Assembly: GCA_001563795.1 (NCBI GenBank)
Contig: LKML01000012.1
Location: 1-35,780 of the forward strand
Direction of reading: 5' to 3'
Length of the DNA stretch: 35,780 nt
From: Haloferacaceae archaeon B1-Br10_E2g22
GTDB lineage: Archaea > Halobacteriota > Halobacteria > Halobacteriales > Haloferacaceae
Positions 1 to 35,780 of this stretch are shown here, one piece after another. The notes under the pieces were generated by a model. That model saw only the letters and a program-made list of their open reading frames with translations, was not told where the DNA came from and searched no databases. Numbering within the stretch: the first letter of the stretch is position 1; each line of letters starts with the position of its first letter. The position numbers were made by a program, and so were the translations under genes.

Positions 1-1
1 A

Positions 2-75
2 AGCTAGGACAGGGATTTGAACCCTGGAAGTCTCGATTACAAGTCGAGTGCATGAACCGCCCATGCTCTCCTAGC
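2..75 (-). tRNA. tRNA-Thr (anticodon UGU)
   Basis: On the minus strand the sequence folds as a full cloverleaf. It has a 7-bp acceptor stem (GCTAGGA with TCCTAGC), a D-stem GCAT/ATGC, an anticodon stem CTCGA/TCGAG with loop CTTGTAA, and a T-arm CAGGG-TTCAAAT-CCCTG. The loop centre TGT reads threonine ACA codons. There is no intron and no encoded CCA; the discriminator base is U. It lies just downstream of the acetyltransferase gene on the same strand. Confidence 0.95.
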
Positions 76-92
76 ACGCCTGCGAGTCTCGA

Positions 93-575
93 TTAGTCGC
101 CCCCCTTTGAGTGTGTATCGTTTTCCATCGACTTTGTTAACTCGAGTCGATGGGGCCGGTAGTCGTGTCGGCGGTAAAAGCGTCGAGCGTCGTCGTTGGC
201 TGCCAACACCTCGAGCGAGACAGTCTCAGCGCCCAACTCGGCCAACTCGGTTTCGGCGGCTGCAAGCAGCTTGCTGCCAACGCCCCTGTTGCGAGAGCCA
301 GCTCGGACGTACAGATTGACAATCACACCAGTCTGTTCGTCCTGAACGTAGCGGCCGTCTTTGAGAGTATACATCACGAATCCCAGCATTTCATCGTCTT
401 CGCTGGCGACCAACACCCCATCGGAGACGATGTGACGAACGATTGTCTCGGCGACCGCCTGTCGGTTTTCGACGGCCAACAGCCGCGAGCCGTACTGCCG
501 CTGGTCGGTCGCTAACTCGACCCAGAAGTCGGCCAGTAGATCAACTGCGTCAGTCTGTGGCTGGCTGATCTCCAT
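93..575 (-). CDS. GNAT-family N-acetyltransferase
   Basis: This 160-residue protein has the GNAT fold pattern. The central strand (GVIVNLYVRAGSR) is followed by the acetyl-CoA pyrophosphate loop RNRGVGS, then a helix and the C-terminal segment ARRFYRRHDYRP typical of the family. The substrate cannot be read from the sequence. I place the start at 575 rather than at an upstream ATG at 599, because the ATG at 575-573 shares one base with the stop codon of the CBS gene (TGATG), which indicates translational coupling. The N-terminus (DAVDLLADFWVELATDQRQYGS) suits small cytosolic GNAT enzymes acting on proteins or small molecules. Because it is coupled to a CBS protein that may bind adenine nucleotides or SAM, the pair may respond to energy state, but that is inference. 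Confidence 0.85.
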   Translation of the reverse strand: MEISQPQTDAVDLLADFWVELATDQRQYGSRLLAVENRQAVAETIVRHIVSDGVLVASEDDEMLGFVMYTLKDGRYVQDEQTGVIVNLYVRAGSRNRGVGSKLLAAAETELAELGAETVSLEVLAANDDARRFYRRHDYRPHRLELTKSMENDTHSKGGD

Positions 576-1123
576 CAGTAGGCTCGGCAGTCTACACACA
601 CCTGTTGGCCGTTGCGTTCCGAAAGCTCTGGAGCCAACGCTCCACAGACCTCACAGATACTTTGTGTTGAACTTTCGACGGTCGCCGCCTCGGTCTGTTC
701 GGTAACCGCAAGCGGCTCTTCGGGCTGGCTGGTGCTACCGGCAGTCTCGACGCTTTCGTGAGCAGCCAACACATCTCGGTCGGTGAGCACTCCGAGGACT
801 TCGTCTCCAGTGACGACGAGCAGTTGGGAGCGGCCTCTCGAGACGAGCAGTTGGGTGGCATCAGCCAGCGATGCTGTTGGCTCGAGGGTTGCTACCGGTG
901 GCTCCATGACCGCTGCGACCGGGGTCTGTGCGGTGTCGTCTAACAGTGCGGCCATCGCCGTTTGGGCCGACACCAACCCAAGTGGCTCGCTACCGCGAAG
1001 GACGACAACTTCCTCGGCAGCTTCGTCTCGCATCAACTCGGCGGCATCGGCGAGTGTATCTGACTCACTGACCCCGAGAAACTCTCTGTTCATCACATCT
1101 CGAACTGTGATACCATTACGCAT
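575..1123 (-). CDS. CBS-pair protein with C-terminal zinc ribbon
   Basis: This 182-residue cytosolic protein has two CBS motifs in tandem. The first covers about residues 8-62 (VRDVMNREFLGV to LVSAQTAMAALL) and the second about 70-125 (VMEPPVATLEP to GVLTDRDVLAA). A Thr/Glu-rich linker follows, then a zinc ribbon with cysteines at 157, 160, 176 and 179 (CEVC and CVDC). CBS pairs usually bind adenosine nucleotides or SAM and act as sensors. The added ribbon suggests contact with nucleic acid or protein. The architecture recurs in haloarchaea, but its role is unknown to me. The stop codon overlaps the acetyltransferase start by one base, so the two are probably co-expressed. A weak AT-rich promoter-like stretch lies about 30-45 bp upstream, near 1155-1170. 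Confidence 0.88.
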   Translation of the reverse strand: MRNGITVRDVMNREFLGVSESDTLADAAELMRDEAAEEVVVLRGSEPLGLVSAQTAMAALLDDTAQTPVAAVMEPPVATLEPTASLADATQLLVSRGRSQLLVVTGDEVLGVLTDRDVLAAHESVETAGSTSQPEEPLAVTEQTEAATVESSTQSICEVCGALAPELSERNGQQVCVDCRAY

Positions 1124-1212
1124 ACATACTCATGGGCGACAACCGACCAAAAAAGCACCTGCAGAATAGTTAAGAACACGTCGAACGAACAGATGAGGTC
1201 GGATTGGCTCGG

Positions 1213-1527
1213 CTAGCGGGTACGGCTGAACTGGTCTGCGCCTTCGTAAAACCAGTAGCCACCGTTTCGCATGGCCCGGCCGACGGCCTTGTGCATTTCG
1301 ACGATATCACTGAACTCCGATTGATCGAGGTGCTCGAAGATTTCTCGTACCGAGACAACCGTTTCGTGGTCGATTCGGATCGGCTCCTCGCCGTAGTCAT
1401 CGACGAACGTTTTGGCCTCCAGTGGGAAATCTTCGTTTTCGTCGAGCTTCTTTGCGATCACCGCATGGCCGTACTGGCGGCCGCCCTCGCTGCCTTTTTC
1501 GCCGTCGGGATCGTGTGGCCAGTCCAT
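1213..1527 (-). CDS. DUF5785 family protein
   Basis: This 104-residue acidic protein opens with MDWPHDPDGEKGSEGGRQYG, an opening I associate with the haloarchaeal DUF5785 family. The function is unknown. It has no membrane segment, signal peptide or cysteine. The middle is rich in charged and helical residues (DHETVVSVREIFEHLDQSEF), and it ends in an aromatic segment (GGYWFYEGADQF). It is divergent from priS; the 130 bp between them hold the priS promoter. The family name comes from memory of the N-terminal signature, so it is moderately sure. The reading frame itself is convincing because of its start, length and acidic composition. Confidence 0.85.
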   Translation of the reverse strand: MDWPHDPDGEKGSEGGRQYGHAVIAKKLDENEDFPLEAKTFVDDYGEEPIRIDHETVVSVREIFEHLDQSEFSDIVEMHKAVGRAMRNGGYWFYEGADQFSRTR

Positions 1528-1629
1528 ACAAACTGATTCACACGGTGGATGGTTAGTCTTACGCTCCCAGCCGACTGCACTCGAGAGAATCTACCGACAG
1601 CGACGGTTGCAGACTCCGAACGGTAACGA

Positions 1630-1635
1630 TTTTAG
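1630..1635 (+). promoter_or_regulatory. TATA box of priS
   Basis: TTTTAG centred about 25 bp before the priS ATG fits a haloarchaeal TATA box for a leaderless or nearly leaderless transcript. It also supports the start at 1658 over the longer open frame that begins at 1412 and runs antisense through DUF5785. Confidence 0.5.
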
Positions 1636-1657
1636 GTCGTCCTCGCAACCGCCCAGT

Positions 1658-2812
1658 ATGGACGACCGCACCCGCAGGTACCTCCGCGAGCGGTTCGGCG
1701 ATTACTACCGAGCCACAACGGTTGGGCTCCCGCCGGCTGCCAACGAACGCGAGTGGGGTCATATCCCGTGGACGCCCGGAACGGGAACGACGATGGTTCG
1801 ACACCAATCGCAACTCGAGTTAGGCGACGTCGATGACTTTCTGGCCCGGACTGCGCCCCGACACGCCTACTTTTCGGCCGCCAGATACACCGATCCCTCG
1901 GCCAGCACGATGTCACAAAAAGGCTGGCGCGGGGCGGATCTCGTGTTTGATCTGGATGCCGACCATCTTCCCGGTGTCGACCCCGAGGAGGCGACGTACG
2001 CCGAAATGCTCGAGGTCTGTAAAGACGCCCTCTTTCGTCTCCTGCGGTTCATCGAGGAGGATTTTGCATTCGAGGACGTCGAGGTCGTTTTCTCAGGCGG
2101 CCGAGGCTACCACGTGCACGTCCGTGATGCCGAGGTTCAACAACTCGACAGCGATGGGCGCCGAGAGATCGTCGATTACGTACTGGCCGAAAACCTCGAG
2201 ACCGACAACCTGATTCGGACTATCTCGGCGGGCGGAACCACTCGGCGCGTCCTGCGAACCGAAGGTGGGTGGGGCCGACGCGTCCACACGGAACTACTGG
2301 CGGTGATCGAGGAACTCGATGACCTCGAGGAACCCGAAGCCCTCAAACGGCTCACCGAGATCAAAGGGATCGGCGAGGGTCGCGCCGAGACGATTCTCGG
2401 CGCTATCGAGGCAAACCGCAAGGCAATCGAAACCGGGAATATGGAGGCCGGCGGCCCAGGAATTCGACTACTTGTGAGGACGCTGGCCGAAGACGTGAAA
2501 GCCGCTGAATCCGCCCCAATCGACGAGCCCGTGACCACGGATACCCACCGTCTCATTCGGTTACCGAAAACACTTCACGGCGGCAGCGGACTGGTTGTCA
2601 AACCTCTCGAGCGTGAGCAACTCGAGGCGTTCGACCCGCTGGTGGATGCCATTCCGGAGCGGTTTCGTGGCCAAACAATCGAGATCGAACTCGCAGAACC
2701 ACAGCGAGTTGAACTCGACGGCGACATAACTAAGTTGGAGGCCGGTCATCACACAGTAGCAGAGTACGTCGGCGTCTTTCTGATGGCGCGCGGCGAGGCA
2801 CAGAAAGTATGA
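1658..2812 (+). CDS. priS: DNA primase small (catalytic) subunit PriS
   Basis: This 384-residue archaeo-eukaryotic primase makes the RNA primers for replication together with PriL. The active site is intact: the metal-binding pair D98 and D100 in FDLDADH, the nucleotide-binding SGGRGYH motif at 146-152, and the third acidic site D295 in DTHRLIRLPKTLHGG. The start was chosen at MDDRTRRYLRERFGDYY because conserved primase sequence begins there and a TATA box sits 25 bp before it; the frame stays open upstream only by chance. Residues about 232-252 (LTEIKGIGEGRAETIL) look like a helix-hairpin-helix element inserted between the catalytic motifs. The gene overlaps gins by ATGA, so the two replication genes are translationally coupled. 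Confidence 0.97.
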   Translation: MDDRTRRYLRERFGDYYRATTVGLPPAANEREWGHIPWTPGTGTTMVRHQSQLELGDVDDFLARTAPRHAYFSAARYTDPSASTMSQKGWRGADLVFDLDADHLPGVDPEEATYAEMLEVCKDALFRLLRFIEEDFAFEDVEVVFSGGRGYHVHVRDAEVQQLDSDGRREIVDYVLAENLETDNLIRTISAGGTTRRVLRTEGGWGRRVHTELLAVIEELDDLEEPEALKRLTEIKGIGEGRAETILGAIEANRKAIETGNMEAGGPGIRLLVRTLAEDVKAAESAPIDEPVTTDTHRLIRLPKTLHGGSGLVVKPLEREQLEAFDPLVDAIPERFRGQTIEIELAEPQRVELDGDITKLEAGHHTVAEYVGVFLMARGEAQKV

Positions 2813-3795
2813 ATCTCGACGAGCTTCGAACAGTCCAATCGAAAGAACGCCGCAAAGACAGCCTCCAGCAGCTGCGCGATTCGTTCTATAGGGACGTTGC
2901 AAGCTTTATTCAAGATCTCAAAGCCACCCGCGACCGCCGCGCCCAGCAAGTCGACGACCCGTTTGGCGACTCCGAAGTTCGGCGGCTCTCCGATGAACTC
3001 GAGACGGCCGAAGAAGTCGCCGAAGCCGTCTACGAACGCCGAGTCGGCAAAGTGGTCAAACTCGCCAGCTTTGCGGCCGCCGAGATGCCCGTCGACGACG
3101 AGGGCATGACCAGCGAGGAACGCGAACTGTTCGATGATCTGGTCAGACGGATCTCACAAAACAAACAGGCAGTCTTGGATGTGCTGTCGGGCCCCACCGA
3201 AACCACCGAGAGTCGGGCACCAGATTCCAGCAAAACTGGCCCCACGAATCCGGCTGAGACTCCAAGCAAAACCCAACCAACCCAGCCGACAGCGACACAA
3301 ACTACCCATAAGGCTGACTCGCCGCTAGACAGTGACAACGTGCTTGCCGAGGCCATGGGCACGGACACAAAAGAGCCGACAGCCACCACCGACGCTGAAT
3401 CAGCAGCTGATCCAGCCTCGGTGGCCGCCGGTTCGGGCGATACGGCAGCCGAGGACGTCCCACCACCCGAGGCCGAACCGGAGCCCGATGCCGTGTTGGG
3501 TACTTCGACCGACGGCGGGACAGCCAAAGTAGCTGATCTAACCCATTCCGGGACAACTCATGTTGAGTCATCCACACCGACTGCCGGCGAGACAACGACA
3601 AGCGAAACCGCCGACAACACAAGCCCGACCGACGAGAAAAACGAGCGGACGACCGTTCGGATCACGAAAAACGTCGGTGACATTTTTTGTGTCGATGGCC
3701 GCGAGTACACCCTTCGGTCGGAAGATGTTGTCACACTACCGACAACGAACGCCGAGCCGCTGGTCGATCAAGACGCTGCCCAACGACTCGAGTGA
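2809..3795 (+). CDS. gins: GINS complex subunit (Gins51 type)
   Basis: This 328-residue protein should be the archaeal GINS subunit that joins MCM and RecJ/GAN in the replicative helicase complex. The N-terminal A domain (about 1-127) is helical (LQQLRDSFYRDVASFIQDLK). A Thr/Ala/Glu/Pro-rich, probably disordered linker (about 128-275) follows, and then a small C-terminal B domain (about 280-328, VRITKNVGDIFCVDGREYTL). The A-then-B order is that of Gins51. The linker is much longer than in non-halophilic homologues, as is common in haloarchaea. The ATG at 2809 overlaps the priS stop (ATGA). The gene converges on the UspA gene with a 26-bp gap. Confidence 0.9.
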   Translation: MNLDELRTVQSKERRKDSLQQLRDSFYRDVASFIQDLKATRDRRAQQVDDPFGDSEVRRLSDELETAEEVAEAVYERRVGKVVKLASFAAAEMPVDDEGMTSEERELFDDLVRRISQNKQAVLDVLSGPTETTESRAPDSSKTGPTNPAETPSKTQPTQPTATQTTHKADSPLDSDNVLAEAMGTDTKEPTATTDAESAADPASVAAGSGDTAAEDVPPPEAEPEPDAVLGTSTDGGTAKVADLTHSGTTHVESSTPTAGETTTSETADNTSPTDEKNERTTVRITKNVGDIFCVDGREYTLRSEDVVTLPTTNAEPLVDQDAAQRLE

Positions 3796-3821
3796 TCGGT
3801 CGTCCGCAGTGGGTGGTCTAC

Positions 3822-4250
3822 TTACTTGATAATCGTCACCGGCACAGTCGCTTTATCGAGTATACTTTTTGCGACGCTGCCGAAGTTTGTCGAATCCTCT
3901 GAGAGTCCACGGTGGCCGACGTAGATTGCATCGATACCCGTTTCTTTTGTGTGGTTGGTGATCGTCTCGGCGGGCCAGCCCGCAAGCAGTTCTGTTGAGG
4001 TCTCCAGAGGGCTGTCACGCTTTTCGGCGGCAGTTTGGGCGATGCGTTCGGCCTCCGAAAGTGTCTGTTTGCCGTACTCAATGGCAGTATCGCTGCCGGG
4101 AATGACGAGACTGCCCTCGACCAGCTTTGGTTCCGGTGTGAGTACATGAACGATTTCGAGGGGAGCCCCCCAAGCAGTGGCCTCGATAGCCGCATGTTCG
4201 ACCGCACGCTTGCTGACTGCCGAGCCGTCTGTGGCAACAAGATACTGCAT
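3822..4250 (-). CDS. UspA-family universal stress protein
   Basis: This single-domain Usp protein of 142 residues starts with the family signature MQYLVATDGSAVSKRAVEHA and ends with a strand after the nucleotide loop (ATVPVTIIK). The ATP-loop region reads VGHRGLSEDSTNFGSVAKSI. It keeps the G-x2-G and GS elements, but there are eight residues between them instead of the usual nine, so nucleotide binding may be altered. The AE-helix IEYGKQTLSEAERIAQTAAEK is typical. It is probably a dimeric cytosolic stress protein with no known substrate. A TATA-like CATTAATAATG lies near 4272-4282 on its strand. It is in line with the transducer gene upstream but 72 bp away, so it may be transcribed separately. 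Confidence 0.92.
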   Translation of the reverse strand: MQYLVATDGSAVSKRAVEHAAIEATAWGAPLEIVHVLTPEPKLVEGSLVIPGSDTAIEYGKQTLSEAERIAQTAAEKRDSPLETSTELLAGWPAETITNHTKETGIDAIYVGHRGLSEDSTNFGSVAKSILDKATVPVTIIK

Positions 4251-4322
4251 AGTTGACCTGATGGCTTGGCCATTATTAATGACTCTACTCTGTTCTCATC
4301 CGATGAGAGGCGGCAGTGCGGT

Positions 4323-5828
4323 TCAGCGCGAATCGAGCCGACAGGTGTTGTCGGCTGCACCAGCATAAAACGAGGCCAACTGGGCTGGAACTGTTGTTTC
4401 ATCGACCACATTAACGACGAGATCTGACTCGCTGAGCGTCTCGCCGTCGTTGTTGTAGGTGTTTTCACGCACAGCCGCTTCGCCCATCAACTCGAGTTCG
4501 CCGGCAATGTTGCCGACTACGACACAGGGGCGATCACGTTTGCGGTCGACCTGCTCGTTGGCCCGCGAGAGGCCGGTGTCTGTGATGTCGATTACGTTTT
4601 CAGTCGGCCGCCACGATCCAAACAGATCCAATACGAACAGTCGGTTGCTTGCCAGTGCGTCATCGAGTCTCACGCCTGTCTCTCGGTCGAGTACTGACGC
4701 CAGCGTCGATCGGCCGAGAGTTGCAGTCGGCGACAGCGAGACGGCCCAGCCCGCATCAATGGCAGCCGCACAAAGCCCTGCAACTGCCTCATCAACGGTT
4801 GATTCAGTGCGACTGTCGGTTCGTTCAGCAGCCAGGACGTTTCGCGAGCCAGCCGGCAGCCCGCCGGTAGCATCAAGCATATCGATTCCCGTTGGGACAG
4901 TCGGTGCCTGACTAAGTCGCTGCTCGCGCTGGGTTCGTGCGGTCGACAGTGCATCGTCAATCTCTCCGAGGAGATCAGTTGTCTGGGCACGTTCGTCACG
5001 AATATCGACAACTGACTGTTCGATCTCACTGGCGGCCTCCGAGGTGTTTCGCGTGAGGTTAGCCACACGCGTGCTTGCTTCGGCTCCTTCGGAGACTGCC
5101 GCCGAAACCTCTTCGACACCAGCGGCTGCTGAGTCCATTTCGTCTTCGACAGTATCGAGTTGGTTATCAGCCGTCTCGACTTCTGTAGTACCGGTCTCGA
5201 CGGCAGAGACGGCCGACTCGAGCGAGTCAGTGACTGTATCGGTGACGGATTTGATCTCCTTGACGGCGGTTTCGATCTCTTCGGTGCGCGATTGGGATTC
5301 TTCGGCCAGCGATTTCACCTCGTCGGCGACCACCGCAAAGCCTGCACCCTCCTCGCCGGCTCGAGCGGCCTCGATGGAGGCATTGAGCGCCAGCAGATTG
5401 GTTTTGTCGGCGATGTCATCGATAACATCGACGATCTCATCAATTCGGTTAATCTGTGCTTCGAGCGTCTCGAGTTGTGTATCGACACGTTCGGTTGCCC
5501 TCGAGGCATCCTCCATGGCCTGTGTGGCCTCGCTGGTTGCTTTTCGACCCGCAGTGGCTGCAGATGCCGCCCGGTCTGTCGTCTGGCTTACCTCTTGGGC
5601 ACTTGAGGCGACCTGTTGGATGGTAGCGCTCAACTCGGAGACATCATCAGCGACCGTCTCCATATCCGTGACCTGCGTGCTGGCGGCATCCCGGATCAAC
5701 GAGAGCCGCTCGTCGACGGATTCCGATGTCGCATGGACAACGCTGACCGCGCCCTGAGCGTTGGCAATCATCCCGTCTTCGATAGTCGAACCATGAGCCT
5801 CATCAACAGCCGGCTGTTCTGTAGACAT
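4323..5828 (-). CDS. Soluble Htr-type transducer fused to a degenerate KaiC/RecA-like domain
   Basis: This 501-residue protein has no membrane segment. Residues about 30-300 form a long methyl-accepting chemotaxis coiled coil. The conserved hairpin tip lies at 139-177 ([20 protein letters not shown], then [16 protein letters not shown]), the part that contacts CheA and CheW. Ala/Glu/Ser/Thr heptads on both arms would carry methylation sites. Residues about 311-501 resemble the KaiC/RadA fold. The entry [19 protein letters not shown] matches the KaiC start (GxxxLDxxxGGGxPxGSxxLxxG), and [12 protein letters not shown] sits where Walker B is expected. The P-loop is lost ([12 protein letters not shown] has no GKT/S). 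The gene is therefore a cytosolic transducer whose sensory part is probably this C-terminal pseudo-ATPase; that role is inference. The similar stand-alone haloarchaeal module is often annotated HTR-like. Confidence 0.88.
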
Positions 5829-5860
5829 TCAGGCAGACAAAGAACAACAAACAACAAAAA

Positions 5861-5870
5861 TATTTATACA
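5861..5870 (-). promoter_or_regulatory. Likely TATA box of the transducer gene
   Basis: TGTATAAATA on the minus strand lies about 38 bp before the transducer ATG, which would leave a leader of roughly ten bases. It is part of a run of A/T-only words reaching about 5895. Confidence 0.5.
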
Positions 5871-6168
5871 TTAAATAAATAATGAACAAATAAATGTTAA
5901 GTCGAAAGACATGTAGACAAAATTTTGGACTAAAGGTTTAATTTGTTTTTGTAGTGTCGAAGTTCCTTATTTGCTGTTTTATACCAGTTTTGTATGATTT
6001 CTTCAATTGGCTTGTACTGGCGGCGCTGCTCAGGTGTATTGTAACTGTCTCACCATGGATAGGATAACCAGAGCCCACTGCCGTCGTTTCTGTGGTGTTC
6101 ACAGTCCCGCTGAGTGCTGTTTCTTACTGCAAACTGACTGTTGGGTAGTGTCGTTCTTGATTCTTTAT

Positions 6169-6188
6169 TTATCCGTTAGAGTGGATAA
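6169..6188. repeat. Inverted repeat TTATCC-N8-GGATAA, possible operator
   Basis: Perfect 6-bp arms lie at 6169-6174 and 6183-6188, about 55 bp before the dehydrogenase start. They overlap a TATA-like TTTATTTAT. The position suits an operator for the dehydrogenase-aldolase pair, but arms this short can occur by chance. Confidence 0.35.
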
Positions 6189-6241
6189 GGCGGGTGGGTA
6201 TGGCTATCATACTTTTGTCGTGTCGTCCCGAATAGCCTATT

Positions 6242-7219
6242 ATGACAGAATCTTGGGAAATATTGTGCCCAGCGCAGATCGATGCTTCTGGCCCCGAGTC
6301 TGTGTCCGATTTTGCCACATCGGTCGGTGTAGATAGTTACGACAGCACTGCTGCTGTGCTCGCTGATATCGACCAGTACGACGCAGTAATCGTCCGGACT
6401 ACCGAACTCACCCGCGAGATCCTCGAGCGCGCTGAGAAGTTGAAAGTCATCGCCAAACATGGCACTGGAGTAGATAACATCGACATCGCAGCCGCCTCTG
6501 AACAGGGAATCGTTGTCTGTAATACCCCAGGTGTCAACGCCCGTTCGGTCGCCGAACACACGCTTGCGTTGCTGTTTGGCGTGCGGCGACACCTCGTGGC
6601 AGCCGACCGCCACGTCCGTGCGGGCGGCTGGGATCGCCCCTCGTATACAGGCTTCGAGCTTCAGGGAACCACACTCGGGCTAATGGGGTACGGATCGATT
6701 GGCCGCGAAACCGCAGCTATCGCCCGCGGGGTCGGCCTCGAGTTGCTGGTGTATGACCCACACCACGCTGCGGCGACGCTACCCGAGGATACCGAGCGGG
6801 TGAACGAACTCATAGACCTGTTTGACAGTGCGGACGCTGTTAGCCTCCATGTACCACTGGACGACTCGACGCGTCAGGCCGTCTCGACAGAGGAACTCGC
6901 TGCTCTGGGTGAGACGGGAGTGCTCATAAACACCTCCCGTGGTGGCATCGTCGACGAGGACGCGTTACTCAAGGCACTGGCCTCCGGTGCGATCGGCGGT
7001 GCCGGTCTCGATACGTTTGAAAACGAACCACTCGGGTCTGGCCACCCGCTGTATATGTTCGACGAGGTGCTTTTGACACCGCATCTCGGCGGGCTCACCC
7101 ACAACGCCTTGCGACGTATGAGCCGTCAGGCGGCCGCCAACATCAGAACAGTCTACGAAGGCGGCCTGCCCGACTCGACGATCAATCCCGAGGCAGTAGG
7201 CCAGGAGGCTCACCAATGA
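6242..7219 (+). CDS. D-2-hydroxyacid dehydrogenase (phosphoglycerate dehydrogenase-like)
   Basis: This 325-residue NAD-dependent enzyme has the substrate-binding lobe at both ends. The Rossmann motif is GYGSIGR (G149-x-G151-x2-G154), with D172 (VYDPHH) set to bind the NAD ribose. The catalytic trio is present: R233 (NTSRGG), E262 (FENEP) and H281 (TPHLGG). It lacks the ACT and extra domains of serine-pathway SerA, so the substrate may be another D-2-hydroxyacid rather than 3-phosphoglycerate. Its stop overlaps the start of an HpcH/HpaI aldolase (ATGA), which suggests the two act together in breaking down a 2-keto or sugar acid: the aldolase would release pyruvate plus an aldehyde, and the dehydrogenase would reduce or oxidise a related keto/hydroxy acid. 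Confidence 0.93.
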   Translation: MTESWEILCPAQIDASGPESVSDFATSVGVDSYDSTAAVLADIDQYDAVIVRTTELTREILERAEKLKVIAKHGTGVDNIDIAAASEQGIVVCNTPGVNARSVAEHTLALLFGVRRHLVAADRHVRAGGWDRPSYTGFELQGTTLGLMGYGSIGRETAAIARGVGLELLVYDPHHAAATLPEDTERVNELIDLFDSADAVSLHVPLDDSTRQAVSTEELAALGETGVLINTSRGGIVDEDALLKALASGAIGGAGLDTFENEPLGSGHPLYMFDEVLLTPHLGGLTHNALRRMSRQAAANIRTVYEGGLPDSTINPEAVGQEAHQ

Positions 7220-8001
7220 GGGTCGAAAACGGCTTTCGACAGGCACTCGAGACGGACGAGACGCTTGTTGGGGCTGCCTGCGGAACGTTTTCGCCGACAG
7301 TAGTCGAACTGCTTGGATCGGTCGGCTTCGATTTCGTCTGGTTGGATTTCGAACACGGCGGGCCGAGCCCGTACGACAGCACTGTGTTTGAGGAGCTGAC
7401 CCGCGCTGCCGAGACTGGCGGCATCGAACTGCTTGTGCGGTTGCCCGAGCCCAACCCACCGCTTGTGCGTAAAGTGTTGGATGCGGGGGTGCGAACGATA
7501 CTCATCCCACGGGTCGAAACAGCCGCCGAACTACGGCAGGCAGTCGCTGCTGCGTACTTTTCCTACGAGGGTGATGTCGGCGACCGCGGGGTCGGACTAG
7601 GTCGCACCAGCGAGTGGGAAGGCTACGTCGAAAGTCACATCGGCGGCGAAGACGAGCAAGTGCTCGTCGGCACGATGATCGAAAATCAAACCGCAGTCGA
7701 CAATATCGAACAGATTCTTTCGGTCTCGAAGTTGGGCTTTGTGTTTGTCGGGCCGGCGGATCTGTCGATGTCGCTGTCAGGCGGCGAACCACTGCATACA
7801 ACCGCCGACCAACTCGAGACAGCAATCGAGCGTACTCGAACGGCCTGTCTGGATGCGGAGGTTCCAATCGGTCGGATTCAGAACGACCCCGCAGACGCCC
7901 GCGAAGCTATCGAGCAGGGATACCAGATCGTTCGAGTCGGTGGCGACATCGGAGCGATTCGCTCGACACTCGCCGAGCGCCTCGAGGCAGTCACCAAGTA
8001 G
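7216..8001 (+). CDS. HpcH/HpaI-family class II aldolase
   Basis: This 261-residue enzyme belongs to the 2,4-dihydroxyhept-2-ene-dioate/2-keto-3-deoxy acid aldolases, divalent-metal enzymes that cleave 2-keto-4-hydroxy acids to pyruvate and an aldehyde. Visible active-site elements are H47 in WLDFEHGGPS (general base), R75 in LLVRLPE, metal ligand E156 in TMIENQTAVDN, and D182 in VGPADLSMS. Length and motif order match the family. Which aldehyde partner it uses cannot be read. The start overlaps the dehydrogenase stop by four bases, and the gene ends seven bases from the convergent HTTM gene. Confidence 0.93.
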   Translation: MRVENGFRQALETDETLVGAACGTFSPTVVELLGSVGFDFVWLDFEHGGPSPYDSTVFEELTRAAETGGIELLVRLPEPNPPLVRKVLDAGVRTILIPRVETAAELRQAVAAAYFSYEGDVGDRGVGLGRTSEWEGYVESHIGGEDEQVLVGTMIENQTAVDNIEQILSVSKLGFVFVGPADLSMSLSGGEPLHTTADQLETAIERTRTACLDAEVPIGRIQNDPADAREAIEQGYQIVRVGGDIGAIRSTLAERLEAVTK

Positions 8002-8008
8002 GATTTAC

Positions 8009-9568
8009 CTACGCTGTTGGCAGTTCGACGCGCTGTGGCGGCTGGCCAGTACAACTGTAGCTTTCGAGTTCGTGGACGGTTCGGTCGCGGTCTTCGGGCG
8101 TCCGGGCAGTCTGGGTGGTGACTGATTCTTCGAGTACGTACAACGTGAGATACTCACTCGGTTCGTCGCCGACTGTCGCCGTCTCACAGTAGTAGTCGGC
8201 TAACAGTTGTTGGGTTCCTTCCGGCGAGTCATGCCGTACACTCGAGAAATAAAACCGCTCGCGGTAGGTCGCAAACTGTGTCTGCAGTTCGGGCGGTCGG
8301 TCGGCTGTGAGCTCGCGGTCGGTATGAATGTCCCAGTGGGCTCCAGTCGGCGATTCGGCTGCAACAACATACTGTCGGGCCGTGCGCCGTGGCTCGGGCG
8401 CAAAAATCGACCACTCTGTCTGGTGGTCGACCACTGCTGTGGTAGCGGCCTCGAGGTCGTCAGCTGGCTGATTGTCAACAACACCACCGGCCGACAGCAC
8501 TGAGAGGACTACTATCAGTCCGATAACTCCAGCCAACAGGCCAACCATCGGTCGGTGGTAGCGGGCGAAGGCACTGCAGACATCCACTCGAGGCCCTCGA
8601 GGCACGCTTGCGGCGGCATCTTCGGCATGCGACGAGAGACTCGACAGCGTTTCGAGACCACCGACCCGCTCGAGGAGCCTCCGGAGGTCACTCCAGAAAC
8701 TCGCCTGCAAAAACAGGATCACCCCGGTAATCGAGACGAACCCAAAGGCTCCGATACGGACAGTCACCGCAAACGACAGATGCGCGACGACAAAGACCGC
8801 CACAAGTGCGGTTCGCGACCGACCCCGGAGCACAATCAAAAACCACGACCCAAGCAGCATCCCGTACCAGATTTGTCCACCGACCGCCAACAACTGTGGG
8901 AAGCTAGCGACGACATCCACCGCCAAGAACGTCATATCGTCGAGACCCATCACCAACACTGCAGCCTCGCCGCTGGCCCACAGCTCCGAGGCGGTTTTGT
9001 GGATTCCATTGACGACATAGACAGTGAGCACCTGCAGTAGAATGAGCGCTGCGGGCAGTCCACCAACCGTTTCTCGAGGGGGGCCGATGGCGTGGACGGC
9101 GTCGATTGACCAGCGTTCGCCCAGCGGGAGAAAAATCGCCCAGAACAGTAGCCACATAAACAATGTGTCGGCGTAACTCAACACCAGTGGGTTGCGGAGA
9201 TCCAGCGAGACGACAAAGACGGCGACCAACACAGTCGACAGACGCGCACGGTAGCCGACGAGCAAACTGAACGCAAGCAGTCCATGGATGACGAACAGCC
9301 CGGCGGTGACCGACGGGTCGGTCGAAATGAAATAGATTGATGCCACATCAGCGGGTGGAGCCGCCAGCGCGAGCGATTGCGGGACGACACCGGCTTCAGT
9401 GTAGAACAACTCGAAGTTTCTGGCCCGCAAGACGAGATCTGCAATGACGAGCAGCCCAAGTGCGATCCGAAACACCGCAAGGGTTCGTGTGTCGATCTCG
9501 AGGCGACCATCGACTGTAGACCGAAACGCCGACACCATAGCCCAGTGGTCGTTTCGATCCCGGCGCAT
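8009..9568 (-). CDS. HTTM-domain membrane protein (vitamin K gamma-carboxylase-like)
   Basis: This multi-pass membrane protein of about 519 residues starts its conserved region with IDTRTLAVFRIALGLLVIAD. Several hydrophobic segments follow, including the family hallmark LDLRNPLVLSYADTLFMWLL. The HTTM family is named for horizontal transfer and includes vitamin K-dependent gamma-carboxylase, but the archaeal members have no proven activity. The last about 140 residues after the final membrane span are soluble and likely extracellular (TEWSIFAPEPRRTARQYVVA to HELESYSCTGQPPQR). The start is uncertain. An ATG at 9568 lies about 29 bp from TATATA at 9594-9599 and would be leaderless; ATGs at 9580 and 9538 are also possible. 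It is divergent from the DUF3592 gene. Confidence 0.88.
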   Translation of the reverse strand: MRRDRNDHWAMVSAFRSTVDGRLEIDTRTLAVFRIALGLLVIADLVLRARNFELFYTEAGVVPQSLALAAPPADVASIYFISTDPSVTAGLFVIHGLLAFSLLVGYRARLSTVLVAVFVVSLDLRNPLVLSYADTLFMWLLFWAIFLPLGERWSIDAVHAIGPPRETVGGLPAALILLQVLTVYVVNGIHKTASELWASGEAAVLVMGLDDMTFLAVDVVASFPQLLAVGGQIWYGMLLGSWFLIVLRGRSRTALVAVFVVAHLSFAVTVRIGAFGFVSITGVILFLQASFWSDLRRLLERVGGLETLSSLSSHAEDAAASVPRGPRVDVCSAFARYHRPMVGLLAGVIGLIVVLSVLSAGGVVDNQPADDLEAATTAVVDHQTEWSIFAPEPRRTARQYVVAAESPTGAHWDIHTDRELTADRPPELQTQFATYRERFYFSSVRHDSPEGTQQLLADYYCETATVGDEPSEYLTLYVLEESVTTQTARTPEDRDRTVHELESYSCTGQPPQRVELPTA

Positions 9569-9592
9569 ATGATTGCACACTGGACAGAACAG

Positions 9593-9646
9593 CTATATAC
9601 ATTCCTGTCTCCGCACCGGGCCCGGCGGAGCCACGTATTTGTGGCT
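9593..9646. promoter_or_regulatory. Divergent promoter region with palindromes
   Basis: On minus, GTATATAG (9600-9593) is the likely TATA box of the HTTM gene. A perfect 10-bp palindrome CCGGGCCCGG lies at 9616-9625. An inverted repeat AGCCAC-GTATTT-GTGGCT lies at 9629-9646; its spacer is TATA-like and sits about 28 bp before the DUF3592 ATG. Overlap of the repeat with the promoter suggests a regulator site shared by both genes. Confidence 0.4.
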
Positions 9647-9664
9647 GTATCGACACCAGATTGT

Positions 9665-10159
9665 ATGCGAAGAGAGTTCGGAACGTTGCCAGCAGTCGGG
9701 GCTGTTGTGATCGGACTTTTCGGCCTGCTTGCGGTGCTCGATGGCACGTGGCAGTATTACAGCCAGTGGCGAGTAGTTCGGTGCGCCGAACAGGCACGCG
9801 GGACTGTCGAGACAATCGATATTCGAGAAGTGCGAGGAAACAACACCTCGAAAAGCTACCAGCCGTATATTGAATACGAATACCAGACACCGACCCAGCG
9901 ACTCGAGGGCAATCGGCTGTATCCGGGCCGCCAGTCTAACAGCCTGTTTGGGACGCATTTGGCCGCTAAAACAGCCATCGAGCCGTATGAAGCAGGTGAG
10001 CCGACAACCGTCTACTACGATCCACAAAATCCACAGCACGCATTTCTCGATCCGACAGTCCAGGCCGGCTCGTCGCTCGGGACTGTCGGATTCGGCCTCG
10101 TGTTGTTCACAATCGCAGTAGTCCTCATGGTCTCGAGCGGAGGGGTTGGCCTGCGATAG
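9665..10159 (+). CDS. DUF3592 membrane protein
   Basis: This 164-residue protein has one hydrophobic segment near the N-terminus (VGAVVIGLFGLLAVLDGTW) and one near the C-terminus (TVGFGLVLFTIAVVLMVSSG). Between them is a soluble beta-rich domain with the DUF3592 features: ARGTVETIDI, SYQPYIEYEYQT, an NRLYPG turn, and VYYDPQNPQHAFLDP before the second membrane span. The function of the family is unknown. The start was chosen at the ATG before MRREFGTLPAV because the first hydrophobic helix begins there; upstream in-frame sequence is antisense to the HTTM gene. It converges on mqo with a 17-bp gap. Confidence 0.88.
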   Translation: MRREFGTLPAVGAVVIGLFGLLAVLDGTWQYYSQWRVVRCAEQARGTVETIDIREVRGNNTSKSYQPYIEYEYQTPTQRLEGNRLYPGRQSNSLFGTHLAAKTAIEPYEAGEPTTVYYDPQNPQHAFLDPTVQAGSSLGTVGFGLVLFTIAVVLMVSSGGVGLR

Positions 10160-10176
10160 CGAAAGCCTATCGGCCG

Positions 10177-11544
10177 TTAGTCGTCGGCCGGAATCGGTTC
10201 TTTTTGACGTGGGAAGTTGTCGATTGTCGCCCGCCGGAAGCCTTCTTCGTCGAACTCGTATTCATCATCAAGGAACTCAATGAGTTGTTCGGTATCCCGC
10301 ATGGCGTTTTTCAGGCAGGTCGAAGCACCGGGCGACGGTGTAATGTTGAAAATGATGTTGTCGCCAGTCAGTTTGGCTTCGCCCATATCAAGTGATTTCG
10401 TCGAGGTGTTGACAATCTGTGGTCGCACTCCGCCGAAGCCTTTCGCACGTTTGATGTCACCGTCTTCGACAGTCGGCACGACTTTCTGGACGTGCGGAAG
10501 GAAGGACTTCTCGCCGACAACGGGCAGATCGTACACCAGGTTTTTCAGGACGTACGGGAGCAAGATTCGGTCGGCCATAATGTTGCCGTAGCTCAACAGC
10601 GAATCGAGATTCAACTGGAAGACATCGAAGAAATCCGCAACCGTCGAAAGCTCTCCGCGCTCTAAGGCTGGGACGACCTTTGCGGTCGGGCCGAAGCGCG
10701 TCAGATTACCATCGTGAACCTCAGCGTCGCCGTGAACCGCCGCGAACGGCAATTTCTTCATCTGTAGCGTGTAGACTTTGCCGTTAAGCAGCGGTTCGTC
10801 GGCAATAAAGAAGCTGCCGGCAACCGGCAACAACGAGAGGTCTTCGCCGTAGCCCATCCGCTTGGCGATCTGTAGACTATGGGAACCCGCGGCGACGACG
10901 GTGGCATCTGCGCTGAACCAGCCGGCGTCGTCGGTTTCGATGAGGAACTCATCGGCAGTCTCGTTGACTCGTTCGACTTTCGTGTCAGTAAAGACGTCTA
11001 CGTGGTCGTGATCACGAACTTGGTCAACGAACGCCTGGGCCAACGCACCGTAATCAACGGTGTAGCCGTCCGGCGTCTGAAGTGCCAAGAGTTCTGTATC
11101 GGGATCTCGACCCTCGACGACTTTCGGCTCGAGTTCGGCGATCTCTTGACGACCGATCGCCTCGAGTTTGGGGAACAACTCGCCGAAGCCTTCGTCGTAC
11201 TGGCGGGACTCGAGTTTTGCGACTTCCTCGTCGCCAACCGCTAGTACCATCTTGCTTCGTTTGGCATGCATCTCGCGGTCGGGGTCTTTGGCCTCAAGAT
11301 AGCCTGCGACCATCTCTGCGCCCTCTTTTACTTTCTCGGCTTTCTCGAGGGTGTAGTTGGTCTCGATGTCACCGAAATGAAGTGTCTGCGAGTTGTGTGT
11401 ATGATGAGAGTTGATCGCAGCAATCTCGTGTTCCTTTTCGATCAGCGCGACACGTTCGATATCGGTGAACGTTGCTACTGTGTACAACAGTGATGCGCCA
11501 CTTATTCCACCGCCGACGATGACTAGGTCGTATTCTTTGGTCAT
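10177..11544 (-). CDS. mqo: Malate:quinone oxidoreductase-type FAD enzyme
   Basis: This 455-residue flavoprotein starts with the FAD dinucleotide loop GGGISGASLL (residues 11-20). Three regions line up with bacterial Mqo as I recall it: LEPKVVEGRDPDTELLA then VDYGALAQAF; VAAGSHSLQIAKRMGYGE then PVAGSFFIADEP; and the C-terminal FAD-closing loop TPSPGASTCLKN. NYTLEKAEKVKEGAEM near residue 63 also resembles the family. The reaction is oxidation of malate to oxaloacetate with electrons passed to the membrane quinone, bypassing NAD-malate dehydrogenase. No transmembrane segment is present, so it would be a peripheral membrane enzyme. It stands alone between convergent DUF3592 and the co-directional thermosome gene. 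Confidence 0.88.
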   Translation of the reverse strand: MTKEYDLVIVGGGISGASLLYTVATFTDIERVALIEKEHEIAAINSHHTHNSQTLHFGDIETNYTLEKAEKVKEGAEMVAGYLEAKDPDREMHAKRSKMVLAVGDEEVAKLESRQYDEGFGELFPKLEAIGRQEIAELEPKVVEGRDPDTELLALQTPDGYTVDYGALAQAFVDQVRDHDHVDVFTDTKVERVNETADEFLIETDDAGWFSADATVVAAGSHSLQIAKRMGYGEDLSLLPVAGSFFIADEPLLNGKVYTLQMKKLPFAAVHGDAEVHDGNLTRFGPTAKVVPALERGELSTVADFFDVFQLNLDSLLSYGNIMADRILLPYVLKNLVYDLPVVGEKSFLPHVQKVVPTVEDGDIKRAKGFGGVRPQIVNTSTKSLDMGEAKLTGDNIIFNITPSPGASTCLKNAMRDTEQLIEFLDDEYEFDEEGFRRATIDNFPRQKEPIPADD

Positions 11545-11645
11545 ATGTACTGGTTCCCTCGGAAACGCTGACTGTCTTCGGTGATGGATAATCGTCTATC
11601 TACTAAGTCCCTACTATCTTGGCTGCAGCGTGATAACACAACTCA

Positions 11646-11678
11646 GTCTCGGTTACGTCTGGCAAGTAGCGCCGAGAC
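11646..11678. repeat. Inverted repeat GTCTCGG-N19-CCGAGAC
   Basis: Perfect 7-bp arms lie at 11646-11652 and 11672-11678, in the 240 bp between the thermosome stop and the mqo start. It could be a hairpin in the mqo leader or a protein-binding site. The rest of this gap holds short direct repeats (CTACTAAGTC / CTACTATCTT near 11600) and an A-rich tract (AACAAAAATATAAAA, 11749-11763) that, read on minus, gives a T-rich stretch after the thermosome stop and could end its transcript. Confidence 0.35.
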
Positions 11679-11784
11679 AGAAACACAGATGGTGTACGGC
11701 CGGCAGTGGCGATTGACCCCAAGATCGCACAGAGAACTCACTCTGCAAACAAAAATATAAAACCAACAGGGAACTGCTCGCGTT

Positions 11785-13353
11785 CTATTCGGCGGTGATC
11801 ACGTCATCAATCCGGAGGATCATCGTCGCGGCCTCGGTAGCCGACTTGATGGCCTCCTGTTTGACCGCCGCGGGATCGATGATGCCAGCTTCGACTGGGT
11901 CGCCAATTTCGCCGCTGCGGCCCGTCGAGACGATACCGGCTCGACCCTCCGAGTCGTAGGTACCACGGAGATCAACTAGCGCATCGATCGAATCCATGCC
12001 GGTGTTTTCGGCGAGCGTGCGGGGCAGCGCATCAACCGCGGTCGCAAACGCTTCGATAGCCAGCTGTTTGCGACCCTCGACGCTTGCGGCGCGGCTTCGG
12101 ACGTACTCAGAGATCGCAACTTCGGTGCCGCCGGCACCGGGGACGACACCGCCTTTATCCAGCGCAGCGATGGTAACATCAATAGCATCGTTGAGTGCGC
12201 GCTCGAGTTCGTCGATCACATGATCAGTGCTGCCGCGGACGAACAGCGTCACGTAGTTCGAATCGGAACCACCGTCAACGAAGACGGTGTCTTCGTCGTC
12301 GTAGGTTTCGATCGACAGCGAAGCCAGCGAGCCGAGATCCGAGGCTTCGATCCCCTCGAGCGTCCCGAGATGTTTGGCACCCGTTGCTTTGGCGAGGGCT
12401 TTGGATTTCTTCGAAGAGACGTTGCTAAAGGCCAGAATACCGGCGTCGGCCAGATAGCCCGCCACGCGGTCGTCGATCTTCTTCGTACAGAACAGGACGT
12501 CGACGCCCGCCTCGCTGAGCGTTTTGGCGTAGCCGCGGAGTTCGGTGTCCTCGGCTTCGACAGCGGCGTTGAGTTGCTCGACGCTCGAGATCGAATACTC
12601 AGCGCCGGCTTCACCTGTCCGAACCTCGAGTTTGGACTCCAAGATAGCGACGCTGGCATCCCCGAGTTGACGGGGCATGTTGGCGTTGGCTGGCTCTTCG
12701 CTGAGAATGACGCCATCGACGAGTTCCGTAGCGCTGCTTGCACCGCCCGTCTGGGTGTGAATACGGACATCCTCTCGGTCGACACCATCATTGGTGGCGA
12801 CCTGTCGGACTGCCGCAACAACGCGCTGGGCGAGGACGTCAGCGGTTACGTCTCCGGTTCCTTTCCCGGTCATCGAGGATTCGGCGACCGCCTCGAGGAT
12901 ATCGTCATCGAGATCGATGTCGAGTACCTGTTCGTCGATGGCCTCTGCGGCGAGGCGGGCGGCTTCGTGATAGCCCTCGACAATAACTGTGGGATGAAGA
13001 TCCGAATCAAGCAGATCTTCTGCTTCCGACAGCAGTTCGCCAGACAGGACGGCGGCTGTCGTCGTTCCGTCACCGACTTCTACCTCCTGGGTTTCGGCGA
13101 CTTCGACGATCATCTGGGCTGCAGGATGCTCAATGTCCATTTCGTTGAGAATCGTCGCCCCATCGTTGGTGATAACGACATCACCTGAGGAGCCAACGAG
13201 CATTTTGTCCATGCCCTTCGGTCCGAGTGTGGTTCGAACCGAGTTTGCGACGGCTTTGCCCGCACGAATGTTTGAATCCTGGGCAGCCTGTCCCTTTGTC
13301 CGTTCGTTGCCTTCCGAGAGAATGAACAGTGGTTGCTGTTGTCGTGATGCCAT
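11785..13353 (-). CDS. Thermosome (group II chaperonin) subunit without GGM tail
   Basis: This 522-residue chaperonin subunit folds proteins in the cytosol inside a double-ring complex. ATPase motifs are intact: [11 protein letters not shown] (43-52), NDGATIL with D64, [10 protein letters not shown] (94-103), the catalytic Asp in LNDAIDV, and [11 protein letters not shown]. It ends at [12 protein letters not shown], without the long Gly/Met-rich tail found in most thermosome subunits, so it resembles the short third subunit (CCT3 type) of Haloferax. Other subunits should be encoded elsewhere. A strong TATA box is 38 bp upstream. The gene symbol is left blank because alpha/beta/gamma assignment needs a tree. 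Confidence 0.97.
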
Positions 13354-13387
13354 GATGAATGCCTCACTTCCAGATGGTTTGCAGTTC

Positions 13388-13395
13388 TATATAAA
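13388..13395 (-). promoter_or_regulatory. TATA box of the thermosome gene
   Basis: TTTATATA on minus is centred about 38 bp before the thermosome ATG, giving a short leader of about ten bases. Confidence 0.65.
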
Positions 13396-13441
13396 CATTA
13401 CTACTATGTGTTCAACGAAACCACCAGCGGGGCCGCCGGTA

Positions 13442-13488
13442 GACCTGCTGGTGTATGCTTGCAGGTCAAAGGCTCTATCAACAGAGCC
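13442..13488. repeat. Two adjacent hairpins between thermosome and amidohydrolase promoters
   Basis: GACCTGC (13442-13448) pairs with GCAGGTC (13461-13467) across a 12-nt loop. Three bases later GGCTCT (13471-13476) pairs with AGAGCC (13483-13488) across a 6-nt loop. Both stems are perfect. They lie in a 237-bp divergent intergenic region and are not needed by either basal promoter, so they may belong to a small RNA or be regulator sites. Confidence 0.4.
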
Positions 13489-13490
13489 CA

Positions 13491-13528
13491 GTCATTCTGT
13501 CAGTAGTGGCCAATCGATCTGTCATTCT
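13491..13528. repeat. Direct repeat GTCATTCT with 30-bp period
   Basis: GTCATTCT occurs at 13491-13498 and 13521-13528, followed by GTCAG and CGTTCAG. The start-to-start distance is about three helical turns, which would place both copies on the same DNA face. It lies 60-100 bp before the amidohydrolase start, a plausible activator position. Confidence 0.3.
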
Positions 13529-13590
13529 CGTTCAGTTGGCAGCAGTTCATGGTTGAAACAACTATATGCAACGCGTGTGACGGGTAACTA

Positions 13591-14412
13591 ATGCTGGAGT
13601 TGGAACACGGGTTCCGGGTGGTCGACTGTCACGGGCATCTCGATCACAACGAACAGGCCGTCGCAACCTACGGCCACGAGACCGGCCCCGACCAGTTGGA
13701 ACGCGAATACCATCAGGCAGGCATCGTCCGGGCTTGTGTCTCGCCAACGCCGAGGGAGAAAACTGAAGGATATCTCCGGGCGAACAACGCCGTCGCTCGA
13801 CTCAGCGTCGACCGGCCGTTTTTGGCATTCGCCCGGCTCAACGGCCCACGAGATGTCACTGGCGGGCCCGTCGCAATGCTCAAAAACATTCGGGCCGAAC
13901 GTCAGAACTACCATACCCGACCGGGCGATGTCGAGCAGTACGCCTACGACGATCGATTTCATGGCTTCGTGCTCGATCCGGTAGTCGACGGGCTCCCAGA
14001 CGAGCACGTACTCGAGGAACTCGCAGTGGTCGATCTCCCCGTTGCGGTCTACTGCCGAACGGCATTTCCGCCAGCGGCGGCCGAACAGCTCGTGATCGAC
14101 CGTGGGTTTCCGGTGATATTGGCTGGCTTCGGCGGTTACCCGATGGATCACGCACGCATGGAACACGCACTGGGATTGCTCGAGGGCTACGACCGGCTGT
14201 ATCTGGATACATGGGCTGTCCGCTCGAGAGAACTCCTCGAGCGTGGACTGTTAGAGCATCCAGATCGAATTCTGTTTGGAAGCGGGACGCCCGAGGTGCA
14301 TCCGAACGTCGCGATCATGGAAATACTTACTTTGGATGTCTCCGAAGACGCCATGAACCGTGTGTTCAACAAGAATCCGGTTCGGCTGGTTCCAGGGCTT
14401 GCACCCCAGTAG
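13591..14412 (+). CDS. Amidohydrolase-fold protein with most metal ligands missing
   Basis: This 273-residue protein has the overall order of the amidohydrolase-2 (TIM-barrel) family. The N-terminal HxH motif is present (VDCHGHLD, H14 and H16), as are LPVAVYC, FPVILAGFGG, YDRLYLDTWAV and the final DRILFGSGTPEV. In active relatives three further ligands are expected: a His in the middle strand (here YCR), a His in the next strand (AHxGG; here AGFGG), and an Asp at GSDxP (here GSGTP). All three are replaced. It may be a binding protein or use a different mechanism. A TATA-like ACTATATGC lies 22-30 bp upstream. It converges with the glycosyltransferase gene with one base between the stop codons. 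Confidence 0.82.
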   Translation: MLELEHGFRVVDCHGHLDHNEQAVATYGHETGPDQLEREYHQAGIVRACVSPTPREKTEGYLRANNAVARLSVDRPFLAFARLNGPRDVTGGPVAMLKNIRAERQNYHTRPGDVEQYAYDDRFHGFVLDPVVDGLPDEHVLEELAVVDLPVAVYCRTAFPPAAAEQLVIDRGFPVILAGFGGYPMDHARMEHALGLLEGYDRLYLDTWAVRSRELLERGLLEHPDRILFGSGTPEVHPNVAIMEILTLDVSEDAMNRVFNKNPVRLVPGLAPQ

Positions 14413-14413
14413 C

Positions 14414-15337
14414 TCACCGTGTGTTCGGTGTCGAATCCCGCCAGTCATAGCGTGCGACCGCACGATCAGCACGTTTCGAGATGCCATGAGGGTTACGTGA
14501 GCCTTCGCGGTCGCGACTTCTGGCGACCAGGCCGTCTGAGAAACCGGTTGTCATTCCCGAGACCACCTCTTTGCCTGTTCCAAACCAGGCGGTGGGCTGG
14601 GCGCTGCCGCCGACCACATCGCGGGCGGCTGTGGCTGCATCATACAGTGCATGCGAGAGTGTTCGCCGAATGATCGTGGGGCGAATCCCGTAATTTTTGA
14701 TTAACCGATAGCTCAGCGCGCGATATTTCCAGCCCCAATCGCGCTGTCTGTGACCGCCGTCGGCTTCGTACTCACAGCGAACGCTCATCGAGGGCTCCCA
14801 GGCAACAGGCGTCTCTATGCCAGCGAGGCGATGAGAGACATCCCGCGAACCGCCCGTCTCGAGATACTCATCAAAGCCATCCAGTGTGTCCAACACGTCG
14901 GCCTCAAAGGCGACATTGCTTCCAGAAATATAGGTGACCTGTCGTCGGGCGACATCCTTCGTTTCGGGAGATTCGGTCGTCATCCCACCGGGGACGGTTC
15001 GATGGGTGGGGCCGGTGACGACGGGGGCGGTTGTCAACCCTTCGGCGATTGCAGTTCGCCAACTGTCTTCGACGCGTAGGTCGTCGCCCACAAAGGCGAT
15101 AACATCTCCAGAAGCCACCTCAATACCGGCGTTCCGGGCAACGTTGACTGTCCGGGCCGAAACTTCGACCAGCACATCGACATCGTCTCGGTCACGAACC
15201 ATCCCGGTCGTACCGTCTGCCGACGGGCCGTTGACGACAATCAGTTCGGCATCGGGTGCTGTCGCTGTCAACTGATCGAGACACGACGACAGCTGGTCTC
15301 GTCCGTTAAGTGTCGGAACGATGACCGAGAGCTGCAT
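14414..15337 (-). CDS. Family 2 glycosyltransferase
   Basis: This 307-residue GT-A type enzyme starts LSVIVPTLNGRDQL, the nucleotide-sugar binding strand of GT2 enzymes. NVARNAGIEVASGDVIAFVG leads to the metal-binding acidic site DDLRVEDSW. The acceptor side includes VTYISGSNVAFEADVLDTLD and a basic C-terminal third (DWGWKYRALSYRLIKNYG). No clear membrane anchor is seen. The sugar and acceptor are unknown; N-glycosylation or surface glycan synthesis would be usual in haloarchaea. It is monocistronic by position, with 83 bp to the regulator gene upstream on the same strand. Confidence 0.9.
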   Translation of the reverse strand: MQLSVIVPTLNGRDQLSSCLDQLTATAPDAELIVVNGPSADGTTGMVRDRDDVDVLVEVSARTVNVARNAGIEVASGDVIAFVGDDLRVEDSWRTAIAEGLTTAPVVTGPTHRTVPGGMTTESPETKDVARRQVTYISGSNVAFEADVLDTLDGFDEYLETGGSRDVSHRLAGIETPVAWEPSMSVRCEYEADGGHRQRDWGWKYRALSYRLIKNYGIRPTIIRRTLSHALYDAATAARDVVGGSAQPTAWFGTGKEVVSGMTTGFSDGLVARSRDREGSRNPHGISKRADRAVARYDWRDSTPNTR

Positions 15338-15420
15338 ACAGTATGTTATTAGAGAGCGTATATAAAATAGGGGATTGTTAGTTTCTACAGAATGCGGACG
15401 GAAAATACAGCGTTGGCGGG

Positions 15421-15693
15421 TTAGGTGTTCAGATAGTACACCTGTTTCCGGGCGTCTTTAAAACTGTAGCGTGAGCCGATCAGTTCGGATTCCTCGAGGC
15501 GGTTGAGTGCGTACCGCACTGTTCGGTCGGGCAACAGTGATTCGTCGACCAACTGTCCCTGTGAGAGCGGTTGGTCAGTCTCTAAGACTTTGGCAACGAG
15601 TTTCGCACTTGGGGGAAGTTCCCGAAGGCGGTCACGAAACTCCGATTCCGACAGTTCGACGTGGCTACCGGCTTCGACTGGACTAGTGCTCAT
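15421..15693 (-). CDS. Winged-helix transcriptional regulator
   Basis: This 90-residue protein is a single winged helix-turn-helix domain. SAKLVAKVLETDQPLSQGQL is the first pair of helices, VDESLLPDRTVRYALNRLEE the recognition helix, and LIGSRYSFKDARKQVYYLN the wing. It has no effector domain, so it may sense through dimer contacts or a partner. I prefer the ATG at 15693 over 15708, because the only AT-rich promoter-like word (CTTTACC on minus, near 15724) would start transcription close to 15697. It is divergent from the methyltransferase gene, and the shared AT-rich region 15740-15780 could hold an autoregulatory site. Confidence 0.85.
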   Translation of the reverse strand: MSTSPVEAGSHVELSESEFRDRLRELPPSAKLVAKVLETDQPLSQGQLVDESLLPDRTVRYALNRLEESELIGSRYSFKDARKQVYYLNT

Positions 15694-15859
15694 ACTACAT
15701 ACAATCAAACGGAGAGATGGTAAAGGTTGTCTACATATGACACAAATTTATGCATATTGTATAAGGCTATACTAGTGTAAATCCTCCAGTTATCAGCCTA
15801 TCTGGGTTGTCTCTGTGCCACAGTTGGCCAGTCACACGACGAACGCATATCCAGTACGG

Positions 15860-15866
15860 TTTTAAT
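15860..15866 (+). promoter_or_regulatory. TATA box deciding the methyltransferase start
   Basis: TTTTAAT lies about 29 bp before GTG 15892 and overlaps the alternative ATG at 15865. Transcription would then begin near 15890, after that ATG, which argues for a leaderless GTG start. Confidence 0.5.
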
Positions 15867-15891
15867 GTTTGAGTGTGCAGTTTGGGCAACT

Positions 15892-16596
15892 GTGAAAGGC
15901 AAAGAGTGGTACCAGGCCGACGACGTCGCCGCGGAGTACGACGACAAGCGCTTTTCGGAGGGCGGGAGATTCATTGATCGGCGCGAAAAGGCGGCGGTGG
16001 TCTCTGCGTTAGGTCCGCTCGAGGACAAACGCATACTGGAAGTCGCCTGCGGAACCGGCCGGTTTACCGTAATGATGGCCCAACAGGGAGCCGATATCAC
16101 TGGACTCGACATCTCCGGGGCGATGCTTGCACAGGGTCGACAGAAAGCCAAAGACGCAGGCGTTGCTGAACGCGTCGAGTTTATGCGCGGGGATGCGGCC
16201 CGGCTTCCGTTTCCGGACGACCATTTCGATGCCGTCTTTGCCATGCGGTTTTTCCATCTCGCGGATCGGCCAGTGACGTTTTTGCGCGAACTCCGTCGCG
16301 TCTCGAAGGGCCAGGTGTTTTTCGATACGTTCAATCTCGAAAGCACGCGCGTGCTCTACAATCGGTTCTTACCGATGGGATCACGGCTCTACTCGCGGAC
16401 GGACGTCGAGAGCCTGCTTGCGGACGCACAACTCGATCTGGTCGATGAATCACACGATTTTGTCCTGCCGTACGGTTTTTATCGGAGCCTCCCACGGTCT
16501 GTCGCCCGCCCGTTCCGAAAGCTCGATCTCGCAGTTGGCAACACGCCAGTCGGCGATAAACTCGCCTCGGTCTCCTACTGGAACACCACAAAATAG
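15892..16596 (+). CDS. Class I SAM-dependent methyltransferase
   Basis: This protein of about 234 residues has a Rossmann methyltransferase core: motif I ILEVACGTGRFT, motif II acidic residue in ITGLDISGAMLAQ, GDAARLPFPDDHFDAVFAMR as motifs III-IV, and FLRELRRVSKGQVFF after them. This order is that of the UbiE/small-molecule methyltransferase group; the substrate is unknown. The C-terminal part (residues after about 160) is a basic, aromatic region that may bind a lipid or quinone precursor. GTG at 15892 is preferred over ATG 15865 because the conserved sequence begins at KGKEWYQADDVAAEYDDKR and the TATA box covers the upstream ATG. It is divergent from the winged-helix regulator. Confidence 0.87.
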   Translation: MKGKEWYQADDVAAEYDDKRFSEGGRFIDRREKAAVVSALGPLEDKRILEVACGTGRFTVMMAQQGADITGLDISGAMLAQGRQKAKDAGVAERVEFMRGDAARLPFPDDHFDAVFAMRFFHLADRPVTFLRELRRVSKGQVFFDTFNLESTRVLYNRFLPMGSRLYSRTDVESLLADAQLDLVDESHDFVLPYGFYRSLPRSVARPFRKLDLAVGNTPVGDKLASVSYWNTTK

Positions 16597-16682
16597 CACA
16601 GACAACGAGTCGTCCAGCACTCCAACAGACTGCGGGAGCGTCGAAACACTGGTTTAAAGCCGTATCCGGTCGAGGCCCAATC

Positions 16683-17108
16683 ATGAACCAAGACGCCGAA
16701 GGGACAGTGACCGCCTACTATGCGGCACTCAGAGACGGCAAGTCGCTATCTGCGTTTTTCCGAGAGGCACCGGATACGATCAAAGTCGGTCTCAGCGAGC
16801 GGTTCGTCGGCTATGCCGATGTAGCTGCTGGGCTTTCGGAACAAACCGCCACAACCGTCGAGTGGACTGTCGAGAGCCACGACCTGTCAGTGTCGGTTGA
16901 CAGAGATACGGCGTGGTTTAGTGACCAAGTTACTCTCGAGTGGACTAACAGCCAACTCGACGCCGACTACTCCTTTGAGACGCGGTGGACGGGAACGCTC
17001 ACCCGACGCGAGAGCGGCGACCCCTGGCAGTTCGTCACGCTCCACGTCTCGGCGGCCAACGAGGAACTCCAGACGGCTGAAGACGACCTGTTTGCGTGGG
17101 AGGGCTGA
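16683..17108 (+). CDS. NTF2-like (SnoaL) fold protein
   Basis: This 141-residue acidic protein has the pattern of NTF2-like domains. It opens with a helix (EGTVTAYYAALRDGKSLSAF), has a central FVGYADVAAGLSEQ segment, and then four alternating strands (TVEWTVESHDLSVSV, TAWFSDQVTLEWT, YSFETRWTGTLTRR, PWQFVTLHVS). Members bind small hydrophobic ligands or act as regulatory partners; no catalytic residues can be assigned. Its stop codon shares one base with the next gene's ATG (TGATG), which codes for a small membrane protein, so the two are co-translated. Confidence 0.82.
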   Translation: MNQDAEGTVTAYYAALRDGKSLSAFFREAPDTIKVGLSERFVGYADVAAGLSEQTATTVEWTVESHDLSVSVDRDTAWFSDQVTLEWTNSQLDADYSFETRWTGTLTRRESGDPWQFVTLHVSAANEELQTAEDDLFAWEG

Positions 17109-17332
17109 TGGTCGGCTCGTCGTTGACCGACGAAGAAAAATCGGTTGCGAACACACGACTCAAAGTCGGCTTCGTCCTGCTGGTTGCAGGTTCGATGGTG
17201 TTGATGTCGCTGTATATCAACCCGACACCCGGTGAGCTCGCTGTCGTTTTTGCTCTTGGAGTTGTCATCGGGGTCGTTCTGCTGTGGTTCGTTCTCCGTA
17301 ACCTTCAGGAGTTCCGCGAAACGCTCCGGTGA
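17108..17332 (+). CDS. Small two-helix membrane protein
   Basis: This 74-residue protein has a short charged N-terminus (SSLTDEEKSVANTRLK) and two hydrophobic helices (VGFVLLVAGSMVLMSLYI and LAVVFALGVVIGVVLLWFVL), ending with a basic tail (RNLQEFRETLR). I do not recognise a characterised family. I chose the ATG at 17108 because it overlaps the stop of the NTF2-like gene (TGATG); an in-frame ATG at 17096 would add only four residues inside that gene. It converges on the metalloprotease with 14 bp between them. Confidence 0.8.
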   Translation: MVGSSLTDEEKSVANTRLKVGFVLLVAGSMVLMSLYINPTPGELAVVFALGVVIGVVLLWFVLRNLQEFRETLR

Positions 17333-17346
17333 GATTCAGCCGACGA

Positions 17347-18297
17347 CTATCGCTCGACGCGCTGGAGCCACAGCCCTGGTGTGTCGAGTTCCTCGTCAGT
17401 CGGGAGGTTTTCGGGTCGTTCCCAGACGGCGCTTGCGGCCGCAATATCACGAGCATCAGCCACTGCCTCGAAAAACGCCGCACCACGTTCGTACTGTTGG
17501 CGTTTGAGTCCGAGTCCCAACAGCCGGCGCATCAACTGCACAACGGGGCCGCCGCCCTGCCGACGGGCATCGAGTTTCGCTCGCAGATCAGCGTACTCGT
17601 CGTCAAACGCCCGATCCATCAGCAACTCGGCGTAGCCTTCGACGGCTGTCATCGCCGTATTCAGCTCTCTGTAGGCCTCGCGGTTGAGATGTCCCTCTGT
17701 GAGATCACTGACTGCGTTTTGCATGCGATCTTCGAGATGGCCCGGGAGCCACGGTGCGGCACCGAACTCGGCGGCGTGAGCGACTTCGTGGAAGGCGATC
17801 CATCGACGAAAGCGCGGGTACTCGACGTTCAACTGCGTCGCTACGCGTCGAATGTTCGGTCGAACGAAATACAGCGAGTGCTCGTCTGTCTCTGCCAACA
17901 ACAGCGGGTCATACTGCCCGAGGACGTTCCGGCCGAGAAAACCAAGTGTGACAGCCATCGTTCCAGTGTTGATCGCTCGCGAGACCCCCGGAGCCAACAT
18001 TTGTTGGCCCTCGAGCGGTTCGACGACACGTCTGAACGTTGTAATATTGGCATCGATCCAGTGGTGGCGATTCTGGACTTCGATGGTTGCTGGGAGGTCA
18101 AACTCGAGTTCACCGACCGACCGGAGGCGATCTCGAGCGTCTCGAACGTCAGTTCTGTACCCCGCCTGCTCAGTGGGAGACAACTCGAGTCCACCGCGAG
18201 GCGTTGCGGCTTTTGCCGCCGCTGCGACGGCATCCCAGTCAATAATGCTGTCGCCGCTGGAGTCGGCGACCGCCTGAACGCCGCGAAAGAGATCCAT
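17347..18297 (-). CDS. DUF2342-type zinc-dependent metalloprotease
   Basis: This 316-residue protein has an intact zincin motif, HEVAH (H170, E171, H174), in WIAFHEVAHAAEFGAAPWL. A conserved TAVEGYAELLMDRAF about 45 residues later could give the third ligand (Glu in EGYAE). The family is found in actinobacteria and haloarchaea and was linked to coenzyme F420-producing genomes; no substrate is known. No signal peptide or membrane span is visible, so it is likely cytosolic. It starts with MDLFRGVQAVADSSGDSIID. Upstream on the same strand, 42 bp away, is the stop of a small tail-anchored protein gene, so the two may form one transcript. Confidence 0.88.
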   Translation of the reverse strand: MDLFRGVQAVADSSGDSIIDWDAVAAAAKAATPRGGLELSPTEQAGYRTDVRDARDRLRSVGELEFDLPATIEVQNRHHWIDANITTFRRVVEPLEGQQMLAPGVSRAINTGTMAVTLGFLGRNVLGQYDPLLLAETDEHSLYFVRPNIRRVATQLNVEYPRFRRWIAFHEVAHAAEFGAAPWLPGHLEDRMQNAVSDLTEGHLNREAYRELNTAMTAVEGYAELLMDRAFDDEYADLRAKLDARRQGGGPVVQLMRRLLGLGLKRQQYERGAAFFEAVADARDIAAASAVWERPENLPTDEELDTPGLWLQRVER

Positions 18298-18339
18298 ATG
18301 TACGCCTAAACCTGCGTGAGTAAAGTCCTTGTGCGGCGG

Positions 18340-18609
18340 TCAGTTTGCGTCGTCAAAGCCGGCGATCTCGTCGGCGGCGTCTTCGCCGAGGAACTTCGTC
18401 GCGATGACTGCCAAGACGGCGACAATCCCAACAGCCACCAACACCGTACCGAGTGACCGGCCGCTGTTGGTCTCCTCGGGAGAGTCGGCTGGCTCGGAGT
18501 CAGTCTCGGTGTCTGTGTCAGTGTCTAACTTCGTGCCGCCAATTGATTTCGGACCGAGTTGGATATCGCCCTCAGGAACGTGGAGTTCGAGTAGTGTAAT
18601 GTTACCCAT
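18340..18609 (-). CDS. Small tail-anchored membrane protein, unknown function
   Basis: This 89-residue protein has an N-terminal domain of about 45 residues (NITLLELHVPEGDIQLGPKS then IGG), an Asp/Thr/Glu-rich linker (TDTDTETDSEPADSPEETNS), one hydrophobic helix (LGTVLVAVGIVAVLAVIATKFLG) and an acidic tail. I do not recognise a named family; the layout suggests a C-terminally anchored cytoplasmic domain. I chose the ATG at 18609 because the upstream in-frame extension is rich in Ser, Cys and Trp and lacks the acidic bias. It may be co-transcribed with the metalloprotease and is divergent from the M42 peptidase. Confidence 0.75.
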   Translation of the reverse strand: MGNITLLELHVPEGDIQLGPKSIGGTKLDTDTDTETDSEPADSPEETNSGRSLGTVLVAVGIVAVLAVIATKFLGEDAADEIAGFDDAN

Positions 18610-18737
18610 ACAACAGTATACGGACAACCACCCTAAATCCGTTGTGGCGACCATCGGCGAGTGGCTGCTCACCGAACAGGCGGGTGAGATTCAGTCGAAA
18701 CGCTAGGTTGATAGGGGTGGTATCACATCTCGCAGGT

Positions 18738-19799
18738 ATGGAATCTGCACGACGGAAGTTTCTCGAGTCACTGTTGTCGACAGCCAGCCCTTCGGGGTAC
18801 GAAACCGCAGGCCAGCGTGTGTGGATCGACTATGTGAGTGAGTTCGCCGATGAGGTACGAACCGACGACTACGGCAATGCAATCGCCGTCCACAACGGCT
18901 CGGGCGACGGCCCGGAAATCGCGTTTTCAGGACACGCCGACGAAATCGGTTTTATTATCCGAGATATTGACGACAACGGCTTTCTGCGAATCTCACGAAT
19001 CGGCGGTTCGGATCGTACAATCTCTCAGGGCCAACACGTCACCGTACACGCCGACGAACCTCGCCAGGGAGTTATCGGCCAAACTGCGATCCATCTCCGA
19101 GAGGTGGGCAGCGAGGAGTACAGCGATATCTCAGAGCAGTTCGTCGACATCGGTGCAGCAGATGCAGACGAAGCCGAACAGTTGGTCGAAGTCGGCGACC
19201 CAATCACGTTTTCGACCGAGTTGTTCGAACTCCACGGCAACCGGCTTTCGGCCCGCGGGATGGACAACCGCGTCGGCACCTGGAGTGCGGCCGAAGGCCT
19301 GCGGCATGCGGTCGAAAACGATGTGTCGGCCACAATCTACGCCGTTAGTACCGTTCAAGAAGAACTCGGCATCAAGGGCGCACAGATGGTCGGCTTCGAT
19401 CTCAACCCTGATGCTGCTATTGCGGTCGATGTGACCCACGCAACCGACAACCCAGACGTCAAGGCCAAACACAAAGGCCCGGTCGAACTCGGTGCAGGGC
19501 CGGTGATTTCTCGAGGCAGTGCAAACCATCCGAACGTGGTCGAACTCGCCCGAAAAGCCGCTAGCAAAGCGGATGTCGATGTCCAACTGCAAGCGACAGG
19601 AACCAGAACTGGTACTGACGCCGACGGGTTTTATACCAGTCGAGGCGGGATTCCCTCGCTCAACATCGGGATTCCGAACCGATATATGCACACACCGGTC
19701 GAAGTGATCGACACCGAAGACCTCGAGGGTGTGGCCACACTGCTCGGTGCGATTGCGGAGGAAGCAGGTGCTGTTGAGTCGTTTGCAACGGAGTTCTAA
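18738..19799 (+). CDS. M42-family metallo-aminopeptidase (endoglucanase-like)
   Basis: This 353-residue protein has all expected metal ligands and catalytic residues of the M42 (TET) aminopeptidases: H66 (SGHADEIG), D176 (ARGMDNRVG), the E208-E209 pair (VQEELG), D231 (AVDVTHATD) and H318 (YMHTPVE). Relatives form 12-subunit tetrahedral particles that trim peptides from the proteasome; this is family knowledge. The start is the ATG before MESARRKFLESLLS, where homology begins. It lies just before rpl11, 105 bp apart, but rpl11 has its own TATA box. Confidence 0.94.
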   Translation: MESARRKFLESLLSTASPSGYETAGQRVWIDYVSEFADEVRTDDYGNAIAVHNGSGDGPEIAFSGHADEIGFIIRDIDDNGFLRISRIGGSDRTISQGQHVTVHADEPRQGVIGQTAIHLREVGSEEYSDISEQFVDIGAADADEAEQLVEVGDPITFSTELFELHGNRLSARGMDNRVGTWSAAEGLRHAVENDVSATIYAVSTVQEELGIKGAQMVGFDLNPDAAIAVDVTHATDNPDVKAKHKGPVELGAGPVISRGSANHPNVVELARKAASKADVDVQLQATGTRTGTDADGFYTSRGGIPSLNIGIPNRYMHTPVEVIDTEDLEGVATLLGAIAEEAGAVESFATEF

Positions 19800-19874
19800 T
19801 CAAAGGATCAACCTCACCGAACAGCCGCTGGCTACCGTGGCAGACTCTCTCGTACCGACACCCAAAGAACAACC

Positions 19875-19882
19875 GTTAAAAG
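19875..19882 (+). promoter_or_regulatory. TATA box of rpl11
   Basis: GTTAAAAG centred about 27 bp before the rpl11 ATG suggests a leaderless transcript separate from the M42 gene. Confidence 0.5.
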
Positions 19883-19904
19883 CCGACAACGGTTTCGTGA
19901 GCAT

Positions 19905-20393
19905 ATGGCTGGAACTATCGAAGCACTCGTTCCTGGTGGTCAGGCCAACCCTGGCCCACCGCTCGGTCCGGAACTCGGACCGACTCCGGTTGATGTCCAA
20001 GCAGTTGTACAGCAGATCAACGACGAAACGGAAGCTTTCGACGGGATGGAAGTCCCCGTTACCATCGAGTACGAAGATGATGGCTCCTTTGAGATCGAAA
20101 TCGGCGTACCGCCGACATCCGAACTCATCAAGGACGAAGCTGGTTTCTCGTCGGGCAGCGGTGAGCCCCACGAGAACTTCGTCGCTGATCTTTCGGTCGA
20201 ACAGCTCAAGAAGGTCGCCGAGCAGAAATCGACAGATCTGCTGTCGTACGACGTAAAAAACGCTGCAAAAGAAGTCAGCGGCACCTGCATGACCCTTGGA
20301 GTCACCATCGACGGCGAAGACGCCCGTACGTTCAAAGAACGCGTTGATGCCGGCGAGTACGACGAGATCCTCGTCGACGACGCAAGCGCATAA
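19905..20393 (+). CDS. rpl11: Large-subunit ribosomal protein L11 (uL11)
   Basis: This 162-residue protein has the proline-rich L11 signature near the N-terminus (PGGQANPGPPLGPELGPTPV) and the C-terminal rRNA-binding domain (LLSYDVKNAAKEVSGTCMTL then GV). It sits at the GTPase-associated centre with the L10/L12 stalk encoded 1.6 kb downstream. In haloarchaea rpl11 is known to be transcribed separately from rpl1-rpl10-rpl12. Here that separation is physical, because a cheC gene on the opposite strand lies between them. Confidence 0.98.
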   Translation: MAGTIEALVPGGQANPGPPLGPELGPTPVDVQAVVQQINDETEAFDGMEVPVTIEYEDDGSFEIEIGVPPTSELIKDEAGFSSGSGEPHENFVADLSVEQLKKVAEQKSTDLLSYDVKNAAKEVSGTCMTLGVTIDGEDARTFKERVDAGEYDEILVDDASA

Positions 20394-20467
20394 TCGGTCG
20401 GCGATCTTCTTTCGTTTCTGGTTGATGTATACGAACAGTTGCGACTGTGTGCTTTCGACCAGACCTC

Positions 20468-20484
20468 GAGAGTAGTAAACTCTC
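20468..20484. terminator. Short hairpin between convergent rpl11 and cheC
   Basis: GAGAGT (20468-20473) pairs with ACTCTC (20479-20484) around a 5-nt loop, in the 151-bp gap between two convergent stops. It may help to end one or both transcripts. Read on minus, the region just after cheC also has a T-rich word (CTCTTTTCTGG, 20533-20523). Confidence 0.3.
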
Positions 20485-20544
20485 CGTCAGAGCCGAGGCT
20501 TTTCTGCCGAGTGCATAGGAGACCAGAAAAGAGTGACAGCTAAA

Positions 20545-21156
20545 CTAAACGTCGGCGTCGACGTCGATCTGTCGAACCAGGTTGACCAGCGAATCGAGCT
20601 GTGGGAAGGTGTAGACGGTGAGATCGAGACCGGTGTTCTGTGTGGTGATTTCCGAATCGAGCACGAACACCATCTCTTTGTCCGGAAGCCCACCCATATT
20701 ATCGATGATCTTGCGGGTCGAACCGTAGGTAAAACTCGGCGTCGTCATGTTGATCGTCGTATGCAGGACGTTTGCCCAGCCGTCGATGTAACTCGAGGTC
20801 ATGATGTTGCCGATTTCTTGGATCGCAGATTTCTCCATGCTCGAAAAGCCATCGGCGTCATCACCACCCATATCGCCCGGTATCATCGACTGAGCGAGTC
20901 GCTTGCTGTCGGCTGGATCAAGCAAAAACAGCACGTGCCCGTACGGCGATTCGGTCAGCTCAATGGTAATGCCGACCGCATTGCGGTTGCCGATGTGTTT
21001 TTTCACATCGTCAATGTGTAGAAAGTTGATTTTCGCCATTTCGATCTCGGCGTTCATCCCAGACATCTGCGAGAGGCTGTCTGCGACCTGAATCGATCCC
21101 TGTCGACAGATCCTATTGAATAACTCCAGTTTACGAATGTCGACCTGCAAGCCCAT
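20545..21156 (-). CDS. cheC: CheC-type CheY-phosphatase family protein
   Basis: This 203-residue protein should help adjust CheY-P levels in chemotaxis. The C-terminal half carries the CheC/FliY/CheX consensus S-x3-E-x2-N-x22-P (SAIQEIGN, then P after 22 residues). The N-terminal half has the family core (VADSLSQMSGMNAEIEMAKI), but the expected E-x2-N is absent (RICRQGS), so probably one active site remains instead of two. The start is the ATG at 21156 before MGLQVDIRKLELFNRICRQG; the long upstream extension is antisense to rpl1. It is isolated from other che genes in this window and sits between rpl11 and rpl1. Confidence 0.9.
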   Translation of the reverse strand: MGLQVDIRKLELFNRICRQGSIQVADSLSQMSGMNAEIEMAKINFLHIDDVKKHIGNRNAVGITIELTESPYGHVLFLLDPADSKRLAQSMIPGDMGGDDADGFSSMEKSAIQEIGNIMTSSYIDGWANVLHTTINMTTPSFTYGSTRKIIDNMGGLPDKEMVFVLDSEITTQNTGLDLTVYTFPQLDSLVNLVRQIDVDADV

Positions 21157-21287
21157 TGTGAGATTCTGTATTCGTGAGAATAAAACGTTGTATACTTCAG
21201 TATGGTCTCCGCGGGCCTGTGTGAGAATCGTAACCAGACGCCAACGCGTGTGAAACACCCACAGACGGCTGAATCGGGTTCGACGGC

Positions 21288-21377
21288 TTTTTAACGCTGA
21301 TGGGCCACTCTCCGGTGAGACAGGCATAGCCTGTGTCACTGACCCGTAGGAGCATATCCTGCGTACTACGGAGGTGA
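21288..21377 (+). promoter_or_regulatory. rpl1 promoter and structured leader with candidate L1 site
   Basis: TTTTTAA (21288-21294) is the likely TATA box, so transcription should start near 21316. The leader contains a perfect hairpin ACAGGC-AUA-GCCUGU (21320-21334) flanked by GGUGAG and GUCACUGACCC, which could also pair GUGA with UCAC. A second hairpin CCGUAG (21344-21349) with CUACGG (21366-21371) reaches into the strong Shine-Dalgarno sequence GGAGGTGA (21370-21377), which lies 3 bases before the rpl1 ATG. In Halobacterium the L1 operon leader was described as mimicking the L1 site of 23S rRNA for autogenous control. Identity here is inferred. Confidence 0.6.
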
Positions 21378-21380
21378 ATA

Positions 21381-22022
21381 ATGGCAGACGATACGATAGT
21401 ACAAGCAGTTTCTCGCGCGCTCGACGAGTCGCCACCTCGGAACTTCCGAGAGACCGTCGACCTCGCGGTAAATCTGCGTGATCTAGACTTAAACGACCCA
21501 GCGAAACGTGTCGACGAGAGCATCGTGCTCCCGTCCGGAACCGGCCAGGAAACACAGATTATTGTGTTTGCCGAAGGTGAAACCGCCCTGCAAGCCGAAT
21601 CTGTTGCCGACGATGTTCTTTCGGGAGACGATCTCGAAGAACTCGGCGACGACAATGACGCCGCAAAGGATCTCGCCGACGAAACGGACTTCTTTGTCGC
21701 CGAGGCCAACCTGATGCAGGACATCGGCCGTTATCTCGGGACTGTTCTCGGTCCACGCGGTAAAATGCCGACACCACTCCAGCCCGACGACGATGTCGTC
21801 GAGACGGTCAACCGGATGAAAAACACCGTCCAAGTTCGCTCTCGAGACCGACGAACGTTCCATACGCGCGTCGGTGCCGACGATATGGACGCCGACGAGA
21901 TTGCCGACAACATTGACGTGATCATTCGGCGACTCGAGGCGAACCTCGAAAAAGGTCCGCTCAATCTTGATTCGATCTACGTCAAGACGACAATGGGCCC
22001 GGCCGTTGAGGTGAACGCATGA
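21381..22022 (+). CDS. rpl1: Large-subunit ribosomal protein L1 (uL1)
   Basis: This 213-residue protein forms the mobile L1 stalk that guides deacylated tRNA from the E site. Typical segments are [40 protein letters not shown] and the C-terminal [12 protein letters not shown]. It is the first gene of the rpl1-rpl10-rpl12 operon and has an unusually strong ribosome-binding site for a haloarchaeal gene, fitting translational control by its own product. Its stop overlaps the rpl10 start (ATGA). Confidence 0.98.
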
Positions 22023-23059
22023 GCCAGAGTGAATCCGTCCGCAAAACCGAGACGATTCCACAGTGGAAACAGGACGAAGTCGACGAACTCGTCGAGTTCA
22101 TCTCGAGCTACCAGTCGGTCGGCATTGTCGGTGTCCAAGGCATTCCGAGCCGACAGCTCCAGGCCATGCGCCGGGATCTGCACGGCAGTGCCGCGATCCG
22201 GATGAGCCGCAACACGCTCGTCACACGCGCACTCGAGCAGGCCGACGATGGCCTCGAGCAGCTTACGGAGTTTGTCGCTGGCCAAATCGCTCTTGTTGGA
22301 ACAAACGACAATCCATTTGGACTGTTCAAACAGCTCGAAGCCTCGAAAACGCCCGCGCCGATCAATGCTGGCGAAATCGCGCCGAACGAGATCGTCATCC
22401 CAGAAGGAGACACTGGCGTCGATCCCGGCCCGTTTGTTGGTGAACTCCAGCAGATCGGTGCCGATGCCCGAATTCAAGAAGGTTCGATTCAGGTGCTTTC
22501 GGACAGCGTCGTCCTAGACGAAGGCCAAGAAGTCGACCAGCAGCTCGCAAGCGTGCTGAGCGAACTCGGAATCGAGCCCAAAGAGGTCGGTCTTGACCTC
22601 AAACGGGTGTACTCCGAGGGCGTGCTGTTTTCGCCCGACGAACTCGCAATCGATGTCGACGAATACTACGCCGACATCCAGGCCGCAGCCGGTGCGGCTC
22701 GCAACCTCTCGGTCAACGCAGTCTACCCGACTGCCCAGACCGCAGGTTCGCTTATCGCAAAAGCCACGGGCGAGGCCAAATCGGTCGCACTCGCCGGAGC
22801 CGTCGAGAGCCCCGATGTCTTGGGCGACCTCGTCGGCAAAGCCGACGGCCAAGTTCGAGCGCTTGTCAGCCAGATCGACGACCCCGAGGCCCTCCCCGAG
22901 GAGCTTCGCGATCTCGAGGCTGATGCTGAGGACGCCGAGGCTGAGGCAGCCGACGAAAGCGCGGACGAAGACGAACAGGCAGACGAAGACGACACAGAAG
23001 AGGCCGAGGCAGACGCCGACGACGGCGACGATGACGATGCCCTCGGAACGCTCTTCTAA
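22019..23059 (+). CDS. rpl10: Large-subunit ribosomal protein L10 (P0, uL10)
   Basis: This 346-residue stalk base protein binds 23S rRNA through its N-terminal domain ([20 protein letters not shown], then [20 protein letters not shown]). It carries L12 dimers on its C-terminal helices. The last about 50 residues are Ala/Glu/Asp-rich and end in [10 protein letters not shown], the archaeal/eukaryal P-protein tail that contacts elongation factors. The start overlaps the rpl1 stop by four bases, so the pair is translationally coupled. Confidence 0.98.
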
Positions 23060-23078
23060 CTAACTGGAGATTACAACA

Positions 23079-23414
23079 ATGGAATACGTTTACGCAGCAC
23101 TCATCCTGAACGAGACCGACGAAGAGATCAACGAAGACAACGTTACCGCAGTCCTCGAGGCAGCAGGCGTCGACGTCGAGGAGTCCCGTGTGAAGGCCCT
23201 CGTCGCCGCCCTCGAAGATGTCGACATCGAAGAGGCCATCGAGACGGCCGCCGCTGTGCCCGCCGCAGGCGGAGCCGCAGCCGGTGGAGCCGCCGAGGAA
23301 GCCGACGCTGACGATGGCGACGATGCAGCCGACGAGGCCGACGCAGCCGAAGAAGAAGACGACGACGAAGACGAAGAAGCCGACGGCGAGGGCCTCGGCA
23401 ACCTCTTCGGCTGA
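23079..23414 (+). CDS. rpl12: Ribosomal protein L12 (P1-type stalk protein)
   Basis: This 111-residue acidic protein starts [20 protein letters not shown], has the Ala/Gly hinge ([18 protein letters not shown]), a long acidic stretch, and the C-terminal factor-binding tail ending EGLGNLFG. Several dimers attach to L10. The start lies 19 bp after the rpl10 stop, with a GGAG ribosome-binding site in between. A six-T run soon after the stop is likely the operon terminator. Confidence 0.98.
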
Positions 23415-23438
23415 AAGCGTCTACGCACAACTCACGTA

Positions 23439-23444
23439 TTTTTT
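23439..23444 (+). terminator. Poly-T terminator of the rpl1 operon
   Basis: A run of six T residues 25 bases after the rpl12 stop, without a clear hairpin, is the usual archaeal termination signal. Confidence 0.5.
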
Positions 23445-23551
23445 AGGCCCAAGCCGACCAGCCACAGCGATAGCCAACCCATGCTGCGGAATACTGACGA
23501 CGGGCCAGCAGTCACCGAGAGTTCAAATATGAAATCGCACCACTCTCGACA

Positions 23552-24784
23552 ATGGAGCCAGCGATACAGTTCGCAGTCGGTCTACAGGGCGTAGTCTGGT
23601 TCATGCTGTTTGCGGTCGGCGGTGTGATGCTTGGCACGCTCAGTGGGTTGATTCCAGGGCTTCATGCGAACAACTTCGCGCTCCTGTTGGCGGCGTTTGC
23701 GGCTTCGATTCCCGCAGACCCTCTGTTAATTGGAGTTGCAATGTTGACTGCCGGTGTCGTCCATACGTTTCTTGACATCGTTCCGGCGCTCGCGTTGGGC
23801 GTCCCGGATGCAGCGATGGCGATTGCAGCACTGCCCGGCCACCGGCTCGTGCTTGCCGGCCGGGGACGAGAGGCCTTACGGCTCTCTGCGGTCGGTAGTG
23901 CGATGGCGGTTGCGATTGCGGTGCCGCTGGCATTCCCGATTACATGGCTGATGATCCATGCGTATCCAACGATTCGGACACACCTCTGGGTTGTCCTCGG
24001 GGCGATTGTGTGTCTGCTCGTCATCACAGAATCAACGCCACAGGCAGCAGTCGGTGGGTTGTTCGGATTTGTTCTCGCTGCAATTTTGGGTTGGACGACA
24101 CTCGAGGTCACACCCGATGCGCCACTCGGATCTGGGAGTATGCTCACACCACTGCTGACTGGGTTGTTCGGTGCGCCAATCCTGTTAGATGCGATGGGTG
24201 GCAGTGGAGTGCCTCCACAGGCGGATGCCAAACTCGCGATGGCTCCCAAAGACCTAGGGCGTACTGCCGGTGCGGGTTCGATTGCGGGTGCGATTGTTGG
24301 GTATCTCCCCGGAGTTTCGGCGGCGATTGCGTCGGTGCTTGCGCTGCCGGCAGTTCCGAGCCGAGATGTCGACCGAGGGTTCATCGTCGCCACAAGCGGA
24401 GCCAATACGGCAAACACCGTGTTTGCACTGTTCGCACTTGTTGCACTCGGGACACCGCGGACAGGGGTGATGGTTGCGGTCGACACAACAGGCGTACCGC
24501 TTGTAGTGCCGGTATTGCTTGCAGCAGTCGTCGTTGGGGCAGCCTGTGGAACGCTGTTGGTGATTGCTGTCGGCGACCGGTATCTGTTGACCGTCGGACA
24601 ACTGAACTACACCTACGTTTCGCTAGCTGTGCTGGCGTTTTTGTGTACGCTCGCCTACGGGTTGACTGGCTGGTTCGGCGTCGGCGTCTTTGTGGTCTCA
24701 ACGGTCGTCGGCCTCGTGCCAACACGATTCGGCGCTCGGCGCGTACATCTGATGGGCGTACTTATCGGCCCGTTGATGATATAG
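23552..24784 (+). CDS. TctA/DUF112-family membrane permease
   Basis: This 410-residue multi-spanning protein has two family signatures: GTLSGLIPGLHANNFALLLA near the N-terminus and IVGYLPGVSAAIASVLALPA in the middle. These are internal-repeat glycine/proline loops of the TctA fold. TctA proteins move tricarboxylates in bacteria with a periplasmic binding protein and TctB. The archaeal DUF112 members, of this length (about 400 rather than 500), stand alone and their substrate is unknown. No TctB or TctC gene is in this window. A TATA-like TTCAAATATG lies about 25-30 bp upstream. Confidence 0.88.
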   Translation: MEPAIQFAVGLQGVVWFMLFAVGGVMLGTLSGLIPGLHANNFALLLAAFAASIPADPLLIGVAMLTAGVVHTFLDIVPALALGVPDAAMAIAALPGHRLVLAGRGREALRLSAVGSAMAVAIAVPLAFPITWLMIHAYPTIRTHLWVVLGAIVCLLVITESTPQAAVGGLFGFVLAAILGWTTLEVTPDAPLGSGSMLTPLLTGLFGAPILLDAMGGSGVPPQADAKLAMAPKDLGRTAGAGSIAGAIVGYLPGVSAAIASVLALPAVPSRDVDRGFIVATSGANTANTVFALFALVALGTPRTGVMVAVDTTGVPLVVPVLLAAVVVGAACGTLLVIAVGDRYLLTVGQLNYTYVSLAVLAFLCTLAYGLTGWFGVGVFVVSTVVGLVPTRFGARRVHLMGVLIGPLMI

Positions 24785-24804
24785 AAAAATAGAACACTCA
24801 GCGC

Positions 24805-25212
24805 TTAGAGGTCTTCTTCGATGATTTCGCCGACTGCGAAGTTGGATTTGACTTCTGAAACCTCGATTTTTACGCGCTCGCCGATATCCGCACCGGGGAC
24901 AATGATGACATAGCCACGCTCGACGCGGGCGATACCGTCGCCCTGTTTGCCGATATCCTCAATTTCGACATACCGGAGTTCACCGGCCTCGACTGGTGGC
25001 TGCGGTTCGCCAGCAGGATGGGTCGCCGTGGAAGGTTCATCCGGATTGGTGGGCTCTGAGGCCGACCGAGAAATGAGTGCAACTTTATATGTCTCGGCTG
25101 GTTCGACCGTTCCAGTGTCGATTTCTCGTTTCGGAACCTCGAGGACATACCGGTCGTCTTCGTCGCGTATTTCAGCACTGAACAAACAGAGGAGTTGATC
25201 TGAGATTTCCAT
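24805..25212 (-). CDS. TRAM-domain RNA-binding protein
   Basis: This 135-residue protein has an N-terminal beta-rich segment (QLLCLFSAEIRDEDDRYVLE), a Pro/Thr/Glu linker and a C-terminal TRAM domain (about 78-135). The TRAM part includes VEIEDIGKQGDGIARVERGY then VIIVPGADIGERVKIEVSEV. TRAM domains bind structured RNA; short archaeal TRAM proteins have been proposed as RNA chaperones (family knowledge). It lies downstream of the radical SAM/MBL/CxxCxxCC genes on the same strand, 69 bp from the last, so it may be part of that unit or separate. It converges on the permease gene with a 20-bp gap. Confidence 0.9.
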   Translation of the reverse strand: MEISDQLLCLFSAEIRDEDDRYVLEVPKREIDTGTVEPAETYKVALISRSASEPTNPDEPSTATHPAGEPQPPVEAGELRYVEIEDIGKQGDGIARVERGYVIIVPGADIGERVKIEVSEVKSNFAVGEIIEEDL

Positions 25213-25281
25213 AATATACCTCTAGTCCCCTGTTGTCATGGATCAACATAAAGTGACAGGATACGGTGTATGTTCTGTGGA

Positions 25282-25995
25282 TTACTCGAGAGACCGACCG
25301 GATTGGGTTTTCGGCCCTTCGGAATCATAGACGACCACACGCTCGCTGTCAGTCGGTCTGTAGCTGTCTCGAACCCCGATAGCCTCTTGTATCTCGCGGA
25401 TCGCACGCTGTTTGAGCGCGTCTGCCAACGCTTCGGCGTCGGCCCGTGAGATATCACGACCAAGTCCTTCACACTCGTGGGCGTGGACGACAGCGCCGGT
25501 CTCGTCAGTCTCACCGGCTTGTTGTGCTGGCAGCCCAACGCTGTCGACGGTCTCGCCCATCGGCTGGCTGGTGCCACCGAGGCCGACGCTGAACGGATAG
25601 GTCTGACAGATTAGCGGGCGATCCTCGTGGACGCCGCAGTGGCCTGTGCCGTCGTCAGCCTCTTGATAAAACGTACAGTCACCGCAGTCATCAGTCTGAA
25701 GTGCCCACTCGAAAGTCTCGCCTTCAAGCCCGTCATCACCTTCGGTAAGTCCATACGGCATTGGACGGGCAACATCCCGCCAATCGTAGTCGCCTGCGGC
25801 CTGCAACTGACGAACCTCGTCAGGAAAGACAGTTGCCGTGTGGGGTTCGCGTTCGGCCGAGTCGTCCGCAGAGTCATACCCCTTACAGCAGGCCCCACAC
25901 CGTGTACACTCGAAGCCGATCTGCTCGATAGCGTCTGCGAGTGTGCTTGTCTCGAGCATGTGTGCCCGCTTGAGTTCGGTCTCGAGTGTGTCCAT
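25282..25995 (-). CDS. CxxCxxCC-family zinc/iron-binding protein (YkgJ-like)
   Basis: This 237-residue protein carries the CxxCxxCC signature at 30-37 (ECTRCGACCKGY) and the later family cysteines in DDCTFYQ-like form: DCGDCTFYQ, GHCGVHEDRPLICQTYPF. The family is thought to bind zinc or an iron-sulfur cluster, but no reaction is established. The N-terminus is a helix (ETELKRAHMLETSTLADAIE). The start was chosen at the ATG four bases after the MBL-fold gene's stop, which indicates an operon with that gene and the radical SAM gene further upstream. Confidence 0.9.
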   Translation of the reverse strand: MDTLETELKRAHMLETSTLADAIEQIGFECTRCGACCKGYDSADDSAEREPHTATVFPDEVRQLQAAGDYDWRDVARPMPYGLTEGDDGLEGETFEWALQTDDCGDCTFYQEADDGTGHCGVHEDRPLICQTYPFSVGLGGTSQPMGETVDSVGLPAQQAGETDETGAVVHAHECEGLGRDISRADAEALADALKQRAIREIQEAIGVRDSYRPTDSERVVVYDSEGPKTQSGRSLE

Positions 25996-25998
25996 AGG

Positions 25999-26805
25999 TT
26001 ACTCGAGTAGTGTGGCCTGTTCTGTTTCGCAGTCCCACCGAAGGCGGCCTTCTGCGTCGAGTTTCTCGAGATGCGAGACCACCGTTTGGCGGGCCAGTCT
26101 GTACACGTCGGAAATATCTTTCTGGTAGGCTCGATCCACAATCTCGTCTACGTCCTCGGCGCTGTGTGCCAGTGCATCGACAATAGCCTGCTCGCGGCGT
26201 TTACGATGGTCGATGAGTCGGTCGATGGTCTCGCGTGGTGAGTCAATCACAGGGCCATGGCCGGGATACAGGAGGTCAGGATCACGCTCCCGAAGCCGAT
26301 CCAATGAGTCCAGATAAGCTTGCATATCGCTATCTGCCCCACCGATGGCGATGCTTCCTTCAGCGACAACCAGATCACCACTCACAATCGCCGTCCGACC
26401 ATCTGTGAGTTCGACCTCGAAAGCGGTGTGATCGCTGGCATGACCAGGTGTTTCGATAGCTGTGGCCGGCCCAATCGTTTGGCCTCCGCGAAACGTGCGA
26501 GCCGGATAGATGCCACTCGATTGGGCAAACCGGTTTTCGTAGCCAACGGGCGACCAGACTGTGGCGTCGGTCTCGAACGCATAGGCGGCCATCCCTGCGA
26601 TATGATCTGGATGGGAGTGGGTGGCTGTGATATGTGCCGGCCGGCACTCGTCGATGGCCGCCTCGAGATCGTCGTGGCGTCCAGCAGGATCGACCAGCAG
26701 CGGTTCGTCGGCTTCGATCAGATAGGCGTTCGTCTGGCCTGTCGGTGCGACAGTGTCGGTTGGAATCGAAACGCGCGTGATATCGGTTGTGGTATGCTGT
26801 GACAT
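25999..26805 (-). CDS. MBL-fold hydrolase (LACTB2/glyoxalase II-like)
   Basis: This 268-residue metallo-beta-lactamase-fold enzyme has the metal motif HSHPDH (H63, H65, D67, H68), the third ligand region ETPGHASDHTAFEVE, SGDLVVAEGSI and LLYPGHGPVIDSP. The last about 65 residues (ETIDRLIDHRKRREQAIVDA to LRWDCETEQ) form a winged-helix-like C-terminal domain as in LACTB2-type nucleases and hydrolases. Substrate could be a thioester or RNA; the sequence does not decide. It lies 15 bp after the radical SAM gene and three bp before the CxxCxxCC gene. Confidence 0.92.
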   Translation of the reverse strand: MSQHTTTDITRVSIPTDTVAPTGQTNAYLIEADEPLLVDPAGRHDDLEAAIDECRPAHITATHSHPDHIAGMAAYAFETDATVWSPVGYENRFAQSSGIYPARTFRGGQTIGPATAIETPGHASDHTAFEVELTDGRTAIVSGDLVVAEGSIAIGGADSDMQAYLDSLDRLRERDPDLLYPGHGPVIDSPRETIDRLIDHRKRREQAIVDALAHSAEDVDEIVDRAYQKDISDVYRLARQTVVSHLEKLDAEGRLRWDCETEQATLLE

Positions 26806-26820
26806 TGTGTCGGGTCGTCG

Positions 26821-28542
26821 TCAGTCGGCCTGTTGTGGCGGTCGGGCAGTGACGTAGTCGGTTAGATCAATCGTCTCGCCGGCCTCGCTGGCCGACTCAT
26901 AGGGCCGATCGACGATGATGTCGCCGGCGCGCTGTCGGCCGATTCCGGGGAGGGCTTCGAGTTGTTTCATGCTCGCGCGGTTGATATCGAGAGGGTATGG
27001 GACGGCAGTCACAGACCGATAGCCGTGATCGACGACAACGGCATCAATTGTCGTCTCGAGCGGCTGTTCGCCCGGAATCCCGACGAGAAGCGGGTAGGTG
27101 CCGAGCTGTCGGCCGAACGTGCGACCGTCCTGGTGGTACTCGAGATGTACGTTCGGCAGGACAGTTCCCTGCGGAGCCACCCGCTGTAACATCGGCTGGT
27201 CGATCTGCTGGCGGATCTCTGTTTTGTACGATTTGAACAGTTCTTTGTGGTCGTGGGCGATTTCTGCACCGGTCTCAGACATATCAGTTCCATCGAAGGC
27301 CATCACCTGCCGGATATTGATCCGCCGGAGCATCAGTCCCGCCTCGTAGACACGCTCGAGGAACTCGCGGTTGTGCTGGTAGGTTTCTTTTCGTTCGGCT
27401 TTGAGACCGTGCAAGAGGTTAATCCCCGGCAGAAGTTTTGGCAGGCGGTTGGCCGCCTTCTGGCCGTGGGTTGGAGCCCTCGCAGGGTCATCGCCGGGTC
27501 GCCAGCCGGCTTCCTCGTTGACGATTTTGACTGCCTCGAAACATTCCTCGGCAGTGACGTTGAGGTTGTTTTCCGCCTGGACGAGCGGGTCAGCAGACTC
27601 CAAGCCGAAGGCGGCGGTGTCGCCGGGTGTGTTGTGTTCGGCGATAATCCGAATACACTCGCGGCTGGCCTCGGGCCACTCAGTAATCGTAATCGGGTTC
27701 ATGTTGTCTAAATGGAGCGTCTCGAGGTCGGGTGCAACATCTCGAATCCCAGCGTAAAGCCGACCGAGCGCGTCCGGATTCGGAGCTTCGCCGTCGCCGC
27801 CGAAGGCGAGAATGTCGGCCTGCCGACCCAGTCGGAAGTGTTTGACACCGTAGTTCGACAGTTCGTCGACCTCCTGGATTACCGCCTCGGCCGTCCGGAA
27901 AGCAGGATTGCCGTACAGCGGTTCGGTACAAAACGAACAGCGGTAGGCACAGCCCCGTGAGGTTTCCATCTCGCAGATCAGATAGTCGGGATGGTTGGGA
28001 TGTTGTTCGACAATGAACGCACCGTCGGGTGCCCACCGGCTGAGTTCGTCGTTGTCCCGCATGCGATTGTTGAATCCCTCAAGGCCCGACGAAACGAGAT
28101 CGTACACTGCGGCTTCGATATCACCTTTAGCGACGAAATCGTAGTCCAAATCCTTGCGTTCGGTTTCGATTCCTCCGGCGTTTTCATCGCCAACGCCGAA
28201 CCGAACCGGCCCGCCAAGGACGGTCGTGCCGTCGGCGACCCATGCGAGTTCTTTGACCTCATCTGGTTCGGCTGGCGTGCCGCCGACGTATTTGCCGGGA
28301 ACCGTCATCCCACCCACATAAATCATCAGATCTGCCGTAGCCACATCGCGCCACTTCTGTCGGTCATCCCGAAGTGCGTCGATGGTGTGGTAGGTGATCT
28401 GCGATTGGGCAACGCCAGCATCAACCAGCGCGCCCGCCGTAAAGCGTGGATACGTCGAAATGTAGGGCGGAACGCCAAAGTGTGCCGGCTCATCAACGTA
28501 GCCGTCGACAATCGTCACTGAGAGATCCGACGGATGAGTCAT
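26821..28542 (-). CDS. Radical SAM protein with C-terminal helix-hairpin-helix (COG1031-like)
   Basis: This 573-residue protein has a radical SAM cluster motif C198-x3-C202-x2-C205 (SRGCAYRCSFC). An N-terminal B12-binding-like region (YISTYPRFTAGALVDAGV, then IYVGGMTVPGKYVGG) precedes it. After the barrel comes a probable TRAM/OB-like segment (VHLEYHQDGRTFGRQLGTYP), then a helix-hairpin-helix motif (INRASMKQLEALPGIGRQRA) near residues 525-555. The architecture matches archaeal COG1031-type Fe-S oxidoreductases, whose reaction is unknown. The HhH suggests nucleic-acid binding, so an RNA- or DNA-modifying role is possible. It is the first gene of a tight minus-strand unit with the MBL and CxxCxxCC genes. 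Confidence 0.92.
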   Translation of the reverse strand: MTHPSDLSVTIVDGYVDEPAHFGVPPYISTYPRFTAGALVDAGVAQSQITYHTIDALRDDRQKWRDVATADLMIYVGGMTVPGKYVGGTPAEPDEVKELAWVADGTTVLGGPVRFGVGDENAGGIETERKDLDYDFVAKGDIEAAVYDLVSSGLEGFNNRMRDNDELSRWAPDGAFIVEQHPNHPDYLICEMETSRGCAYRCSFCTEPLYGNPAFRTAEAVIQEVDELSNYGVKHFRLGRQADILAFGGDGEAPNPDALGRLYAGIRDVAPDLETLHLDNMNPITITEWPEASRECIRIIAEHNTPGDTAAFGLESADPLVQAENNLNVTAEECFEAVKIVNEEAGWRPGDDPARAPTHGQKAANRLPKLLPGINLLHGLKAERKETYQHNREFLERVYEAGLMLRRINIRQVMAFDGTDMSETGAEIAHDHKELFKSYKTEIRQQIDQPMLQRVAPQGTVLPNVHLEYHQDGRTFGRQLGTYPLLVGIPGEQPLETTIDAVVVDHGYRSVTAVPYPLDINRASMKQLEALPGIGRQRAGDIIVDRPYESASEAGETIDLTDYVTARPPQQAD

Positions 28543-28619
28543 ATCAAGCGGTTCGGTTTCAACGCGCTAAAACCGTGCGGTTGGGCCTCGCAGTCGGCGA
28601 ACATGCCGGATGCCACGTC

Positions 28620-28626
28620 ATTTAAG
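28620..28626 (+). promoter_or_regulatory. TATA box of the zinc ribbon-Hsp20 pair
   Basis: ATTTAAG lies about 27 bp before ATG 28651 and would give a leaderless transcript. It supports the short gene as real. Confidence 0.5.
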
Positions 28627-28650
28627 CCAGTGGCGACCCTATAGCGATTC

Positions 28651-28809
28651 ATGCCGGAAACCGTGGAGGTCGTCTGCGAACGACAAGGTTGCGAACTCGA
28701 TATGTTCGAAGTCCATTACACCTACGACGTGCCGGATGACCACGGGGTTTCGGAGCTAGTCTGTCCCTACTGTGCGGACGGTTCACAACTTGCGGAGATC
28801 CAACTATGA
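28651..28809 (+). CDS. 52-residue zinc-ribbon protein
   Basis: This short gene reads MPETVEVVCERQGCELDMFE and continues to LVCPYCADGSQLAEIQL. Cysteines C9 and C14 (CERQGC) and C38 and C41 (CPYC) form a probable four-cysteine zinc site. It is acidic and has a TATA box 27 bp upstream. The TGA stop overlaps the ATG of the Hsp20-like gene (ATGA), which shows coupling. I recognise it only as a haloarchaeal small zinc-ribbon type; the function is unknown. It may bind Hsp20 clients or RNA, but this is speculation. Confidence 0.85.
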   Translation: MPETVEVVCERQGCELDMFEVHYTYDVPDDHGVSELVCPYCADGSQLAEIQL

Positions 28810-29336
28810 CGAAACTCAAAACATACGGCCGCCAAGCGGTCAACACGGTGCTCGAACGGGTCGGGCGAGGAATCGGACAAGTCCAAGAGCGAAAACCACT
28901 GGCCTACGATCTACTCGAGACCGACGAGGCGTACCTCGTCGTGTTCGATGCCCCTGGGGCGACCAAAGACGACATCCAGGTGAAGTTCATGGACAACGAA
29001 CTCGAGGTGCGAATCGACCGCTTTCGAGAGTTTTACGAGGGCTTCGAGATGCGATTTCCTGGCCGTGGACTAACACTGACAGGAACCGCTCGGTTCCCAG
29101 ATGATGCCAGCATCTCTGCTTCAGCCGTCGATCCGGCGGCCACACTTACCCGTTCGGGGACGCTACAGGTCAGAGTCCCAAAAGCAGAAAGCGCCAAGAC
29201 AGTTGCAGTGATTGACGAATCAGCCGAAACCGAACAACCCGAGCGGCCCACCACAGACGCCGAAGACGACGAAACAACACAGATCGATATCGAAGACGGT
29301 GCCGAAGGCGACGAGCCGTCTGGGGCCGAAACCTAA
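28806..29336 (+). CDS. Hsp20/alpha-crystallin-like protein
   Basis: This 176-residue protein has a basic N-terminal helix (LKTYGRQAVNTVLERVGRGI) and then a central alpha-crystallin domain (about 35-130). YLVVFDAPGATKDDIQVKFM matches the start of the domain, ELEVRIDRFREFYEGFEMRF its middle, and GTLQVRVPKAESAKTVAV its end; the usual A-x-x-x-n-GVL-motif appears as TRSGTLQVRVPK. The last about 40 residues are a very acidic tail. It is a likely ATP-independent holdase for unfolded proteins. It is translated from the ATG overlapping the zinc-ribbon stop. Confidence 0.9.
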   Translation: MTKLKTYGRQAVNTVLERVGRGIGQVQERKPLAYDLLETDEAYLVVFDAPGATKDDIQVKFMDNELEVRIDRFREFYEGFEMRFPGRGLTLTGTARFPDDASISASAVDPAATLTRSGTLQVRVPKAESAKTVAVIDESAETEQPERPTTDAEDDETTQIDIEDGAEGDEPSGAET

Positions 29337-29359
29337 CCTGCTGGTGGTCTTGTCACCGC

Positions 29360-29959
29360 TCAGATCGGAAGTTCGGCATCGGGGTCAGCAATTCGGTCGA
29401 CTTCGGGTGGAATCTCCCAATCAGTTGTGAGCTCGAGCAGCTGTGCTAGCATCTCGCCGGTGGCTCCCCAGACAGTATAGCCATCAACATGGAAAAAATG
29501 GATTCTAAGCGGGCCGTACTCTGGATGCTCGCGGAACTCTGATTCGTAGTTCGCAGGCGTCGTTAGCTCTTCGACGCCGAGGCGGACGATTTCGGCGACC
29601 TCGTACTCATTGCGTGTGTACTCGCGGTCGGTAACGACTCCGACAAACGGCCGAACGAGATACCGAGTGACCGTTTCTTTGTCATCAATCGCGCCAATAA
29701 TCTCAGTTTCGTCGGCTCTGAGACCGATTTCTTCGTTGGCTTCTCGAAGTGCAGTTGCTTGCAGGTCTGGGTCTTGTGGCTCGCGGCCCCCACCAGGAAA
29801 GCTCATCTGGCCTGGATGGGTTCCGAGTTGCTCGGAGCGTTTAGTAAACAGTATTTCATAGCGGTCGTCCTGCTGGATAATCGGCGCGAGCACCGCTGCC
29901 TCACGGTCTGGTGCGTCCGACCGCGACGGCGAATACTGACGGACGCCCGAGAGATCCAT
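29360..29959 (-). CDS. Nudix hydrolase, CoA pyrophosphatase-like (NudL/NUDT7 type)
   Basis: This 199-residue protein has the Nudix helix motif REANEEIGL within GGGREPQDPDLQATALREAN, preceded by FTKRSEQLGTHPGQMSFPGG. The latter is the UPF0035 signature of CoA-diphosphatases. The first Glu of the general Nudix box is not conserved, as in other NudL relatives. It should hydrolyse CoA or acyl-CoA to phosphopantetheine and 3',5'-ADP, with Mg2+ or Mn2+. It is last in the minus-strand series gpgS - hypothetical - Nudix, 24 bp behind the hypothetical gene. Confidence 0.92.
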   Translation of the reverse strand: MDLSGVRQYSPSRSDAPDREAAVLAPIIQQDDRYEILFTKRSEQLGTHPGQMSFPGGGREPQDPDLQATALREANEEIGLRADETEIIGAIDDKETVTRYLVRPFVGVVTDREYTRNEYEVAEIVRLGVEELTTPANYESEFREHPEYGPLRIHFFHVDGYTVWGATGEMLAQLLELTTDWEIPPEVDRIADPDAELPI

Positions 29960-29983
29960 ACGTCCTTCTTGGACGGTGTCGTC

Positions 29984-30475
29984 TTAATCTTGCGGGAGCG
30001 CCGCCGTCAGCCTCGAGCGAATCTCGTCGGTCTCGATTGGTGCCCACATCTCGATATCGTAGGCGACATCCAGCAACTCGGCCGCACGGTCGAAGTTTTC
30101 GGCATCGACGGCAGTGGCTGCTTCGGTCGTTAGTCGCTCGGTAACCTGAGTGGCAAGTCGCTGGCGGTCGACCGAGCGGCGGTCGTATGTGAGAATATGT
30201 GGAAGGTCTTCAGCGTTCGGTGGCAGCGTTGGAAACGCGGTTGGCCCGACGGTCAACAGCGTCTCACAGTCCGAGACCGCAGTCCTGTCGGCTGGTTCGT
30301 ACTCGACCAGCGCGTAGGCCTCGATCGCTGCGTTTATTTCGACCTCGAGGGCGGCTTTCTCGACGCTTTGGCCCCGTTTGAATGCGAGTTCACTGAGGGC
30401 ATCCGCCAGTTGTACATATCTCAGCGCGCCAAATAGATCGACGACACCAGCCAACTCGTCATGGGTGCTCGACAT
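29984..30475 (-). CDS. Conserved haloarchaeal protein (possibly DUF7109)
   Basis: This 163-residue acidic, largely helical protein opens SSTHDELAGVVDLFGALRYV and continues LADALSELAFKRGQSVEKAA. The opening resembles what I remember of haloarchaeal DUF7109, but this is not certain. It has one cysteine, no membrane span and no recognisable catalytic motif. The second half contains RQRLATQVTERLTTEAATAV and a region of acidic residues before MWAPIETDEIRSRL. It lies between gpgS and the Nudix gene with gaps of 38 and 24 bp, so all three are probably one transcript. Confidence 0.8.
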   Translation of the reverse strand: MSSTHDELAGVVDLFGALRYVQLADALSELAFKRGQSVEKAALEVEINAAIEAYALVEYEPADRTAVSDCETLLTVGPTAFPTLPPNAEDLPHILTYDRRSVDRQRLATQVTERLTTEAATAVDAENFDRAAELLDVAYDIEMWAPIETDEIRSRLTAALPQD

Positions 30476-30513
30476 ATCACGGGATGAGAGCGGATGACCT
30501 ATCGGTCTGTCGC

Positions 30514-31668
30514 TCAGTCGGTTTGTTCGTCGGTGAGTACGGTGTGATCTGCCCGGCGGTGGCGTCTCGCCGGCAGATCGGTCGCCGACTCGAGGTCAGC
30601 GGCGGCGGCCTCGGCAACCGCCTGGGGACTGAGTTCGGTATCGCACCACGCCGGCAGTCGGCTGTCAGCACCTGGTGGGCCGAGCGTCTCGCTGTAAGCC
30701 TCGAGTTGATCGCGTTCGTCGCTTTTGTCATAGGACAGCCCGTTGTAGGCTGCATCAACCGCATACCGTTCGACAAACTCACTGGCGACACGCCGGTAGC
30801 GGCCGGCCAGCGTCTCGTAGTTCACCTCGAGGCCATGGTCTTCGAGCACACGAAACAGCGCGTTGCCGACCGAACTGCTCATCTCTGAGAGGCCTGCCGG
30901 CCCGCTGACTGCTCGATGGTCGTGCTCGTAGGCTCCGAGATCGACCTGTGCGGAGCGTTCAAAACCAGCCTGAGCATAGGCATCGCCTAACGTGCCGACC
31001 TCGAGACCCCACGACCGCTGGACGCGGAGCCTCGAGACAAGCCCGCCGGTGGCTGCGAACTCGCCGGCCAGCGCGTATCGAAACGCCGAAAGATACCGCA
31101 GTATGTCGGCGTCGTGGTCGGCCGAAAGCGTCCGAACGAGCGGCGCATAAAACAGCCGGAACAGCCGACCGTACAGCTGGTTGTTTTCGACGCGGGCGTA
31201 GTAGCCTTTCGAGAACGTATGGCCGTACTCGAGCGGAAACAGCAAGCGACGGACGTACGAGCGGTCGTAGGTTTTGGTATCGGCATCATGACAGACAACG
31301 TACTCGCTGTCGAGAACTTGTCCCAGCGCAAGCCACATATCTCGGCCTTTGCCGGCCTCACCGTCGAGGCCGTAGTCTGCTAGCAACCCAGCGAGCCGCT
31401 GGCCGCTGCACCATACGACCTCAACTGAGAGATCGAAGCTATCGAGCCACTCACAGAACGGCCCGACGGTCTCTGGAGGCGCTCGAAGCGGAACCACAAC
31501 ACGGCCCGGATCAAGACCCGCAAGCTCGGATAACACGCCTTCGGCAGCCAGCCCGCCGTACTCCCGTTCGGTCATCGGGACGACAACCGCCGCCCGATCA
31601 ACCGGAGCTTTGAGGGCTGGTTCTCGAAGCGCATGGAGAGTAGTAATCGGCTCTTGGACGTACTCCAT
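30514..31668 (-). CDS. gpgS: Glucosyl-3-phosphoglycerate synthase-like glycosyltransferase (GT81)
   Basis: This 384-residue enzyme has the GT81 layout: GKGRDMWLALGQVLDSEYVV followed by the metal-binding D128-x-D130 (CHDADTKTYD), RRLLFPLEYGHTFSKGYYAR, and a catalytic acceptor region RSWGLEVGTLGDAY. Relatives transfer glucose or mannose from NDP-sugar to 3-phosphoglycerate to make glucosylglycerate-type solutes, or act in cell-wall polysaccharide synthesis. No partner phosphatase gene (GpgP/MpgP) is in this window. A perfect palindrome just upstream of the start suggests regulation. Exact sugar donor is inferred. Confidence 0.88.
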   Translation of the reverse strand: MEYVQEPITTLHALREPALKAPVDRAAVVVPMTEREYGGLAAEGVLSELAGLDPGRVVVPLRAPPETVGPFCEWLDSFDLSVEVVWCSGQRLAGLLADYGLDGEAGKGRDMWLALGQVLDSEYVVCHDADTKTYDRSYVRRLLFPLEYGHTFSKGYYARVENNQLYGRLFRLFYAPLVRTLSADHDADILRYLSAFRYALAGEFAATGGLVSRLRVQRSWGLEVGTLGDAYAQAGFERSAQVDLGAYEHDHRAVSGPAGLSEMSSSVGNALFRVLEDHGLEVNYETLAGRYRRVASEFVERYAVDAAYNGLSYDKSDERDQLEAYSETLGPPGADSRLPAWCDTELSPQAVAEAAAADLESATDLPARRHRRADHTVLTDEQTD

Positions 31669-31671
31669 TAG

Positions 31672-31685
31672 GTAGTAATTACTAC
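31672..31685. promoter_or_regulatory. Perfect 14-bp palindrome at the gpgS start, likely operator
   Basis: GTAGTAATTACTAC is fully self-complementary and lies 3 bp before the gpgS ATG. It would overlap the transcription start, an ideal repressor position. A second half-site AGTAGTAAT lies inside the gene at 31639-31647. The regulator is unknown. Confidence 0.6.
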
Positions 31686-31821
31686 GTCCCCTGCAGACAT
31701 ATGCCCCTCGGTTTGGAGACCCTCGGTGCCGTGTGGTTCGGTGACCGCGAGAGACCTCACCGGTCGGTTGTCAATCTCGTTCGGTTTCCGTGGTGAGAAA
31801 ACTGTCTTTCCAGCCAAGAGG

Positions 31822-31829
31822 TTTTAATA
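31822..31829 (+). promoter_or_regulatory. TATA box of the HVO_0758-like gene
   Basis: TTTTAATA is centred about 27 bp before ATG 31852, giving a leaderless transcript. Confidence 0.55.
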
Positions 31830-31851
31830 GTGGCGTTCCTACGACCGACCA

Positions 31852-32022
31852 ATGAAGTCAACCCGTAAAGGTCTCCGCGACGGTGAGTTGGACAAAGACA
31901 ACTACGGACGGCTCACCTGCAGTGTGTGTAGCACAACGCTGAAAAAGGCAAACGATCCGGACGAAATTTTTTCGGTTCGGAGCTGTCCAGACTGCAACCA
32001 AGAGTGGAAAGAACTGCGCTGA
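31852..32022 (+). CDS. HVO_0758-family zinc finger micro-protein
   Basis: This 56-residue protein begins MKSTRKGLRDGELDKDNYGR and has two CxxC knuckles: LTCSVCSTTL (C23, C26) and VRSCPDCNQEW (C45, C48), which together should bind one zinc ion. The opening and the knuckle sequence match the haloarchaeal HVO_0758 family as I know it. The family belongs to the many small zinc-finger proteins of haloarchaea with mostly unknown roles. It stands alone, divergent from gpgS and convergent with fttA, and has a clear TATA box. It is short enough to be easily missed. Confidence 0.92.
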   Translation: MKSTRKGLRDGELDKDNYGRLTCSVCSTTLKKANDPDEIFSVRSCPDCNQEWKELR

Positions 32023-32120
32023 GCCGACCGCATCCTTCTGGGTCGTCCCGACAGACCGCTATGCCGAGTAGTTGACCACAGAACAGCAGGAGTGGTTGTT
32101 CGACCCGACCCGTCTCGAGG

Positions 32121-34049
32121 TTATTTGAACCGGAACGTCTCGAGGTTTTTCGGTGCAAACGTCCGGATGTTGTGTTCGTGATACAGCGCCGACGAGAGGT
32201 CTTGGACGGATCGTTCGTCACCGTGGACACAAAGGACTTTCTCCGGACGTGGGTTCATTGTGCCGACGAAATCCATGAGTCCCTTGCGGTCTGCGTGGCC
32301 TGAAAAGCCGTCTACGGTTTCGACATCAAGGTTGAGTTTCAGCGAACTCGAGCGGCCACCGTTGCCGTAGCTGTTGTTCATCGGAATCTCGTCCCAGCCG
32401 TTTTGAATCCGCCGGCCGAGTGTTCCCTGTGCCTGATACCCGACGAACACGAGCCTCGAGTCCGGGTCGGGCCCAATATGACGGAGCCACGACATGATCG
32501 GGCCGCCGGTGACCATCCCTGAAGTCGAGAGAATAATACACTGATCTCCATCAGTGACCTCCTGGCGTTCGTCTTCGCCAGCATCAATATGATTGAACTG
32601 ATCCGCAAGGAAGGGGTTTTTGTCCTCGTGGAAGATCCGGTTTTGGAGGTCGTCTCGGAGATACTCCGGATAGGTCGTATGAATCGCTGTCGCTTCCCAG
32701 ATCATCCCGTCGAGATGAATCGGCATTTCGGGAATCTTGCCGGTTCGCATCGCCTCTTCTAAGACGAGCATGATCTCCTGAGAGCGGCCGACTGCGAACG
32801 CCGGAATGAGCACTTTCCCGCCGTCGTCATACGTTTCGTTGATTACCTCGATGAGTTTTTCTTCGGAGTCTTCTTGATCGGTTTGGTAGTCGTTTCGACC
32901 GCCGTACGTCGATTCCATGACGAGCGTTTCGACTCGCGGGAAATCGTTGACTGCGCCGTTGAAAAGGCGGGTGTCTTTGTAGTGGATATCACCGGAGAAA
33001 GCAACGTTGTACATCCCATCGCCGATATGGAAGTGCGTGACTGCTGAACCGAGAATGTGGCCCGCATTGTGGAATGTGATCTTTACGTCGGGTGCGATGT
33101 CAGTGACATCGCCGTACTCGAGCGGGATGGTGTGTTTGATCGTCTCACGAACCTGTTCGGATTCGTACGGCGGTGTTCGACCCTCTTTGGTGGCGACATC
33201 GAGATAATCGAGCTGGAGCAGCCCCATTAGATCGCGGGTTGGCTCCGTACAGTAGATCGGCCCATCGTAACCGTATTTAAATAAGAGGGGAAGCAGCGCC
33301 GAGTGATCCAGATGAGCGTGAGTAAGCACCACCGCATCAATGGAGTTCGGTCCTGACCCAAGGGCTTCGGGCACCTGCAGGTATGGAACCTCACCTTCCG
33401 CACCGGGTTTGTCTCCGCAGTCGATCAGGATGCGGGTTTCGGCCGTCGAGAGAATAAAACTCGCCCGTCCGACCTCACGACAACAACCCAGCGTTGAGAT
33501 TCGAACCCACTGTTCGCGGCCCATCTCTTCGCGGTGGATCTGTCGGCCGACGCGCTCGAGAATGTCACGTCGTTCGTCACGTTCCTGTTTGAGGAAGTTC
33601 CGCACGTTCGAGACGGTCGAGGATTCGATTGGTGGAGTTCGGACGACCTCGGGTGTCCAGCCGACCTGTTTTGTGATCTCACGGAGCGTCGAGCCGTGTC
33701 GGCCGATCACCATTCCTGGTTTTTCGGCTTCGATAACGACCTCACCAGTGTCTTGGTGGAAATCTAGATCAGTGATACCGGCTTCATCAGGAATCACAGA
33801 CCGAATGTCGCCTTCGGCGGCTTTGGGTGCCGAAAGTGCTTCAGGGTCTGGCCGGACGGTGATACGCTTGCGAAGTTTACCAGCGAGGTTCCGGATTAGT
33901 TCACCGTTACGGGCGAAACGTTTGGGATGGGGTGTGTATATCACCAGTTCCGGGCCTTCGTAGGTGACATCGGAGACGGTAATATCGGCTGGAACCTCGG
34001 CGTCAATCTCTGCTTTCAGTTCGTCGAGTTGCTTGTCTACTGAACTCAT
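32121..34049 (-). CDS. fttA: Transcription-termination nuclease FttA (aCPSF1), KH-MBL-beta-CASP
   Basis: This 642-residue protein has two N-terminal KH domains (about 1-70 and 71-150, the second with GMVIGRHGSTLREI). They are followed by the MBL core with THAHLDHSALLPL (H244, H246, D248, H249), HNAGHILGSAVTHF, FSGDIHYKD, and the beta-CASP motifs (MESTYGGRND, IPAFAVGRSQE, STSGMVTGGPI, VDGFSGHADRKGL, VHGDERS). It is the archaeal counterpart of CPSF73. It cuts nascent RNA at U-rich sites and promotes transcription termination genome-wide (family knowledge). The likely promoter word at 34240-34248 on minus implies a leader of up to about 165 nt; a closer start is possible. Confidence 0.97.
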   Translation of the reverse strand: MSSVDKQLDELKAEIDAEVPADITVSDVTYEGPELVIYTPHPKRFARNGELIRNLAGKLRKRITVRPDPEALSAPKAAEGDIRSVIPDEAGITDLDFHQDTGEVVIEAEKPGMVIGRHGSTLREITKQVGWTPEVVRTPPIESSTVSNVRNFLKQERDERRDILERVGRQIHREEMGREQWVRISTLGCCREVGRASFILSTAETRILIDCGDKPGAEGEVPYLQVPEALGSGPNSIDAVVLTHAHLDHSALLPLLFKYGYDGPIYCTEPTRDLMGLLQLDYLDVATKEGRTPPYESEQVRETIKHTIPLEYGDVTDIAPDVKITFHNAGHILGSAVTHFHIGDGMYNVAFSGDIHYKDTRLFNGAVNDFPRVETLVMESTYGGRNDYQTDQEDSEEKLIEVINETYDDGGKVLIPAFAVGRSQEIMLVLEEAMRTGKIPEMPIHLDGMIWEATAIHTTYPEYLRDDLQNRIFHEDKNPFLADQFNHIDAGEDERQEVTDGDQCIILSTSGMVTGGPIMSWLRHIGPDPDSRLVFVGYQAQGTLGRRIQNGWDEIPMNNSYGNGGRSSSLKLNLDVETVDGFSGHADRKGLMDFVGTMNPRPEKVLCVHGDERSVQDLSSALYHEHNIRTFAPKNLETFRFK

Positions 34050-34239
34050 ATCTCAAAGAAATTCGATTCGGGTCGAGTATCGGTCTCGCCGGCTCGCTGG
34101 AACAGCTGGGAAGACCCACCGCTCTGGATAGCCGGCCGGTTCTTGAAGTCGGTATGGAACATACTCTAAGGACTGTCCGATAGCTGCGAATGCGGGAACA
34201 GACAGCGAAAACCCGCTTGCTCGGCTATAATCGGCTCGC

Positions 34240-34248
34240 ATTATAAAA
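34240..34248. promoter_or_regulatory. TATA-like word ATTATAAAA between fttA and the next gene
   Basis: ATTATAAAA precedes ATG 34291 by about 45 bp and could serve the plus-strand gene with a 20-nt leader. Its reverse (TTTTATAAT) could serve fttA with a long leader. A further TATAAT lies at 34226-34231. Which promoter serves which gene is not settled. Confidence 0.4.
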
Positions 34249-34290
34249 CCCTTCGCAAAACAAAAGCCGCTGGCCTGTGAGCACCGGCGT

Positions 34291-34773
34291 ATGCACCTTA
34301 CTCCAGGCCGTGTCGAAGCTGAATACGAGTGGGTTCGAGATCGCGCACCTGTGGTCGTCCCACTTGTCAACGAAACACGCGACCGTCTTGGCGTGCTGTT
34401 TGAAACAGAGGTCAAAACCATCACCGAAACAACGTACAAACAGGAAGTAAACACGGTGTTCGCCAACGGCGAGACAGCGGTCAACATCGCCGGCTACGTG
34501 GGACTGCTGCGCGAGTTAGATGTCGAAGGCGATTATCCAGGCTTCATTGTCGACGAAATCCTGGGTCGGGAACTCGCTGCTACCATTGCCGGCGGACAGC
34601 CACTCGCGTTGCTTGCCCAGGCTACGTTCCACTTTGCGGATGTACACACGCATGGTGAGGCTGATGAGAACGCCGGTGTGGATGATCTGGATGCCGCTCT
34701 CGCGGCAGGCTTTCAGACACGGTTGCCGGGCTGGGAGTGGCGAAACGGAGACAGTCCGTTTTCGATCCAGTAG
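34291..34773 (+). CDS. Conserved-looking protein of unknown function
   Basis: This 160-residue protein is acidic in the haloarchaeal manner and has no cysteine or membrane span. It opens MHLTPGRVEAEYEWVRDRAP and continues VVPLVNETRDRLGVLFETEV. A glycine-rich middle (GETAVNIAGYVGLLRELDVE) precedes a His/Asp-containing stretch (AQATFHFADVHTHGEADENA). I do not recognise the family. The HxH (VHTHGE) could bind metal but there is too little else to call an enzyme. Upstream context is fttA (divergent); downstream is the macro-domain gene in the same direction, 192 bp away. Confidence 0.75.
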   Translation: MHLTPGRVEAEYEWVRDRAPVVVPLVNETRDRLGVLFETEVKTITETTYKQEVNTVFANGETAVNIAGYVGLLRELDVEGDYPGFIVDEILGRELAATIAGGQPLALLAQATFHFADVHTHGEADENAGVDDLDAALAAGFQTRLPGWEWRNGDSPFSIQ

Positions 34774-34776
34774 CTG

Positions 34777-34925
34777 TATAAACGCCCTATGGAGACACAG
34801 CGAGGCGGCGTGGCTTCAGACTGTCTGCTCTGCTGAACGGAATACTCACAGACTATCGCTGAACTCAACGAAATACCCACGGTTCTCGAGGAACTCGAGT
34901 GTGACGGCGTGAGTTCCTCCGCCGT
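34777..34925 (+). other. Possible small RNA or regulatory region with two mutually exclusive hairpins
   Basis: TATAAA at 34777-34782 could start transcription near 34805, inside the 192-bp gap. Further on, GAGGAACTC (34888-34896) pairs perfectly with GAGTTCCTC (34911-34919). A second perfect stem ACGGCG (34904-34909) with CGCCGT (34920-34925) uses the loop and the flank of the first, so both cannot form together. No open frame of useful length lies here. The role is unproven. Confidence 0.35.
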
Positions 34926-34936
34926 TGGGAGTGAGA

Positions 34937-34943
34937 TTTTAGC
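34937..34943 (+). promoter_or_regulatory. TATA-like box of the macro-domain gene
   Basis: TTTTAGC lies 26 bp before ATG 34966 and supports that start for a leaderless transcript. Confidence 0.45.
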
Positions 34944-34965
34944 CTCCAGTCGACGTACACCCAGT

Positions 34966-35481
34966 ATGAAACTGACAGCTATCCAAGGAGACATTGCCGC
35001 CCAGCGTGCGGACGCACTGGTTGACGCCGCCAGCACAAGCCTCGAGATGGGCAGCGGTGTCGCCGGCGCGCTCCGCCGTAGGGCTGGTGGTCCGATCAAC
35101 GAGGAAGCCACCTCGAACGGGCCAGTCGAACTCGGAGAGGTTGTCGTCACTGACGCCTACGGTCTCGAGGCAACCTACGTTATTCATGCGGCCGCAATGC
35201 CACACTACGGCGACCGAAAAGCCACCGAAGAAAGCATCCGACTGGCAAGCCGAAACACACTCGAGACAGCCGACGAGTTGGGCTGTGAGTCGCTGGTGAT
35301 TCCGGTACTTGGAACCGGTGTGGCGGGCTTCGATTTCGAGGACGGTGCGCAGGTGATCTGTGAGGAAATCACCGACTACGACCCTGCGAGGCTGACCGAC
35401 GTGCGAGTGATCGCCTACACCGATGCTGACTACGAGCAGCTACAGACTGTCGTCGGTCGGCTCACCAATTCGCAGCGATAA
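34966..35481 (+). CDS. Macro-domain (ADP-ribose-binding) protein
   Basis: This 171-residue single macro domain opens MKLTAIQGDIAAQRADALVD and continues GSGVAGALRRRAGG. The later parts are GPVELGEVVVTDAYGLEATY, VIHAAAMP, and VIPVLGTGVAGFDFEDGAQV. Macro domains bind or hydrolyse ADP-ribose from proteins, nucleic acids or O-acetyl-ADP-ribose. The usual catalytic motif VNAAN reads VDAAS here: the first Asn is Asp (D20) and the second is Ser. Binding may remain while hydrolase activity may be reduced. I chose the ATG at 34966, not the one at 34909, because the QGDI strand starts there and a TATA-like word lies 26 bp before it. Confidence 0.9.
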   Translation: MKLTAIQGDIAAQRADALVDAASTSLEMGSGVAGALRRRAGGPINEEATSNGPVELGEVVVTDAYGLEATYVIHAAAMPHYGDRKATEESIRLASRNTLETADELGCESLVIPVLGTGVAGFDFEDGAQVICEEITDYDPARLTDVRVIAYTDADYEQLQTVVGRLTNSQR

Positions 35482-35625
35482 GATACCCAAACAGCAACGG
35501 TTGGGTACTCGAGCGGCAACAACAGCCAATCGTGGCCTCACGATATGCCTCGAGAGACAGTCTCGGCTACTGGTTGTAATGCCGCGAAGCTACTGGCTTG
35601 CTGGTGTAATATGTTGAACTCAACT

Positions 35626-35752
35626 GCCTCGGGGTCAAGTGGTTCGAGACGCTTTCGTCTCGTCATTGCCAGACTGCGTCTGGCAGGCAGCCAGAAATCT
35701 CTGATTTCTGGCCACATCACGGAATTCGAAGATTTCCGTACGACCCCGAGGC
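35626..35752. repeat. Compact multi-hairpin element (outer stem plus four hairpins)
   Basis: An 11-bp perfect outer stem, GCCTCGGGGTC (35626-35636) with GACCCCGAGGC (35742-35752), encloses four consecutive hairpins. They are CGAGACG/CGTCTCG (35645-35662, loop 4), TGCCAGAC/GTCTGGCA (35667-35685, loop 3), GCCAGAAATC/GATTTCTGGC (35690-35712, loop 3) and ACGGAATTC/GATTTCCGT with one mismatch (35719-35739, loop 3). Linkers are 4-8 nt except at the junction ends. The flanks (35482-35625 and 35753-35780) show no gene. It could be a mobile-element end, a miniature repeat or a structured RNA; the type is not decided. Confidence 0.75.
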
Positions 35753-35780
35753 TTGTCAGTGGACTCCCGCTCTAACTGCG

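Follow-up and report, generated by a model that had tools for sequence, protein, structure and literature searches.

A probable hairpin-only mobile repeat in the right-end hairpin of a haloarchaeal TnpB element

The closest described systems come from Haloquadratum walsbyi, where PATEs are TnpB-less derivatives of IS605 elements with near-terminal palindromes (PMC3119063). The SMR-A repeats of this species (HqIRS42/43/55) are about 110 bp long, have inverted ends and cause no target duplication; they are inserted in the near-terminal palindromes of PATEs and IS605-type elements, and their mobilisation has been termed enigmatic (PMC3119063). Haloarchaeal omegaRNAs (sotRNA) are described as having a hairpin at the right end, together with a terminal motif (PMC12558985).

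The DNA analysed here (the window) is the whole of a 35,780-nucleotide contig, C51, from a haloarchaeal assembly of 152 contigs that is 84% complete. On the sequence comparisons below, a 127-nt block near its end very probably belongs to an IS1341-type TnpB element, a small transposon that encodes an RNA-guided nuclease (TnpB); the block would be the hairpin at the right end (RE) of this element, with a 104-bp hairpin-only small mobile repeat inserted in its loop.

Fold and distribution of the five-helix block

The block (35626-35752) consists of an 11-bp closing stem and four hairpins, A-D:

35626-35636 paired with 35742-35752: closing stem, 11 bp, from the fold
35645-35662, minus strand: hairpin A, 7 bp with a 4-nt loop
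35667-35685, minus strand: hairpin B, 8 bp with a triloop
35690-35712, minus strand: hairpin C, 10 bp with a triloop
35720-35738, minus strand: hairpin D, 6+2 bp with two mismatches

The preliminary description of this DNA had given the same helices, and they all lie where it placed them, save that its fourth hairpin, D, is imperfect in the window copy on account of the two mismatches, whereas it is perfect in most relatives. Hairpin A has one base less in the window than in sister copies. The unusual foldedness that had been claimed for the block was borne out: folding the 127 nt alone as DNA gave z = -8.9 (minus strand) and -8.5 (plus strand), folding 35600-35780 as RNA gave z = -6.1 (plus) and -7.5 (minus), and in both cases none of 200 shuffles was equally stable.

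Compensatory changes in homologues, which the same description had tied to a functional structure, were indeed present. We tested covariation over 16 related arrays, four being the genome's own copies and twelve from other genomes, and found pairing in 96.4% of 587 cells, with both sides changed in 16 of the 39 pairs (69 cells); when partners were slid as a control, 31-41% of cells paired and 2-14 double changes were seen. The set takes in arrays outside TnpB elements, and the pairing is therefore kept independently of any omegaRNA. No Rfam family matched 34000-35780 at E<=1, and a tRNA/tmRNA search of the window returned nothing at the block, its sole result being a tRNA-Thr at 2-75.

The block proved to be multi-copy. 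Blast against the same assembly gave three further near-complete copies (on contigs C5, C12 and C56) and about 11 partial matches, the copy on C50 being truncated, and a covariance-model search gave 33 matches at E<=0.01, many of them being a single locus matched on both strands. A search of 84,980 species for a 22-nt pattern that bridges the end of the inserted unit and the RE stem gave at least 117 matching stretches, and all 80 titles among the matches listed are haloarchaea. The expanded-RE pattern was absent from IMG/VR contigs, and the five-helix block had no match in phage records.

The right end of a TnpB element

The features that place the closing stem are as follows:

35620-35780, minus strand: RE of an IS1341-type TnpB element that is truncated where the contig stops, from unrelated flanks beyond it and from minimal REs
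35620, minus strand: element boundary just past sense ...GCAGTTGA, from flanks that are unrelated in copies L002-L005
35772-35780, minus strand: last two tnpB codons (Arg-Ser) and TAG stop, from homology to the 3' ends of tnpB ORFs
35742-35752, minus strand: RE hairpin 5' arm (sense) GCCTCGGGGTC, from the fold and minimal forms
35744-35752, minus strand: portion of this arm homologous to the minimal RE hairpin, GCCTCGGGG
35626-35636, minus strand: RE hairpin 3' arm (sense) GACCCCGAGGC, from the fold and minimal forms
35600-35619, minus strand: flank, candidate guide of an omegaRNA ending at the RE, from position and analogy to known TnpB omegaRNAs (PMC12558985)

It can be seen that the minus strand ends ...CGC AGT TAG (...ALRS*), the contig breaking inside tnpB. 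Positions 35744-35780 match the 3' ends of long tnpB ORFs at 95-100% identity; these ORFs span 386-411 aa, mostly about 410 aa, and end ...RFRPTALRS* or similar. The TnpB protein of a relative matches Pfam Cas12f1-like_TNB (E 4e-22). The mobile gene that had been suspected past the window edge is thus tnpB. Counted from the tnpB stop, most close relatives read AGCGGGAGTCCACTGACAA, then a 29-nt GCCTCGGGG-CTTG-ACCCCGAGGC-NGTTGA, then C and unrelated flank; the plain RE hairpin of relatives is accordingly GCCTCGGGG-CTTG-ACCCCGAGGC, and the 29-nt minimal REs of many TnpB elements stop at the same boundary as the RE of the window. Other TnpB subfamilies have an RE hairpin at the equivalent position with a different sequence, which supports the hairpin itself. 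On sequence homology we assign the closing stem to an IS1341-type TnpB element on the minus strand, as its RE hairpin; the likeness to a subterminal hairpin of IS200/IS605-type elements that had been proposed thereby gains a family and a fixed 3' boundary.

The terminal motif is GTTGAG in the window as against GTTGAC in nearly all relatives, and given this the window copy may be immobile. A left end (LE) with a hairpin and target motif is seen in a relative (L077), the LE position of the window element being off the contig. Two full Y1 tnpA genes, which need not belong to the window element, lie elsewhere in the genome (C14 and C5). The cognate TnpB was looked for in the same assembly and not found; the best candidate, on C106, is a gene of 44% identity that is likewise truncated where its contig stops. 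The same genome contains a second TnpB subfamily, ending ...GVSD*, whose RE is expanded by two hairpins (G000:C70:9425-9566, L017). Adjoining the window element is a gene for a Macro-domain protein (34966-35481; Pfam Macro, E 5e-28), and a gene for an FttA-type transcription termination factor, with KH, metallo-beta-lactamase and beta-CASP domains, lies on the minus strand at 32121-34049.

Because haloarchaeal omegaRNAs carry an RE hairpin and a terminal motif (PMC12558985), the outer stem is, by analogy, very likely the right-end hairpin of an omegaRNA, and the window has the RE hairpin beside the terminal motif and a guide position that mark such an RNA. An omegaRNA transcribed from this end would presumably be enlarged by the expanded RE hairpin.

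The preliminary description had also considered a miniature derivative, and copies without tnpB do exist. PATE-like copies, among them one on C12 of the same genome (L003) and one elsewhere (L124), have an LE fused to the same expanded RE, and PATEs are known in Haloquadratum (PMC3119063); the block could therefore be read as a PATE, in other words a miniature element that lacks TnpB and is mobilised in trans. As the C5 copy retains about 20 tnpB codons only, a short tnpB remnant is possible in the window too. However, the 3' end of tnpB with its stop stands beside the RE of the window and is missing from PATE-like copies such as L003, and we regard a PATE as unlikely here. In another locus (L132, about 1000-1115) two PATE-like elements lie back to back, their junction being a common GGTTCAC end; one has a two-hairpin RE and the other a plain hairpin.

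Hairpin units in the loop of the right-end hairpin

Within the RE hairpin of the TnpB element we delimited two features:

35640-35743, minus strand: four-hairpin insert of 104 bp, TCGTACGG...CTCGAACCA, within the RE hairpin loop, absent from minimal REs; covariance-model match of 94.3 bits
35666-35716, minus strand: inner unit of 51 bp with two hairpins (C-B), set into the joint GTGA^TGACGAG that separates D and A, from two-hairpin relatives

Minimal REs without the unit read GGGG^CTTG, and some REs hold 54-58 bp (two hairpins, D and A) or 104-111 bp (four hairpins) between GGGG and CTTG. Over all hosts four-hairpin units measure 104-117 bp, the 54-58-bp two-hairpin forms being present as well. 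The unit starts TCGTNCG (or near to it) and ends CGAACCA (TCGAACCA); its ends are inverted (TCGTTCGA / TCGAACCA) and match at 7 of 8 positions in other units, the match being weaker in the window, where the start is TCGTACGG. Expanded hairpins also occur at left ends (L276 and L307).

A 117-bp version of the unit was found inside a palindromic repeat of another genus, g21, which has no obvious similarity to the RE. The empty repeat reads CTCGCTG^CGCTCC as against CTCGCTG[TCGTTCG...CGAACCA]CGCTCC in filled copies, 119 against 236 bases, with no duplication and no loss, and the joined flanks of one filled copy match in 50 of the 53 genomes of the genus. This clean filled/empty pair indicates that the unit is a discrete insertion element of its own. 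No clear target duplication was seen in any of the unit insertions tested. The bases 5' of the insertion differ between the two hosts compared (GGGG in the RE, GCTG in the repeat), and a fixed target tetranucleotide of the Y1 type was not supported for the four-hairpin unit. The g21 repeat (GCCCCAGCCGCGAGG...CGGCTGCCCCTT) is long and recurs, in at least 16 copies, in most of the 53 genomes; copies L351-L362 are empty and L186-L193 filled, and arrays sit in the apical part of some. At the window site itself we infer insertion from the homologous REs; in principle, the minimal RE could be a deletion product and not the ancestral state.

Two-hairpin units without an inner insert read ...GTGATGACGAG... 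at their centre. The joint GTGA^TGACGAG hosts at least four different inner pairs, namely the CCAGAAATC/CCAGAC type of the window and the CTGAGCGGAGC, TGAACGTTGGAC and TCAAGCGACC types, and one array extends to six hairpins, in which these linkers recur. Searched with a strict pattern, the inner pair was found in just 7 of 171 genomes because inner pairs are diverse.

Relatives of the inner pair of the window also interrupt tnpB genes. Exact 52-bp two-hairpin inserts were found in two tnpB copies (G074:C1:1528336, L138, and G091:C6:142604, L139), after AACGCC and before GCGAAA or GCGAAG, in codons of the conserved ...D-Y-N-A^A-K-N motif; a 1-2-base duplication (C or CC) is indistinguishable here from none. 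As against these two filled copies, eleven homologous tnpB copies are uninterrupted and continuous across the junction. In a third case (G094:C16:119, L140), judged from the reading frame alone, the insert lies at the homologous codons of another tnpB subfamily, in the opposite orientation; the three cases come from two genera and fall on the same conserved codons (N-A^A-K/W-N). In five further loci (L007, L008, L018, L135 and L141) the inner hairpin pair adjoins the terminal hairpin of a different type of RE (...GGATTCTC), and in L135 and L141 the pair is joined at ACGCC^G, like the tnpB insertions. The empty sites of the preliminary description were thus found elsewhere, as filled/empty pairs of the g21 repeat and, for the inner unit, of tnpB.

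We conclude from these comparisons that the inner hairpins C-B are, by sequence, a further insert within the four-hairpin unit. A single five-way junction, as had been envisaged, does not describe the block, which is a composite: the terminus stem of an IS with an inserted, independently mobile hairpin unit, which in turn consists of two-hairpin units, one nested in the other. On these comparisons the repeat is layered: a 54-58-bp two-hairpin unit (D-A) forms the first layer, and its central joint GTGA^TGACGAG has taken a second two-hairpin unit (C-B).

The hairpins could instead have grown in place within the RE hairpin, by duplication or template switching and with no mobile unit. By eye there is a partial likeness within the array, C resembling D and B resembling A, and the hairpin flips described below show strand exchange acting here. 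The exact unit boundaries are, however, common to unrelated hosts, and the clean filled/empty pairs elsewhere contradict growth in place, which we hold to be highly improbable.

Triloops, omegaRNA and comparison with described systems

We counted the loops of 244 perfect triloop hairpins from 108 distinct arrays, using the unit ends to fix orientation. GAA was seen 50 times and TTC 47 times, and GGA 35 and TCC 31 times; loop counts correlated with those of their reverse complements at r = 0.98 and with those of their reverses at -0.09, and none of 2000 permutations reached the former, although the arrays share descent, so that the counts are non-independent and of limited weight. In the arrays 99% of loops are closed by C (C-G), and the types C(GNA)G and C(TNC)G make up 76%, compared with 46% C-closed and 19% GNA or TNC among 767 controls, hairpins taken from the same loci. 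DNA mini-hairpins in which a G-C pair closes a GNA loop, for example d(GCGAAGC), are extraordinarily stable (PMC4686876).

Single loops were also seen to flip. The arrays of G016 and G014 are identical save for two triloops, which are reverse complements of each other, and the sense loop of hairpin B is GCA in the window and TGC in the C5, C12 and C56 copies. Between arrays that are identical outside their loops, exact flips account for 32 of the 157 differing loops, the other differences being mostly middle-base changes or switches between the two loop classes. We read the flips as inversion of single hairpins, hence as DNA strand exchange, and the RNA-level constraint on the loops as small. 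Loops that are symmetric between strands and mostly of the stable C(GNA)G type point to a role at the level of DNA rather than RNA.

These observations bear on an initial interpretation in which the complete block evolved as a domain of the omegaRNA and forms a five-way-junction scaffold required by its TnpB. The block lies exactly at the position of the omegaRNA right-end hairpin of haloarchaeal TnpB (PMC12558985), its helices covary, and expanded REs accompany long tnpB ORFs (L083, 410 aa; L269, 424 aa; L262, 456 aa; L279, from Natronococcus pandeyae, 429 aa). However, TnpB relatives 91% identical (for L083) and 87% identical (for L269) have minimal REs with just a 4-nt loop. Both L083 and L269 are placed among minimal-RE relatives in the TnpB tree, and the switch between minimal and expanded forms therefore happened at least twice. 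This interpretation was dropped, and is in our view quite improbable, as the hairpins also occur in hosts other than TnpB elements, in LE hairpins and in the g21 repeat, their loops are strand-symmetric and the inner pair is exchanged for unrelated pairs. Of the structured element proposed in the preliminary description, the outer stem could still be non-coding RNA, as the omegaRNA right-end hairpin, but the inner hairpins look DNA-maintained from their loop statistics and their non-TnpB hosts. The long tnpB ORFs next to expanded REs agree with tolerance of the insert.

Our preferred reading remains an inserted repeat in the RE hairpin. Units of this kind are cleanly inserted in palindromes, whether these are the hairpins at the RE or LE of TnpB/IS605-type elements, PATE-like miniature elements or the unrelated g21 repeat; they also lie within one another and, occasionally, in tnpB codons. 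Because their triloops are mostly C(GNA)G, occur about equally in both orientations and sit in hairpins that flip singly, the units may move and persist as single-stranded or cruciform DNA hairpins, favouring palindromes. With the closing stem intact after insertion, TnpA recognition and the omegaRNA RE hairpin could persist, a transcribed omegaRNA would just gain a bigger apical domain, and the unit would be a hitch-hiker on the TnpB or PATE element. More broadly, we put forward tentatively that haloarchaea possess a class of selfish DNA made of gene-free hairpin pairs, which might enter palindromes, each other included, at loops or joints and without duplicating the target, stack to 2, 4 or 6 hairpins that invert freely, have triloops selected for DNA hairpin stability, transpose or be copied via folded single strands, and, when carried in RE and LE hairpins, enlarge TnpB omegaRNAs.

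From the present comparison, SMR-type repeats probably range across the haloarchaea; their anatomy, the exact limits of the unit and its DNA-hairpin signature can now be stated, and the mechanism becomes testable. The findings also serve as a warning that omegaRNA scaffolds predicted from genomes can include parasitic hairpin inserts, and they provide a natural TnpB RE-hairpin site that tolerates about 100 additional nt beside long tnpB genes.

To our knowledge, a hairpin-only mobile repeat has been described from one species alone, though it is widespread in haloarchaea. The REP, REPIN and BIME repeats of bacteria are small, non-coding, dispersed hairpin pairs like the present units, which differ in that they nest and insert into other palindromes. 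Copies L003, L124 and L127-L129 resemble PATEs: they lack TnpB, their two ends (LE and RE) belong to one IS type, and they have near-terminal palindromes, whereas the window copy retains the tnpB end and has an insert in its palindrome loop. With IS1341-type and IS200/IS605 TnpB elements and their omegaRNAs the window shares the tnpB stop, conserved spacer, RE hairpin, GTTGA(C) and guide flank (PMC12558985); it differs in an RE loop grown from 4 nt to about 108 nt.

The unit matches every feature of SMR-A that we compared, by description and not by sequence: a length of about 110 bp for the unit type, inverted ends, lack of target duplication and the same preference for palindromes. Unlike SMR-A, the present units occur across haloarchaeal genera and also in other palindromes and tnpB codons, and their anatomy is resolved as hairpin-only, with nested two-hairpin units, an exchangeable inner pair and flipping GNA triloops. 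As far as the searched open-access literature goes, the nested two-hairpin build and exchangeable inner pair are new. The same holds for the inserts found in codons of tnpB and in a further palindromic repeat, for GNA triloops that flip, and for so wide a range.
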